Under the pieces are notes generated by a model. That model did not search any database. It saw only the letters and a program-made list of their open reading frames with translations, and was not told the DNA's origin. 44,752 bases of DNA, taken from Bifidobacterium breve (GTDB lineage Bacteria > Actinomycetota > Thermoleophilia > Solirubrobacterales > Solirubrobacteraceae). Location: positions 1 to 44,752 of the forward strand of contig CAMCUD010000034.1 of assembly GCA_945878865.1 (NCBI GenBank). The letters run 5' to 3'. This document shows, in pieces, positions 1 through 44,752 of this stretch (its first letter is position 1; each line of letters begins with the position of its first letter). The position numbers and the translations under genes were made by a program.

Positions 1-1
1 G

Positions 2-529
2 ATCGTGCTGAGCACGTCGGCGAAGCGGCCGCACAAGAACCTGCGGCGGCTCCTGGAAGCCCACGCGCGCCTGGAGACGCCGCGGCCGCTGCTCGTCCTG
101 CCGGGGTATCCGACGGAGCATGAGGCGGAGTTGCGCGAACTCGCGGCGACGCTGGGGATCACCGACGACGTCCGCTTCCTGGGTTGGCTGGAGGAGGCCG
201 ACGTCGAAGGCCTGCTTGCCGCGGCGGCGTGCGTGGCGTTCCCGTCGCTCTACGAGGGGTTCGGCCTGCCGGTGCTCGAGGCGATGCTGCGCGACGTGCC
301 GGTGGTGTGCTCGGCACGCTCGTCGCTCGCCGAGGTCGCCGGGGACGCGGCGCTGCTCGTCGATCCCGAAGACCCGGGCTCGATCGCCGACGCGCTCGCC
401 CGTGTCCTCGCCGACCCGGCGGTCGCAGCGGATCTCGTCGCCCGGGGCCGGGAGCAGGCCGCGCGGTTCAGCTGGGAGGCGACCGCCGAGGGCTGTCTGG
501 CGACCTACCGGCGCGTGCTCTCGGCGTAG
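2..529 (+). CDS. Glycosyltransferase family 4 (GT1/GT4 superfamily), C-terminal part only
   Basis: The reading frame is already open at the first base, so this is the 3' end of a gene that starts outside the window. About 175 residues remain: the nucleotide-sugar-binding Rossmann half of a GT-B retaining glycosyltransferase. The typical C-terminal signature is visible: RFLGWL followed by the acidic donor-binding stretch SLYEGFGLPVLEAM, then the helix rich in Ala/Asp before the end (SWEATAEGCLATY). Such enzymes move a sugar from a nucleotide-activated donor to a growing glycan on the cytoplasmic membrane face. Its stop overlaps the end of the convergent glycosyltransferase gene by 25 bases. 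Donor and acceptor cannot be inferred. Confidence 0.9.
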   Translation: MVLSTSAKRPHKNLRRLLEAHARLETPRPLLVLPGYPTEHEAELRELAATLGITDDVRFLGWLEEADVEGLLAAAACVAFPSLYEGFGLPVLEAMLRDVPVVCSARSSLAEVAGDAALLVDPEDPGSIADALARVLADPAVAADLVARGREQAARFSWEATAEGCLATYRRVLSA

Positions 530-1680
530 CCGGCGAGCAGGTGCTCGAGCGAGCCGGCCAGCGACAGCCGGCGGGCGTTCTCGGCGAACCACGCGGCGGT
601 GCTGGCACGCAGCGGCGTGCCGGCGCCCGCCACCTTCACGATCGCGTCCGCCAGGTCCTGCGGGTCCGCGCTGGGCGCGATGAAGCCGTTGACGCCGTCG
701 GTGACGTGCTCGGTCGCCGCGTTGTCGGCATCGGCCACGACGACGCTCGGCGTCGCGGCGGCGCTGGCCTCGATGACGACCATGCCGTAGCCCTCGCGGC
801 GGCTCGGCAGGACCATGCACAGCGCGCGGTGCATCGCGTCGTGGACCTCGTCGGCGTCGACGAATCCCGGGGCGCGCAGCCAGTCGCCGGCGCCGTGCTC
901 GTCGATGAGCTCAAGGACCCGCTGGCGCTCGGGACCATCGCCGAAGATCGTCGCGGTCAGGTTCGGGATGTGGCGGCGGGCCTCGATGAGCGCCGGGACC
1001 AGCGCGGGCACGCGCTTCTCGGCGATGTGGCGACCGGCGAAGATCACCAGCGGGTCGGCGTCTCGAACGGGCGCGGGTTCGAGAGGGCCGGACCATTCGC
1101 CCTCGAGCACGGTGACGGGGCCGGCGACGCCCTCGTCGTGCAGCCGCCCTTCGTGCAGGCGGCTGAAGCAGTACGCCCGCTGCGGGATGCGCGCGCACGC
1201 CCGCTGGACGAGATACCCGACGCGCCCCGCCGCGCCGCCGAGGTACTCCTGCCAGTACTCAAGCGTCCACACCTCGTGCCAGTCGACGATGAGGCGGAAC
1301 GGGTCGCGGACGCGGGCGACCCCGGCGGCGAGGAGGCTGAAGTACGGAAACGACGCGGTGTGCACGACGTCGTAGCGGCCCCGATGGCGAAGCAGGTGCC
1401 GCAGCACCCCGCCGCCGAAGCGGATCGCCTGCCCGATCCGGCGGTTGCCGTCCGGCCCGTAGAGCGGTTCGTTCTTCGCCACCGCGATGACGCGGACACC
1501 CGGAACGTCGGGGATGTCGTCGTCGCCCCACTGTCGGCGCGTCAGGTACGTCACCTCGTGTCCCGCGCCCGCCAGCGCCTCTGCGACAGCGCGGTACCAC
1601 CGTTCCGCGCCGCCCACCGTCCACGGGAACAGGCAGTCGTAGACGAGGCAGACCCGCAGGCGCGAAGGCGTGACAGACAC
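505..1680 (-). CDS. Glycosyltransferase family 4
   Basis: About 391 residues from a GTG start. The N-terminus reads as a classic GT-B acceptor domain (RVCLVYDCLFPWTVGGAERW, the GGAE glycine loop). The C-terminal donor domain has VIFAGRHIAEKRV and the acidic motif PSRREGYGMVVIEASAA. The frame stays open for another 102 codons upstream, but that part has no homology-like composition. Starting at 1680 puts a TACCCT box eight bases upstream, the same arrangement as at other starts in this window, so I chose it. It is divergent from the polyprenol-phosphate GT at 1802 and convergent with the preceding GT. It probably adds one residue of the cell-surface polysaccharide; the sugar is unknown. Confidence 0.88.
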   Translation of the reverse strand: MSVTPSRLRVCLVYDCLFPWTVGGAERWYRAVAEALAGAGHEVTYLTRRQWGDDDIPDVPGVRVIAVAKNEPLYGPDGNRRIGQAIRFGGGVLRHLLRHRGRYDVVHTASFPYFSLLAAGVARVRDPFRLIVDWHEVWTLEYWQEYLGGAAGRVGYLVQRACARIPQRAYCFSRLHEGRLHDEGVAGPVTVLEGEWSGPLEPAPVRDADPLVIFAGRHIAEKRVPALVPALIEARRHIPNLTATIFGDGPERQRVLELIDEHGAGDWLRAPGFVDADEVHDAMHRALCMVLPSRREGYGMVVIEASAAATPSVVVADADNAATEHVTDGVNGFIAPSADPQDLADAIVKVAGAGTPLRASTAAWFAENARRLSLAGSLEHLLAGYAESTRR

Positions 1681-1688
1681 GGCGCGGG

Positions 1689-1694
1689 AGGGTA
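1689..1694 (-). promoter_or_regulatory. Putative -10 box TACCCT, 8 bases before GTG start at 1680
   Basis: Reading the minus strand, TACCCT ends eight bases before the GTG at 1680. This matches the TANNNT-N7-10-start layout repeated through the window and implies a leaderless or near-leaderless transcript. No -35 element is obvious. Confidence 0.5.
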
Positions 1695-1712
1695 GTGATC
1701 GGGCTGATCGAG

Positions 1713-1718
1713 TACCCT
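1713..1718 (+). promoter_or_regulatory. Possible -10 box TACCCT upstream of the GT at 1802
   Basis: A plus-strand TACCCT sits in the divergent 121-base gap. No start codon in the frame of the 1802 gene lies 7-10 bases after it, so if used it would give a leader of about 75 bases. This is a weak call. Confidence 0.25.
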
Positions 1719-1801
1719 GCCCCGACGGTTGGCGCGACTTTTTCCGCCCGCCCTCGTTGATAGATGGGCCAGGCCATGACGGCTCCACCCACCTTCCCCC
1801 C

Positions 1802-2983
1802 GTGAGCACCACGCACCAGGAACCGGGCGTCGATGAACGACTTCGTGACGCCGAGACCGTGACACCGCGCGTGTCAGTGGTCATCCCCTGCCTCAACGAG
1901 GAGGAGCACATCGAGGAATGCGTGACCCGCGCACGCGCCGCTCTCGATGACGCCGGCCTGCCCGGCGAGGTGATCGTCGCCGACAACGCGTCCGAGGACC
2001 GCAGCGCCGAGCGCGCGGAAGCCGCGGGCGCCCGCGTGATCCACGAACCCCGTCGCGGCTACGGCAGCGCCTACCTGGCCGGCTTCGCGGCGGCGCGCGG
2101 TGAGTACATCGTGATGCTCGACGCCGACCTCACGTACGACTTCGCCGAGATCCCCCGCTTCGTCACCGCCCTGGATGAAGGCGCCGATCTCGTCATGGGC
2201 GACCGGATGGACAACATCCAGCCCGGCGCGATGCCGTGGCTGCACCGCTACATCGGCAACCCGGTGCTCAGCGGCATCCTCAACCTCTTCTTCCGCACGG
2301 GCATCCGCGATGCGCACTGCGGGATGCGCGGTCTGCGCCGCGACATCCTCCCGCGGCTCGACCTGCGCACGACGGGCATGGAGTTCGCCTCGGAGATGGT
2401 CATCCGGGCGAGCAAGGAGAAGCTCGACATCCGCGAGTTCCCCATCGAGTACCACCCGCGTGCCGGGGAATCGAAGCTCTCGAGCTTCCGCGACGGGTGG
2501 CGCCACCTGCGCTTCCTGCTCGTCCACAGCCCGACGCATCTCTTCATGGTCCCGGGCCTCTCGCTGCTGTTCCTCGGCATCGTGCTGGCGCTGATCTCCG
2601 TGTTCGAGGTCCCGGTGTTCGGCCGCGAGTGGCAGCTGCACTCGATGGTGGCGGCGTCGCTGCTCATGGTGGTCGGGACGCAGATCGTGTCGATGGGCCT
2701 GTGCGCCCACACGTATGGCGCCTACTTCATGGGCGACAAGGACCCGTGGTTCGACCGCATGCGCGAGCGCTTCCGCCTCGAGCACGGTCTGACGCTCGGC
2801 ATCGCGATCGCCGGGGTCGGCTTCATCATGGGAGCCTGGATCGTCGGCACGTGGATCGATCGCGGATTCGGCCAGCTGTCCGAGGAGCGCCTCGCGGTGC
2901 TCGCGGCGACGCTGGTGATCATCGGAACCCAGGTGTTCTTCGCGTCGTTCTTGCTGAGCATCCTGGGGTTGCGGCGTACCTGA
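1802..2983 (+). CDS. GT2 polyprenol-phosphate glycosyltransferase (DPM1/DPG synthase-like), membrane anchored
   Basis: About 393 residues. The N-terminal GT-A domain has VSVVIPCLNEEEHI, DNASEDRS and the metal-binding LDADLTYD (around residues 106-113). The SKLSSFRDGWRHLRFLL segment is typical of dolichol-phosphate-mannose synthase relatives. About four hydrophobic segments follow from residue 240 onward, anchoring it in the cytoplasmic membrane. The family transfers a sugar from a nucleotide donor onto undecaprenyl or polyprenyl phosphate, giving a lipid-linked donor for GT-C enzymes on the outer face. The two big membrane proteins directly downstream (33-base gap, then an overlap) are plausible partners. 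The start is uncertain: GTG 1802 is used here, and GTG 1859, just before VTPRVSVVIP, is the alternative. The upstream part of the open frame looks non-coding. Confidence 0.87.
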   Translation: MSTTHQEPGVDERLRDAETVTPRVSVVIPCLNEEEHIEECVTRARAALDDAGLPGEVIVADNASEDRSAERAEAAGARVIHEPRRGYGSAYLAGFAAARGEYIVMLDADLTYDFAEIPRFVTALDEGADLVMGDRMDNIQPGAMPWLHRYIGNPVLSGILNLFFRTGIRDAHCGMRGLRRDILPRLDLRTTGMEFASEMVIRASKEKLDIREFPIEYHPRAGESKLSSFRDGWRHLRFLLVHSPTHLFMVPGLSLLFLGIVLALISVFEVPVFGREWQLHSMVAASLLMVVGTQIVSMGLCAHTYGAYFMGDKDPWFDRMRERFRLEHGLTLGIAIAGVGFIMGAWIVGTWIDRGFGQLSEERLAVLAATLVIIGTQVFFASFLLSILGLRRT

Positions 2984-3016
2984 GGGCCGCGGCGCCCACC
3001 CGCGCTCGCCCTCGTC

Positions 3017-5374
3017 GTGCTGCTCTCCTGGGTCATCTTCCCGGTCGTCACGGCCCTGGTCTGTGTGGGGCTGGGGCTGCTCCTTGATGCTGCGGTCGGC
3101 CGGACGCTGCGGCCGGTCCTCGTGCTCCCGGTGGGGGCCGCTGCCCTCGTCTGCCTGACCCAGCTCACGACGATCTCCTCCGCGACAGCTCCGGCGACCG
3201 TGCCGGTCGTGGTGGCGACGGCCGTCGCCGGCGGGCTGCTCGGCTGGCGTCGCTTGCCTGCGCTCGGCGGCACCTGGCCGGCGCTCCTGGCCGCGCTCGG
3301 GGTGTTCCTGGTGTCCGGCGCGGCCGTGCTCGCCACGGGAACGCCGACCTTCGCCGGCTACACGGTCCTCGGCGACACGGCCGCGCATCTCATCGGCGCG
3401 GACGAGCTCCTGCGCCACGGCCGTGACGCGGACGCGATGCTGCCCTCGAACGCGGCATCCACGTTTCGCGCGTACTACGACGACAACGCCTATCCGTCGG
3501 GTGGCGCAGCGACCCTGGGGACGCTGTCGCGGGTGGTGGGCCAGGACGGCGCCTGGGTCTTCCAGCCGTATCTGAGCGCGCTGCTGGCGCTGCTCGCCCT
3601 CGCGCTCGTCGGGCTGGTCGAGCCGCTGGTGGCCGGCCGTTGGCGCAGCGCGCTCGTCGGGTTCATCGCGGCCCAGCCCGCCCTTCTCGTCGCGTTCGCG
3701 ATGCAGGGAGGCATGAAGGAGATCGCATTGAGCCTCATGCTGGCGGCCCTGGCTGCGGTGACGGCGGACGCCGCGGACGTGGATGCGGGCTGGCGCGAAG
3801 CGCTGGCGGTCGCTGTCACCGCGGGCGGAGCAGTGGGAGTCATGGGCCCCTCGGCCGCCGTCTGGGTGCTGCCGATCGTGCTCGGCGGACTGGTGATCGC
3901 TCTCCGTCAGGGACGCTCACCCCGTTCGCTGGTCGTTCCCGGAGTTGTCGTGGCGGGCGTCGGTGCCGTCTGTGTTGCGCAGACGCTCGTCCTCTTGGGG
4001 ACCGCGGCTTCGGCGGCGACGTCCGTCGCATCCGCTGCCGAGGTCGGCAATCTCCTGCGCCCGCTGTCGCTGCTCCAGGGCATGGGCGTGTGGCTCACCG
4101 GAGACTTTCGGGTCGCCCCCACAGGAGTGGCCATGGCGCTGACCCGGGTCTGCGAGATCGTGGTGCTCGCCGCTGCCGTCCTTGGCGTGTGGTGGGTGGC
4201 ATCGAAGCGCGCGTGGATGCCACTGGTCTACGGCGGAACGCTGCTCGTCGGGGCGATCTTCGTGGTCGTGCGCGGCTCGCTCTGGGCCGACTCGAAGGCT
4301 CTCGCGATCGTGTCCCCCGCCGTTCTGGTCCTCGCGATGGTCGGGCTGGTGTCGCAGCTTGACCGCCACCGAGTGCCTGCCGGTGCCGCCATGCTCGTGG
4401 TCGCGCTCGGTGTCCTTGCCTCGAACGCGCTCATCTACCGCAGCGCGTCCGTAGCGCCGTATCACCGGCTGAAGGAGCTTTCTGCGATCAATGACCGGCT
4501 TGCGGGCGACGGCCCGGTCCTGGACGCCGAGTTCGATGAGTTCGCGCCGTACTTCCTCCGTGACGCCGGTGCGGATCCCGCTCCGCTGCTCATCGCCAGC
4601 CCGGGCGACGTCGGCGGGCCGAAGCGCGGCGCGGCGGCGGACCTCGACGGTATGACGGTGGCCGACATCGATCGCTACCCGAGCCTGATCACCCGACAGG
4701 GCCCGATCGGCAGCAGGCCCTCTTCCGCGTACCGCCGCGCATTCGAGACGGAGCATTACGTGGTGTGGCGGCGCAGAGACGGACGAGAGCGTGTCGTCGC
4801 GCGCGCCGCGATCGGCGGGCCGCGCGCACCCAGGGCAACGCCGTCGTGCGCGACGATCGCCGGCATCGCCCGGCAGGCGCGGGATGCCGGTGGCCGGCTG
4901 GCGTTCGGTCTCGGTCCGGTCGCGACGACGGTCAATCCGGCTCGGGCGAGCATGCCTGATGGTTGGCGGGCCGATCCCGAGGACAGCGAGGTCACACTGC
5001 CGTCCGGCGGCGGCGCCGCCACGGCGCGCGTCACCGTGCCGGCGACCGGTCGCTACGCCGTGTGGCTCGAGGCCAGCATCGGCCGGAACACCGAAGTCCG
5101 CGTCGATGGCCGGCGCGTCGGCGCCATGCGCAATCGCCTCTCGGGCCGACGCACGGCGGAGCGGTACGGCACGATCGAACTCGCCGCCGGACCGCACACC
5201 GTCACGGTTGACCGGACGGCCCCGGGACTCGCGCCCGGCGCTGGCGGGCTCTTCCGGCCGCTCGGGCCGGTCTACTTCGTCCCCGAGGGGCACACCCGTG
5301 TGGCGTCGGTTCCGGCATCCGGGTGGCGTCGGCTGTGTGATCGGCCGCTGGACTGGGTGGAGGCTGTCGCATGA
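3017..5374 (+). CDS. Large polytopic membrane protein, possible GT-C glycosyltransferase with C-terminal beta-sandwich
   Basis: 785 residues from a GTG start 33 bases after the previous stop, in the same frame. Roughly the first 480 residues are a ladder of hydrophobic segments. The first large extracytoplasmic loop carries GDTAAHLIGADELL near residue 119; an acidic residue there is where GT-C enzymes keep their catalytic Asp/Glu. The last 300 residues are soluble. The stretch near residues 670-750 (GRYAVWLEASIGRNTEVRVDG) looks like a carbohydrate-binding-type beta-sandwich facing outside. I do not recognise a named family. The inferred role is transfer of sugars from polyprenyl-phosphate donors made by the GT at 1802. 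It overlaps the DUF2142 gene by four bases (ATGA), so the two are translationally coupled. Confidence 0.82.
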   Translation: MLLSWVIFPVVTALVCVGLGLLLDAAVGRTLRPVLVLPVGAAALVCLTQLTTISSATAPATVPVVVATAVAGGLLGWRRLPALGGTWPALLAALGVFLVSGAAVLATGTPTFAGYTVLGDTAAHLIGADELLRHGRDADAMLPSNAASTFRAYYDDNAYPSGGAATLGTLSRVVGQDGAWVFQPYLSALLALLALALVGLVEPLVAGRWRSALVGFIAAQPALLVAFAMQGGMKEIALSLMLAALAAVTADAADVDAGWREALAVAVTAGGAVGVMGPSAAVWVLPIVLGGLVIALRQGRSPRSLVVPGVVVAGVGAVCVAQTLVLLGTAASAATSVASAAEVGNLLRPLSLLQGMGVWLTGDFRVAPTGVAMALTRVCEIVVLAAAVLGVWWVASKRAWMPLVYGGTLLVGAIFVVVRGSLWADSKALAIVSPAVLVLAMVGLVSQLDRHRVPAGAAMLVVALGVLASNALIYRSASVAPYHRLKELSAINDRLAGDGPVLDAEFDEFAPYFLRDAGADPAPLLIASPGDVGGPKRGAAADLDGMTVADIDRYPSLITRQGPIGSRPSSAYRRAFETEHYVVWRRRDGRERVVARAAIGGPRAPRATPSCATIAGIARQARDAGGRLAFGLGPVATTVNPARASMPDGWRADPEDSEVTLPSGGGAATARVTVPATGRYAVWLEASIGRNTEVRVDGRRVGAMRNRLSGRRTAERYGTIELAAGPHTVTVDRTAPGLAPGAGGLFRPLGPVYFVPEGHTRVASVPASGWRRLCDRPLDWVEAVA

Positions 5375-7479
5375 GTCGCATCAGATCGGCGGGCAGGAAC
5401 CCTGTGGTGCTCTCGGCGGTCGTGTCCGGGCTGGTTGCCGTGCTCCTGCTGGCTGCGTACGCCCTGAAGCCGCGGGACTACCTGACTGGCGCGAACGGCG
5501 TCCGCGCCCTGAGCCTGATCGGGTCGGTGCCCAAGGGCGACACGCTTTGCGCCTACAACGTCGAGCTGCCGGCCGACACCGCGCGCATCCAGTTCGCGAT
5601 GGGGCCAGAGGGGGAGGCTCCCGCGTTCGCCCGGGTGCGCATCCTCGACGGCACGCGAGAGGTCCGGACCAGCCGCGTTGATGTTCCCGCGTACACGACG
5701 GTGACCGCCGGCTTCCAGCCGCTGGAGCGCTCGATCGATCGGGCGACGGTCTGCATCCGGGCCGAGGGTGAGCAGCTCGCGGTCGCGGGAGCCTCAGGCA
5801 AGCAGAGCAACGACCGCCCGCTCACGCTCGATGGGAAACGACTGGACGCGCGTGTGTCGATGCGGTTCCTGCCGGTTGAGGGCGCGCAGCGCAGCATCGT
5901 CTCGCAATGGGCGACGATCATGCATCGGGCGTCGCTGTTCCGGCCCGGGCTGATTGTCCCCGCCGTGCTCTGGCTGATCATGCTGGTGCTGCTCCCTGCT
6001 GCGCTCGTCGCGGCTGTTGTCGGGGTCGTCACCGGAGTCCAGGGGCGGAAGGCCGTCGCGCTGGTGGGCCTGGTGGCCTTCGTCAGTTCGGCTTCCTGGG
6101 CGCTGATCACGCTGCCGTTCGACAGCCCGGACGAAGCAGAGCACTTCGCGTACGTGCAAAGTGTTGCCGAGCGCCACACGCGGCCGGATTCGTCGCCGAC
6201 GCAGCGTGGTGTCTACGCGACGGCGGAGACGCTCGCCCTCGAAGCCGTCCGGCATTCCACCCGGATCGGTGGCCCGGAGCAGCGGCCGCCGTGGACCGAG
6301 GCCGCCAGGGACCGGTACGAGCGCCGGGAGGCGGAGGGTCTACCCACCGACGACGGTGGCGGCTTCGCCGACGCGACCCGGCTGCACCTGCCCGCCTACT
6401 ACTCGCTGCTCGCGCCGGCGTACTGGCTCGGGGGCGATCATGTGCTCGACGAGCTGACGTGGGCGCGGCTCTTCTCGGGTTTGTTCGGGGTCATCGTGGC
6501 GCTGTGTGCGTTCGGGATCGTCCGGGAGGTCGCGCCGTCGCGTGCGGACCTGGCGCTTCTCGCGGGACTGTTCGTCGGCCTCCAGCCGATGTTCTCGTTC
6601 ATCGCAGGCGCGGTGAACAACGACATGGGCGTGAATGCAGGTGCGGCGCTCGTCGCCTACCTCGGGATACGGCTGTTGCGACGACCGTCGGTGTGGGTGG
6701 CCGCCGGGTTTGGCGCTGCGCTCGCCGTCACGCCGATTATGAAGGGAACCGGCTTGGCCTTGATCCCTCCTGCGTTGATCGTGATCGCCGGCTTCGTATG
6801 GCGACGCCCCGGGTGGCGTGCGGGTGCGACAGCGCTCGCGGGGACGGCCGCCGCGTTCCTGGTCGTCGGTGCCGCGATACGCCGCGCGTTGTCCGCCGCG
6901 ATTGCGGACGGCGCGCCCGGGACCGTGGCCGGCGAGGGAGCGGTCGGCGCGAGCATTCTCAGCCCGCTCGGCGGGAAGGTCTCCTACACCTGGCAGGTGC
7001 TGTTCCCGCGGCTCCCCTTCATGCAGGAGCACTTCGTCATGAACTGGCCGTTCTGGGACATCTACATCGTCCGTGGCTGGGGATCGTTCGGGTGGTACTC
7101 CTTCAACCTGCCGCGCGCCGCGCTGATGGCCGTGGTCGGTGTTGGCGCGGCGATCGCCTGCGTCGGCGTGGCGGCCCTCTGGCGTCAGCGGGCGAACGTC
7201 GCTCGATGGGTCTGGGAGGTGCTGTTCCTCGTCGCGATCCCGATCACGGTCTTCGTCGCGATCTCCTTCGCCTACTACACGGCGGCGCCGCGCGACGTTC
7301 CCGGTGAACAGGGTCGGTACTTGTTCACCGCGGCCGCGCCTCTTGCGGCCCTCACCGCGCTGTCGCTGCTCGGCCTGCCGAAGGCATGGCAGCGGCCGGT
7401 TGGTGTGACGCTTCTCGTGGGGCTCGCCGCGCTGACGTACCTCGGACGCCTGACCTACCTCGCCGGCGTCTTCACCTGA
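5371..7479 (+). CDS. DUF2142-type predicted membrane protein
   Basis: 702 residues starting in the ATGA overlap with the preceding gene. There is one N-terminal membrane segment (about residues 10-30), then a roughly 160-residue outside domain, then nine or so membrane segments. The DUF2142 hallmarks are present: FDSPDEAEHFAYVQ around residues 250-262 and GEQGRYLF near 645-652. The family is widespread in polysaccharide loci and is thought to be GT-C-like, but its biochemical activity is not established. Its position after a polyprenol-phosphate GT and another GT-C-like protein supports a role in periplasm-side glycan modification or assembly. A hairpin follows 30 bases after the stop and may end the operon. 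Confidence 0.88.
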   Translation: MSRIRSAGRNPVVLSAVVSGLVAVLLLAAYALKPRDYLTGANGVRALSLIGSVPKGDTLCAYNVELPADTARIQFAMGPEGEAPAFARVRILDGTREVRTSRVDVPAYTTVTAGFQPLERSIDRATVCIRAEGEQLAVAGASGKQSNDRPLTLDGKRLDARVSMRFLPVEGAQRSIVSQWATIMHRASLFRPGLIVPAVLWLIMLVLLPAALVAAVVGVVTGVQGRKAVALVGLVAFVSSASWALITLPFDSPDEAEHFAYVQSVAERHTRPDSSPTQRGVYATAETLALEAVRHSTRIGGPEQRPPWTEAARDRYERREAEGLPTDDGGGFADATRLHLPAYYSLLAPAYWLGGDHVLDELTWARLFSGLFGVIVALCAFGIVREVAPSRADLALLAGLFVGLQPMFSFIAGAVNNDMGVNAGAALVAYLGIRLLRRPSVWVAAGFGAALAVTPIMKGTGLALIPPALIVIAGFVWRRPGWRAGATALAGTAAAFLVVGAAIRRALSAAIADGAPGTVAGEGAVGASILSPLGGKVSYTWQVLFPRLPFMQEHFVMNWPFWDIYIVRGWGSFGWYSFNLPRAALMAVVGVGAAIACVGVAALWRQRANVARWVWEVLFLVAIPITVFVAISFAYYTAAPRDVPGEQGRYLFTAAAPLAALTALSLLGLPKAWQRPVGVTLLVGLAALTYLGRLTYLAGVFT

Positions 7480-7509
7480 CGCGCCGCTGGATTTCTCGAT
7501 AGGTTTCGC

Positions 7510-7531
7510 GCGCTCTGGCAGGGCAGAGCGC
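7510..7531 (+). terminator. Hairpin after the DUF2142 gene
   Basis: A perfect 8-bp stem (GCGCTCTG / CAGAGCGC) with a six-base loop, 30 bases after the stop at 7479. No T-run follows, so intrinsic termination is uncertain, although U-tract-less hairpins are common in GC-rich actinobacteria. A possible -10 (TAGGTT, 7500-7505) lies just before it, so it might instead sit in a 5' leader. Confidence 0.35.
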
Positions 7532-7576
7532 CGGTAGGGGGGTGAATCCGGCGGCGCTCGGACCTACAGGAGGCAG

Positions 7577-7618
7577 ATGATGTCTCCACGAGAGGATTTC
7601 TGGTGTCGCGTTCGATGA
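7577..7618 (+). CDS. Possible 13-codon leader ORF ahead of the secreted protein gene
   Basis: AGGAGG at 7569-7574 is the best ribosome-binding site in this stretch, but it precedes an ATG (7577) in a different frame from the secreted protein. That frame encodes a 13-residue peptide (MMSPREDFWCRVR) and stops at 7616-7618, inside the next gene's start region. Either this is a translated leader coupled to the downstream gene, or the strong site serves nothing. The downstream start has its own GAGAGG at about 7591-7596. Confidence 0.3.
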   Translation: MMSPREDFWCRVR

Positions 7619-9291
7619 TGGTGCGGCCGCTGGTTGCGGGTGCCGCGGTGGTAGTGGTCACGTTGGCTCTGGCGGCCGTGGCGGTTGCGGGGGAGTACCG
7701 GGTGTACTCGTGCTCAACCCCAACGGGTGTTCCAGCCCCGACCGATGGCTGGACTGGGACGCGGGGCGAATCGGTCTACAGCCAGCCGCTCAACTATTGC
7801 GCCACCGGCGGGCCGCTCATCGTTGAGCTGAATCCGGCGCATGGGCAGCCGGCCAACACGGGTGTCGTCACCTGGGGCTGGACCGCCCCGCCCGGGACAA
7901 CGATCGCCGCCTATCGGATCTGGCGGAGCGCGCAGGTCCAAGGAAGCGGAGAGCCGAACGTCACTCCGTACGTCTACTCCGCGCGACCCATCAATACAGC
8001 AACGGGGTCGTACATAGTCGACAACTGCGCGGCTGGTCTCGGCTGTGGCGGCCTCGGCGTCCCGAGCCCCGGTCTAGCTGCACCGAACCTGTTGTCCGAG
8101 GATCTTCGAACCGTTAACGCCGTCGATCATTGGTATATCAACGCGGCTTGTGGTGGTGTGAGCGGGCAGTACTGCGTGCCGAACAACGTTCTGATGGCCA
8201 TGGCCCGAATCCACGCCGCAGAGTTCACCCTCCGCGACCCGGAAGGCCCGACCGTCTCCAATCAGACAGGGCGGCTGACTGGCAGCACGACCCACAGCGG
8301 CCTCGAAGTCCTGTCGTTCACTGCCGCCGATGCGGTCTCGGGCGTCTACCGCGTCTTCCTCGACATCGACGGGAAGACCGTGAGGACCGCCGCCGTGGAC
8401 ACGAACGATGGGAGATGTGCGGACGCCGGCGTCGACCCCGGCACGCCGTACGAGTTCCTCTACCGCGAACCGTGCCGGAAGAGCGTGCAGTACGACCTGT
8501 CGTTCGACACGCGCACGCTCACTGACGGGACCCACAATCTGAAGGTCTCGGTGGAGGATGCATCTGGCAACCGCACCTCTGTCCTCTCCGCCCCCGAGTT
8601 CGTCGTGAAGAACGCGGGTGCGGGAACGGTTGGCGGCACGGGCGGATCGGGCAGCGCGAATGGAGCAGGCGGCGGCGGAACGAGCGGCAGCAGCGGTACC
8701 GCAGCATCGGCCTGCAACCTCTCGGCCGGCGGGATCGCGGCCCGGTTCGCACGCACGGGCGCAACACGCCTGACGGTCAGTCATGGGGGTGCCTTCACCA
8801 TCACGGGCCGTGCGCCGGCCAACGCAGACATCGACGTCTTCCACGTTCGCGGCTCCAAGGTCACGGCGCTGGGCTCGCTGCGCACGTCAGCCGGAGGGAC
8901 GTTCAGCGAAGCGTTCCGCTCGCGCCATGGCGGCGGCACGATCCAGCTCTGCGGCCCTGGCGTCGCCACCGCGCTCACGCTCCGCGTGAAAGCGAAGGTC
9001 ACCTTCAAGGTCAAGCTGTCGCGGTGGGGCCTGGTCCGCTACTCCGGGCGGGTCGCCACCGGTCAGATTCCCAAGGGCGGGAAGATCGTCGCGATCCAGG
9101 GCAAGGCCGGGTCCAGCTGGCAGACGTTCGCGTTGCGGCGGACAGACCGCAAGGGGCGGTTCAAGGGGCGCTACCGGCTCCGCGTCGTGATCCCCGGAGC
9201 GAAACTGAAGTTCCGCGTCCGTGTGCCCAGCGAGGCCGGCTATCCGTTCGTCGGCGTCGTCAGCAAGGCCGTGACGAAGCGCGTGCGTTAG
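7603..9291 (+). CDS. Secreted protein with Ig-like and Gly/Ser linker regions, function unknown
   Basis: 562 residues. An N-terminal signal peptide is clear (a hydrophobic run of Val, Ala and Leu ending in AVAVAGEY, cleavage near residue 30). The body has many paired cysteines (for example YSCSTP, NYCATG, DNCAAGLGCGG), suggesting disulfides outside the cell. Residues about 225-335 look like a beta-rich Ig-like segment. A Gly/Ser/Ala-rich linker follows (about 340-370), then a basic beta-rich C-terminal region. The style is typical of secreted proteins I associate with Solirubrobacterales; I cannot name an activity. The start is GTG 7603 with GAGAGG six bases upstream; ATG 7615 is an alternative. 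It converges with the next gene and their stop codons overlap. Confidence 0.82.
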   Translation: MSRSMMVRPLVAGAAVVVVTLALAAVAVAGEYRVYSCSTPTGVPAPTDGWTGTRGESVYSQPLNYCATGGPLIVELNPAHGQPANTGVVTWGWTAPPGTTIAAYRIWRSAQVQGSGEPNVTPYVYSARPINTATGSYIVDNCAAGLGCGGLGVPSPGLAAPNLLSEDLRTVNAVDHWYINAACGGVSGQYCVPNNVLMAMARIHAAEFTLRDPEGPTVSNQTGRLTGSTTHSGLEVLSFTAADAVSGVYRVFLDIDGKTVRTAAVDTNDGRCADAGVDPGTPYEFLYREPCRKSVQYDLSFDTRTLTDGTHNLKVSVEDASGNRTSVLSAPEFVVKNAGAGTVGGTGGSGSANGAGGGGTSGSSGTAASACNLSAGGIAARFARTGATRLTVSHGGAFTITGRAPANADIDVFHVRGSKVTALGSLRTSAGGTFSEAFRSRHGGGTIQLCGPGVATALTLRVKAKVTFKVKLSRWGLVRYSGRVATGQIPKGGKIVAIQGKAGSSWQTFALRRTDRKGRFKGRYRLRVVIPGAKLKFRVRVPSEAGYPFVGVVSKAVTKRVR

Positions 9292-11399
9292 CGCGCGCGG
9301 ACCCGCAGGCTCTCGCGCAGGCCCTGCTCGACGGCGTCCACCGCGGCGTCCCACGTCCGCTCGGCGGCCCAGCTCAGGCCGGCCGCCGAGCGCCGGTCCC
9401 ATTCAGCCTGGTCGTCGAGCAGGCGCTCCAGCGCGTCGGCGATGGCGACGGGGTCGGCGTTGGCGAGCTCCACCGGGCCGTTCTCGCCGAACATCGCCTC
9501 GCTGCAGCCGCCGCGGAGATCAACGACGGGCAGCCCGCAGGCCATCATCTCCTGCGGGATCAGGGAGTAGTTCGTCAGCGACAGGACCAGGCCGGCGGTG
9601 GCGCGGCGGTACAGGGACGCCAGCTCGGTGGGCGCCACCACGCCGAGGAACTCGTACGGGAACGGCTGCTCCCAGTTGGGTGCGCTGTCGCCGTATGCGA
9701 CCACGCGCACGTCGCGACGGCGACGTAGCTCGCTCAGTGCGAGCCAGCCGAGCTCCGTCGCCCGGCGCGGCGTCGCGCCGCGGCCGTAGAAGACGATCGT
9801 GTCGTCGCGCCGCGGCACCCCGGGGTCCATCCCGTAGATCTCGTGATCGACGCCGAGCTCAAACGCGGTCCCGTCCGCGCCGTAGCGGGAGCGGACGAGG
9901 TCGCGCAGCCACGGCGACGCGGCGATGACGTAGAAGCCGCGGTGGTAGGTGTCTTCGGCGAACAGCCGGTCCGCCGACGTGGCGTAGAACTCCGGCTCGT
10001 GGTCCTGCACGAGGTACGCGCGCGCCCGGACCTGGTCGAGCAACAGCGCCGGATGGACGGTCTGCCAGCCGGTCGCGACCACGACGTCTGCGCCATGCCA
10101 GTGCTCGAAGCCCTTGTACACCGGGGCGGCGACAGGGCCGAACCACTCGTCGACGTGCGCGCGCACCACCGAGTCCGCTTCGGCCTGATGGATGCCCGCC
10201 GGATCGTGCAGCCACAGCGAGCAGACGTGCCCGCGCGCCTCCAGGCCCCGCACGAGCGTGCAGATCGTGCGGTGCCCGCCGCTGCCCTCGCGAAAGTGCG
10301 GGATGACGATCGCGATGCGCAGGCGGTCGCGCTCGGCCGTCTCCGGAGCGGCCGGCAGCAGCGGCGCCGGCCCGTCGCGCAGCACTCGCAACGTCGCGTC
10401 GAGCGGGTGGGCGTCGTGCTTCGGCGGGATGACGCGTCCGGTCGGCTCGGGCGGGGCCTCCACCGCGACTGCGTCGTGATCGCCGCCGGCGCCGTCGGTC
10501 CGGCCCTCGAGCGAGATCGCGCCGCGCACCGCCGGGGGAAGTCGGTCCGCCCGCGACCCGAGGGCGCTGAACACGCGGCGGCCGCCGTGGTGGACCACCG
10601 ATCGCGCTGTCCACCGCGCGGCGTCGATCCCGCCGACGCCCTGCTCGGCCAGCCAGCGGCGGTCCCCGGCGACCTGCACCTTGACGTAGCTCAGCGACTC
10701 CCGAGGCGCGACCGGTTCCAGGTGGCCCGTCGTCTCACGCAGCCCGCGGTACTCGTCGAAGTACCGGCGCGCGAACTCCACGGGACCGTAGTCGTGCGCG
10801 TGAAGCACGCCGGCACCGGGCGCGTAGACCTTCAGCCACCCGGCGGCGAGCGCGTCGCGGCCGAACGCCTGGTCCTCGCTGTAGGCGACGTCGCGGAAGC
10901 GGATCTCCTCCCAGCACGCCCTGCGGTAGCACGCGTTGACGTTCGAGAGGAACGGCTCGTCGCCCGGGCCCTGCAGTGCCGGCTCGCCGTCAGGAGCGAA
11001 CGAGGCGAAGAACTCCGTGAGCTCGCGCGCGATCATCGGCGACGTGTCTGGCCGCGGGAGATGCGGGCCGAAGCTCACGCCGACCCGCGGGTCGAGCTCC
11101 AGCGCGGCGAGGTGCGCGGCCAGCCAGCCGGGCGCGGGGGTGGCGTCCTGCGTGAGGAAGGCGAGGACGTCGCCCGTCGCCTGCTCAGCGGCGAAGTTGC
11201 GGGTCCGGCCGTGGGCGAAATCCTGCGGGTCGATCTCGATGACCCGGGCGCCACCTGCGCGCGCGATCTCGACGGAACCGTCCCGCGACCCCGAATCGAT
11301 GACGAGGATCTCGTCCGGCTCCTGCGCGCGCGCCGCGTCGAGGAGCTCGGCGAGATACCGCGCCCCGTCGCGGACGGGGACGATGACCGAGACCGTCAT
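9288..11399 (-). CDS. Two-domain glycosyltransferase: GT2 domain fused to WsaF-like GT4 domain
   Basis: 703 residues from ATG 11399, overlapping the upstream small gene by four bases. Residues 1 to about 230 are a GT-A family 2 domain (VSVIVPVRDG, IDSGSRDGS, LTQDA at 82-86 as the metal site). Residues from about 355 to 703 resemble the rhamnosyltransferase WsaF: IAIVIPHFREGSGGHRTI at its start, then IVFYGRGATPRRATELG, and an end with NYSLIPQEMMACGLPVVDL. Two catalytic domains on one chain suggest two consecutive sugar transfers, as in S-layer glycan and O-antigen synthesis. It sits last in the minus-strand export operon with Wzm and Wzt. An open frame continues upstream but is arginine/proline-rich and looks non-coding. 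Confidence 0.88.
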   Translation of the reverse strand: MTVSVIVPVRDGARYLAELLDAARAQEPDEILVIDSGSRDGSVEIARAGGARVIEIDPQDFAHGRTRNFAAEQATGDVLAFLTQDATPAPGWLAAHLAALELDPRVGVSFGPHLPRPDTSPMIARELTEFFASFAPDGEPALQGPGDEPFLSNVNACYRRACWEEIRFRDVAYSEDQAFGRDALAAGWLKVYAPGAGVLHAHDYGPVEFARRYFDEYRGLRETTGHLEPVAPRESLSYVKVQVAGDRRWLAEQGVGGIDAARWTARSVVHHGGRRVFSALGSRADRLPPAVRGAISLEGRTDGAGGDHDAVAVEAPPEPTGRVIPPKHDAHPLDATLRVLRDGPAPLLPAAPETAERDRLRIAIVIPHFREGSGGHRTICTLVRGLEARGHVCSLWLHDPAGIHQAEADSVVRAHVDEWFGPVAAPVYKGFEHWHGADVVVATGWQTVHPALLLDQVRARAYLVQDHEPEFYATSADRLFAEDTYHRGFYVIAASPWLRDLVRSRYGADGTAFELGVDHEIYGMDPGVPRRDDTIVFYGRGATPRRATELGWLALSELRRRRDVRVVAYGDSAPNWEQPFPYEFLGVVAPTELASLYRRATAGLVLSLTNYSLIPQEMMACGLPVVDLRGGCSEAMFGENGPVELANADPVAIADALERLLDDQAEWDRRSAAGLSWAAERTWDAAVDAVEQGLRESLRVRAR

Positions 11400-11662
11400 C
11401 CGCCGCGCGCCCGCTGCCAGTACCAGCGCAGCCGACGGCCCGCGCCACGCACCTTCAGCGGGACGAGCACGGCGAAGCGCAGGACCGGGTGGCGCATGAT
11501 CGCCTCGAAGTCGAGCTGGAGCAGGTCCGGCCAGTAGGAGCGGCGCTGTGCCGCTGCGACAGCAGCCTCCGCGCGGGCCGCCTGCTCGACGAGTTCGGCC
11601 TCGAGCTCGGCGATGCGGGCGCGCAGCTGGGCTTCGGTGGAGAGGTCGGCCCCCGTCGACAT
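11396..11662 (-). CDS. Small coiled-coil protein with basic tryptophan-rich tail
   Basis: 88 residues from ATG 11662. Residues about 8-40 form a strong heptad-like helix (AQLRARIAELEAELVEQ). The C-terminus is basic and aromatic (RRLRWYWQRARGG), with a hydrophobic patch (LRFAVLVPL) that could lie on the membrane. Its start overlaps the stop of the permease by one base, and its stop overlaps the start of the GT by four, so it is embedded in the export operon. No enzyme domain is visible. I infer a scaffold or docking protein linking glycosyltransferases to the transporter; related coiled coils appear inside several other proteins of the locus. Confidence 0.75.
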   Translation of the reverse strand: MSTGADLSTEAQLRARIAELEAELVEQAARAEAAVAAAQRRSYWPDLLQLDFEAIMRHPVLRFAVLVPLKVRGAGRRLRWYWQRARGG

Positions 11663-12507
11663 CACAGCTCCTCGGCGATTCTCGGAGCCTCGCGCTGGAA
11701 GTACCAGGCGCCGAACACGAAGGCGAACACGGTGAGGCCGACCGGGATGAGCACGAGCCACATGGAACCGAGCACGTCGGCTGTCGTCGGCGCCGACGGG
11801 TCAAGGAAGAGGTAGCGCATCTCCGTGAGCACGGCCGCGACCGGGTTGCACTGCAGGATCGCGCGCACGCTCTCGGGCCACTTGTCCGCGACGTAGAGAA
11901 TCGGGGACACGTAGAACCCGATCTGCATGAGGACCTCCCAGATCGGGTCGACGTCGCGGTAGCGGACGTACAGCGGCGCCAAGAGCATCCCCAGCCCGGT
12001 CGCGAGGATCGCCAGCGCGACGATCAGAAAGGGGAAGAGCAGCCAGCCCGGGTGGGGGGTCACGCCGGAGGCGACCGCGAAGATGAACACGGCGATCATG
12101 TTCACCCCGAGGTTGAACAGCGCAGTCAGCGCCACGGACAGCGGCACGGCCAGCCGCGGGAAGCGCATCTTGCGCAGCAGGTCCTCGCGGTTCACCAGGC
12201 AGCTCAGCGAGCCGTTCGTCGTCTCGGTGAAGAACGTCCACAGGACGATCGACGTCAGCAGGTACAAGCCGTAGAACGGCACGGAGTTCCCGACGTCGGC
12301 GACCTCGGTGAACATGATGTAGAGGACCGCGAACAGCAGCAGCGGCCGCATGAGCGACCAGAGATAGCCGAGCACCGATCCGAAGTACCGAACGCGGAAC
12401 TCTGTGATCGCCAGCGTCAGCGTCAGGTTCCAGAACCGCTGCAGATCGTCGCCGACGACCTGCGGACTGCGGAACGACCGCCGGATGGATGCGGGCAGGC
12501 TGCTCAC
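11662..12507 (-). CDS. wzm: ABC-2 type polysaccharide export permease (Wzm/TagG-like)
   Basis: 281 residues with about six membrane segments and the ABC-2 permease pattern: the amphipathic N-terminus ITEFRVRYFGSVLGYLWSLMRP, the coupling-helix region NREDLLRKMRFPRLAVPLS, and a late LYVRYRDVDPIWEVLMQIGFYVSPILY. This family forms the membrane channel that exports lipid-linked O-antigen or teichoic-acid-like polymers across the cytoplasmic membrane. It starts in an ATGA overlap with the ATPase gene, which is its obvious partner. No Wzx or Wzy is visible in the window, which fits ABC-dependent export of a chain completed in the cytoplasm. Confidence 0.95.
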   Translation of the reverse strand: MSSLPASIRRSFRSPQVVGDDLQRFWNLTLTLAITEFRVRYFGSVLGYLWSLMRPLLLFAVLYIMFTEVADVGNSVPFYGLYLLTSIVLWTFFTETTNGSLSCLVNREDLLRKMRFPRLAVPLSVALTALFNLGVNMIAVFIFAVASGVTPHPGWLLFPFLIVALAILATGLGMLLAPLYVRYRDVDPIWEVLMQIGFYVSPILYVADKWPESVRAILQCNPVAAVLTEMRYLFLDPSAPTTADVLGSMWLVLIPVGLTVFAFVFGAWYFQREAPRIAEEL

Positions 12508-13772
12508 TGGCGGGTGATCTCGATCTGGTGGGGCGGGTCGATGACTCCGCCGGATAGGACGGTGCTGTGGATCATGAGCGAGGCGATCTCGTGGACGGCC
12601 ACGATCTCCGCGCGGTCCTGCTCGGAGACGATCGTGCTCAGTGCGTAACGGCTGGGGGCCAGCTCGTTCTCAAACTGGAAGACGACCTTGATCGTCTCGC
12701 CTGCCTTGAACGTCCCGGTGAGCCCGTGGCGCCACCCGGTGTCGAGGTGGACGATGACCGCGTTGGCCTCGTTGCGCAGGATTGCGTGGAAGATCGGGTT
12801 CTCAACGTCTCGCTCGAAGTGGATCTCCGCACACGCGCGGACCCGCGTCCCGGACTCCTGCGTGATCACCTGCTGGCCGTAGAGGTCTTCGAACCAGGCC
12901 CGTGTGACCGAGACACCGCCGCGCGTGCCGGACTCGCCTACGAGTGTGTCCTCCGCCGCCACGAGCTCGGGGCGCCCGAAGTTCAACTCGTTGTACTGCC
13001 GCGCGATGTCCACCGGGTTGCCCAGGTCGACGACGTCGCCCTTCTCCAGCAGCATCGCGCGGTCGCAGAAGCGCTCGACCGCGGACATGTCGTGGGTGAC
13101 GAAGAGGATCGTCCGCCCCTCTTTGTGCATCGTCGCGAACTGCTCGTAGCACTTTTGCTGGAACGCGGCATCGCCGACGGCGAGCACCTCGTCGATGAGC
13201 AGGATGTCGGCGTCGACCTGGACCGCGACGCTAAACGCCAGGCGCACGCGCATGCCCGACGAGTAGTTCTTCAGCTTCATGTCGAGGAAGTCGTGCAGCT
13301 CGGCGAAGTCGATGATCTGATCGAACCGCCGGCGCGCCTCCTTCCGCGTGAGGCCCAGCATGATCGCGTTGATGAGGACGTTGTCCCGCGCCGTGAGGTC
13401 GGGATTGAATCCGACGCCCAGCTCGATGAACGGCGACAGCCTTCCGTGGATGTTCACGCCGCCGGTGTCGGGGTCGTAGATGCCGGCGAGGCACTTGAGC
13501 AGCGTGCTCTTGCCCGACCCGTTGCGCCCGACGATCCCAAAGAACTCGCCCTGGCCGATGTCCACACTCACATGCTGGACGGCGCGAAGTTCGTCGTACT
13601 CCGAGGACGCGAACGGATGCAGCGCCCGCTCCTTGAGGGTGCTGTAGCGCTGCTTGGGGAGGCGGAACGTCTTCGAGACGTCGTGGATCTCGACCGCGGG
13701 CGTGACTGATGTCGCCTTCGCGGTGCCGGCCTCCGCCGCGGTCTCGGTCGCTGCGACGGTCACCGACGACAC
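12504..13772 (-). CDS. wzt: Polysaccharide export ABC transporter ATPase (Wzt-like) with C-terminal domain
   Basis: 422 residues from GTG 13772. Walker A GRNGSGKST is at 82-90, signature YSSGMR at 170-175, Walker B ILLIDE at 190-195 and the H-loop His at 227, so the ATPase is intact. After about residue 250 comes a roughly 170-residue beta-rich extension of the Wzt-C type, which in characterised systems recognises the terminal modification of the finished polymer before export. That implies a capped chain and makes methyltransferase fusions elsewhere in the locus relevant. It is coupled to the permease by a four-base overlap and lies 66 bases after the RfbC-like gene. No TANNNT box precedes its start, so it is probably co-transcribed. 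Confidence 0.95.
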   Translation of the reverse strand: MSSVTVAATETAAEAGTAKATSVTPAVEIHDVSKTFRLPKQRYSTLKERALHPFASSEYDELRAVQHVSVDIGQGEFFGIVGRNGSGKSTLLKCLAGIYDPDTGGVNIHGRLSPFIELGVGFNPDLTARDNVLINAIMLGLTRKEARRRFDQIIDFAELHDFLDMKLKNYSSGMRVRLAFSVAVQVDADILLIDEVLAVGDAAFQQKCYEQFATMHKEGRTILFVTHDMSAVERFCDRAMLLEKGDVVDLGNPVDIARQYNELNFGRPELVAAEDTLVGESGTRGGVSVTRAWFEDLYGQQVITQESGTRVRACAEIHFERDVENPIFHAILRNEANAVIVHLDTGWRHGLTGTFKAGETIKVVFQFENELAPSRYALSTIVSEQDRAEIVAVHEIASLMIHSTVLSGGVIDPPHQIEITRQ

Positions 13773-13838
13773 GATACGGGGTTCCGGGTCATCACCGTCC
13801 GTGAACGAGCGGCGCTCCGGAAAGGTGCGCGAACCCGG

Positions 13839-14387
13839 TCAGAACGGCAGGCCGTCGGCGATCTCGCGCAGCAGAGGCGCGGTGCGGTCGCGCTCGGAGA
13901 CGTCCAGCTCGATGTCGGTGGGCCAGGCGATCCCCACGTCGGGATCGTCGAAGCGGAACCCCTTCTCGACGGCGGGGTCGTAGTAGTTCGAGCACTTGTA
14001 GATGACGTCGGCGACGTCGGACAGCACGCAGAACCCGTGGCCGAACCCGACCGGGATGTACAGCTGCTTGAGCGTCTCGTCGTCGAGCTCGAAGCCCTCC
14101 CACTGCCCGTAGGTCGGCGACGCCTTGCGCAGGTCGACGACGACGTCGAGGATCTTCCCGCGGCCGCAGCGCACGAGCTTGGCCTGCCCGGCGCCCAGGG
14201 AGAAGTGCATCCCGCGCACGATGCCCTTACGGGAGCGCGAGTGGTTGTCCTGGACCCAGGTGGTCGGGACGCCGGCTTCGGCCCACTCGTTCTCGCGGTA
14301 GCTCTCGTGGAAGAAGCCGCGGTGATCGCCGTGGACGGCGGGCTCGATGAGGAGGACCCCGTCGAAGCGGGTGGTGGAGGCGAGCAT
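13839..14387 (-). CDS. rfbC: dTDP-4-dehydrorhamnose 3,5-epimerase family protein (RfbC/RmlC-like)
   Basis: 182 residues, the full cupin-fold length of the family. VHGDHRGFFHESY and IVRGMHF contain the substrate Arg and the catalytic His (His61), and YKCSNYYDP near 130-138 carries the partner Tyr. The family epimerises C3 and C5 of a nucleotide-linked 4-keto-6-deoxyhexose. No rmlA, rmlB or rmlD is in the window, and the divergently transcribed neighbours make a CDP-4-keto-6-deoxy sugar. The substrate could therefore be dTDP- or CDP-linked, and I cannot decide. It leads the minus-strand operon into Wzt and has TACCCT nine bases upstream of its ATG. Confidence 0.9.
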   Translation of the reverse strand: MLASTTRFDGVLLIEPAVHGDHRGFFHESYRENEWAEAGVPTTWVQDNHSRSRKGIVRGMHFSLGAGQAKLVRCGRGKILDVVVDLRKASPTYGQWEGFELDDETLKQLYIPVGFGHGFCVLSDVADVIYKCSNYYDPAVEKGFRFDDPDVGIAWPTDIELDVSERDRTAPLLREIADGLPF

Positions 14388-14396
14388 CGGGGCGGG

Positions 14397-14402
14397 AGGG
14401 TA
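14397..14402 (-). promoter_or_regulatory. Putative -10 box TACCCT, 9 bases before ATG at 14387
   Basis: A minus-strand TACCCT precedes the RfbC-like gene and hence the export operon. It lies in the 95-base divergent gap shared with rfbF. Confidence 0.5.
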
Positions 14403-14467
14403 CTGCCGATGGCCGGAATTGGGCCGTGCGCGACGGCGCCGCGGAGTCCGTCGACGGGCGACCCGGC

Positions 14468-14473
14468 TAGCAT
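14468..14473 (+). promoter_or_regulatory. Putative -10 box TAGCAT, 9 bases before rfbF ATG
   Basis: GGCTAGCATCCGC precedes ATG 14483 with no ribosome-binding site between. It is part of the repeated leaderless arrangement and probably drives the plus-strand sugar operon. Confidence 0.55.
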
Positions 14474-14482
14474 CCGCCCGCG

Positions 14483-15262
14483 ATGAAGGCCGTCATTCTC
14501 GCGGGAGGGCGAGGCACGCGCCTCGCCGAAGAGACCTCCACGCGCCCCAAGCCCATGGTCGAGATCGGTGGCAAGCCGATCCTCTGGCACATCATGAAGC
14601 AGCTCTCCACGCACGACGTGGACGAGTTCGTGATCTGCCTCGGCTATCTCGGGTACGTCATCAAGGAGTGGTTCGCGAACTACACGCTGCATACGTCCGA
14701 TGTGACGTTCGACATGCGCACCGGCGAGATGGAGATCCACAAGTCGACGACCGAGCCGTGGAAGGTCACGCTCGTGGAGACCGGTGAGGACACGATGACC
14801 GGCGGGCGCCTCAAGCGGGTCCTGCCGTACGTCGCCGATGAGGAGGAGTTCATCTTCACGTACGGCGACGGCGTGGCGAACGTCGACGTCACGCGCCTGG
14901 TCGCCCACCACCGTGCGCAGGGCCGCAAGGCGACCGTGACCGCGGTGCAGCCGACCGGCCGCTTCGGAGCGCTGGACCTGCACGCCGGCGAGGACCACGT
15001 GCGGACGTTCAAGGAGAAGCCCAAGGGCGACGGGGCGTGGATCAACGGCGGGTACTTCGTCCTGCATCCTTCCGTCGGCGACTACATCGCCGGCGATCCG
15101 GTCAGCTGGGAGGTCGAGCCGCTCCAGCAGCTCGCTGAGGAACGCCAGCTGTCCGCCTACCGCCACGAGGGGTTCTGGCAGGCGATGGACACGCTGCGCG
15201 ACCGCCTGACGTTGGAAGAGCTCTGGGACGGCGGATCCCCGCCGTGGCGCACATGGGCGTAG
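14483..15262 (+). CDS. rfbF: Glucose-1-phosphate cytidylyltransferase
   Basis: 259 residues, the usual family length. The nucleotidyltransferase signature is intact (LAGGRGTRL at about 6-14, then RPKPMVEIGGKPI), and WHIMKQLSTH, FTYGDGVANVD and NGGYFVLHP match RfbF/DdhA proteins closely. It makes CDP-glucose from CTP and glucose-1-phosphate, the first committed step to CDP-linked deoxy sugars. It opens a plus-strand operon and overlaps rfbG. A TAGCAT box nine bases before the ATG and the absence of a Shine-Dalgarno sequence suggest a leaderless message. Confidence 0.95.
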   Translation: MKAVILAGGRGTRLAEETSTRPKPMVEIGGKPILWHIMKQLSTHDVDEFVICLGYLGYVIKEWFANYTLHTSDVTFDMRTGEMEIHKSTTEPWKVTLVETGEDTMTGGRLKRVLPYVADEEEFIFTYGDGVANVDVTRLVAHHRAQGRKATVTAVQPTGRFGALDLHAGEDHVRTFKEKPKGDGAWINGGYFVLHPSVGDYIAGDPVSWEVEPLQQLAEERQLSAYRHEGFWQAMDTLRDRLTLEELWDGGSPPWRTWA

Positions 15263-16332
15263 ACCCGGCGTTCTGGAGCGGCAAGCGCGTCCTCGTCACC
15301 GGGCACACCGGCTTTAAGGGCGCGTGGCTGGCACTGTGGCTGGCCGAGATGGGCGCCACGGTTATCGGCGCGTCCGACGCAGTTCCCCCGGCCCCGTGCC
15401 TGTTCCAGGCCGCCCGGGTCCAGGACATCGTCGACCATCACGAGCTCGACGTCCGCGACCGTGAGGGTGTGGCGTCTCTGATCGCTGCCACTCGGCCCGA
15501 TGTCGTCCTGCATCTCGCGGCGCAGGCGTACGTGCGCCGCAGCTACCTCGAGCCGGTCGAGACCTACGAGGTCAACGTCATGGGCACCGTCCACGTCCTC
15601 GATGCGATCCGTCGCGCCGAGGGTGTGCGCGCGGCGGTCGTCGTGACCTCGGACAAGTGCTACGACAACCGGGAGACCGGCAGGGCGTTCGTCGAGGACG
15701 ACCCGATGGGCGGCCACGATCCGTACTCGAACTCGAAGGGCGCCGCCGAGCTCGTCACCGACGCATATCGCCGCTCGTTCTTCTCCGGCGACGGTACGAC
15801 CCGGATCGGCTCCGGCCGGGCCGGCAACGTCATCGGGGGCGGGGACTGGGGCGAGGATCGGCTGATTCCGGACATGATGCGCGGCGCGCTGGCCGGCGAG
15901 CCCATCCGCATCCGCCGACCCGACGCGATTCGCCCGTGGCAGCACGTGCTCAACCCGCTCAGCGGCTATCTCGTGCTCGCGCAGGGTCTGTACTCCGGGC
16001 ACCCGGACGTGGCGACGGGCTTCAACTTCGGCCCGGACCCTGACGACGCCCAGCCGGTTCAGGCGATCGTCGATCGCCTGTCGGCGAAGTGGCCCGGCGC
16101 ACTGACGTGGGAGATCGACGAGGGGCCGCATCCGCACGAGGCGACGTATCTCGCCCTGGACTCCGCGCGAGCCCACGAGCGGCTCGGCTGGGCGCCGGGC
16201 TGGACGCTCGACCAGGCGCTCGACTCGATCGTCGAGTGGTTCGCGGCGCACCGCGACGGTGCGGACATGCAGGCCGTCACGTCCGGTCAGATCGCGCGAT
16301 TCGCCCGGAGCAACCTGGAGCAGACGGCATGA
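15253..16332 (+). CDS. rfbG: CDP-glucose 4,6-dehydratase
   Basis: About 359 residues from ATG 15253; a GTG at 15244 is an alternative. This extended short-chain dehydrogenase has the NAD-binding loop GHTGFKG (17-23), VTSDKCYDN, and catalytic Tyr158 and Lys162 in YSNSK. The GHTGFKGAWL start and the DKCYDN motif are diagnostic for RfbG rather than for dTDP-glucose dehydratase. It converts CDP-glucose to CDP-4-keto-6-deoxyglucose using bound NAD. It overlaps rfbF by ten bases and the ThDP enzyme gene by four (ATGA), so all three are coupled. Confidence 0.95.
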   Translation: MGVDPAFWSGKRVLVTGHTGFKGAWLALWLAEMGATVIGASDAVPPAPCLFQAARVQDIVDHHELDVRDREGVASLIAATRPDVVLHLAAQAYVRRSYLEPVETYEVNVMGTVHVLDAIRRAEGVRAAVVVTSDKCYDNRETGRAFVEDDPMGGHDPYSNSKGAAELVTDAYRRSFFSGDGTTRIGSGRAGNVIGGGDWGEDRLIPDMMRGALAGEPIRIRRPDAIRPWQHVLNPLSGYLVLAQGLYSGHPDVATGFNFGPDPDDAQPVQAIVDRLSAKWPGALTWEIDEGPHPHEATYLALDSARAHERLGWAPGWTLDQALDSIVEWFAAHRDGADMQAVTSGQIARFARSNLEQTA

Positions 16333-18116
16333 ACGATGAGACCGTGAAGTACGCAGACCTCGTCGCCGAGTGGCTCGAGGACCTTGGGTACACCCACTGC
16401 TTCTTCGTCGCCGGCGGCAACATCATGCACCTGCTCGACGGCATGCGAAAGCGCATGACGTGCGTCCCGTTCGTGCACGAGGTCGCCGCGGGGATCGCGG
16501 CGGAGACGTTCAACGAGTCTGAGGGTGTCGGGCGGGCCTTCGCGCTTGTGACCGCCGGGCCGGGGCTGACGAACGTCATGACCGCCATCGGTGGCGCATG
16601 GCTGGAGAGCCACGAGCTGCTCGTCCTGGGCGGGCAGGTCAAGAGCACCGACCTGGCGCACAAGGACGTCCGCCAGCGCGGCATCCAGGAGATTGACGGG
16701 CGCGACATCGCCGCGCCCGTGTGCAAGGTGTCTGTGACGCTTGAGGAACCGGTCGACCACGCGCAGTTCGTGGAATGGGTGGAGGCGGCCAGGACTCCGC
16801 GCAAGGGCCCCGTGTTCCTGGAGTTCTGCCTCGACGTCCAAGGCGCCCCCGTGGTCCGCTCGGCGCTGGAGGCCGCGACGCCGGCTCCGCGCCCGGCCGT
16901 GCCGACGGCCTCCGACGCGGAGGTCGGCCAGGTGCGGGACCTCCTCGCCGGCGCTGAACGCCCGGTCATCCTGATCGGCGGAGGCGTCAGTCGTGCTGCG
17001 GCTGCGGCCGCACGTGATGCGCTGGCCGAGGCGGGCATGCCCGTGCTGACGACCTGGAACGGCATCGACCGGATCGACAGCGGCGAGCCGTTCTACTACG
17101 GCCGCCCCAACACGTGGGGCCAGCGTGCGGCGAACATCATCATGCAGAGCGCCGACGTCCTCGTCGCGCTGGGCACCCGGCTCGGGCTCCAGCAGACCGG
17201 ATTCAACTGGCAGGAGTTCGTCCCCGGCGGCAAGGTCGTGCAGGTCGAGATCGACAAGGCCGAGCTGGAGAAGGGGCACCCACACGTCGACGTGCCCGTC
17301 AACGCGGATGCCGACGACGCGCTCGGACGGATCCTCGACGGGTTGACGGTGAGCGACACATTGCCGGCCTGGCGGGTGTTCTGCGACCGCGTGCGGGAGC
17401 TCCTGCCCCTGTCCGATCCGCAGAACACCCACGGCCCCGGGTTCCTCGACCCATACGACTGGACACTCCAGCTGTCGGCACTCTGCACGCCCGACGACGT
17501 CATCGCGCCGTGCTCCAGCGGCGGGTCCTACACGGTGACCATGCAGGCGTTCCAGCAGCGCGTCGGGCAGTCGATCGTCACGAACAAGGGCTCCGCGTCC
17601 ATGGGCTACGGCCTGAGTAGCGCGCTCGGTGCGGCGTTCGCGCACCCCGGGCGCCGGGTCGTCCATCTCGAGGGCGACGGCGGCTTTGCGCAGAACCTCC
17701 AAGAGCTCGCGATCGCCGAGGTCAATCGCCTCCCGCTGAAGACGTTCCTCATGTCGAACGAGGGGTACGCCTCGATCCGCATGACCCAGCGCAACTACTT
17801 CGACGGCCAGTACCTCGGCTGCGACACGACGACGGGCCTTGGCTTCCCTGACTGGGTGCCGCTGTTCAACGCGTTCCGCATCCCGGCGATCGAGCTCGGC
17901 GAGGGCTGGCAGGACGACCCGCGCTTCCTCGAGCTTTGGGCATCAGACGGGCCGGCGGGCTTCATCGTCCGCGTCGATCCCGAGCAGTCGTACTTCCCGA
18001 AGATCTCCAGCCGCGTGACGGCGAGCGGCTCCATGGAGTCCAACCCACTTCACCGCATGTCGCCTGACCTCCCCGCGGAGGTCGAGGCGGAGGTCCTTCG
18101 GTTTCTTCCCGCGTGA
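16329..18116 (+). CDS. Thiamine-diphosphate enzyme, acetolactate synthase/YerE-like
   Basis: 595 residues from ATG 16329 in an ATGA overlap with rfbG. All three ThDP-enzyme domains are there. Residues 1 to about 180 have the catalytic Glu51 in FVHEVAAGIAAE; about 200-340 is the central domain (VILIGGGVSRAA); about 380-560 is the ThDP-binding domain with GDGG at 449-452 and NEG at 477-479. The family decarboxylates a 2-keto acid and transfers the carbanion. In CDP-sugar loci the close analogue YerE adds a two-carbon unit from pyruvate to C4 of a CDP-4-keto-3,6-dideoxyhexose. Coupling to rfbG, with rfbH 7 kb away, supports a sugar-branching role over isoleucine/valine synthesis. The actual donor acid is unknown. 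Confidence 0.88.
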   Translation: MNDETVKYADLVAEWLEDLGYTHCFFVAGGNIMHLLDGMRKRMTCVPFVHEVAAGIAAETFNESEGVGRAFALVTAGPGLTNVMTAIGGAWLESHELLVLGGQVKSTDLAHKDVRQRGIQEIDGRDIAAPVCKVSVTLEEPVDHAQFVEWVEAARTPRKGPVFLEFCLDVQGAPVVRSALEAATPAPRPAVPTASDAEVGQVRDLLAGAERPVILIGGGVSRAAAAAARDALAEAGMPVLTTWNGIDRIDSGEPFYYGRPNTWGQRAANIIMQSADVLVALGTRLGLQQTGFNWQEFVPGGKVVQVEIDKAELEKGHPHVDVPVNADADDALGRILDGLTVSDTLPAWRVFCDRVRELLPLSDPQNTHGPGFLDPYDWTLQLSALCTPDDVIAPCSSGGSYTVTMQAFQQRVGQSIVTNKGSASMGYGLSSALGAAFAHPGRRVVHLEGDGGFAQNLQELAIAEVNRLPLKTFLMSNEGYASIRMTQRNYFDGQYLGCDTTTGLGFPDWVPLFNAFRIPAIELGEGWQDDPRFLELWASDGPAGFIVRVDPEQSYFPKISSRVTASGSMESNPLHRMSPDLPAEVEAEVLRFLPA

Positions 18117-18796
18117 CCGCCTTCGACGATCTCGATGCCGTCTGGTTCGACCTCGACGGCACGCTCATCGACTCGAGCGAGGGCATCGGCCGCGCCCTCA
18201 CCGCGGCGCTGGGTGAGGTGCTGCCCGGCGTTGAGTTCGAGCGGGCGGTCGCGCCGGAGATCGGGCCGCCGATGCCGAGGATGCTCGAGCGGCTGCTCCC
18301 GAGCCGCCCGGAGGCGCACCCGGACATCACGCGGGCCTTTCGTCGTCACTACGACCAGCTCGGCGGCTGGGAGGGGGTCGCGCTCTATCCCGGCGTCGTG
18401 GAGGCGGTCGAAGCGTTGCACGTCAACGGGCTGCGCCTGGACGTGATCACGAACAAGCGGTCGGCGCCGACCGCTGCCATTCTCGAGCGTTTGGATCTCG
18501 CCCGCTACTTCCGCGCGGTGATCTCGCCGGACTCGGCTGATCCGCTCTACGAGAACAAGGCTGCGGCCCTTGTCGCGCTGCTGCAGGACAGTGGTCTGGA
18601 CCCCGCCCGCGTGGTCTACGTTGGTGACACGGAGTCCGATGGGCTCGCCGCCGACTGTGCGGGCTGCGGCTTCGTGTGGGTAGAGTGGGGTTTCGGAGCT
18701 GCGCGCGGGTCATTCCCCGAGGACGGTGGCAGTCGCTCGGTCTCGAGCCCTGAGGACCTCACGGCGCTGCTGCTCTCGTCTGGATCCCGCTCGTGA
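18113..18796 (+). CDS. HAD-superfamily hydrolase, phosphoglycolate-phosphatase-like
   Basis: 227 residues from GTG 18113, overlapping the ThDP enzyme by four bases. Motif I is intact (DLDGT, Asp13 nucleophile and Asp15). ITNK carries motif II, ENKAAAL has the motif III lysine, and GDTESD (171-176) is motif IV. A helical cap lies between, as in the Gph/beta-phosphoglucomutase group. It should hydrolyse a small phosphate ester. Its tight coupling to the ThDP enzyme and its place ahead of an aldolase suggest it removes phosphate from a sugar-branch precursor or product, rather than doing general phosphoglycolate salvage. Confidence 0.88.
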
Positions 18797-18887
18797 GCCG
18801 CGGTTCGAGACTTTCGGTCGATTCGGCCGTTCCAGTTCGGGACACCACGCCCAGTACGCCCACGCACATCATCATCGGGAGCACGCA

Positions 18888-19697
18888 ATGAATTCCACCG
18901 AACGCGAGATGCGCGACATTCTCGTCCGCGGCCGGGACAACTACGGCTATGTCGCGGTGAAGGCCGAGTTCGAAGCCGAGGGTACGCGCATGGAGGAGCT
19001 GCTCCGGCTCGTGGAGATCGCGCATCGCGCAGACCTCAAGCTTGCGGTCAAGGTCGGAGGCTGTGAGGCCGTTCGCGACCTCTTCGAGGCCAAGCAGATC
19101 GGCGTCGACTACATCATCGCGCCGATGGTCGAGACGCCCTACGCGCTCTCGAAGTACGTCCTGGCGAAGGACAAGGCGTACTCCGAGGACGAGCAGATCG
19201 ACACCGACTTCCTCTTCAACATGGAGACGGGCACCGGCTACGAGCACCGTGAGGAACTCGCAGAGGTCGCGGCGAAGAAGCCCGGCGTCGACGGCATCGT
19301 GTTCGGTCGGGTCGACTTCGTCGGCTCGCTCGGCCGCGGCCGTGACGACATCAACGATGACGACATCACCGATCGCGTCGTCAACACCGGCGAGCTCTGC
19401 CGGGCCAAGGGCCTCGACCTCGTCGTCGGCGGCGGTGTCTCGTCTGATTCGATCCCGGCGCTGCGCCGCATGCGTGAGACGCACCTGACCCGTTTCGAGA
19501 CCCGCAAGGTCGTCTTCGACGGCGCTGCGGTCGAGACGGCGGACATCGCCGACGGTCTGCTCAACGCCGTGCACTTCGAACTGCTCTGGCTCAAGAACAA
19601 GCGCGAGTACTACGGCGCCATCCACGCTGAGGACGCCAAGCGCATCGACATGCTCGAGGCGCGCTGGGGCAAGCTGAACGCCGGCGCGACCGCGTAG
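18888..19697 (+). CDS. HpcH/HpaI-type aldolase/citrate-lyase family protein
   Basis: 269 residues. ATG 18888 is chosen because GGGAG lies six bases upstream and the upstream in-frame codons look non-coding. The TIM-barrel family marks are visible: [10 protein letters not shown] near 78-87, the metal Glu113 in [11 protein letters not shown], and Asp143 in [16 protein letters not shown], the equivalent of the GPxDLSxSLG motif. Where typical members have an arginine after the early strand (VRP/VRV), this protein has Lys55 (AVKVGG). That may mean an altered substrate. The family joins or splits a keto acid (usually pyruvate) and an aldehyde. In an operon with a ThDP enzyme it could supply that enzyme's keto-acid donor. 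The 91-base gap before it holds no other gene. Confidence 0.85.
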
Positions 19698-19704
19698 GAC
19701 GCAG

Positions 19705-20595
19705 TTGGCCGAGACGGATCCCGCTGCTCGGCTCGCCGCCCAGGGCGGCCGAGCGGTGGTGACGGGCGCGACGGGCTGGCTCGGCCGGGTCGCGCTCGAG
19801 CGTCTCAAGGCGGCCGGCGTGCCGTGCCATGCCTACGCCAGCCGCGGTGACGGTGACATCCGCGCGCTCGCCGACCTGGGCTCGCCGCCTGCCGGCGACG
19901 GTCCGGTCGTCCTGCTGCACTTCGCCTTCCTATCCCGGGCGCGGATGGCGGCGCTCGGCCACGATGGCTACGTGGCGACCAACGCGGCGATCAGCAGCCG
20001 CGTGCTCGACTGGGTGGCCGCCGAGCGACCGGACGCCGTGCTCCTCGCCTCGTCCGGCGCCGCAGCAGCGAACGTGCCGCTTGACCGCGACCCGTATGGA
20101 GCGCAGAAGCGGCTGGACGAGCTCGCCTTCGCCGAAGCTGCGCGCCGGGTAGGGGCCCGGCTGCGGACGGTCCGCGTCTACAACGTGACGGGCCCGCACA
20201 TGACGACGCCGGAGGAGTACGCGCTCGGCGCGCTCATCCTTGCCGCCCTGCGTGGCGAGCCTCTCCGGATCACGGCGCGTGGCCGCGTCGTGCGGTCCTA
20301 CGTGGCAATCGCGGACCTCGTCGACTTGGCCCTCGCCGAGCTCGTCTCGGGCGACGGTCCGGCGCAGCTCACGTTCGACACCGTCGGCGAGACGGTGGAG
20401 ATCGGAGAGCTCGCGAAGGCTGTGGTCGCTACGCTCGGCGTGTCCTCACCGATCGAGCGGGAGGTCGACGCGCAGGCACCGGACAACGTCTACGTCGGTG
20501 ATCGCGAGAAGATGGCGGCGCTCGTCGCCCGTCACGAGCTGTCCCTGACTTCACTTCCCGAGCAGATCCGCCAGACCGCAGAAGGCCTCAGATGA
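19705..20595 (+). CDS. NAD-dependent epimerase/dehydratase family protein
   Basis: 296 residues from TTG 19705, preceded by AGGA at the right spacing (19696-19699). It is an extended short-chain dehydrogenase with dinucleotide loop GATGWLG (21-27) and catalytic Tyr131/Lys135 in YGAQK. VYNVTGPHM and VRSYVAIADLVDLAL are typical sugar-nucleotide reductase/epimerase segments. In yersiniose loci a related reductase (YerF) reduces the side-chain ketone after carbon-branch transfer. Immediate linkage to the ThDP enzyme, phosphatase and aldolase makes a similar role plausible here, but C4 reduction or epimerisation is equally possible. It overlaps the next GT by four bases (ATGA). Confidence 0.87.
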   Translation: MAETDPAARLAAQGGRAVVTGATGWLGRVALERLKAAGVPCHAYASRGDGDIRALADLGSPPAGDGPVVLLHFAFLSRARMAALGHDGYVATNAAISSRVLDWVAAERPDAVLLASSGAAAANVPLDRDPYGAQKRLDELAFAEAARRVGARLRTVRVYNVTGPHMTTPEEYALGALILAALRGEPLRITARGRVVRSYVAIADLVDLALAELVSGDGPAQLTFDTVGETVEIGELAKAVVATLGVSSPIEREVDAQAPDNVYVGDREKMAALVARHELSLTSLPEQIRQTAEGLR

Positions 20596-21590
20596 CCGAT
20601 TCGCGCAAGCTCATCTCGATCGTGATCCCCGCGTACAACGAGGAGGACAACATCGACGCGCTCGCCCAGCGGCTGAGCGCGGTGTTCGACGGGGAGCCGG
20701 ACTACGACTTCGAGGTGCTCCTGGTCGAGAACGGCTCGGCAGACGCCACCTACGAGAAGGCGCTGGCGGTCCACGACACCGATCCCCGCTTCAAGGTCGT
20801 CCAGCTCGCGCGCAACTTCCAGATGGACGGCGGGCTGACCGCGGGCCTCGCGCACGCCGCCGGTGATGCCGCAGTGACGATGGCTGCTGACCTGCAGGAT
20901 CCGCCCGAGCTCATCCACGACTTTCTGCGCAAGTGGGAAGAGGGCTACGAGATCGTCTACCAGGTGGTCACCGAGCGTCAGGGGACCGGTCCGATCCGCA
21001 CGATGAACAGCAAGCTGTTCTACGTACTGGCCAACCAGCTCACCGACGGCCGCATCCCGCGCAACGTCAGCGACTTCCGGCTGGCCGATCGGCGGGTGTA
21101 CGAGACCATCAACACGATGGAGGAGCGCAACCGCTTCGTGCGGGGCCTCTTCGCATGGGTCGGCTTCCGCACCATCGGTATCGAGAGTCCTCGCCACCCG
21201 CGCACGGGCGGCGTCTCGGGCGCTCACACGTTCAAGGTCCTCGACCTCGCGCTGAAGGGCATCTTCGCTCACTCGTACATCCCGCTGAAGCTCATCACGA
21301 TCAGCGGGATCACACTGTCGGCGATGTCGTTCTTCGCCATCGTCGCGTTTGCGGTGAGCTTCTTCACGATCGGTGTCCCCTTCGCCGGCTTCGGCACGAT
21401 CGTCTGCCTCATCCTGCTGATGTTCGGCCTGCTGTTCACGATGCTCGGCATCGTCGCCGAGTACGTCGGACTCATCTACGAGGAGGTCAAGCAGCGCCCG
21501 AACTACATCGTGCGCACGACCTCCGGGGTCGAAGCGCACCCGGCCGGCGAGCCGGTGCTGCACGCGACGGTCCGCGCTGAGGACGCCTGA
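20592..21590 (+). CDS. GT2 polyprenyl-phosphate glycosyltransferase, GtrB-like
   Basis: 332 residues. The N-terminal GT-A domain has ISIVIPAYNEEDNID, VENGSADAT and the metal-binding AADLQDPPE near residue 99. Two hydrophobic segments at about 235-255 and 265-290 are followed by the short cytoplasmic tail seen in GtrB/YfdH proteins. These load a hexose onto undecaprenyl phosphate. A GtrA-like flippase (22838) and a GT-C-like membrane protein (25573) lie nearby, the classical trio for adding side-branch sugars outside the cytoplasm. It is the last gene of the rfbF operon. Confidence 0.9.
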   Translation: MTDSRKLISIVIPAYNEEDNIDALAQRLSAVFDGEPDYDFEVLLVENGSADATYEKALAVHDTDPRFKVVQLARNFQMDGGLTAGLAHAAGDAAVTMAADLQDPPELIHDFLRKWEEGYEIVYQVVTERQGTGPIRTMNSKLFYVLANQLTDGRIPRNVSDFRLADRRVYETINTMEERNRFVRGLFAWVGFRTIGIESPRHPRTGGVSGAHTFKVLDLALKGIFAHSYIPLKLITISGITLSAMSFFAIVAFAVSFFTIGVPFAGFGTIVCLILLMFGLLFTMLGIVAEYVGLIYEEVKQRPNYIVRTTSGVEAHPAGEPVLHATVRAEDA

Positions 21591-21593
21591 GGG

Positions 21594-22778
21594 TCAGGCC
21601 GCCCGTCCGGGCGGCAGGGCGTAGACGATGAGATCCCAGCAGTCTGCGCCGTAGCGCCGCAGCCGGTACGTGTAGCCGTCGGCGATCTGGTCGACGGCGA
21701 GCGGGAGGCGCCAGATGTGGTCCGGCGCGTGGTAGGCGCAAAGCGTGAGGACCGGGCGGTCGCGTGCGACCGTGCGCTCAGCGCCGGAGAGGGCATCCAG
21801 CTCGGCGCCCTCGATGTCCATCTTCAGGTACGTCACGGGGCCCTCGAGCACCTCGTCGAGCACGACGGTCTGCACCTCGAGCTCGCCTGCGTCGGCGATG
21901 CCCGCTGCGGCGCCGGTGCCGCCGAAGGTGACCGTGCCCGCGGTGGAGGCCACGGCCGCCTCGACGACCTCGACCCGTTCGGACAGCCCGTCGGGAAGGC
22001 CGGCGACGCGGTCGTGCAGGGCGGTGAGGTTCGCTGGGTCGGGCTCGAAGCCCACGAACCGCGCAAACGAACCGCCGGCGTGTTCGAGCAGTGCAGCGAG
22101 CGTGTCGCCGTCATACGCACCGCAGTCGACGAAGACCTCGTCGTCGCGGACCAAGACGACATCCGGCGAGAAGTACTGCTCGGCGACCGGGAGCGGCGCC
22201 GTCAGCACCTCGTAGTCGCCGTGGAGTCGCCAGCGGATCTGCCGGAGATACTCGTCGCGCGATGCGTCGTCGTCGAGGAGCATGAACGCGCGCCGCACGT
22301 CGTCGGCCGCTTCCAGCACCATCTCCGGGCGGCCGGCGGCGTACTGTGGGAGGAGCGCGTCGCCGAGCTTCCACCCCAGCGGAAGCCACGGCAGCACGTG
22401 ACGGCAGCCCGCCGCTTCGAGGGCGGCGCGGCCCTCGAGGAACGGGAAGGACGGGTTGAACACCGTGACGACGAACGTCGCGTCCTGCCCGTAACGCTGA
22501 ACGGCGTCTGCAAGCGAGAGCAGCGGAAGTCCGTCGACCTCCGACGTCGTCGGCGCGCGATCGGCGAACGCAAGCGGCGTGACGCCCACGGCGCGCAGCG
22601 CGCGATGCATCTGGCGGCCGAGTCCTCCGGCGCCGTATAGGACGAGCGGGCGGTCGCCGTTGCGCTCGTCGAAGACCGTGTCGGCGCGCCGGGCGGCTTC
22701 ACTGGGCGGTTCGGCCAGGAGCCGTTCGAGCTCGGCGGCAGCAGCGCTCCGGCTCGCCGTCGTCGAAGGCGGGTGCAC
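21594..22778 (-). CDS. FkbM-family methyltransferase with N-terminal Rossmann-like domain
   Basis: 394 residues from GTG 22778. This start is supported by a TAGACT box seven bases upstream; ATG 22826 is an alternative. Residues about 45-130 form a nucleotide-binding-like fold (LVLYGAGGLGRQMHRAL) resembling the N-terminal domain of sugar acyltransferases and ketoreductases. From about residue 210 it is an FkbM methyltransferase (VFVDCGAYDGDTLAALL, VGFEPDPANL, VTYLKMDIEGAELDAL). FkbM enzymes O-methylate sugars or polyketides using S-adenosylmethionine. It converges with the GtrB-like gene three bases away and diverges from the GtrA gene. Confidence 0.88.
   Translation of the reverse strand: MHPPSTTASRSAAAAELERLLAEPPSEAARRADTVFDERNGDRPLVLYGAGGLGRQMHRALRAVGVTPLAFADRAPTTSEVDGLPLLSLADAVQRYGQDATFVVTVFNPSFPFLEGRAALEAAGCRHVLPWLPLGWKLGDALLPQYAAGRPEMVLEAADDVRRAFMLLDDDASRDEYLRQIRWRLHGDYEVLTAPLPVAEQYFSPDVVLVRDDEVFVDCGAYDGDTLAALLEHAGGSFARFVGFEPDPANLTALHDRVAGLPDGLSERVEVVEAAVASTAGTVTFGGTGAAAGIADAGELEVQTVVLDEVLEGPVTYLKMDIEGAELDALSGAERTVARDRPVLTLCAYHAPDHIWRLPLAVDQIADGYTYRLRRYGADCWDLIVYALPPGRAA
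21598..21615 (+). terminator. Hairpin between convergent genes
   Basis: A 7-bp GC-only stem (GCCGCCC / GGGCGGC) with a four-base loop, starting eight bases after the GtrB-like stop and lying inside the last codons of the convergent FkbM gene. There is no T-run. It could end the rfbF operon transcript. Confidence 0.35.
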
Positions 22779-22785
22779 CGCCCGG

Positions 22786-22791
22786 AGTCTA
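22786..22791 (-). promoter_or_regulatory. Putative -10 box TAGACT, 7 bases before GTG at 22778
   Basis: Minus-strand TAGACT-N7-GTG, an exact fit to the recurring arrangement. It decides the FkbM start in favour of GTG 22778. Confidence 0.55.
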
Positions 22792-22820
22792 GAGAAGCCG
22801 GGCGTCCCTCCGCGGGCCAG

Positions 22821-22826
22821 TACCAT
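22821..22826 (+). promoter_or_regulatory. Possible -10 box TACCAT upstream of the GtrA-like gene
   Basis: TACCAT lies 11 bases before TTG 22838. The spacing is slightly longer than in the best examples, so this is a weaker call. Confidence 0.35.
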
Positions 22827-22837
22827 CGTGGGCTGCT

Positions 22838-23308
22838 TTGGCACCTTCGGACGGCACCGCGGTGAGCGCGGACACCCCGAGCACTATGGCGGTCACCGAG
22901 CAGGGGCTTCGGTACCTGGTCGTGGGCTCCGCGAACTTCGTGTTCGGCTTCGCGTGCTTCGCGGCCCTCCTCCTGCTGTTCGACGGCGCGCTCGACTACC
23001 GCATCGTCTTCTGCATCGCGTGGGTGATCAACGTGACGGAGGCGTTCGTCACCACCCGGCTCCTGGTCTTCAAGGCGACGGGGCACGTGCTGCGGGATTA
23101 CCTGCGCTTCTGTGTGGTCCAGGGCTCCAGCGCGGTGCTGAACCTCGCGTGCCTCACGCTCGCCGTCGATGGGCTCGGGCTGAACGTCATCCTCGCGCAG
23201 GCCATTGTCCTGCCGGTGGTGGTCCTCGCGACGTTTCTTGGTCACCGGTGGTTCTCGTTCCACCGTCCGCACGGGCCGCGCCCGCACCTGCCGGGGCACG
23301 CCGACTAG
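22838..23308 (+). CDS. GtrA-like membrane protein (lipid-linked sugar flippase family)
   Basis: 156 residues if it starts at TTG 22838; GTG 22862 or ATG 22886 would give a shorter N-terminus without touching the conserved part. There are four hydrophobic segments. The first (GLRYLVVGSANFVFGF) and last (FLGHRWFSF) carry the GtrA-family patterns. The family is thought to move polyprenyl-phosphate-linked sugars across the cytoplasmic membrane for side-chain glycosylation. Partners here would be the GtrB-like GT at 20592 and the GT-C-like protein at 25573. Its stop codon TAG also forms the first three bases of the next gene's -10 box. Confidence 0.88.
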   Translation: MAPSDGTAVSADTPSTMAVTEQGLRYLVVGSANFVFGFACFAALLLLFDGALDYRIVFCIAWVINVTEAFVTTRLLVFKATGHVLRDYLRFCVVQGSSAVLNLACLTLAVDGLGLNVILAQAIVLPVVVLATFLGHRWFSFHRPHGPRPHLPGHAD

Positions 23309-23311
23309 TAT
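23306..23311 (+). promoter_or_regulatory. Putative -10 box TAGTAT, 7 bases before ATG at 23319
   Basis: TAGTAT-N7-ATG with no ribosome-binding site. The TAG at 23306-23308 is also the stop codon of the GtrA-like gene. Confidence 0.6.
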
Positions 23312-23318
23312 CCGCGCG

Positions 23319-24131
23319 ATGTCAGAACGCGTGATCGACCGCGACTACGTCACCAAGGTCAACCAGCAGTATCACGACGCGATCGTCGACAAGTACGACG
23401 AGCGGTTCGAGGCGTCCTCGCCCGATGTCGTGGAGTGGACGCAGGCGCACATCGACCGGTACGTCATGCCGGCACTCGATCTGGTCGAGGGCACGCCGCG
23501 GGCCATCGACTTCGGGTGCGGCTCAGGGTCGATGGAGGGCTACCTGCGCGACCGCGACCTCGATCTGCTCGGTCTGGACATCTCGGAGAACATGCTGGCC
23601 CGCGCGCGGGAGCGCTTCCCGCAGTGGCGCTTCGAGCAGGCGGACCTGTATTCGTACGACCCGGGCCAGAAGTACCACCTCGTCATGGAGCGCGCCGTGC
23701 TCCATCACCTCGTGGACTACATGCCGCTCGTCGACAAGATGGCCGAGCTCACGCTGCCCGGCGGCATCCTGTACCTGGGCAACGAGCCGAACCGGCTCGC
23801 GTACAAGTACCTGTCGCCTCTGGCGAAGCTATGGCGTCAGACGATCAACCGATACCGCACGGACGACACGATCGATCGGCTCGGCGACGCCGACTTCGAG
23901 GCCCTGTCGGAGTACCACCTCTTCTACGGGGACGGCATCGACGCCCTGGCGCTCAAGGAGCGGCTCCACGGCCACGGGTTCCGGCGGGTTGAGATCCTGT
24001 TCTCGCTGCGCGAGATCTTCGCGGCGGTCGAGGAGGCGTATCCGAAGGTGCGGCTGAACGCGTGGACCCCCGACCCGATTCGCGACCACTTCCGGCTGAG
24101 CCGGAACTTCACGCTGATCGCTCAGCGGTAG
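23319..24131 (+). CDS. Class I SAM-dependent methyltransferase
   Basis: 270 residues. ATG 23319 is chosen because the TAGTAT box sits exactly seven bases upstream. Motif I AIDFGCGSGSMEGYL, then LLGLDISENMLARARERF (motif II acidic region) and ERAVLHHLVDY, identify a methyltransferase type 11/25 fold. The C-terminal 100 residues are helical and less conserved. It probably modifies a sugar nucleotide or the growing glycan. C-methylation of a CDP-deoxy sugar is one option given rfbG and rfbH nearby, but nothing in the sequence fixes the target. It converges with rfbH after a seven-base gap. Confidence 0.88.
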   Translation: MSERVIDRDYVTKVNQQYHDAIVDKYDERFEASSPDVVEWTQAHIDRYVMPALDLVEGTPRAIDFGCGSGSMEGYLRDRDLDLLGLDISENMLARARERFPQWRFEQADLYSYDPGQKYHLVMERAVLHHLVDYMPLVDKMAELTLPGGILYLGNEPNRLAYKYLSPLAKLWRQTINRYRTDDTIDRLGDADFEALSEYHLFYGDGIDALALKERLHGHGFRRVEILFSLREIFAAVEEAYPKVRLNAWTPDPIRDHFRLSRNFTLIAQR

Positions 24132-24138
24132 GGGCCGG

Positions 24139-25527
24139 CTACGCGGTGCCGGCGCGATCGCCGGTGCCGCGGTGGAACGCGTTCTCGGCGATGTCGTGTA
24201 GCACGTCGAGCATGTAGTCGATGTGCGGCTGCTGCAGCGCCGGGTAGACGCCGAGCCAGAACACGTTCTCCATGACGAAGTCGGAGTTCGTGAGGTCGCC
24301 GACGACCCGGTGCTCGATGTCGCTGTACGCCGGCTGGCGCAGCAGGTTGCCGGCGAACAGCAGGCGGGTGTGGACCTTGCGCTCGTTGAGCGTGCGCACG
24401 ATCTCGTTGCGGCTGATCGGCGCGCCTTCACGGACGGCGATCGGGAAGCCGAACCACGACGGGTCCGCCTTCTCGGTGGCCTCGGGCAGGATGAAGATCT
24501 CGTCGAGGTCGGCCAGGCCGGCCTTGATGCGGGCGAAGTTGTCCTTGCGCGCCTGCACGAACGCGTCGAGCTTGTCGAGCTGGGCGACGCCCACCGCCGC
24601 CTGCATGTCGGTGATCTTCAGGTTGAAGCCGATGTGCGAGTACGTGTACTTGTGGTCGTAGCCCTCGGGCAGCGAGCCGAACTGCTGGTCGAAGCGCTTG
24701 CCGCAGGTGTCCTCCTTACCCGGCTCGCACCAGCAGTCACGGCCCCAGTCGCGGAAAGATTCGGCGAGGACTTTCATGCGGCCGCTGTTGCACATGACCG
24801 CGCCGCCCTCACCCATGGTGATGTGGTGGGCGGGGAAGAAGCTCACCGTCGCGAAGTCGCCGAACGAGCCGACGTGCTTGCCGTCGTACGTGCTGCCGAG
24901 CGCGTCGCAGCAGTCCTCGACGAGCCACAGATCGTGTTCCTTGCAGAACGCGGTGATCGTCTCGAGATCGAAGGTGTTGCCCAGCGTGTGGGCGAGCATG
25001 ACGGCCTTCGTCTTGGGCGTGAGCGCGTCTTCGAGGTGCGTGACGTCGATGTTGTACGTCGGGATGTCGACGTCGAGGAAGACTGGGACGGCGCCCTGCT
25101 GGATGAGTGGGTTGATCGTCGTCGGGAAGCCGGTCGCAGCGGTGATGAACTCGTCACCCGGCTTGATGCGGCGCTCGCCGAGGGTCGGCGAGGTCAGCGC
25201 GGAGCCCGCGACGAGGTTGGCGGACGAGCCGCTGTTCACGAGGATCGTGTGCCGCACACCGAAGACCTCGCGACCGAATCGGCGCTCGAACGTGTGCGCG
25301 TAGCGGCCGGTCGTCAGCCAGAAGTCCAGGGACGAATCGACGAGGGAGACGACCTCCTCCTCGTCGAAGACGCGGCCGGCCACCGGCACCGGGGTCTGGC
25401 CCGCGACGAAGCTCCGCTCGGGGAACGCCTCGCCGTGGTACTCGCGGACGAGTTCGAGGATCTGCCGGCGCAGGTCATCCGCGCGCCGGGCGGCGGGATC
25501 GCCGCCGTTGCTTGCACCGTCAGTCAC
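24139..25527 (-). CDS. rfbH: CDP-4-keto-6-deoxyglucose 3-dehydrase (E1), PMP/[2Fe-2S] enzyme
   Basis: 462 residues from GTG 25527. It has the aspartate-aminotransferase fold but the PLP lysine is replaced: [13 protein letters not shown] (231-241) carries a His pair, the hallmark of E1 dehydrases. Cysteines at 207, 265, 267 and 275 give exactly the C-X57-C-X1-C-X7-C spacing that binds the [2Fe-2S] cluster in E1. It removes the C3 hydroxyl of CDP-4-keto-6-deoxyglucose. The usual electron-transfer partner E3 (RfbI/DdhD) is not in the window, so it must be elsewhere or replaced. TAGACT eight bases upstream and a divergent TAGTAT form a compact 45-base divergent promoter with the gene at 25573. 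Confidence 0.96.
24145..24168. terminator. Possible bidirectional hairpin between convergent genes
   Basis: A 10-bp stem with two G-T wobbles around a CGAT loop, inside the last codons of rfbH and just after the methyltransferase stop. No T-run, so this is tentative. Confidence 0.22.
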
Positions 25528-25535
25528 TCGTCGTG

Positions 25536-25541
25536 AGTCTA
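25536..25541 (-). promoter_or_regulatory. Putative -10 box TAGACT, 8 bases before rfbH GTG
   Basis: Minus-strand TAGACT-N8-GTG in the 45-base divergent gap, with no ribosome-binding site. Confidence 0.55.
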
Positions 25542-25559
25542 CTCAGCCAGCGTCCGGGC

Positions 25560-25565
25560 TAGTAT
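25560..25565 (+). promoter_or_regulatory. Putative -10 box TAGTAT, 7 bases before ATG at 25573
   Basis: GGCTAGTATCGACGCG-ATG, essentially the same layout as at 23306. The two -10 boxes of this divergent gap are 18 bases apart. Confidence 0.6.
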
Positions 25566-25572
25566 CGACGCG

Positions 25573-27801
25573 ATGCCAGATCAGCCTGTCGTTGGACAGG
25601 ACGATGCCGTGCGCGTCGGGGGGACGCGTGTTGAGGCGGCCCACGACACGGCTCACGGCTCGCCCGCACCCGCCCCCGTCGCATCCGGATCCGACCACGA
25701 CGCGCCCGCAGAACTCAGCGGGTTTCGCCGGTATCTCTCCTGGGAGCTGTGCGCCGCGCTGTTCGTCTTGCTTCTCGTGTTGTTGCCCGTTCTGCGCACG
25801 GCGCTCATCAACGACGACCAGTTCAACACGAACCTGCGCGGCACCCTGCACTACCAGGACCGCACGCTCTGGCAGTACTTCTGGGACACGAACAAGGGCT
25901 GGATTGACGTCAACGGCCGATGGTTCCCAGTCGGCATCCTCTTCGGAGGGACGACGTTCTGGTTCATCCACGACTTCCTGCCGTACAAGCTGTTCCTCAT
26001 CGGCTCGAGCCTCGTCGCGGCCGGTGCCACGTTCTGGATGCTCCGGAAACTGCGCGTCAGCCGGCCTGTCGCGGCGCTGATCGTCGTCGCTATCGCCGCC
26101 GCGACGCAGTACCGGTACTACTACGACCCGCACTTCTCGTTCAACGCCCTCACCCAGGTCGTGATGATCGAGGTCGCGCTGGCCATCGGCTGGTATCAGT
26201 TGTGGCTGACCACGGGCAGGACCCGCTGGCTCGTGCTCTCGCTTCTCATCGCGTTCGTTTCCGCGTCGACGTACGAGGCCGTCTACCTCTTCGCGCCGCT
26301 GTTTGTGATCCTCGCATTGCGCGAGCGACCCCTGTGGTGGCCGGTCATCCGCGCCAGCATCGGGCCGGTCGTCCTCATGATCGTGATGCTGGCGCTGAGT
26401 TCGTACCTGAGATCGCGGGCGATCGCGGGCGAGACGGGCGCCTACGCGCCGAGCTACGACCTGCGGGAGTTCATCTACACGTTCGGCGACCAGTTCTCCG
26501 CGGCGATCCCGCTGTCGCACATGTACTTCGACCCGTCGCGGATCTATACGACGTTCAGCGTGACCGACTTGGGGTGGGGCGACCTGCTTGTCGGCGCGGT
26601 GAGCGTGGCGGTCTCGATTGCGCTGGTCTGGAAGTCGCGGTGGGAGGGGTGGTCGCCGTTGCAGACCGGCGCTATTGGTCTCGTGCTGTGGCTCATCGTG
26701 GCCGCCACCTCGTCGTTGTCGCTGCGCTATCAGGGCGAGATCATCGCCGGTCTCGGCAATGTGACGATCTACTTCGAGGAGATCGCTTTCGGGATCGTGC
26801 TCGTCTCTCTCGCCGGTCTTGCGCTGCGCGTGCCCGCCGTTGGGCGGTTCGGCGGGAGGCACCGGCGGAGCGTGAGCATCGTCGCCGGCGCGGTCCTCGG
26901 CGTTCTCGTGATGCTCCAGCACAACGCCAACGGCGTGGTGGTCAACGTGCAGCAGCCGCTGCGCGAGGCGCGGATCACCGACGACGAGGCCACGGCCGCC
27001 GGCATCCTTGACGGTCTGCCGGAGGACCGCCGGACGAGCCTGTTCCTGGCGACATACCTGCCGTACATGGACGCGGGCTACTACTGGATGCACAGCCAGC
27101 GCGACGTCGATGTCTGGCTCCTGGCGAACGCCGGCACGGCTGGCACGCCACGGGTGCCGCGGGATTGCTCACTTGACGACGGCCGCGGTGGCGCGATCCT
27201 CCAGTCGGTCCAGATGGCCGGTCGGGTCACCGTCGGATTCGTTGGAGTTGGCTGCCGCCGGCCCACGCCGGCTGCCCGGTTCTTCCTGCGGAACGCCGAC
27301 GACAACGTGTGGATTACCGGCGGCGACTTTCGTGGCCGCCCGTTTGCGGCTCCGCCGGAGGCGCTGCTCGTGCGTGACGGCGATCTCTGGCGAGCACGCG
27401 ACCCGGAGGCCATCGATCCAAGCACGGTCACACTGATCCCGCGGGCCGTGGCGCCCGTCCTAGGCGCCCAGCCCGGATGCTACGCGCCGGAGGGCGCGTC
27501 CCAGTGGTGTGAGAAGTCCTGGAGGATCAACGTCGCCGGCCCTCCCGGCGCGGAGGCTGAGGTCCGGTTCGTGATCGAGGGGACGGCCGACGCGGACGCG
27601 CGCCTGAGCGTGCGCGGCGGCGACGAGCCGCAGACGGTCTCGGCGGAGGACGGCCAGGCCGTCAAGCAGCGTGTGCGGCTCAACGAGACGGGCGGCGCGC
27701 AGTTGCGGCTGCGGTACTCCGGGCCGGAGTTCCCGTCGCCGGGTGACCCGCGGAAACTGTATGTCCGGATCAACTCATTGCAGGTGAAACCAGCTGCGTG
27801 A
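25573..27801 (+). CDS. Large polytopic membrane protein, GT-C-like
   Basis: 742 residues. About 45 hydrophilic N-terminal residues precede roughly ten membrane segments (to about residue 460). The first outside loop has LINDDQFNTNLRG, with an Asp pair at 81-82 where GT-C enzymes place the catalytic acid. The last 280 residues are soluble and beta-rich, with cysteines (DCSL, GCRRP, GCYAPEG, WCEKSW). It resembles the 3017 gene product in design though not clearly in sequence. The inferred role is transfer of a polyprenyl-linked sugar to the glycan outside the membrane, working with the GtrB- and GtrA-like proteins upstream. A named family was not recognised. Confidence 0.83.
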   Translation: MPDQPVVGQDDAVRVGGTRVEAAHDTAHGSPAPAPVASGSDHDAPAELSGFRRYLSWELCAALFVLLLVLLPVLRTALINDDQFNTNLRGTLHYQDRTLWQYFWDTNKGWIDVNGRWFPVGILFGGTTFWFIHDFLPYKLFLIGSSLVAAGATFWMLRKLRVSRPVAALIVVAIAAATQYRYYYDPHFSFNALTQVVMIEVALAIGWYQLWLTTGRTRWLVLSLLIAFVSASTYEAVYLFAPLFVILALRERPLWWPVIRASIGPVVLMIVMLALSSYLRSRAIAGETGAYAPSYDLREFIYTFGDQFSAAIPLSHMYFDPSRIYTTFSVTDLGWGDLLVGAVSVAVSIALVWKSRWEGWSPLQTGAIGLVLWLIVAATSSLSLRYQGEIIAGLGNVTIYFEEIAFGIVLVSLAGLALRVPAVGRFGGRHRRSVSIVAGAVLGVLVMLQHNANGVVVNVQQPLREARITDDEATAAGILDGLPEDRRTSLFLATYLPYMDAGYYWMHSQRDVDVWLLANAGTAGTPRVPRDCSLDDGRGGAILQSVQMAGRVTVGFVGVGCRRPTPAARFFLRNADDNVWITGGDFRGRPFAAPPEALLVRDGDLWRARDPEAIDPSTVTLIPRAVAPVLGAQPGCYAPEGASQWCEKSWRINVAGPPGAEAEVRFVIEGTADADARLSVRGGDEPQTVSAEDGQAVKQRVRLNETGGAQLRLRYSGPEFPSPGDPRKLYVRINSLQVKPAA

Positions 27802-27803
27802 GC

Positions 27804-27820
27804 GGCAGCGGGTCGCTGCC
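27804..27820 (+). terminator. Hairpin after the GT-C-like gene
   Basis: A perfect 7-bp stem (GGCAGCG / CGCTGCC) with a GGT loop, three bases after the stop at 27801. No T-run follows. It might attenuate read-through into the GT at 27853. Confidence 0.35.
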
Positions 27821-27852
27821 TGCGGTCGGTGCGGTGCGAGAGGATGCCTCCG

Positions 27853-30135
27853 ATGAGCGCTGCGGACGACCATCAGGACGCGCTGCTTCTGCGCCTCCGC
27901 GTCGCCGACCTCGAACGGGGGATCGAGGAGGCGTGGGAGCAGGTCGCCTCCCATTCGACCACCCTCGATGACGTGCAGCGCAGCCGATGGTGGCGCGCCG
28001 GCGCGCCGCTGCGCCGTGCCCGGCGGGCGGCTCGGCCCGACGTTCGCGCCGCTGCCGCGCGCGACACGCTGCGGATTCCGCTTGCCGGGCTTCACGCCGA
28101 GGCCATGGGTGGCGAGGGGATCCGGTGGCGCGACGAGCTCGTCGTCGACGGTGTTGCGCTCCCGGCGCTGCTGGCCGATCCGCCCGCGGTGGTCACGTGG
28201 AGGATCGTTCCGGTGCCCGGGCTGCGTCTCCGCGTCTTCTGCGCGCTGCGCCCCGCGGGCTGGATCGGCAACGCCGGTGGGGTGCGCTTCACCGTCACGG
28301 TGCTCGACGCCACCGGGCAGGAGCTGCGCAGCACCTCGCTCGTCACCGATCCCGCCGGCTGCCGCGATGACCGCGCCTGGCGTGAGCTCGCCCTCGACTT
28401 GGACGGCCTGGGCGCGACGGAGCATCGGCTCGTGCTGCGCACCGAGCTGCCCGACGGCGCGAACGGGGCGTACGCATGGGCGGTGTGGGGTGATCCCGTG
28501 CTCCTGTGCGAGCCGACGGCGGAGCCGCCGTCGCTGTCGTCCGCGCTCGCTCACGAGGCACGCGGTGTTCTAAGCCGCCGGTTCGGCGCTGCCGCTCCGC
28601 CCGCCGCCCCGCCGGCCGATCACCCGGTCGTCTCGCTGCTCGTCCCGGTTCACGATCCCGCTCCCGAGCTCCTGGACGCGATGCTGGACAGCGTCCGGGC
28701 GCAGAGCTCGCCGCACTGGCAGCTGTGCCTGTGCGACGACGGCTCGACCGATCCGGAGGTGCGCCGGAGGCTCCGCGACGCCGAAGCCTCTGACGAGCGC
28801 ATCGTGCTGACCCGGCACGAGGCGGCCGAGAACATCTCGGCGGCGACCAACGCTGCGCTCGCGCTGGCCACCGGCGCCTATGTCGCCCCGCTCGATCATG
28901 ACGACGCGCTGCACCCTGACGCGATCGTCGACGTCGGCGCGGTGCTTGCCGCCGACCCGGCGGTCGACATGGTGTACACCGACAACGACAAGGCCGTCCC
29001 GGACGGCCGTCGGTTCGCGCCCGCGCTCAAACCCGACTGGGCGCCCGAGCAGCTGCGGGCAGTCATGTACACGCTGCACCTCGGTGTGTACCGGCGTGCG
29101 CTCGTCGAGGAGCTCGGCGGCTGGCGCTCAGCGTTCGATGGCGCGCAGGACCATGATCTTGTCCTGCGGATCGCCGAGCGGACGAGCCGGATCACGCACG
29201 TGCCGCGCCTGCGCTACAGCTGGCGCGTGCATGGAGGCTCGGCGTCGTTGACCGAGGACGCCAAGCCCGAGGCGTACGATCGCGGCTGCCGCGCCGTGGC
29301 CGAGCACCTCCAGCGCGTCGGCCTGGCCGCCACGGCGCAGCGGCTCCCGCAGGCCGGGCGCTACCGCGTCGTCCACGAGCCCGTCTCGGCCGAGGCGGTC
29401 GACGTCATCCTGCCCATCGGCCCGCACGACGACCCGGCGCACATCGTCGAGGCGGTCCGGGGGTTCGGCGCGGTGACGGTCGTCGGCCCGCACGCCGAGG
29501 CGGCACGCGCCGCCGGGGCCGCCGTCGTCGGCTGCGATGACGATCGGTGGGGTGCGCTGGCCCGGGCCGGTATCGCGGCGACTACGGCGCCGTTTGTCGT
29601 CGTGCTCGAGGAGCTGTGCCGGCCCGAGCTTCCCGACTGGCGCGACGAACTGTGCGGGCTCGCGAGCGAGCCGGCGATCGCCGCCGCCGGCGCGCTCGTC
29701 GTCGACGAGCGTGGAGCCGCGGTCCACGCGGGGGTCGCCCTGCCGCTCGGCGTGCCGCTGCCCGTGCATCCCGGCGCCCCGAGCGAAGGGGACGAGGTAC
29801 CCGACGAGTTGACGTTCGTGACGAACCGGTCGGCGGCGTCCGGTGCGGTGGCGTTCCGCCGCGAGCGCGTCGCCGGCGACGCCGGACCCGATCCACGCTC
29901 GGACCGTCATGCGCTGGCGGCGCTCACCCTCGCGCTCACCGCGCGTGCGGGGCGCGTCGTCGTGACCCCGCACGCCCGGATGCGCATCGCCGGGCCGCCG
30001 CGCGGCGTCATCGCCGGCGTTGCGGAGCTGATGGCGATCGCCGAGGTCCGTGCGGGGCGGCCTGATCCCTACTACAACCCGCAGCTGTGGGCGGACCGCG
30101 CGGCGCACGTCGCGCCCGCCGCGCTGACCAGCTAA
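27853..30135 (+). CDS. GT2 glycosyltransferase with coiled-coil N-terminus and degenerate second GT-like half
   Basis: 760 residues. ATG 27853 is supported by GAGAGG nine bases upstream. Residues 1-55 are a short coiled coil ending in SRWWRAGAPLRRARR. About 70-240 form a beta-rich domain. About 257-500 is a complete GT2 domain (VSLLVPVHDP, CDDGSTDPEV, LDHDDALHPDA at 347-357, and AQDHDLVLRIAE). From about 516 to 740 comes a second GT-A-like fold (VDVILPIGPHDD) lacking an obvious DXD, perhaps an inactive structural copy. It probably transfers one sugar of the repeat unit. It ends two bases before the next GT start. Confidence 0.88.
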   Translation: MSAADDHQDALLLRLRVADLERGIEEAWEQVASHSTTLDDVQRSRWWRAGAPLRRARRAARPDVRAAAARDTLRIPLAGLHAEAMGGEGIRWRDELVVDGVALPALLADPPAVVTWRIVPVPGLRLRVFCALRPAGWIGNAGGVRFTVTVLDATGQELRSTSLVTDPAGCRDDRAWRELALDLDGLGATEHRLVLRTELPDGANGAYAWAVWGDPVLLCEPTAEPPSLSSALAHEARGVLSRRFGAAAPPAAPPADHPVVSLLVPVHDPAPELLDAMLDSVRAQSSPHWQLCLCDDGSTDPEVRRRLRDAEASDERIVLTRHEAAENISAATNAALALATGAYVAPLDHDDALHPDAIVDVGAVLAADPAVDMVYTDNDKAVPDGRRFAPALKPDWAPEQLRAVMYTLHLGVYRRALVEELGGWRSAFDGAQDHDLVLRIAERTSRITHVPRLRYSWRVHGGSASLTEDAKPEAYDRGCRAVAEHLQRVGLAATAQRLPQAGRYRVVHEPVSAEAVDVILPIGPHDDPAHIVEAVRGFGAVTVVGPHAEAARAAGAAVVGCDDDRWGALARAGIAATTAPFVVVLEELCRPELPDWRDELCGLASEPAIAAAGALVVDERGAAVHAGVALPLGVPLPVHPGAPSEGDEVPDELTFVTNRSAASGAVAFRRERVAGDAGPDPRSDRHALAALTLALTARAGRVVVTPHARMRIAGPPRGVIAGVAELMAIAEVRAGRPDPYYNPQLWADRAAHVAPAALTS

Positions 30136-30137
30136 CC

Positions 30138-31325
30138 GTGCCTCTGCTGCCTCAGCGACGTGTCCCGAAGATCGGCGGCGTGAATGTCGTCGGCCCCCTC
30201 CGTGATGAGTCGGGTGTCGGGGAGGCCGCGCGCGCGGTCGTCGCGGCGCTCGACGCGGCGGGCGTGCCCGTCCTACCGGTCCTGCCTCCGGGCGGATCGC
30301 CGTCGCGTCAGGCGGTGCCGTTCGCAACCGTGGCGCCGGCGGAGGCGGTGTTCCCGACGACGGTGCTCTGCGTCACCGCGCTGGAGACGCCGGGGTTCGC
30401 CGGGGCCGTCGGTCCGCGCTTCTTCGCAGGACGCCACACCATCGGCCTCTGGTGGTGGGAGGTCGAGACCTTCCCGGAGGTCATGCACGGCGGGTTTGAC
30501 TGGGTCGACGAGGTGTGGGCGGGCTCGGAGCACATCGCGCAGGCCATCCGCCCTGCGGGTGCGGCACATGGCGTGCCCACGACCCGCGTGCGGATCCCGG
30601 TTCGCCGAGCTGCGCCGACGAGGCGCACGCGCACCGAGCTCGGGCTGCCTGAGGGGTTTGTCTTCCTCACCGTGTTCGGCTACTACTCGAGTGTCGAGCG
30701 GAAGAACCCGGCTGGCGCCATCGAGGCGTTCAGCCGCGCGTTCCGGGCGGGTGAGGGCGCGTCGCTCGTCGTCAAGTGCATCGACGAGGCCGCGCATCCC
30801 GAGGAGCACGCAGCGCTGCTGGCAGCCGCCGCGTGCCATCCCGACGTTCATGTCCTGCCCGGCTACGTCGATCGCGACGAGATGGACGCGCTCGTCCAGT
30901 GCAGTGACGCCATCGTGTCGTTGCATCGCGCCGAGGGCTTCGGCTTCACCCCGGCGGAGGCGATGGCGCAGGGCAAGCCGGTCGTCGCGACCCGCTACTC
31001 AGGGAACCTTGACTACATGCATGATGAGAATGCGCTGCTCGTCGATGCGGCGCTCGTGCCGATCGCGGGCGCCGGTCCCTATCCGGCCGGGGCGCGATGG
31101 GCGGATCCGGATCTCGATCAGGCGGCGGTGGCCATGCGTCGGCTGGTGGCCGAGCCGGAGTTCGGCGCGCGGCTCGGCGCAGCGGCCCGCGAAAGCCTCG
31201 CGCGAACCCATGGGACGGCGGTGAGCGGCGCGGCGATGCGCGCCGCCTTGGCGGGACACGCAGATCGCCACCGTTGGGCCAAGGCGCGGCTCGCGGCGGC
31301 ACGGCTGCGGCGGACCCGCCGCTAG
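30138..31325 (+). CDS. Glycosyltransferase family 4
   Basis: 395 residues from GTG 30138, two bases after the previous stop. The N-terminal half has IGGVNVVGPLRDESGVGEAAR and TIGLWWWEVETFPE. The donor half has FGYYSSVERKNPAGAIEAF and the motif RAEGFGFTPAEAMAQGKPV. It is clearly paralogous to the central domain of the next protein (compare VNVAGFFRSELGLGEAAR and TIALWWWEVGDLP), so a tandem duplication followed by fusion is likely. A sugar transfer to the growing chain is inferred; the donor is unknown. Confidence 0.9.
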   Translation: MPLLPQRRVPKIGGVNVVGPLRDESGVGEAARAVVAALDAAGVPVLPVLPPGGSPSRQAVPFATVAPAEAVFPTTVLCVTALETPGFAGAVGPRFFAGRHTIGLWWWEVETFPEVMHGGFDWVDEVWAGSEHIAQAIRPAGAAHGVPTTRVRIPVRRAAPTRRTRTELGLPEGFVFLTVFGYYSSVERKNPAGAIEAFSRAFRAGEGASLVVKCIDEAAHPEEHAALLAAAACHPDVHVLPGYVDRDEMDALVQCSDAIVSLHRAEGFGFTPAEAMAQGKPVVATRYSGNLDYMHDENALLVDAALVPIAGAGPYPAGARWADPDLDQAAVAMRRLVAEPEFGARLGAAARESLARTHGTAVSGAAMRAALAGHADRHRWAKARLAAARLRRTRR

Positions 31326-31338
31326 CCACGCGCGAGGC

Positions 31339-31344
31339 TACGAT
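31339..31344 (+). promoter_or_regulatory. Putative -10 box TACGAT, 10 bases before ATG at 31355
   Basis: GGCTACGATCGTCC precedes ATG 31355 with no ribosome-binding site. The spacing is at the long end of the series. Confidence 0.45.
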
Positions 31345-31354
31345 CGTCCGTTCA

Positions 31355-34300
31355 ATGCCCGGCCCGCTCACCGTCTTGACCGTCGCGACCGCGCCCGAGG
31401 TGCCTTTCGCGCGAGTGCTCGCCGGCAGTGTCCGCGAGCACCATCCCAGCGCCCGCGTGGTTGTGGTCGCCGCCGACGGGGCTGCGCCGGATGGACTGCC
31501 CGACGGCGTCGAGGGGCTTGGGCCGGCCGACCTCGGGCTCGACGTGCCGCCGGCCCAGGTCGCGGTGCTGGCGCCAGAGGCCGCGAGCCTCGCGGTGCTC
31601 GTCCCGGCGCTGGAGCGGGTGCTCGACGAGACCGGCGAGGTGGTCGTCCTGGCCCCGGACAGCCTGCTGCTCGGCCCGATCGACGATCTGCTCATCGGTG
31701 ACGCTGCGGTGACCCTGACCGGACGCGTCCTGGCGCAGACTCCGGACGATGGGCTGCATCCCGACGCCAAGGACTTCGAACATCTCACATCGATCGACCC
31801 AGGCGCGTTCGTCGTCCGCTCGGGGGCGCGAGACATCCTTTCCGGTTGGCGGGCTCGCGCGGGGGGCTCCGCCTGGGCGCTGCCCCAGGATGGCACGCTG
31901 GGCATGATGCTCGCCGCGCTGGAAAGCACAGCCGGAGTCGAGAAGATTGCGAGCCCAGCCGGGATCCTGGCCTGGTGGGCGCTCGATCCCGGGGCGCTAG
32001 GACGCGACGGCACACACGTCACGTTGCGGGGAGCGAACGTTTCGCTCGTGCGGCTCCCTGGCTTCGACGTGGGCCTTCCCACGCGGCTGCACCCGCAGCT
32101 CAACCGCGTGCGGGTCAGCAGCGACCCGGTGCTTCGCGATCTGCTCGGCGACATCACGGCGGGCCTGCGTGCTGCGGGTGCCGACACGGGGCGCCCGCAA
32201 CCCGTCCGCCTGCCGGACGGCCGCCTTCTGCCGCCGGCGATGGCGGGGCTCATGGCGGAGGCGCTCGTCGCGGGCGCGATCCCGGGAACTCCGGCAGACG
32301 ATGACGACTGGGAGGCGTTCTGGGCGTACTGCAACGCACCGGCTGGCTGGGGCGCCGACCTCGGTATGACCCGGTATCTCGAGGCGCTGTGGGAGTCGCG
32401 CACCGACCTGCGGGAGGTGTACCCCGACGTCCGTGGCGCGGATGGCGCGGGCTTCGTCGGCTGGGCGTGGGTCCACGGTCGTGACCTCGTGCCCGATCCG
32501 TTGCTGCCGCCACGTCCCGCACACGTCCCCGAGCACGTGCGCAGCGGGGTCGCGGGCACCGGGGCGCGCGAGCTCGACCCCGCCCACACCGATCCGGTGT
32601 GGGGCGTCAACGTCGCCGGGTTCTTCCGCTCCGAACTCGGCCTCGGCGAGGCTGCGCGCCTGCTCATCGCGGGCCTCGACGCCGTCCGTGTTCCGGCGCT
32701 TCCGGTCCAGGGGTCCTTCGTCCCGCCATGCCGCCAGGGCGCCGAGTTCACGTTCGCGACGCCCGACGAGGCGCCGTATCCGCTGAACATCCTGTGCCTC
32801 AACGGCGACGCGATTCCCGCGTTCGCCGAGGAAGCCGGTGAGGCGTTCTTCGCGGGCAAGAAGACGATCGCGTTGTGGTGGTGGGAGGTCGGAGACCTGC
32901 CCGCGAGCTGGCAGGAGTCGTTTCGCTGGGTCGATGAGGTGTGGGTCGCGACCGAGCACATCCGCGACCTGATCGCCCCGAGCTGCCCGGTGCCCGTGAA
33001 GAAGATCACGCTCCCGGTCGGAGATCCGCCGGTGGCGAACGTCACACGCGGCGATCTCGGGTTGCCCGAGGAGCCGTTCGTCTTCCTCTACGTCTACGAC
33101 TACCACTCCACTGAGGCGCGCAAGAACCCGACAGGCCTCATCCGGGCGTTCAAGCAGGCGTTCCCGCCCGGCAGCGGCGCGCACCTCGTCTTGAAGTGCA
33201 TCAACGCGGACACGATGTTCGCCCATCACGACCGCGTCCTCCTGGAGGTCGGCGATCACCCGGACATCTCGTTCGTCGATACCTACCTGTCCGTTGGCGA
33301 GAAGAACGCGCTCATCGCGCTGAGCGATTGCTACGTCTCGCCTCACCGATCGGAAGGTTTCGGCCTGACGCCCGCCGAGGCGATGCTGCTCGGCACGCCC
33401 GTGATCGCCACGAACTATGGCGGCGTGCTCGAGTTCCTCACCGAAGACAACGCCTACCTCGTCGACTACGAGCTCGTGCAGGTGGGCGACCACGCGGACC
33501 CGTACCCGCCGGACGCGGTCTGGGCCGATCCCGACATCGACCAGCTGGCGGCGCGCATGCGGTACGTCTTCGAGCATCCGGAGGAGGCGGTTGAGCGCGC
33601 CGCCCGCGCGGCGACTGAGATCCGGGCCGGCCACACCCCTCGGGCGGCAGGCGTCACGATGGAGCCGCTGCTGCAGGGGCACTACCAGACGCTCATCGAG
33701 GAGGGGCTTCGTGGCCTGCGGATCGCGCATGTCCCCGAGGTGGACCTCGGAACGCCGGGCGTCGAGCTGGCGTCCGTCCTGCGCGGCCTCGGGCAGCGCG
33801 CCGGGGCGAGCGAGAAGGTGAAGTGGGCCGCGCAACGGATCAAGCGGCCGTTCACTGCGCGACGGGACCTCGTCTCCAAACAGCTGCTCGATCGGGTCGG
33901 CGAACTCGACGCCAAGGTGCACGAGCTGTCGGCGGAGCTGGAGCGGCATCGGTTCGCCGGCCACGCCGAGGTGCTCGCCCAGTTCCGCCGCACGCAGGCT
34001 GCGATGGCCGACGCCGAGGCGCGAGAACAGCGCCGCCATGTCGCGGCGGCGCGCCTGCAGAACAAGGTCGATGAGCACACGCGTGCGCTGGACCGCCAGC
34101 TGCCGTTCGGCCCGTCGCTGCACGAGCGCTTCCCCGCGGCCGACCGTCCCTTCAGTCCCGCGTACGGCGAGCGCCACCACGCGTTCCTGGCGGAGATGCT
34201 GCAGAGGGAGGACCTCATCCGGCGGTTTGCGCGGCTCGCGCGCCTGCCCGACGGGTACGGCGTCGCGCTCGACGAACGCGTCGTCGAGTTCCCCTGGCTG

Positions 34301-34912
34301 CTGTCCCGCGCCGGCGGCGCGAACGTCCTCGATGCCGGCTCGGTGCTCAACCACGGGCACGTGCTCGACGCATTCCTGCCGCGCATCGGCGGACTGACGA
34401 TCGCGACGCTCATCACCGAGGACGTCACCTTCGAGGATCGCGGCGTCGCGTACGTGTCGGCCGACCTGCGCGAGCTGCCGTTCGACGCGGGACGGTTCGA
34501 TCTTGTCGTGTGCGGCTCCACGCTCGAGCACGTGGGTATGGACAACGCGATCTACGGCTCAGACGTCCCACGCGCGGACGATCCCGCAGGCGAGCAGCGC
34601 AGGGCTCTGGACGAGCTGGTCCGCGTGACCGCTCCGGGCGGGCGGATCCTCCTGACGGTGCCGTACGGGCGCGCGGAGGATCACGGCTGGCTGCGTCAGT
34701 ACGACGCGGTCGGTCTGGCGGAGCTCCTGGACGGCCTGCCGAGCGAGATCACCTACTACGGCTACAGGGCGAGTGGATGGCAACGGGTGTCCGCCGCCGC
34801 GCTCGTTGACGCCGGGTACCGCAACGTGCACGCCGACGTCGCCCCGGCGGACGACTTCGCCGCCGCCGCCCGAGGCGTGGCCTGCGCCGTCATCCGGCCC
34901 CCGGGGGCGTGA
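31355..34912 (+). CDS. Multidomain protein: nucleotide-sugar-transferase-like domain, GT4, coiled coil, methyltransferase
   Basis: 1185 residues from ATG 31355. Residues 1 to about 300 resemble a GT-A nucleotide-diphospho-sugar transferase (LTVLTVATAPEVPFARVL). About 330-400 is helical and Trp-rich. About 415-800 is a GT4 domain paralogous to the preceding gene (SEGFGLTPAEAMLLGTPV). About 835-915 is a charged coiled coil. About 930-1185 is a methyltransferase (VLDAGSVLNHGHVLDAF, LPFDAGRFDLVVCGSTLEH, APGGRILLTVPYG). The coiled coil joining a transferase and a methyltransferase recalls the chain-length ruler logic of WbdD. I infer synthesis plus methyl capping of the polymer that the Wzt C-domain may recognise. 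The motif I glycine loop is loose, so activity needs testing. Confidence 0.88.
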   Translation: MPGPLTVLTVATAPEVPFARVLAGSVREHHPSARVVVVAADGAAPDGLPDGVEGLGPADLGLDVPPAQVAVLAPEAASLAVLVPALERVLDETGEVVVLAPDSLLLGPIDDLLIGDAAVTLTGRVLAQTPDDGLHPDAKDFEHLTSIDPGAFVVRSGARDILSGWRARAGGSAWALPQDGTLGMMLAALESTAGVEKIASPAGILAWWALDPGALGRDGTHVTLRGANVSLVRLPGFDVGLPTRLHPQLNRVRVSSDPVLRDLLGDITAGLRAAGADTGRPQPVRLPDGRLLPPAMAGLMAEALVAGAIPGTPADDDDWEAFWAYCNAPAGWGADLGMTRYLEALWESRTDLREVYPDVRGADGAGFVGWAWVHGRDLVPDPLLPPRPAHVPEHVRSGVAGTGARELDPAHTDPVWGVNVAGFFRSELGLGEAARLLIAGLDAVRVPALPVQGSFVPPCRQGAEFTFATPDEAPYPLNILCLNGDAIPAFAEEAGEAFFAGKKTIALWWWEVGDLPASWQESFRWVDEVWVATEHIRDLIAPSCPVPVKKITLPVGDPPVANVTRGDLGLPEEPFVFLYVYDYHSTEARKNPTGLIRAFKQAFPPGSGAHLVLKCINADTMFAHHDRVLLEVGDHPDISFVDTYLSVGEKNALIALSDCYVSPHRSEGFGLTPAEAMLLGTPVIATNYGGVLEFLTEDNAYLVDYELVQVGDHADPYPPDAVWADPDIDQLAARMRYVFEHPEEAVERAARAATEIRAGHTPRAAGVTMEPLLQGHYQTLIEEGLRGLRIAHVPEVDLGTPGVELASVLRGLGQRAGASEKVKWAAQRIKRPFTARRDLVSKQLLDRVGELDAKVHELSAELERHRFAGHAEVLAQFRRTQAAMADAEAREQRRHVAAARLQNKVDEHTRALDRQLPFGPSLHERFPAADRPFSPAYGERHHAFLAEMLQREDLIRRFARLARLPDGYGVALDERVVEFPWLLSRAGGANVLDAGSVLNHGHVLDAFLPRIGGLTIATLITEDVTFEDRGVAYVSADLRELPFDAGRFDLVVCGSTLEHVGMDNAIYGSDVPRADDPAGEQRRALDELVRVTAPGGRILLTVPYGRAEDHGWLRQYDAVGLAELLDGLPSEITYYGYRASGWQRVSAAALVDAGYRNVHADVAPADDFAAAARGVACAVIRPPGA

Positions 34913-35158
34913 GTGCGCGACGTCGGTGAGGCGCTGCGGTTTCGCACGCGGCAGGTTGCGGCGCTGCGTGGCTTGCTCGCGCAGCGCACCGCTGAGCGTG
35001 ACGAGGCGCGCGCCTTGACGGAGGCGGCGCTCGCCGAGTTCGACCGCGCGACAGCCGCCCACGACACGGCGGTGCGCGAGCGCGACGCCGCGCTCGCCGA
35101 GTTGCAGGCCGCGCGCGACGCGGCGGCACGGTCGTGGTGGCGTAGGGGCCGGACGTGA
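34913..35158 (+). CDS. Small coiled-coil protein with WWRR tail
   Basis: 81 residues from a GTG directly after the preceding stop codon, overlapping the next gene by four bases (GTGA). It is almost entirely one Ala/Glu/Arg heptad-type helix and ends in RSWWRRGRT. The overlap on both sides supports a real gene even though no domain is recognisable. The tail resembles the SRWWR segment near the N-terminus of the GT at 27853 and the tail of the 11396 protein. It is probably a scaffold or docking helix for the glycosyltransferases. Confidence 0.68.
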   Translation: MRDVGEALRFRTRQVAALRGLLAQRTAERDEARALTEAALAEFDRATAAHDTAVRERDAALAELQAARDAAARSWWRRGRT

Positions 35159-36270
35159 CCGCTCCCGCGATCGCCGTAGTCATGGCGACCTACGGGGCAC
35201 GCGAGTGGACCGAGCGGGCGCTCGATGCCGTCTCCGCACACACGTCGGTTCCACACGAGGTCGTCGTCGTCGACAACGCCTCGACCGACGGCACACGCGA
35301 CATGATCCGCGAGCGCTTCCCCCGTGTGCGGCTGGTCGCCAACGAGGAGAACGTGGGGTACGGCGCCGCGAACAACCAGGCGGCGCGGCTCACGTCCGCG
35401 CCGGTGCTCGCGCTGCTCAACAGTGACGCGATCGTTCCCCCCGGCTGGGCCGAGCCGCTGCTCGGCGCGCTCAGGCGTCCGGGCGTCGGCGCGGTGGTGC
35501 CGACGCTGGTTCACCTCGACGGGCGCATGCAGACTGCCGGTGCGGTGCTCGGCGCCGACGGGAGCGTCCTCGCACTGGGCAACGGCGCCGACGCTGCGGA
35601 CCCGTTCTATGCGTTCACGCGCGTCTGCGACTTCGGCGCCGGCGCGTGTCTGCTCGTACACACGACGGACTTCCTGGCGGTCGGCGGGTTCGATCCGATC
35701 TACGACCCGGCGTACTTCGAGGACGCGGACCTGTGCCTCAAGCTCGAGGCCCGGGGACAGCGGACGGTCTACGTCCCCGACGTGCGGGTGGAGCACCTGC
35801 AGTTCGCCTCATCCGACCCGGACCGCGCCGCGGAACTCTTCCTGCGCAGTCGGGCGCCGTTCCTCGAGCGCTGGGCTGATCACCTCGCAGTTCGGCGACT
35901 GCCTTCGGTCCTGCCCGAACATCCGGCCCGCACGCTTGCCGCGCGAGATGCGCTGACCCGCGCGCGTGTGCTCGTCGTGTGCGGGGATGCGTTCCCCGAC
36001 CCTCGCATGGCGACGGAGCTGGCCACGCTCGCAGACCCGGTCCGGGAACTTCGCGTGACGGTCATCGCGGCGGCAGGTGACGCTGCTGCCTGGTCGCGCT
36101 GCGGGGCCGAGGCGGTCGTGAGCGAGGATCCCGCCGCGGTTCTCGCGGCGAGGGCCGGGCACTACGACGTCGTGGTGGGCGCGGACCCGCGCATCGCGCG
36201 AGCGCACCAGCCGCAGGCGCTGACGGTCCCGACAGCGCTGGCCGCTGCCGCTGCCGTCGCGGATCTCTAG
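35155..36270 (+). CDS. GT2 glycosyltransferase (WbbL-like)
   Basis: 371 residues. Residues 1 to about 260 form a full GT-A domain of the rhamnosyltransferase-like GT2 group: IAVVMATYGAREWTERAL, VDNASTDGTRDM, LLNSDAIVPPGW as metal site, and FDPIYDPAYFEDADLCLKLE as the acceptor motif. The last 100 residues (LVVCGDAFPDPRMATELA onward) look like a partial Rossmann-type fold without a clear active site. It is coupled to the upstream small coiled-coil gene by a four-base overlap. Its stop shares the palindrome CTAG with the stop of the convergent GT. The donor could be a deoxyhexose, but this is not fixed by sequence. Confidence 0.9.
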   Translation: MTAPAIAVVMATYGAREWTERALDAVSAHTSVPHEVVVVDNASTDGTRDMIRERFPRVRLVANEENVGYGAANNQAARLTSAPVLALLNSDAIVPPGWAEPLLGALRRPGVGAVVPTLVHLDGRMQTAGAVLGADGSVLALGNGADAADPFYAFTRVCDFGAGACLLVHTTDFLAVGGFDPIYDPAYFEDADLCLKLEARGQRTVYVPDVRVEHLQFASSDPDRAAELFLRSRAPFLERWADHLAVRRLPSVLPEHPARTLAARDALTRARVLVVCGDAFPDPRMATELATLADPVRELRVTVIAAAGDAAAWSRCGAEAVVSEDPAAVLAARAGHYDVVVGADPRIARAHQPQALTVPTALAAAAAVADL

Positions 36271-37250
36271 GCCTGCGGCGGCGGTCCGCCGCCCTCGCGC
36301 CAGAGGCGGCTGGGCCAGATCTCGGCGACGACGTCGTCGATCATCCCCATCCGCACGCCGATGCGGAGCATGCGGCGAATCCGAGACCAATCGCCGGCGA
36401 CGTTGAACAGTCCGTCCCCGAGCTCGGCGCAGATCCATCGCATGTGCGCGTGCATCAGCGTCGCCTGGAACGTGATCGTCCCGTACTGCGGAGGAAAGCT
36501 GAGCAGCAGCTCTTCGCTCCCGTCGGGATGGTGTTCCCGGACGCGGCCATAGCAGAGCTCCAGATCGCGGTCTCGGGCGCCGGCGAGCAGCTTCTCGATG
36601 TGGTCGGGCGTGAAGGTGTCGTCGTCGTCGAGCGCGCAGATCCATGCGCCACGGGCGCGCCGGTGGGCCTCGTTACTCGGCGGACCGCCGGCGACGTACC
36701 ACCGTTCCGGAGGCTCCGGGTACGGGCCCCGCATCGGCAGGTTCACGAAGGTCACGCGGGGATCGGCGACACCGCGGATCGCCCGTTCGTGCTCGGGGGA
36801 GGACGCATCGCCGACGATGATGAGCTCCCAGCGCTCGTACGTCTGCGCGAGCACCGACGGGATGGTGCGCTCGAGCAGCGGGCCCGTGTGCTCGTACGTT
36901 GCGATGCAGACGCTGACGAGCGGCTCGGGATCCTCGAACGCGCGCGCGTACTCCGCGGTCTCGCGCAGGCGCCAGAGCTCCTGGCGCTGTGCGGGCTCGT
37001 CGTCGCGCAGGAGCTGCAGGATCTCGACGGTGCGCTCGTGCTCGGCGCGGTCGGCGGCGGCGCGGGCGGCCTCGGCGCGATCGAGCGTGTCGAGCCGGGA
37101 GCTGACGGCGTCCAGGCGCTCGGTGAGCTCGGTGACCGATGCGGTCAGCGCGGCGAGGTCCTCGCGTAGCCCGGCCACGCCCTCGTTCGTCTCGTACAGG
37201 CGCCGTGCGGCGTTGCGGGCTCCGCGGACGGGCTTGGGCCGGGGGGACAC
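36267..37250 (-). CDS. GT2 glycosyltransferase with N-terminal coiled coil
   Basis: 327 residues from GTG 37250, chosen because a TAGCTT box ends seven bases upstream and the upstream frame looks non-coding. Residues about 15-100 form a coiled coil (LREDLAALTASVTELTERL). About 110-300 is a GT2 domain with VSVCIATYEHTGPLL, IVGDASSPEHE and the acidic cluster LDDDDTFTPDH. The coiled coil may tether it to other enzymes of the locus. It is divergent from the acetyltransferase-like gene with only 24 bases between the starts, and convergent with the preceding GT. Confidence 0.88.
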   Translation of the reverse strand: MSPRPKPVRGARNAARRLYETNEGVAGLREDLAALTASVTELTERLDAVSSRLDTLDRAEAARAAADRAEHERTVEILQLLRDDEPAQRQELWRLRETAEYARAFEDPEPLVSVCIATYEHTGPLLERTIPSVLAQTYERWELIIVGDASSPEHERAIRGVADPRVTFVNLPMRGPYPEPPERWYVAGGPPSNEAHRRARGAWICALDDDDTFTPDHIEKLLAGARDRDLELCYGRVREHHPDGSEELLLSFPPQYGTITFQATLMHAHMRWICAELGDGLFNVAGDWSRIRRMLRIGVRMGMIDDVVAEIWPSRLWREGGGPPPQA

Positions 37251-37257
37251 GGGGCGC

Positions 37258-37263
37258 AAGCTA
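37258..37263 (-). promoter_or_regulatory. Putative -10 box TAGCTT, 7 bases before GTG at 37250
   Basis: Minus-strand TAGCTT-N7-GTG. Its upstream TA pair (37262-37263) is also the TA of the plus-strand box TAGCAT, so the two -10 elements interlock. Confidence 0.6.
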
Positions 37264-37267
37264 GCAT
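37262..37267 (+). promoter_or_regulatory. Putative -10 box TAGCAT, 7 bases before ATG at 37275
   Basis: AAGCTAGCATCCGCGCC-ATG. It shares bases 37262-37263 with the opposing minus-strand box. Confidence 0.6.
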
Positions 37268-37274
37268 CCGCGCC

Positions 37275-38198
37275 ATGGGGACCGACCGCGGCGGCTACGG
37301 CCATCCGTCGTACGCCGCGGCGCTCGCGGAGTTCGGCGCTCCGAGAGCGCTCCCGCGCAGCGGCGGGACGCTCCTCGTCCGCGAGATCGACGGCGCAGGC
37401 GCCTCGGACGCAATGGGTGCATATCCGCTGTTCGCCTGCGACGACTGGGGCGGACTCGCCGCCGACCTGCAGGAGCTGGAGGGCGAGCTCGTCAGCGTCG
37501 CGCTCGTCGCCGACCCGTTCGGCGGATGGACCGTCGAGCAGCTCAGTGCGGCGTTCCCCGACCGGCAGATCGCGTTCAAGGAGCATCACGTCGTCGATCT
37601 CGCCGACGGTGATCCGGTGGCCCGCGCGACGAAGCATCACCGGCAGTACGCGCGACGCGGGCTCCGGGCCGTCGCCGTCGAGGAGGTCGCCGACCCGCCG
37701 TCACTGCTGGACGAGTGGGACGCGCTCTACGGCGGCCTCGTCGCCCGCCACGGGATCACCGGCATCTCGGCGTTCTCGCGTGCCTCGTTCGCGGGCCAGC
37801 TCGCGGTTCCCGGGATCGTCGCGTTTCGCGCGACAGCGCTGGACGACGGCGAGCTTGCCGGCGCGGCGCTCTGGTACCTCGACGGCGACGTCGCGTACTG
37901 GCACCTCGCCGCCTACAGCGAGTGCGGGTACCGTCTCGATGCCTCCTACGCGCTCATGGCCACGGCCCTCGAGCGCTTCGCGCAGCCCGGCGGCCCTCGG
38001 TGGGCCGGTCTCGGCGCGGGCGCGGGTGTCGACGCATCGGGCGCGGGGCTCGACCGCTTCAAGGCCGGCTGGGCGACCGAGACACGCACCGCCCACTTCT
38101 GCGGCCGCATCCTCGACCACGCGCGGTACCGCGCGCTGTCCCCCGAGCGGGGGGACACCGCGTTCTTCCCTGCGTATCGCGCCGGGGGTGCGGGGTAG
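37275..38198 (+). CDS. GNAT/FemAB-like acyltransferase
   Basis: 307 residues. The central part (HHRQYARRGLRAVAVEEV, then LLDEWDALYGGLVARHGITG and LAGAALWYLDGDVAYWHLAAYSE) matches the Acetyltransf_6/FemAB-like GNAT superfamily found in exopolysaccharide loci. Such proteins transfer an acyl or aminoacyl group to a sugar amine or hydroxyl. The substrate is unknown. A DegT aminotransferase three genes downstream could supply an amino sugar for acylation. Its stop TAG forms the start of the next gene's -10 box. It has its own TAGCAT-N7 promoter. Confidence 0.82.
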   Translation: MGTDRGGYGHPSYAAALAEFGAPRALPRSGGTLLVREIDGAGASDAMGAYPLFACDDWGGLAADLQELEGELVSVALVADPFGGWTVEQLSAAFPDRQIAFKEHHVVDLADGDPVARATKHHRQYARRGLRAVAVEEVADPPSLLDEWDALYGGLVARHGITGISAFSRASFAGQLAVPGIVAFRATALDDGELAGAALWYLDGDVAYWHLAAYSECGYRLDASYALMATALERFAQPGGPRWAGLGAGAGVDASGAGLDRFKAGWATETRTAHFCGRILDHARYRALSPERGDTAFFPAYRAGGAG

Positions 38199-38201
38199 GA
38201 T
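38196..38201 (+). promoter_or_regulatory. Putative -10 box TAGGAT, 7 bases before ATG at 38209
   Basis: TAGGAT-N7-ATG; its TAG is the stop codon of the preceding gene. No ribosome-binding site is visible. Confidence 0.6.
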
Positions 38202-38208
38202 CGACCGC

Positions 38209-38889
38209 ATGAGCGATGTCGTCGTCTTCGGCGTGGGTCAGTGGGCGGAGCTGTCCCACTTCTACTTCACGCACGACTCCCCCCACAACGTGGTCGGCTT
38301 CATGGTCGACGGCGAGTACCTCGGGCAGGAGACGTTCCACGACCTGCCCGTCGTGGCGTTCGAGGAGGTCGAGCAGCACTTCGCGCCGGCCGAGACGAAG
38401 GCGTTCGTGCCGATCAGCTTCAAGCGCATGAGTCACCACCGCGCCGACAAGCTCGAGGAGACGAAGGCCAAGGGCTACGAGGTCGTCAGCTACGTCAGCT
38501 CGAAGGCCACGACGTTCGCCGACTTCGCCTGCGGCGAGAACTGCTTCATCCTCGAGGACAACACGATCCAGCCGTACGTGAAGCTCGGCCGCAACATCGT
38601 GATGTGGAGCGGCAACCACATCGGCCACCACACGACGATCCACGACCACGTGATGATCACGTCGCACGTCGTGATCAGCGGCGCGTGCGACATCGGCGAG
38701 CACGCGTTCTTCGGCGTCAATGCGACGGTGCGCGACGAGACCGTGATCGGCGCCGAGACGATCGTCGGAGCGGGGACGGCGATCATGGCCGACACCGAGC
38801 CGTTCTCCGTCTACAAGGTCAAGGGCACGGAGCCGGCCGGGTTCCGCAGCGACCAGATGCGCAGCCTGTCGCACAAGTCGGCCGGCTGA
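38209..38889 (+). CDS. Left-handed beta-helix sugar O/N-acyltransferase (NeuD/PglD-like)
   Basis: 226 residues. The N-terminus is a small nucleotide-binding fold (VVVFGVGQWAELSHFYF). From about residue 110 there are hexapeptide repeats (IQPYVKLGRNIVMWSGNHIG, then IHDHVMITSHVVISG, IGEHAFFGVNATV), the turns of a left-handed beta-helix that forms trimers and binds acetyl-CoA. The His pair in GNHIGHHTTI suits the catalytic position. It probably acetylates a sugar or amino sugar of the polymer. A TAGGAT-N7-ATG promoter precedes it, and the next gene starts nine bases after its stop. Confidence 0.88.
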   Translation: MSDVVVFGVGQWAELSHFYFTHDSPHNVVGFMVDGEYLGQETFHDLPVVAFEEVEQHFAPAETKAFVPISFKRMSHHRADKLEETKAKGYEVVSYVSSKATTFADFACGENCFILEDNTIQPYVKLGRNIVMWSGNHIGHHTTIHDHVMITSHVVISGACDIGEHAFFGVNATVRDETVIGAETIVGAGTAIMADTEPFSVYKVKGTEPAGFRSDQMRSLSHKSAG

Positions 38890-38897
38890 CGGGGCGC

Positions 38898-39836
38898 GTG
38901 GCCTGGGAGAAACGCGGCGTGGTCTTCCACGCCGACGGTCAGCATCCATGGATGGCGCACCACGCGTGCGTGCCCACGCCGTGGCTCGTCGACGACGACA
39001 CGCTGCGGATCTACTTCGCGCCGCGCGACGCTGCGGGCAAGTCGCGCGTGACGTACATCGAGGTGGACCCCGCAGACCCTTCGGACGTCCGGTACGTCCA
39101 CGACCGACCGGTCCTTGATCTGGGCGAGCTCGGCGCGTTCGACGACAGCGGCGCGATGCCGACCTGCCTCGTCCCTGACGGGGATCGTCTGTACCTGTAC
39201 TACGTCGGCTGGAGCCCGGCCGTCACCGTGCCGTACCGCAACTCGGTCGGCGTCGCCGTCAGCGAAGACGGCGGCGTCACGTTCGAGCGCGTCTTCCCGG
39301 GGCCGGTCGTCGACCGGACGAAGGACGAGCCGTTCTTCACGGCCAGCCCTTTCGTCCTGAAGGAGGGGCCGCTCTGGCGCATGTGGTACGCGTCGTCGAC
39401 GGGCTTTGCGCGTGTCGACGGGAAGCCCGAGCCCGTGTACGTCATCAAGTACGCGGAGTCCGACGACGGCTTCGTCTGGCGTCGTGACGGCGTCACGCGG
39501 ATCGTCCCGAAGCAGCCGGAAGAGGCCAACGCGCGACCCTGGGTGGTCCGCGACGGCGATGCGTACCGCATGTGGTTCTGCTTCCGCGGCAGCCACCACT
39601 ACCGTGATGACCCAGCAGAGAGCTACCGCATCGGCTACGCCGAATCGGCCGATGGCGTCGACTGGACGCGCAAGGATGAACAGGCCGGGATCGACGTGAG
39701 CGCGCCGGGCTCCGGCTTCGACGACGTCATGGTCACCTACCCGAGCATCTACGACCACCAGGGCACCCGCCACCTGCTGTACAACGGCAACGGGTTCGGC
39801 CTGACGGGGATCGGCCATGCCGTCGCGGCGGTTTGA
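38898..39836 (+). CDS. Glycosidase-like five-bladed beta-propeller protein (GH43/GH32/GH130-type fold)
   Basis: 312 residues from GTG 38898, nine bases after the previous stop. The sequence shows a repeated blade pattern: HPWMAHHACVPTPW, DSGAMPTCLVPDGDRLYLYY, FTASPFVLKEGPLWRMWY, ARPWVVRDGDAYRMWFCFRG, and VMVTYPSIYDHQGTRHLLYNG. These resemble the GH43/GH32/GH130 beta-propeller group, with acidic residues at blade starts. No signal peptide is seen, so it acts in the cytoplasm. That is unusual for a hydrolase in a biosynthetic locus; a phosphorylase, transglycosylase or inactive glycan-binding role are options. The exact family is uncertain. Confidence 0.78.
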   Translation: MAWEKRGVVFHADGQHPWMAHHACVPTPWLVDDDTLRIYFAPRDAAGKSRVTYIEVDPADPSDVRYVHDRPVLDLGELGAFDDSGAMPTCLVPDGDRLYLYYVGWSPAVTVPYRNSVGVAVSEDGGVTFERVFPGPVVDRTKDEPFFTASPFVLKEGPLWRMWYASSTGFARVDGKPEPVYVIKYAESDDGFVWRRDGVTRIVPKQPEEANARPWVVRDGDAYRMWFCFRGSHHYRDDPAESYRIGYAESADGVDWTRKDEQAGIDVSAPGSGFDDVMVTYPSIYDHQGTRHLLYNGNGFGLTGIGHAVAAV

Positions 39837-39846
39837 TCGGGGCGTC

Positions 39847-41043
39847 ATGACGCCATCTCGGCTCGAGGACCTCGCGGTGTTCGGCAGCACGCCGGCGTTT
39901 ACGGAGCCCCGACACGTCGGCCGGCCGAACATGCCTGACCGAGAGCGCGTCCTCGAGCTCGTCGGCGAGGCGATGGACCGCCGGTGGCTGAGCAACGAGG
40001 GCCCGCTGCACGAAGCGTTCCAGGAGCGCGTGCGGCAGATCACGGGCGCCCGGCACTGCGTGGTGGTGGCCAACGCGACGCTCGGCATCCAGCTGGCGGC
40101 GCGCGCCCTCGGGATGGAGGGCGAGATCATCATGCCCTCGTTCACCTTCGTGGGCACGCCACACGCCGTGAGCTGGATCGGCCTCGAGCCGGTCTTCGCC
40201 GAGATCGATCCGCGCACGCACACGCTCGATCCGGCAGCGGTCCGCACGGCGATCGGCCCGCGCACGGGCGGCATCGTCGGCGTCCACTTGTGGGGTCGTT
40301 CGGCAGGGGCGGAGGAACTCGAGGCGATCGCCGAGGAGCACGACCTGCCGCTCGTCTTCGACGCCGCTCACGCGCTCGGCTGCACGCGCGCAGGACGGCC
40401 GGTCGCCACGCTGGGCGACGCGTCGGTCATCAGCTTCCATGCGACGAAGGTCGCCGGCGCCGCTGAGGGTGGCGCGATTCTCACCGACGACGCGGAGCTC
40501 GCCGAACGACTGCGGCGCATGCGGAACTTCGGCTTCGTCGCGTTCGACACCGTCGAAGGGCTGGCGACGAACGCGAAGATGAGCGAGATGAACGCGGCGA
40601 TGGGTGTGGCGTCGCTCGAGCGCTTCGAGGAGTTCGTCGCCGTCAACCGGCGCAACTACGAGGGGTATGTCGCGGGGCTGCAGGACGTCCCGGGCGTGGA
40701 GGTCATCGACTACGCCGACGGAGACGAGCACAACTTCCACTACGTCGTCCTCGAGGTGCCCGCCGCAGTGCGTGATCCCCTGATCCGCGTCCTGCAGGCC
40801 GAGCGCGTGCTTGCACGGCGCTACTTCTTCCCTGGGTGCCACCGCCTGGCACCGTACGCGCCGGCAGGGGCCTCACTGTCTGCGACCGATGAGGTCGCCG
40901 GCCGGGTCGTGACGTTGCCGACGGGCACGGCGATGAGCGCCGACGACGTCGCGCGTGTCTGTGCCATCGTGCGCGTCGCAATGGCGCACGCTGACGACGT
41001 CGTACGACGGCTCGCTGCCGATCCCGCTGGCCTCGGGCGCTGA
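39847..41043 (+). CDS. DegT/DnrJ/EryC1 aminotransferase
   Basis: 398 residues from ATG 39847; an ATG at 39817 overlapping the previous gene is the alternative. This is a PLP-dependent sugar aminotransferase. The PLP lysine is Lys201 in SFHATKVAGAAEGG, the ring-nitrogen Asp lies in VFDAAHALG, and MPSFTFVGTPHAV is the phosphate/substrate strand. Unlike RfbH it keeps the lysine, so it should install an amine on a keto sugar nucleotide. With two acyltransferases upstream, an N-acylated amino-deoxy sugar is a reasonable product. No matching 4,6-dehydratase other than rfbG is in the window, so the substrate is open. Confidence 0.9.
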   Translation: MTPSRLEDLAVFGSTPAFTEPRHVGRPNMPDRERVLELVGEAMDRRWLSNEGPLHEAFQERVRQITGARHCVVVANATLGIQLAARALGMEGEIIMPSFTFVGTPHAVSWIGLEPVFAEIDPRTHTLDPAAVRTAIGPRTGGIVGVHLWGRSAGAEELEAIAEEHDLPLVFDAAHALGCTRAGRPVATLGDASVISFHATKVAGAAEGGAILTDDAELAERLRRMRNFGFVAFDTVEGLATNAKMSEMNAAMGVASLERFEEFVAVNRRNYEGYVAGLQDVPGVEVIDYADGDEHNFHYVVLEVPAAVRDPLIRVLQAERVLARRYFFPGCHRLAPYAPAGASLSATDEVAGRVVTLPTGTAMSADDVARVCAIVRVAMAHADDVVRRLAADPAGLGR

Positions 41044-41046
41044 GCC

Positions 41047-41844
41047 ATGGCGGGATCGGTCCGATCACCGCGCAAGGTCGCGCGGCGCCTGAAGCTCTTG
41101 CCGCTCGCGCGACGGGAACTTCGCACCTGGCCCCGGTTCATGTGGTGCTACGCGCTCGGAATCGTGCCCGGGCGACCGTATGTGTTCCGCAACGGCGCAC
41201 GCTTGCGTATCGCGCGCGGCGTGGAGCATGTGCCGATCATCGAGATCTTCCTGCGCCGCGATTACGGTCCGATGCCCGAGGACGGCGTGGTCCTCGATCT
41301 CGGGGCCAGCACGGGGGTGTTCGCCGCGTACGTTCTCGCGGAGAGCCCGCGAGCGCGGGTGCTGTCGTTCGAGCCGATGCCTGCGTCATACGAGCTGCTC
41401 CGCGAGAACATCCGTTTGAACGGCGGCGAGCAGCGCGTGATCGCGCAGCAGGCGGGCGTGACGGCAGATGGCGGTGAACGTGACCTGATCGTCGGGACGT
41501 TCTTTCCGAGTTTCCTCGCCGATGTGCCCACAGTCGCTGGGGCGACGGAGACGGTGCGCGTGCCCACGGTGACGATCGAGGAGATCTTCCACCGCCACGG
41601 ACTCACGTCGGTGGACGTCCTCAAGCTCGACATCGAAGGCGCGGAGTACGAGGTGCTGTACGGCACCGGCGCAGAGCTCCTTTCGCGCATCTCGGCGATC
41701 CGCATGGAGGGACATGATCTGGATGGCGACCGGCGCAACGTGACGGCGCTGCTGGACTTCCTCACCGACGCCGGGTTCCGCGTGACTCGGCAGGAGCGAG
41801 ACGCGGGCGACGTCGTATCCGTCTGGCTGGATCGGCGAGACTGA
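41047..41844 (+). CDS. FkbM-family methyltransferase
   Basis: 265 residues, starting three bases after the DegT stop. Motif I VVLDLGASTGVFAAYVL, then VLSFEPMPASYELLRENI and the family signature VDVLKLDIEGAEYEVL, are all present. The N-terminal 60 residues are basic and may contact membrane or glycan. It probably O-methylates a sugar of the surface polymer using S-adenosylmethionine. It is a second FkbM enzyme in the window and lacks the N-terminal extra domain of the one at 21594. It is co-directional with the oxygenase that follows four bases later. Confidence 0.88.
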   Translation: MAGSVRSPRKVARRLKLLPLARRELRTWPRFMWCYALGIVPGRPYVFRNGARLRIARGVEHVPIIEIFLRRDYGPMPEDGVVLDLGASTGVFAAYVLAESPRARVLSFEPMPASYELLRENIRLNGGEQRVIAQQAGVTADGGERDLIVGTFFPSFLADVPTVAGATETVRVPTVTIEEIFHRHGLTSVDVLKLDIEGAEYEVLYGTGAELLSRISAIRMEGHDLDGDRRNVTALLDFLTDAGFRVTRQERDAGDVVSVWLDRRD

Positions 41845-41848
41845 GCGC

Positions 41849-42658
41849 ATGGTCGACGCTGCCCGATACCGCGAGCAGGGGTCGCTGCTGATCCCGGAGC
41901 TCTTCACGCGCGAGGAGATGGATGCACTCCGCGCGGACGCTTGGTCGGTCTTCCGCCGTCAGCTGGAACGCCGGGGCTATGTCGGCGCCGGGGTCGTCTC
42001 GGAGCAGGAGCTCACGTCCGCCCTCGCGGCCTACTTCACCGAGCACACTGCCGAGTTCGCCAACTGCGGCAAGCAGATCCAGCATCTGATCTCCCTGCAT
42101 CGGTTGTCATTGGACACGCGCGTCACTGGCGTCATCGCCGCCCTCGGGCTCGAGGCGCCAAACGTCGCGGTGCGTCCCGTCGTGTTCTTCAATCATCCGA
42201 GTCTTGCTCGCGACGAGCACTATTGGAAGACGCCGCCACATCAGGACTGGCGCAGCATGCAGGGCTCGCTCGACAGCGTCGTCGTGTGGGTGGCGATGGT
42301 CGATGTCGACGGGTCGCTCGGGCCGTTGGAGGTGGTCCCCGGCAGCCACCTCGGGGGTCTCAAGGCGGAACGGTTCGCTCACGGCTTTGGTGAAGTCGAC
42401 GCCTACGCGGACAAGGACTTCACCGCGGTGCCGATGGCCCAGGGCGATGCGTTGTTCTTCTCCAGCTTCCTCGTGCATCGCTCCGGAACCAACACGTCGG
42501 CGGCTCTGCGCTGGTCCGCTCAGTTCCGCTTCAACGACTTGGCAGAGACGAGCTTCGTTGACCGCGGGTACCCGCACTCGTTCGTCTATCGGTCGGTGGA
42601 CGAGTTGCTGACGCCGGACTTCCCCACCCCGGAGGACGTCCGCCAGGCGTTTGCGTGA
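41849..42658 (+). CDS. Phytanoyl-CoA-dioxygenase-like Fe(II)/2-oxoglutarate oxygenase
   Basis: 269 residues. The metal triad is visible: His131 and Asp133 in PPHQDW, and His210 in FLVHRSG, followed by an Arg for 2-oxoglutarate in ALRWSAQFRF. VWVAMVDVDGSLGPLEVVPGSH is the family's central strand. Relatives hydroxylate or desaturate small molecules and sugars. In a polysaccharide locus it most likely hydroxylates a sugar or an acyl/methyl substituent. Spacing of four bases to the FkbM gene suggests the two act on the same moiety. It is the last gene of the tailoring cassette. Confidence 0.86.
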   Translation: MVDAARYREQGSLLIPELFTREEMDALRADAWSVFRRQLERRGYVGAGVVSEQELTSALAAYFTEHTAEFANCGKQIQHLISLHRLSLDTRVTGVIAALGLEAPNVAVRPVVFFNHPSLARDEHYWKTPPHQDWRSMQGSLDSVVVWVAMVDVDGSLGPLEVVPGSHLGGLKAERFAHGFGEVDAYADKDFTAVPMAQGDALFFSSFLVHRSGTNTSAALRWSAQFRFNDLAETSFVDRGYPHSFVYRSVDELLTPDFPTPEDVRQAFA

Positions 42659-42692
42659 GCTGACGTGCCGCCGCGCGACGGCGGTCGCGGTC

Positions 42693-42698
42693 TACCCT
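42693..42698 (+). promoter_or_regulatory. Putative -10 box TACCCT upstream of ctaA
   Basis: TCTACCCTGTGAG lies four bases before GTG 42703 and ten before ATG 42709. By the spacing rule seen elsewhere, ATG 42709 would be the better leaderless start. Confidence 0.4.
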
Positions 42699-42702
42699 GT
42701 GA

Positions 42703-43668
42703 GTGAGCATGCGCGACCGCCTGCCCGAGATCTCCCCGCGGACGTACGCCTACGTGGCGACCGCCGCGACCGTCAGCCTGGCCGTCATCGTGCTGACAGG
42801 CGCTGGTGTCCGCCTCACGGGATCAGGTCTCGGCTGCACGAACTGGCCGACCTGTGACGGCGACGTGCTCGCCCCGGCGACGGTCCATTCGTGGATCGAG
42901 TACGGCAACCGGCTCATCAGCGGACTCGTCGGGCTCCTCGCGATCGCCGCGGGACTTCTGGCGTTCCTGCGCAAGCCCTTCCGCCGGGACCTGGCGATCC
43001 TCGGCGCGCTCCTGCCCGTCGGCGTGGTCGCGCAGGCGCTGCTCGGTATGTGGACGGTGAAGTTCCACCTCCAGCCCGGGTTCGTGATGGGGCACTTCCT
43101 GCTCTCGATGGTGATCCTCATCGCGGCGGTCGGCCTCGTGTGGGGCGCCTGGCACGAGCCGGGCAGCCGTCCGCGCAACCCGGACATGCTGGCCGTCTGG
43201 GGCACGCGCGCGCTGTTCCCCCTGGCCAGCCTGCTGTTCTTCATGGGGACCGTCGCGACCGCGGCCGGACCGCACCCCGGCAGCCAGCGGACCGGCGAGG
43301 TCGTCCATCGCCTCGATTTCAAGGGGTCGGACACGCTGGACTGGACCATCCACAACCACGGCCGGCTCGGCACGCTGCTCGGCGTCTCATGCGTGGTCCT
43401 GTGGTACGTCCTGCGCCGGCGTGGCGCGGATCGGACCCTGCTGAACTCGCTGGCGGCGACGGCGATCCTGGTCGGGGTCCAGGGCGTCGTCGGCGCCATC
43501 CAGTACTTCAACGGCCTGCCCTCCGGCGTCGTGTGGATCCACATCGTCGTCGCGACGATGGCCTGGGTGACGATGCTGTGGGCGATCTGCGCCGCGGGCC
43601 GCCCGGTGCCGCGCGCCGAGCGCGTCGGCGAGCGCAAGCCTGGCGCGGCTGTCGGCCAATCAGCCTGA
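42703..43668 (+). CDS. ctaA: Heme A synthase (COX15/CtaA family)
   Basis: 321 residues from GTG 42703, or 319 from ATG 42709. There are about eight membrane segments. The family marks are present: TGSGLGCTNWPTCDG, the EYGNR after a loop histidine (HSWIEYGNR), and conserved heme-ligand histidines in the second half (HNHGRLGTLLG, VWIHIVVATM). It converts heme O to heme A for cytochrome c oxidase, using electrons and water/oxygen at the membrane. It is a respiratory housekeeping gene unrelated to the glycan genes and marks the locus boundary. Its end overlaps the convergent methyltransferase gene by nine bases. Confidence 0.95.
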   Translation: MSMRDRLPEISPRTYAYVATAATVSLAVIVLTGAGVRLTGSGLGCTNWPTCDGDVLAPATVHSWIEYGNRLISGLVGLLAIAAGLLAFLRKPFRRDLAILGALLPVGVVAQALLGMWTVKFHLQPGFVMGHFLLSMVILIAAVGLVWGAWHEPGSRPRNPDMLAVWGTRALFPLASLLFFMGTVATAAGPHPGSQRTGEVVHRLDFKGSDTLDWTIHNHGRLGTLLGVSCVVLWYVLRRRGADRTLLNSLAATAILVGVQGVVGAIQYFNGLPSGVVWIHIVVATMAWVTMLWAICAAGRPVPRAERVGERKPGAAVGQSA

Positions 43669-44709
43669 TCCGCGCCCGACGGTGCGGACGCGATAGACCG
43701 CGCGGCGCAGCGACGCGGTCCAGCGCACGATCCGGAGATTCTGTGCGTGCTCGAGCTGTGCCTCGAGGCGGGCGATGCGCGCCTGCAGTTCGGGCACAGG
43801 ATCGATGACGCTCGGGGGTGAAGGTGGCGCGGGCGGCTCCTCCCGCGAGGGCGTGGTGCCCAGCACCCAGGCGTCCGTGTCCGCGTCCTGCCTGATTGCA
43901 TGGCCACACGCCGTGCACGTCCAGGTCGCTGCGAGCCGCTCGGCGAGCGGGCCTCCACCACATGCGGGGCAGCGCAGGGCCGCCGGCAGCGTGCCCCGCT
44001 CGTCGCCGGGGGACACGATGGCGCTGGTCGGGACCTCACGTTCGAGCACCCACGCAGTGCGTGCCGCGGGGCCGAAGCGGCCGGCCAGGAACAGCGCTTC
44101 CCACTCAGGGGTGCGCTCGGTCACCTCGGTTTGCGCCGCCGCGGCGAGCCCCGGGTGAATGTCACCGATGACGGCGAGGAGGCCCAGTAGCGAGTTGACC
44201 GTGGGGAGCGGTCGCGCCGTGAAGCCGGGAACGGCGTGGCAGAGCGTGCCGACCTCCTCGTCCGAGGGCAGGCCGAACTCCATGTGCTCGCTCAACCAGG
44301 ACGGCCAGGCCTGGCCCTCGTCGAGGATGAGATCGGCGATGAGCTGGTCGGCCGGAGCTGCTTGTCGCTCCGGGCAGGCGAGTACCACGCGGCCGGCGCT
44401 GACGCGCGCGAGTTCCGCAATGAACCCCGGCCGTTGATCGGCCGGCATGTGCTCGAGCGTGTCGAGCGAGACGACGGTGTCGAACGCGGCATCGGCGAAC
44501 GGCAGCGGTCCGGGAGGCGCCTGGATCGCCACCATCGTCGGCACGGCCCGTTCGGGGTACTCGACATCGAGACCCACGAACGGGAGATCGGGGCGGACGC
44601 ACGAGATGCCGTGCGGCCCGGCGCCCACGTCGAGCAGGCTGCCGGAAGTCCAGTTCTCCCGGTCGAGGAGGTCGGCGACGACCGCGTAGCGGACGATCCA
44701 GTTCAGCAC
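43660..44709 (-). CDS. SAM-dependent methyltransferase with zinc-ribbon and C-terminal coiled coil
   Basis: 349 residues from GTG 44709, supported by TAGCCT seven bases upstream. Residues about 20-200 are a class I methyltransferase (SLLDVGAGPHGIS, FADAAFDTVVSLDTLEHM, ARVSAGRVVLACPE). Cys247, Cys250, Cys265 and Cys268 (RCPACGG, WTCTACG) form a zinc-ribbon-like pair. A Pro-rich linker leads to a coiled coil (ELQARIARLEAQLEHAQ) and a basic end (RIVRWTASLRRAVYRVR). The design of methyltransferase plus C-terminal coiled coil and WR-rich tail suits a chain-capping or scaffold-bound enzyme of the polysaccharide pathway rather than ctaA. Confidence 0.86.
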   Translation of the reverse strand: MLNWIVRYAVVADLLDRENWTSGSLLDVGAGPHGISCVRPDLPFVGLDVEYPERAVPTMVAIQAPPGPLPFADAAFDTVVSLDTLEHMPADQRPGFIAELARVSAGRVVLACPERQAAPADQLIADLILDEGQAWPSWLSEHMEFGLPSDEEVGTLCHAVPGFTARPLPTVNSLLGLLAVIGDIHPGLAAAAQTEVTERTPEWEALFLAGRFGPAARTAWVLEREVPTSAIVSPGDERGTLPAALRCPACGGGPLAERLAATWTCTACGHAIRQDADTDAWVLGTTPSREEPPAPPSPPSVIDPVPELQARIARLEAQLEHAQNLRIVRWTASLRRAVYRVRTVGRGSG

Positions 44710-44716
44710 CCGCCGG

Positions 44717-44722
44717 AGGCTA
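44717..44722 (-). promoter_or_regulatory. Putative -10 box TAGCCT, 7 bases before GTG at 44709
   Basis: Minus-strand TAGCCT-N7-GTG, another exact fit to the leaderless pattern. Confidence 0.55.
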
Positions 44723-44752
44723 TCCGGCGGGTCAGCCGGTGACCCGGCCGAC

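What the first reader, a model, noticed from the sequence alone, without database searches (positions are those of the whole stretch)
37248..37277. Two opposing -10 boxes interlocked on a CTAG palindrome
Between the GTG of a minus-strand GT (37250) and the ATG of a plus-strand acyltransferase (37275) there are only 24 bases. Minus TAGCTT occupies 37258-37263 and plus TAGCAT 37262-37267, sharing the TA pair, each exactly seven bases from its start codon. One polymerase-binding spot would fire a leaderless mRNA either way, and the two openings must exclude each other. Divergent transcription from symmetric -10 elements is known; one in which both outputs are leaderless coding transcripts is unusually compact.
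Basis: partly seen in the sequence, partly recalled or inferred. Interest (0 to 1): 0.65.

Follow-up and report, generated by a model that had tools for sequence, protein, structure and literature searches.

The report
Two-way promoter between back-to-back genes
A 24-base gap between two opposite-facing genes holds two interlocked promoter boxes that probably start a leaderless message each way; the arrangement is a known type of two-way promoter, but this soil-bacterium family uses it repeatedly and keeps some copies over long evolutionary times.

Summary
The sequence observation is exact: minus TAGCTT (37263-37258) and plus TAGCAT (37262-37267) share one TA, and each lies 7 nt from its start codon (GTG 37250, ATG 37275). 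The core is ANNNTANNNT; CTAG is incidental. Chance given the gap is about 3e-4. The genome (genus of Svornostia abyssi, Solirubrobacterales) has TANNNT at leaderless spacing before about 25% of testable starts, 7 nt being the commonest spacer. The interlocked form is not unique: 19 pattern matches genome-wide, 13 between divergent coding starts; 9 of the 13 keep it in S. abyssi. Across 16 family genomes it is 6.6-fold over a shifted-spacer control, and 11 of 25 divergent menB/menE pairs keep both boxes with in-frame starts. The geometry matches the published 23-bp class of bacterial bidirectional promoters. A bidirectional core promoter with two leaderless outputs is the best reading. But the focal copy is not conserved: S. 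abyssi has the same gene pair yet keeps at most the minus box. Opposing polymerases exclude each other, but published basal activity is usually too low for that to matter. No transcript data exist here. Verdict: a real member of a known kind; the lineage-wide double-leaderless use is the new part.

The parts
37258..37267 (.). Interlocked core AAGCTAGCAT (ANNNTANNNT); T37262/A37263 used by both boxes
   Evidence: geometry equals the 23-bp bidirectional class described in PMC12825309
37258..37263 (-). minus-strand -10 box TAGCTT, 7 nt before GTG 37250
   Evidence: T at -13 is the genome's most frequent leaderless position
37262..37267 (+). plus-strand -10 box TAGCAT, 7 nt before ATG 37275
37251..37274 (.). 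whole 24-bp intergenic spacer; any -35 contact for either direction would fall inside the opposite gene's first codons, and no -35 motif is visible in this genome's leaderless promoters
36267..37250 (-). family 2 glycosyltransferase, 327 aa, GTG start at 37250
   Evidence: PF00535 7.5e-18; 50% identity to the S. abyssi orthologue from residue 10 on; codon-model start
37275..38198 (+). GNAT-like (Acetyltransf_6) acyltransferase, 307 aa, ATG start
   Evidence: PF13480 2.1e-4, 0.1 bit below cut-off; 56% identity to S. abyssi orthologue; ATG is first start codon in frame

Best explanation
The 24-bp spacer is a bidirectional core promoter. Two housekeeping-type TANNNT -10 boxes on opposite strands share one TA step, so RNA polymerase can load in either orientation but only one at a time. 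Each orientation is predicted to start at or one base before the start codon, giving a leaderless glycosyltransferase mRNA leftward and a leaderless acyltransferase mRNA rightward. Shown: sequence, spacing, genome-wide enrichment of such boxes at leaderless spacing, recurrence and conservation of the same architecture at other gene pairs. Inferred: activity of both directions at this locus, exact start sites, leaderless translation, and mutual exclusion.
For: Exact geometry. TANNNT with its T at -12..-17 precedes 247 of 991 testable starts, peaking at -13 (66) against about 1-7 per background position. No -35 signal is visible in these promoters, so a lone -10 is normal here. Same form at 13 divergent coding pairs in this genome; composition-matched control boxes give 0-1 double-box divergent pairs against 22 for TANNNT. 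276 matches in 16 family genomes against 42 with start codons moved 10 bp outward. 9 of 13 pairs keep it in S. abyssi. 11 of 25 divergent menB/menE pairs keep both boxes with in-frame starts. The A that completes the reverse box is rare in one-way leaderless promoters (10/251; 10.6-13.4% background) but 11/32 in tight divergent ones, Fisher 1.1e-6. Published 23-bp class.
Against: At the focal pair itself S. abyssi keeps only an AAGCTA (minus box); its plus box is TATCAA, the acyltransferase start lies further off, and the GT frame has no ATG/GTG/TTG near it. No other held family genome has the pair to test. The depletion of the symmetric A in one-way promoters was not reproduced in a small, hit-centred S. 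abyssi sample (8/51). No RNA data.
Confidence: 0.65

Rival explanations
1. Only one direction is a real promoter here (the minus-strand one being likelier); the other box is a chance or decayed match, and that gene is expressed otherwise.
For: S. abyssi keeps AAGCTA but not the plus box; both flanking genes lie in a variable polysaccharide region.
Against: Chance of completing both boxes at 7/7 is about 3e-4 given the gap; the acyltransferase ATG is the first start in frame, and no other plus box stands at leaderless spacing before it.
Confidence: 0.2
2. The two boxes are independent directional leaderless promoters that merely overlap because the genes are close, without any selected two-way function. 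This overlaps mechanistically with the best explanation (both directions fire) and differs only on whether the coupling is selected, so its confidence is not exclusive of it.
For: Leaderless promoters are so common here (25% of testable starts) that tight divergent pairs must overlap their boxes; TA is self-complementary, so sharing it costs nothing.
Against: The shared-TA register is kept at 9 of 13 pairs in S. abyssi and 11 of 25 menB/menE pairs, which argues for maintenance of the arrangement, though that could follow from keeping each promoter separately.
Confidence: 0.35
3. The near-palindrome is an operator for a regulator of the polysaccharide cluster rather than a promoter.
For: GCTAGC is a palindrome in the middle of the spacer.
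Against: The 13 comparable spacers share no bases beyond A..TA..T (plus weak C/G preferences), so there is no common operator.
Confidence: 0.04
4. The true glycosyltransferase start is elsewhere (for example the GTG at codon 25 or an upstream in-frame start), so only the acyltransferase transcript is leaderless.
For: In S. abyssi the orthologous frame lacks a standard start at the aligned position and opens at a later GTG.
Against: The codon model picks GTG 37250; the conserved GARNAA stretch begins at residue 10; upstream starts would run through the acyltransferase gene.
Confidence: 0.12

Closest known systems
Bacterial bidirectional promoters, 23-bp class (Warman et al.; described in PMC12825309 and PMC10268837)
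   Same: Divergent starts either side of a shared -10 element. The 23-bp spacing follows exactly from two TANNNT boxes sharing TA with 7 bp from -7 to +1. Some drive two mRNAs.
   Different: The commonest E. coli form is 18 bp (TANNNTA). Here both outputs are predicted to be leaderless, so promoter and intergenic region coincide, and in this family the 23-bp form outnumbers the 18-bp form at leaderless spacing (276 vs 121).
Leaderless genes with TANNNT about 12 bp upstream of the start (Zheng et al. 2011, PMC3160421; M. tuberculosis, PMC3898074)
   Same: Same box, same distance, no -35 motif, about a fifth to a quarter of genes.
   Different: Those surveys treat one direction at a time.
M. tuberculosis prpD / Rv1129c divergent leaderless pair (PMC3898074)
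   Same: Adjacent divergent genes, both with mapped leaderless transcripts.
   Different: Their starts are 120 bp apart (1254510 and 1254630), so two separate promoters, not an interlocked one.

Membership tests
Bidirectional promoter (shared -10) | Opposed -10 elements overlapping so that divergent starts lie 7-25 bp apart | tested here: met
   boxes share TA; predicted starts 23-25 bp apart; definition
Bidirectional promoter (shared -10) | Transcripts initiated in both directions from mapped TSSs | not testable with these tools
   no RNA data held
Bidirectional promoter (shared -10) | Architecture not due to chance | tested here: met
   controls far below observed
Leaderless gene promoter | TANNNT with first T about 12-13 bp before the start codon | tested here: met
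   both boxes at -13, the genome mode
Leaderless gene promoter | mRNA 5' end at the start codon | not testable with these tools
   no RNA data
Conserved interlocked double-leaderless promoter (class seen here) | Same form retained at the orthologous gene pair | tested here: not met
   focal pair in S. abyssi lacks the plus box; met at 9 of the 13 pairs of the class and at 11 of 25 menB/menE pairs

The most novel reading that the evidence does not exclude
In Solirubrobacteraceae, start codon - interlocked two-way -10 - start codon is a standing, selected promoter type of about 24 bp that fixes tight head-to-head gene pairs, including menB/menE across many genera, while one-way leaderless promoters avoid the single A that would make them two-way.
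Probability: 0.5. Interest if true: 0.55.

Novelty: new member of a known kind. Interest (0 to 1): 0.42.

Why it matters
If both directions fire, 24 bp serve as complete promoter and intergenic region for two genes, with no 5' leaders in either mRNA. The conserved menB/menE cases give natural replicates for asking whether shared -10 elements are kept for co-expression, for mutual exclusion or only for compactness, and whether one-way promoters are under selection to stay asymmetric.

Tried and rejected
Reversed-pattern control: it first suggested the 18-bp form (TANNNTA) was not enriched; the shifted-spacer control showed it is (121 vs 19 in 16 genomes), so the reversed control (AT is commoner than TA) was dropped as misleading. 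First gene caller missed the glycosyltransferase; fixed by letting starts compete. Orthologues outside the genus: genus g18 copies and 19 loci in other taxa show the acyltransferase is widespread, but in g18 the glycosyltransferase is not beside it, so they do not test the promoter; the loci of other phyla were not checked for the neighbour. Reading CTAG as the element: rejected. Original Warman 2021 paper not held; its content is taken from two later papers of the same group. Phylum-wide survey: forward counts are near the reversed control in most other families, not interpretable without shifted controls.

Full report
What is there. The spacer 37251-37274 reads GGGGCGCAAGCTAGCATCCGCGCC between CAC (GTG on the minus strand) and ATG. 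The minus box TAGCTT (37263-37258) and plus box TAGCAT (37262-37267) share T37262/A37263 and each stands 7 nt from its start codon. Both genes look real: a family 2 glycosyltransferase and a GNAT-like acyltransferase, in a polysaccharide-type cluster with a GT4/methyltransferase fusion, a hexapeptide transferase and a DegT aminotransferase. The ATG is the first start codon in its frame; an independent codon model picks both starts.

Where it is. The closest held relative is Svornostia abyssi J379 (Solirubrobacterales, Thermoleophilia, Actinomycetota), same genus by the genome search.

Is the box meaningful in this genome? In 1.64 Mb of the same genome, 991 starts have at least 15 nt of non-coding sequence upstream. 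TANNNT has its first T at -12 to -17 in 247 of them (60, 66, 47, 39, 24, 11 by position), against about 1-7 at other positions up to -40. The maximum, -13, is the spacing of both focal boxes. No -35 motif is visible around these boxes. This fits the published account of leaderless genes in Actinobacteria (PMC3160421) and M. tuberculosis (PMC3898074).

Is the interlock chance? With an intergenic dinucleotide model, ANNNTANNNT at the exact place has probability 3.1e-4 given the gap; 0.0043 were expected in the sample and 3 seen, including the focal one. Composition-matched control boxes (ATNNNT, TTNNNA, ATNNNA) give 0-1 double-box divergent pairs, TANNNT gives 22 (part of that sample was chosen for pattern hits).

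Is it unique? No. Genome-wide, CAY-N6-9-ANNNTANNNT-N6-9-RTG has 19 places, of which 13 lie between two coding starts by the codon model. S. abyssi has 23 places. Nine of the 13 pairs carry the same form at the orthologous pair, the proteins aligning from their first residues; for two of them (C1:180379, C3:234637) one S. abyssi partner aligns only over its first 51-54 residues, and for C68 only one partner was matched. In 16 family genomes there are 276 matches against 42 with the start codons moved 10 bp outward. The 18-bp form TANNNTA gives 121 against 19. Of 25 divergent menB/menE pairs within the order, 11 keep the interlocked core with in-frame start codons on both sides, mostly at 7 and 7 nt.

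Signature of two-way use. In one-way leaderless promoters of this genome, A four bases before the box's T (the A that completes the reverse box) occurs in 10 of 251, against 13.4% near other intergenic TA and 10.6% near other intergenic TANNNT; in tight divergent promoters it occurs in 11 of 32. The two members of one interlocked pair are not independent, so the tight-divergent count is inflated. A small S. abyssi sample centred on pattern hits did not show the depletion (8 of 51). I treat this as suggestive. An intrinsic dislike of A at -16 by the polymerase is an alternative.

The focal copy is weaker than its class. S. abyssi keeps the divergent glycosyltransferase and acyltransferase (50% and 56% identity), but its spacer has AAGCTATCAAC: minus box kept, plus box lost. 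Its acyltransferase starts further away, and its glycosyltransferase frame has no ATG/GTG/TTG near the box. No other held genome of the family has the pair. The shared AAGCTA could be chance (roughly 8% for any minus box in 40 bp, from P(TANNNT)=2.0e-3 per position).

Mechanism. Two -10 boxes sharing TA put the starts 23 bp apart when each start is 7 bp from position -7. Warman et al. list 18, 10 and 23 bp as the preferred spacings of bidirectional promoters, so this is that configuration. With 7 nt between box and start codon the predicted starts are 37274/37275 and 37251/37250; a purine start favours the first base of each start codon. Opposed polymerases cannot bind together, but in all five E. 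coli promoters tested basal activity was too low for competition to show.

Verdict. A real sequence feature, most likely a bidirectional core promoter with two leaderless outputs: a member of a known kind. The part not found in the literature searched is the recurrent, partly conserved double-leaderless form in this family.

Noticed in passing
L195-L224 (menB/menE loci); G000:C23:31846-31875: A divergent enoyl-CoA hydratase (menB-like) / AMP-ligase (menE-like) pair keeps an interlocked two-way leaderless promoter in 11 of 25 genomes. It is a better experimental target than the focal pair.
   Followed up: yes
G000 sample, 1.97 Mb: One-way leaderless promoters are poor in the A at about -16 that would complete a reverse -10 box (10/251); not reproduced in a small S. 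abyssi sample.
   Followed up: partly
window 38196-38201: The acyltransferase stop codon TAG is also the start of a TANNNT box (TAGGAT) 7 nt before the ATG of the next gene (38209), suggesting a leaderless promoter that doubles as a stop codon.
   Followed up: no
window 36267-36270: The minus-strand glycosyltransferase is a single inverted gene in a plus-strand cluster; its 3' end overlaps the 3' end of the preceding plus-strand glycosyltransferase by 4 bp.
   Followed up: no
S. abyssi G001:C1:2817512 and 2927447; G000:C15:44890: Some pattern hits are GAACATATGTTC palindromes, which from memory resemble Gram-positive SOS (LexA) boxes; they add non-promoter noise to the ANNNTANNNT counts.
   Followed up: no
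L226-L244: Relatives of the acyltransferase (35-53% identity) occur in MAGs labelled Chloroflexi, Planctomycetota, Verrucomicrobia, Calditrichaeota and Proteobacteria, suggesting a widely transferred gene.
   Followed up: no
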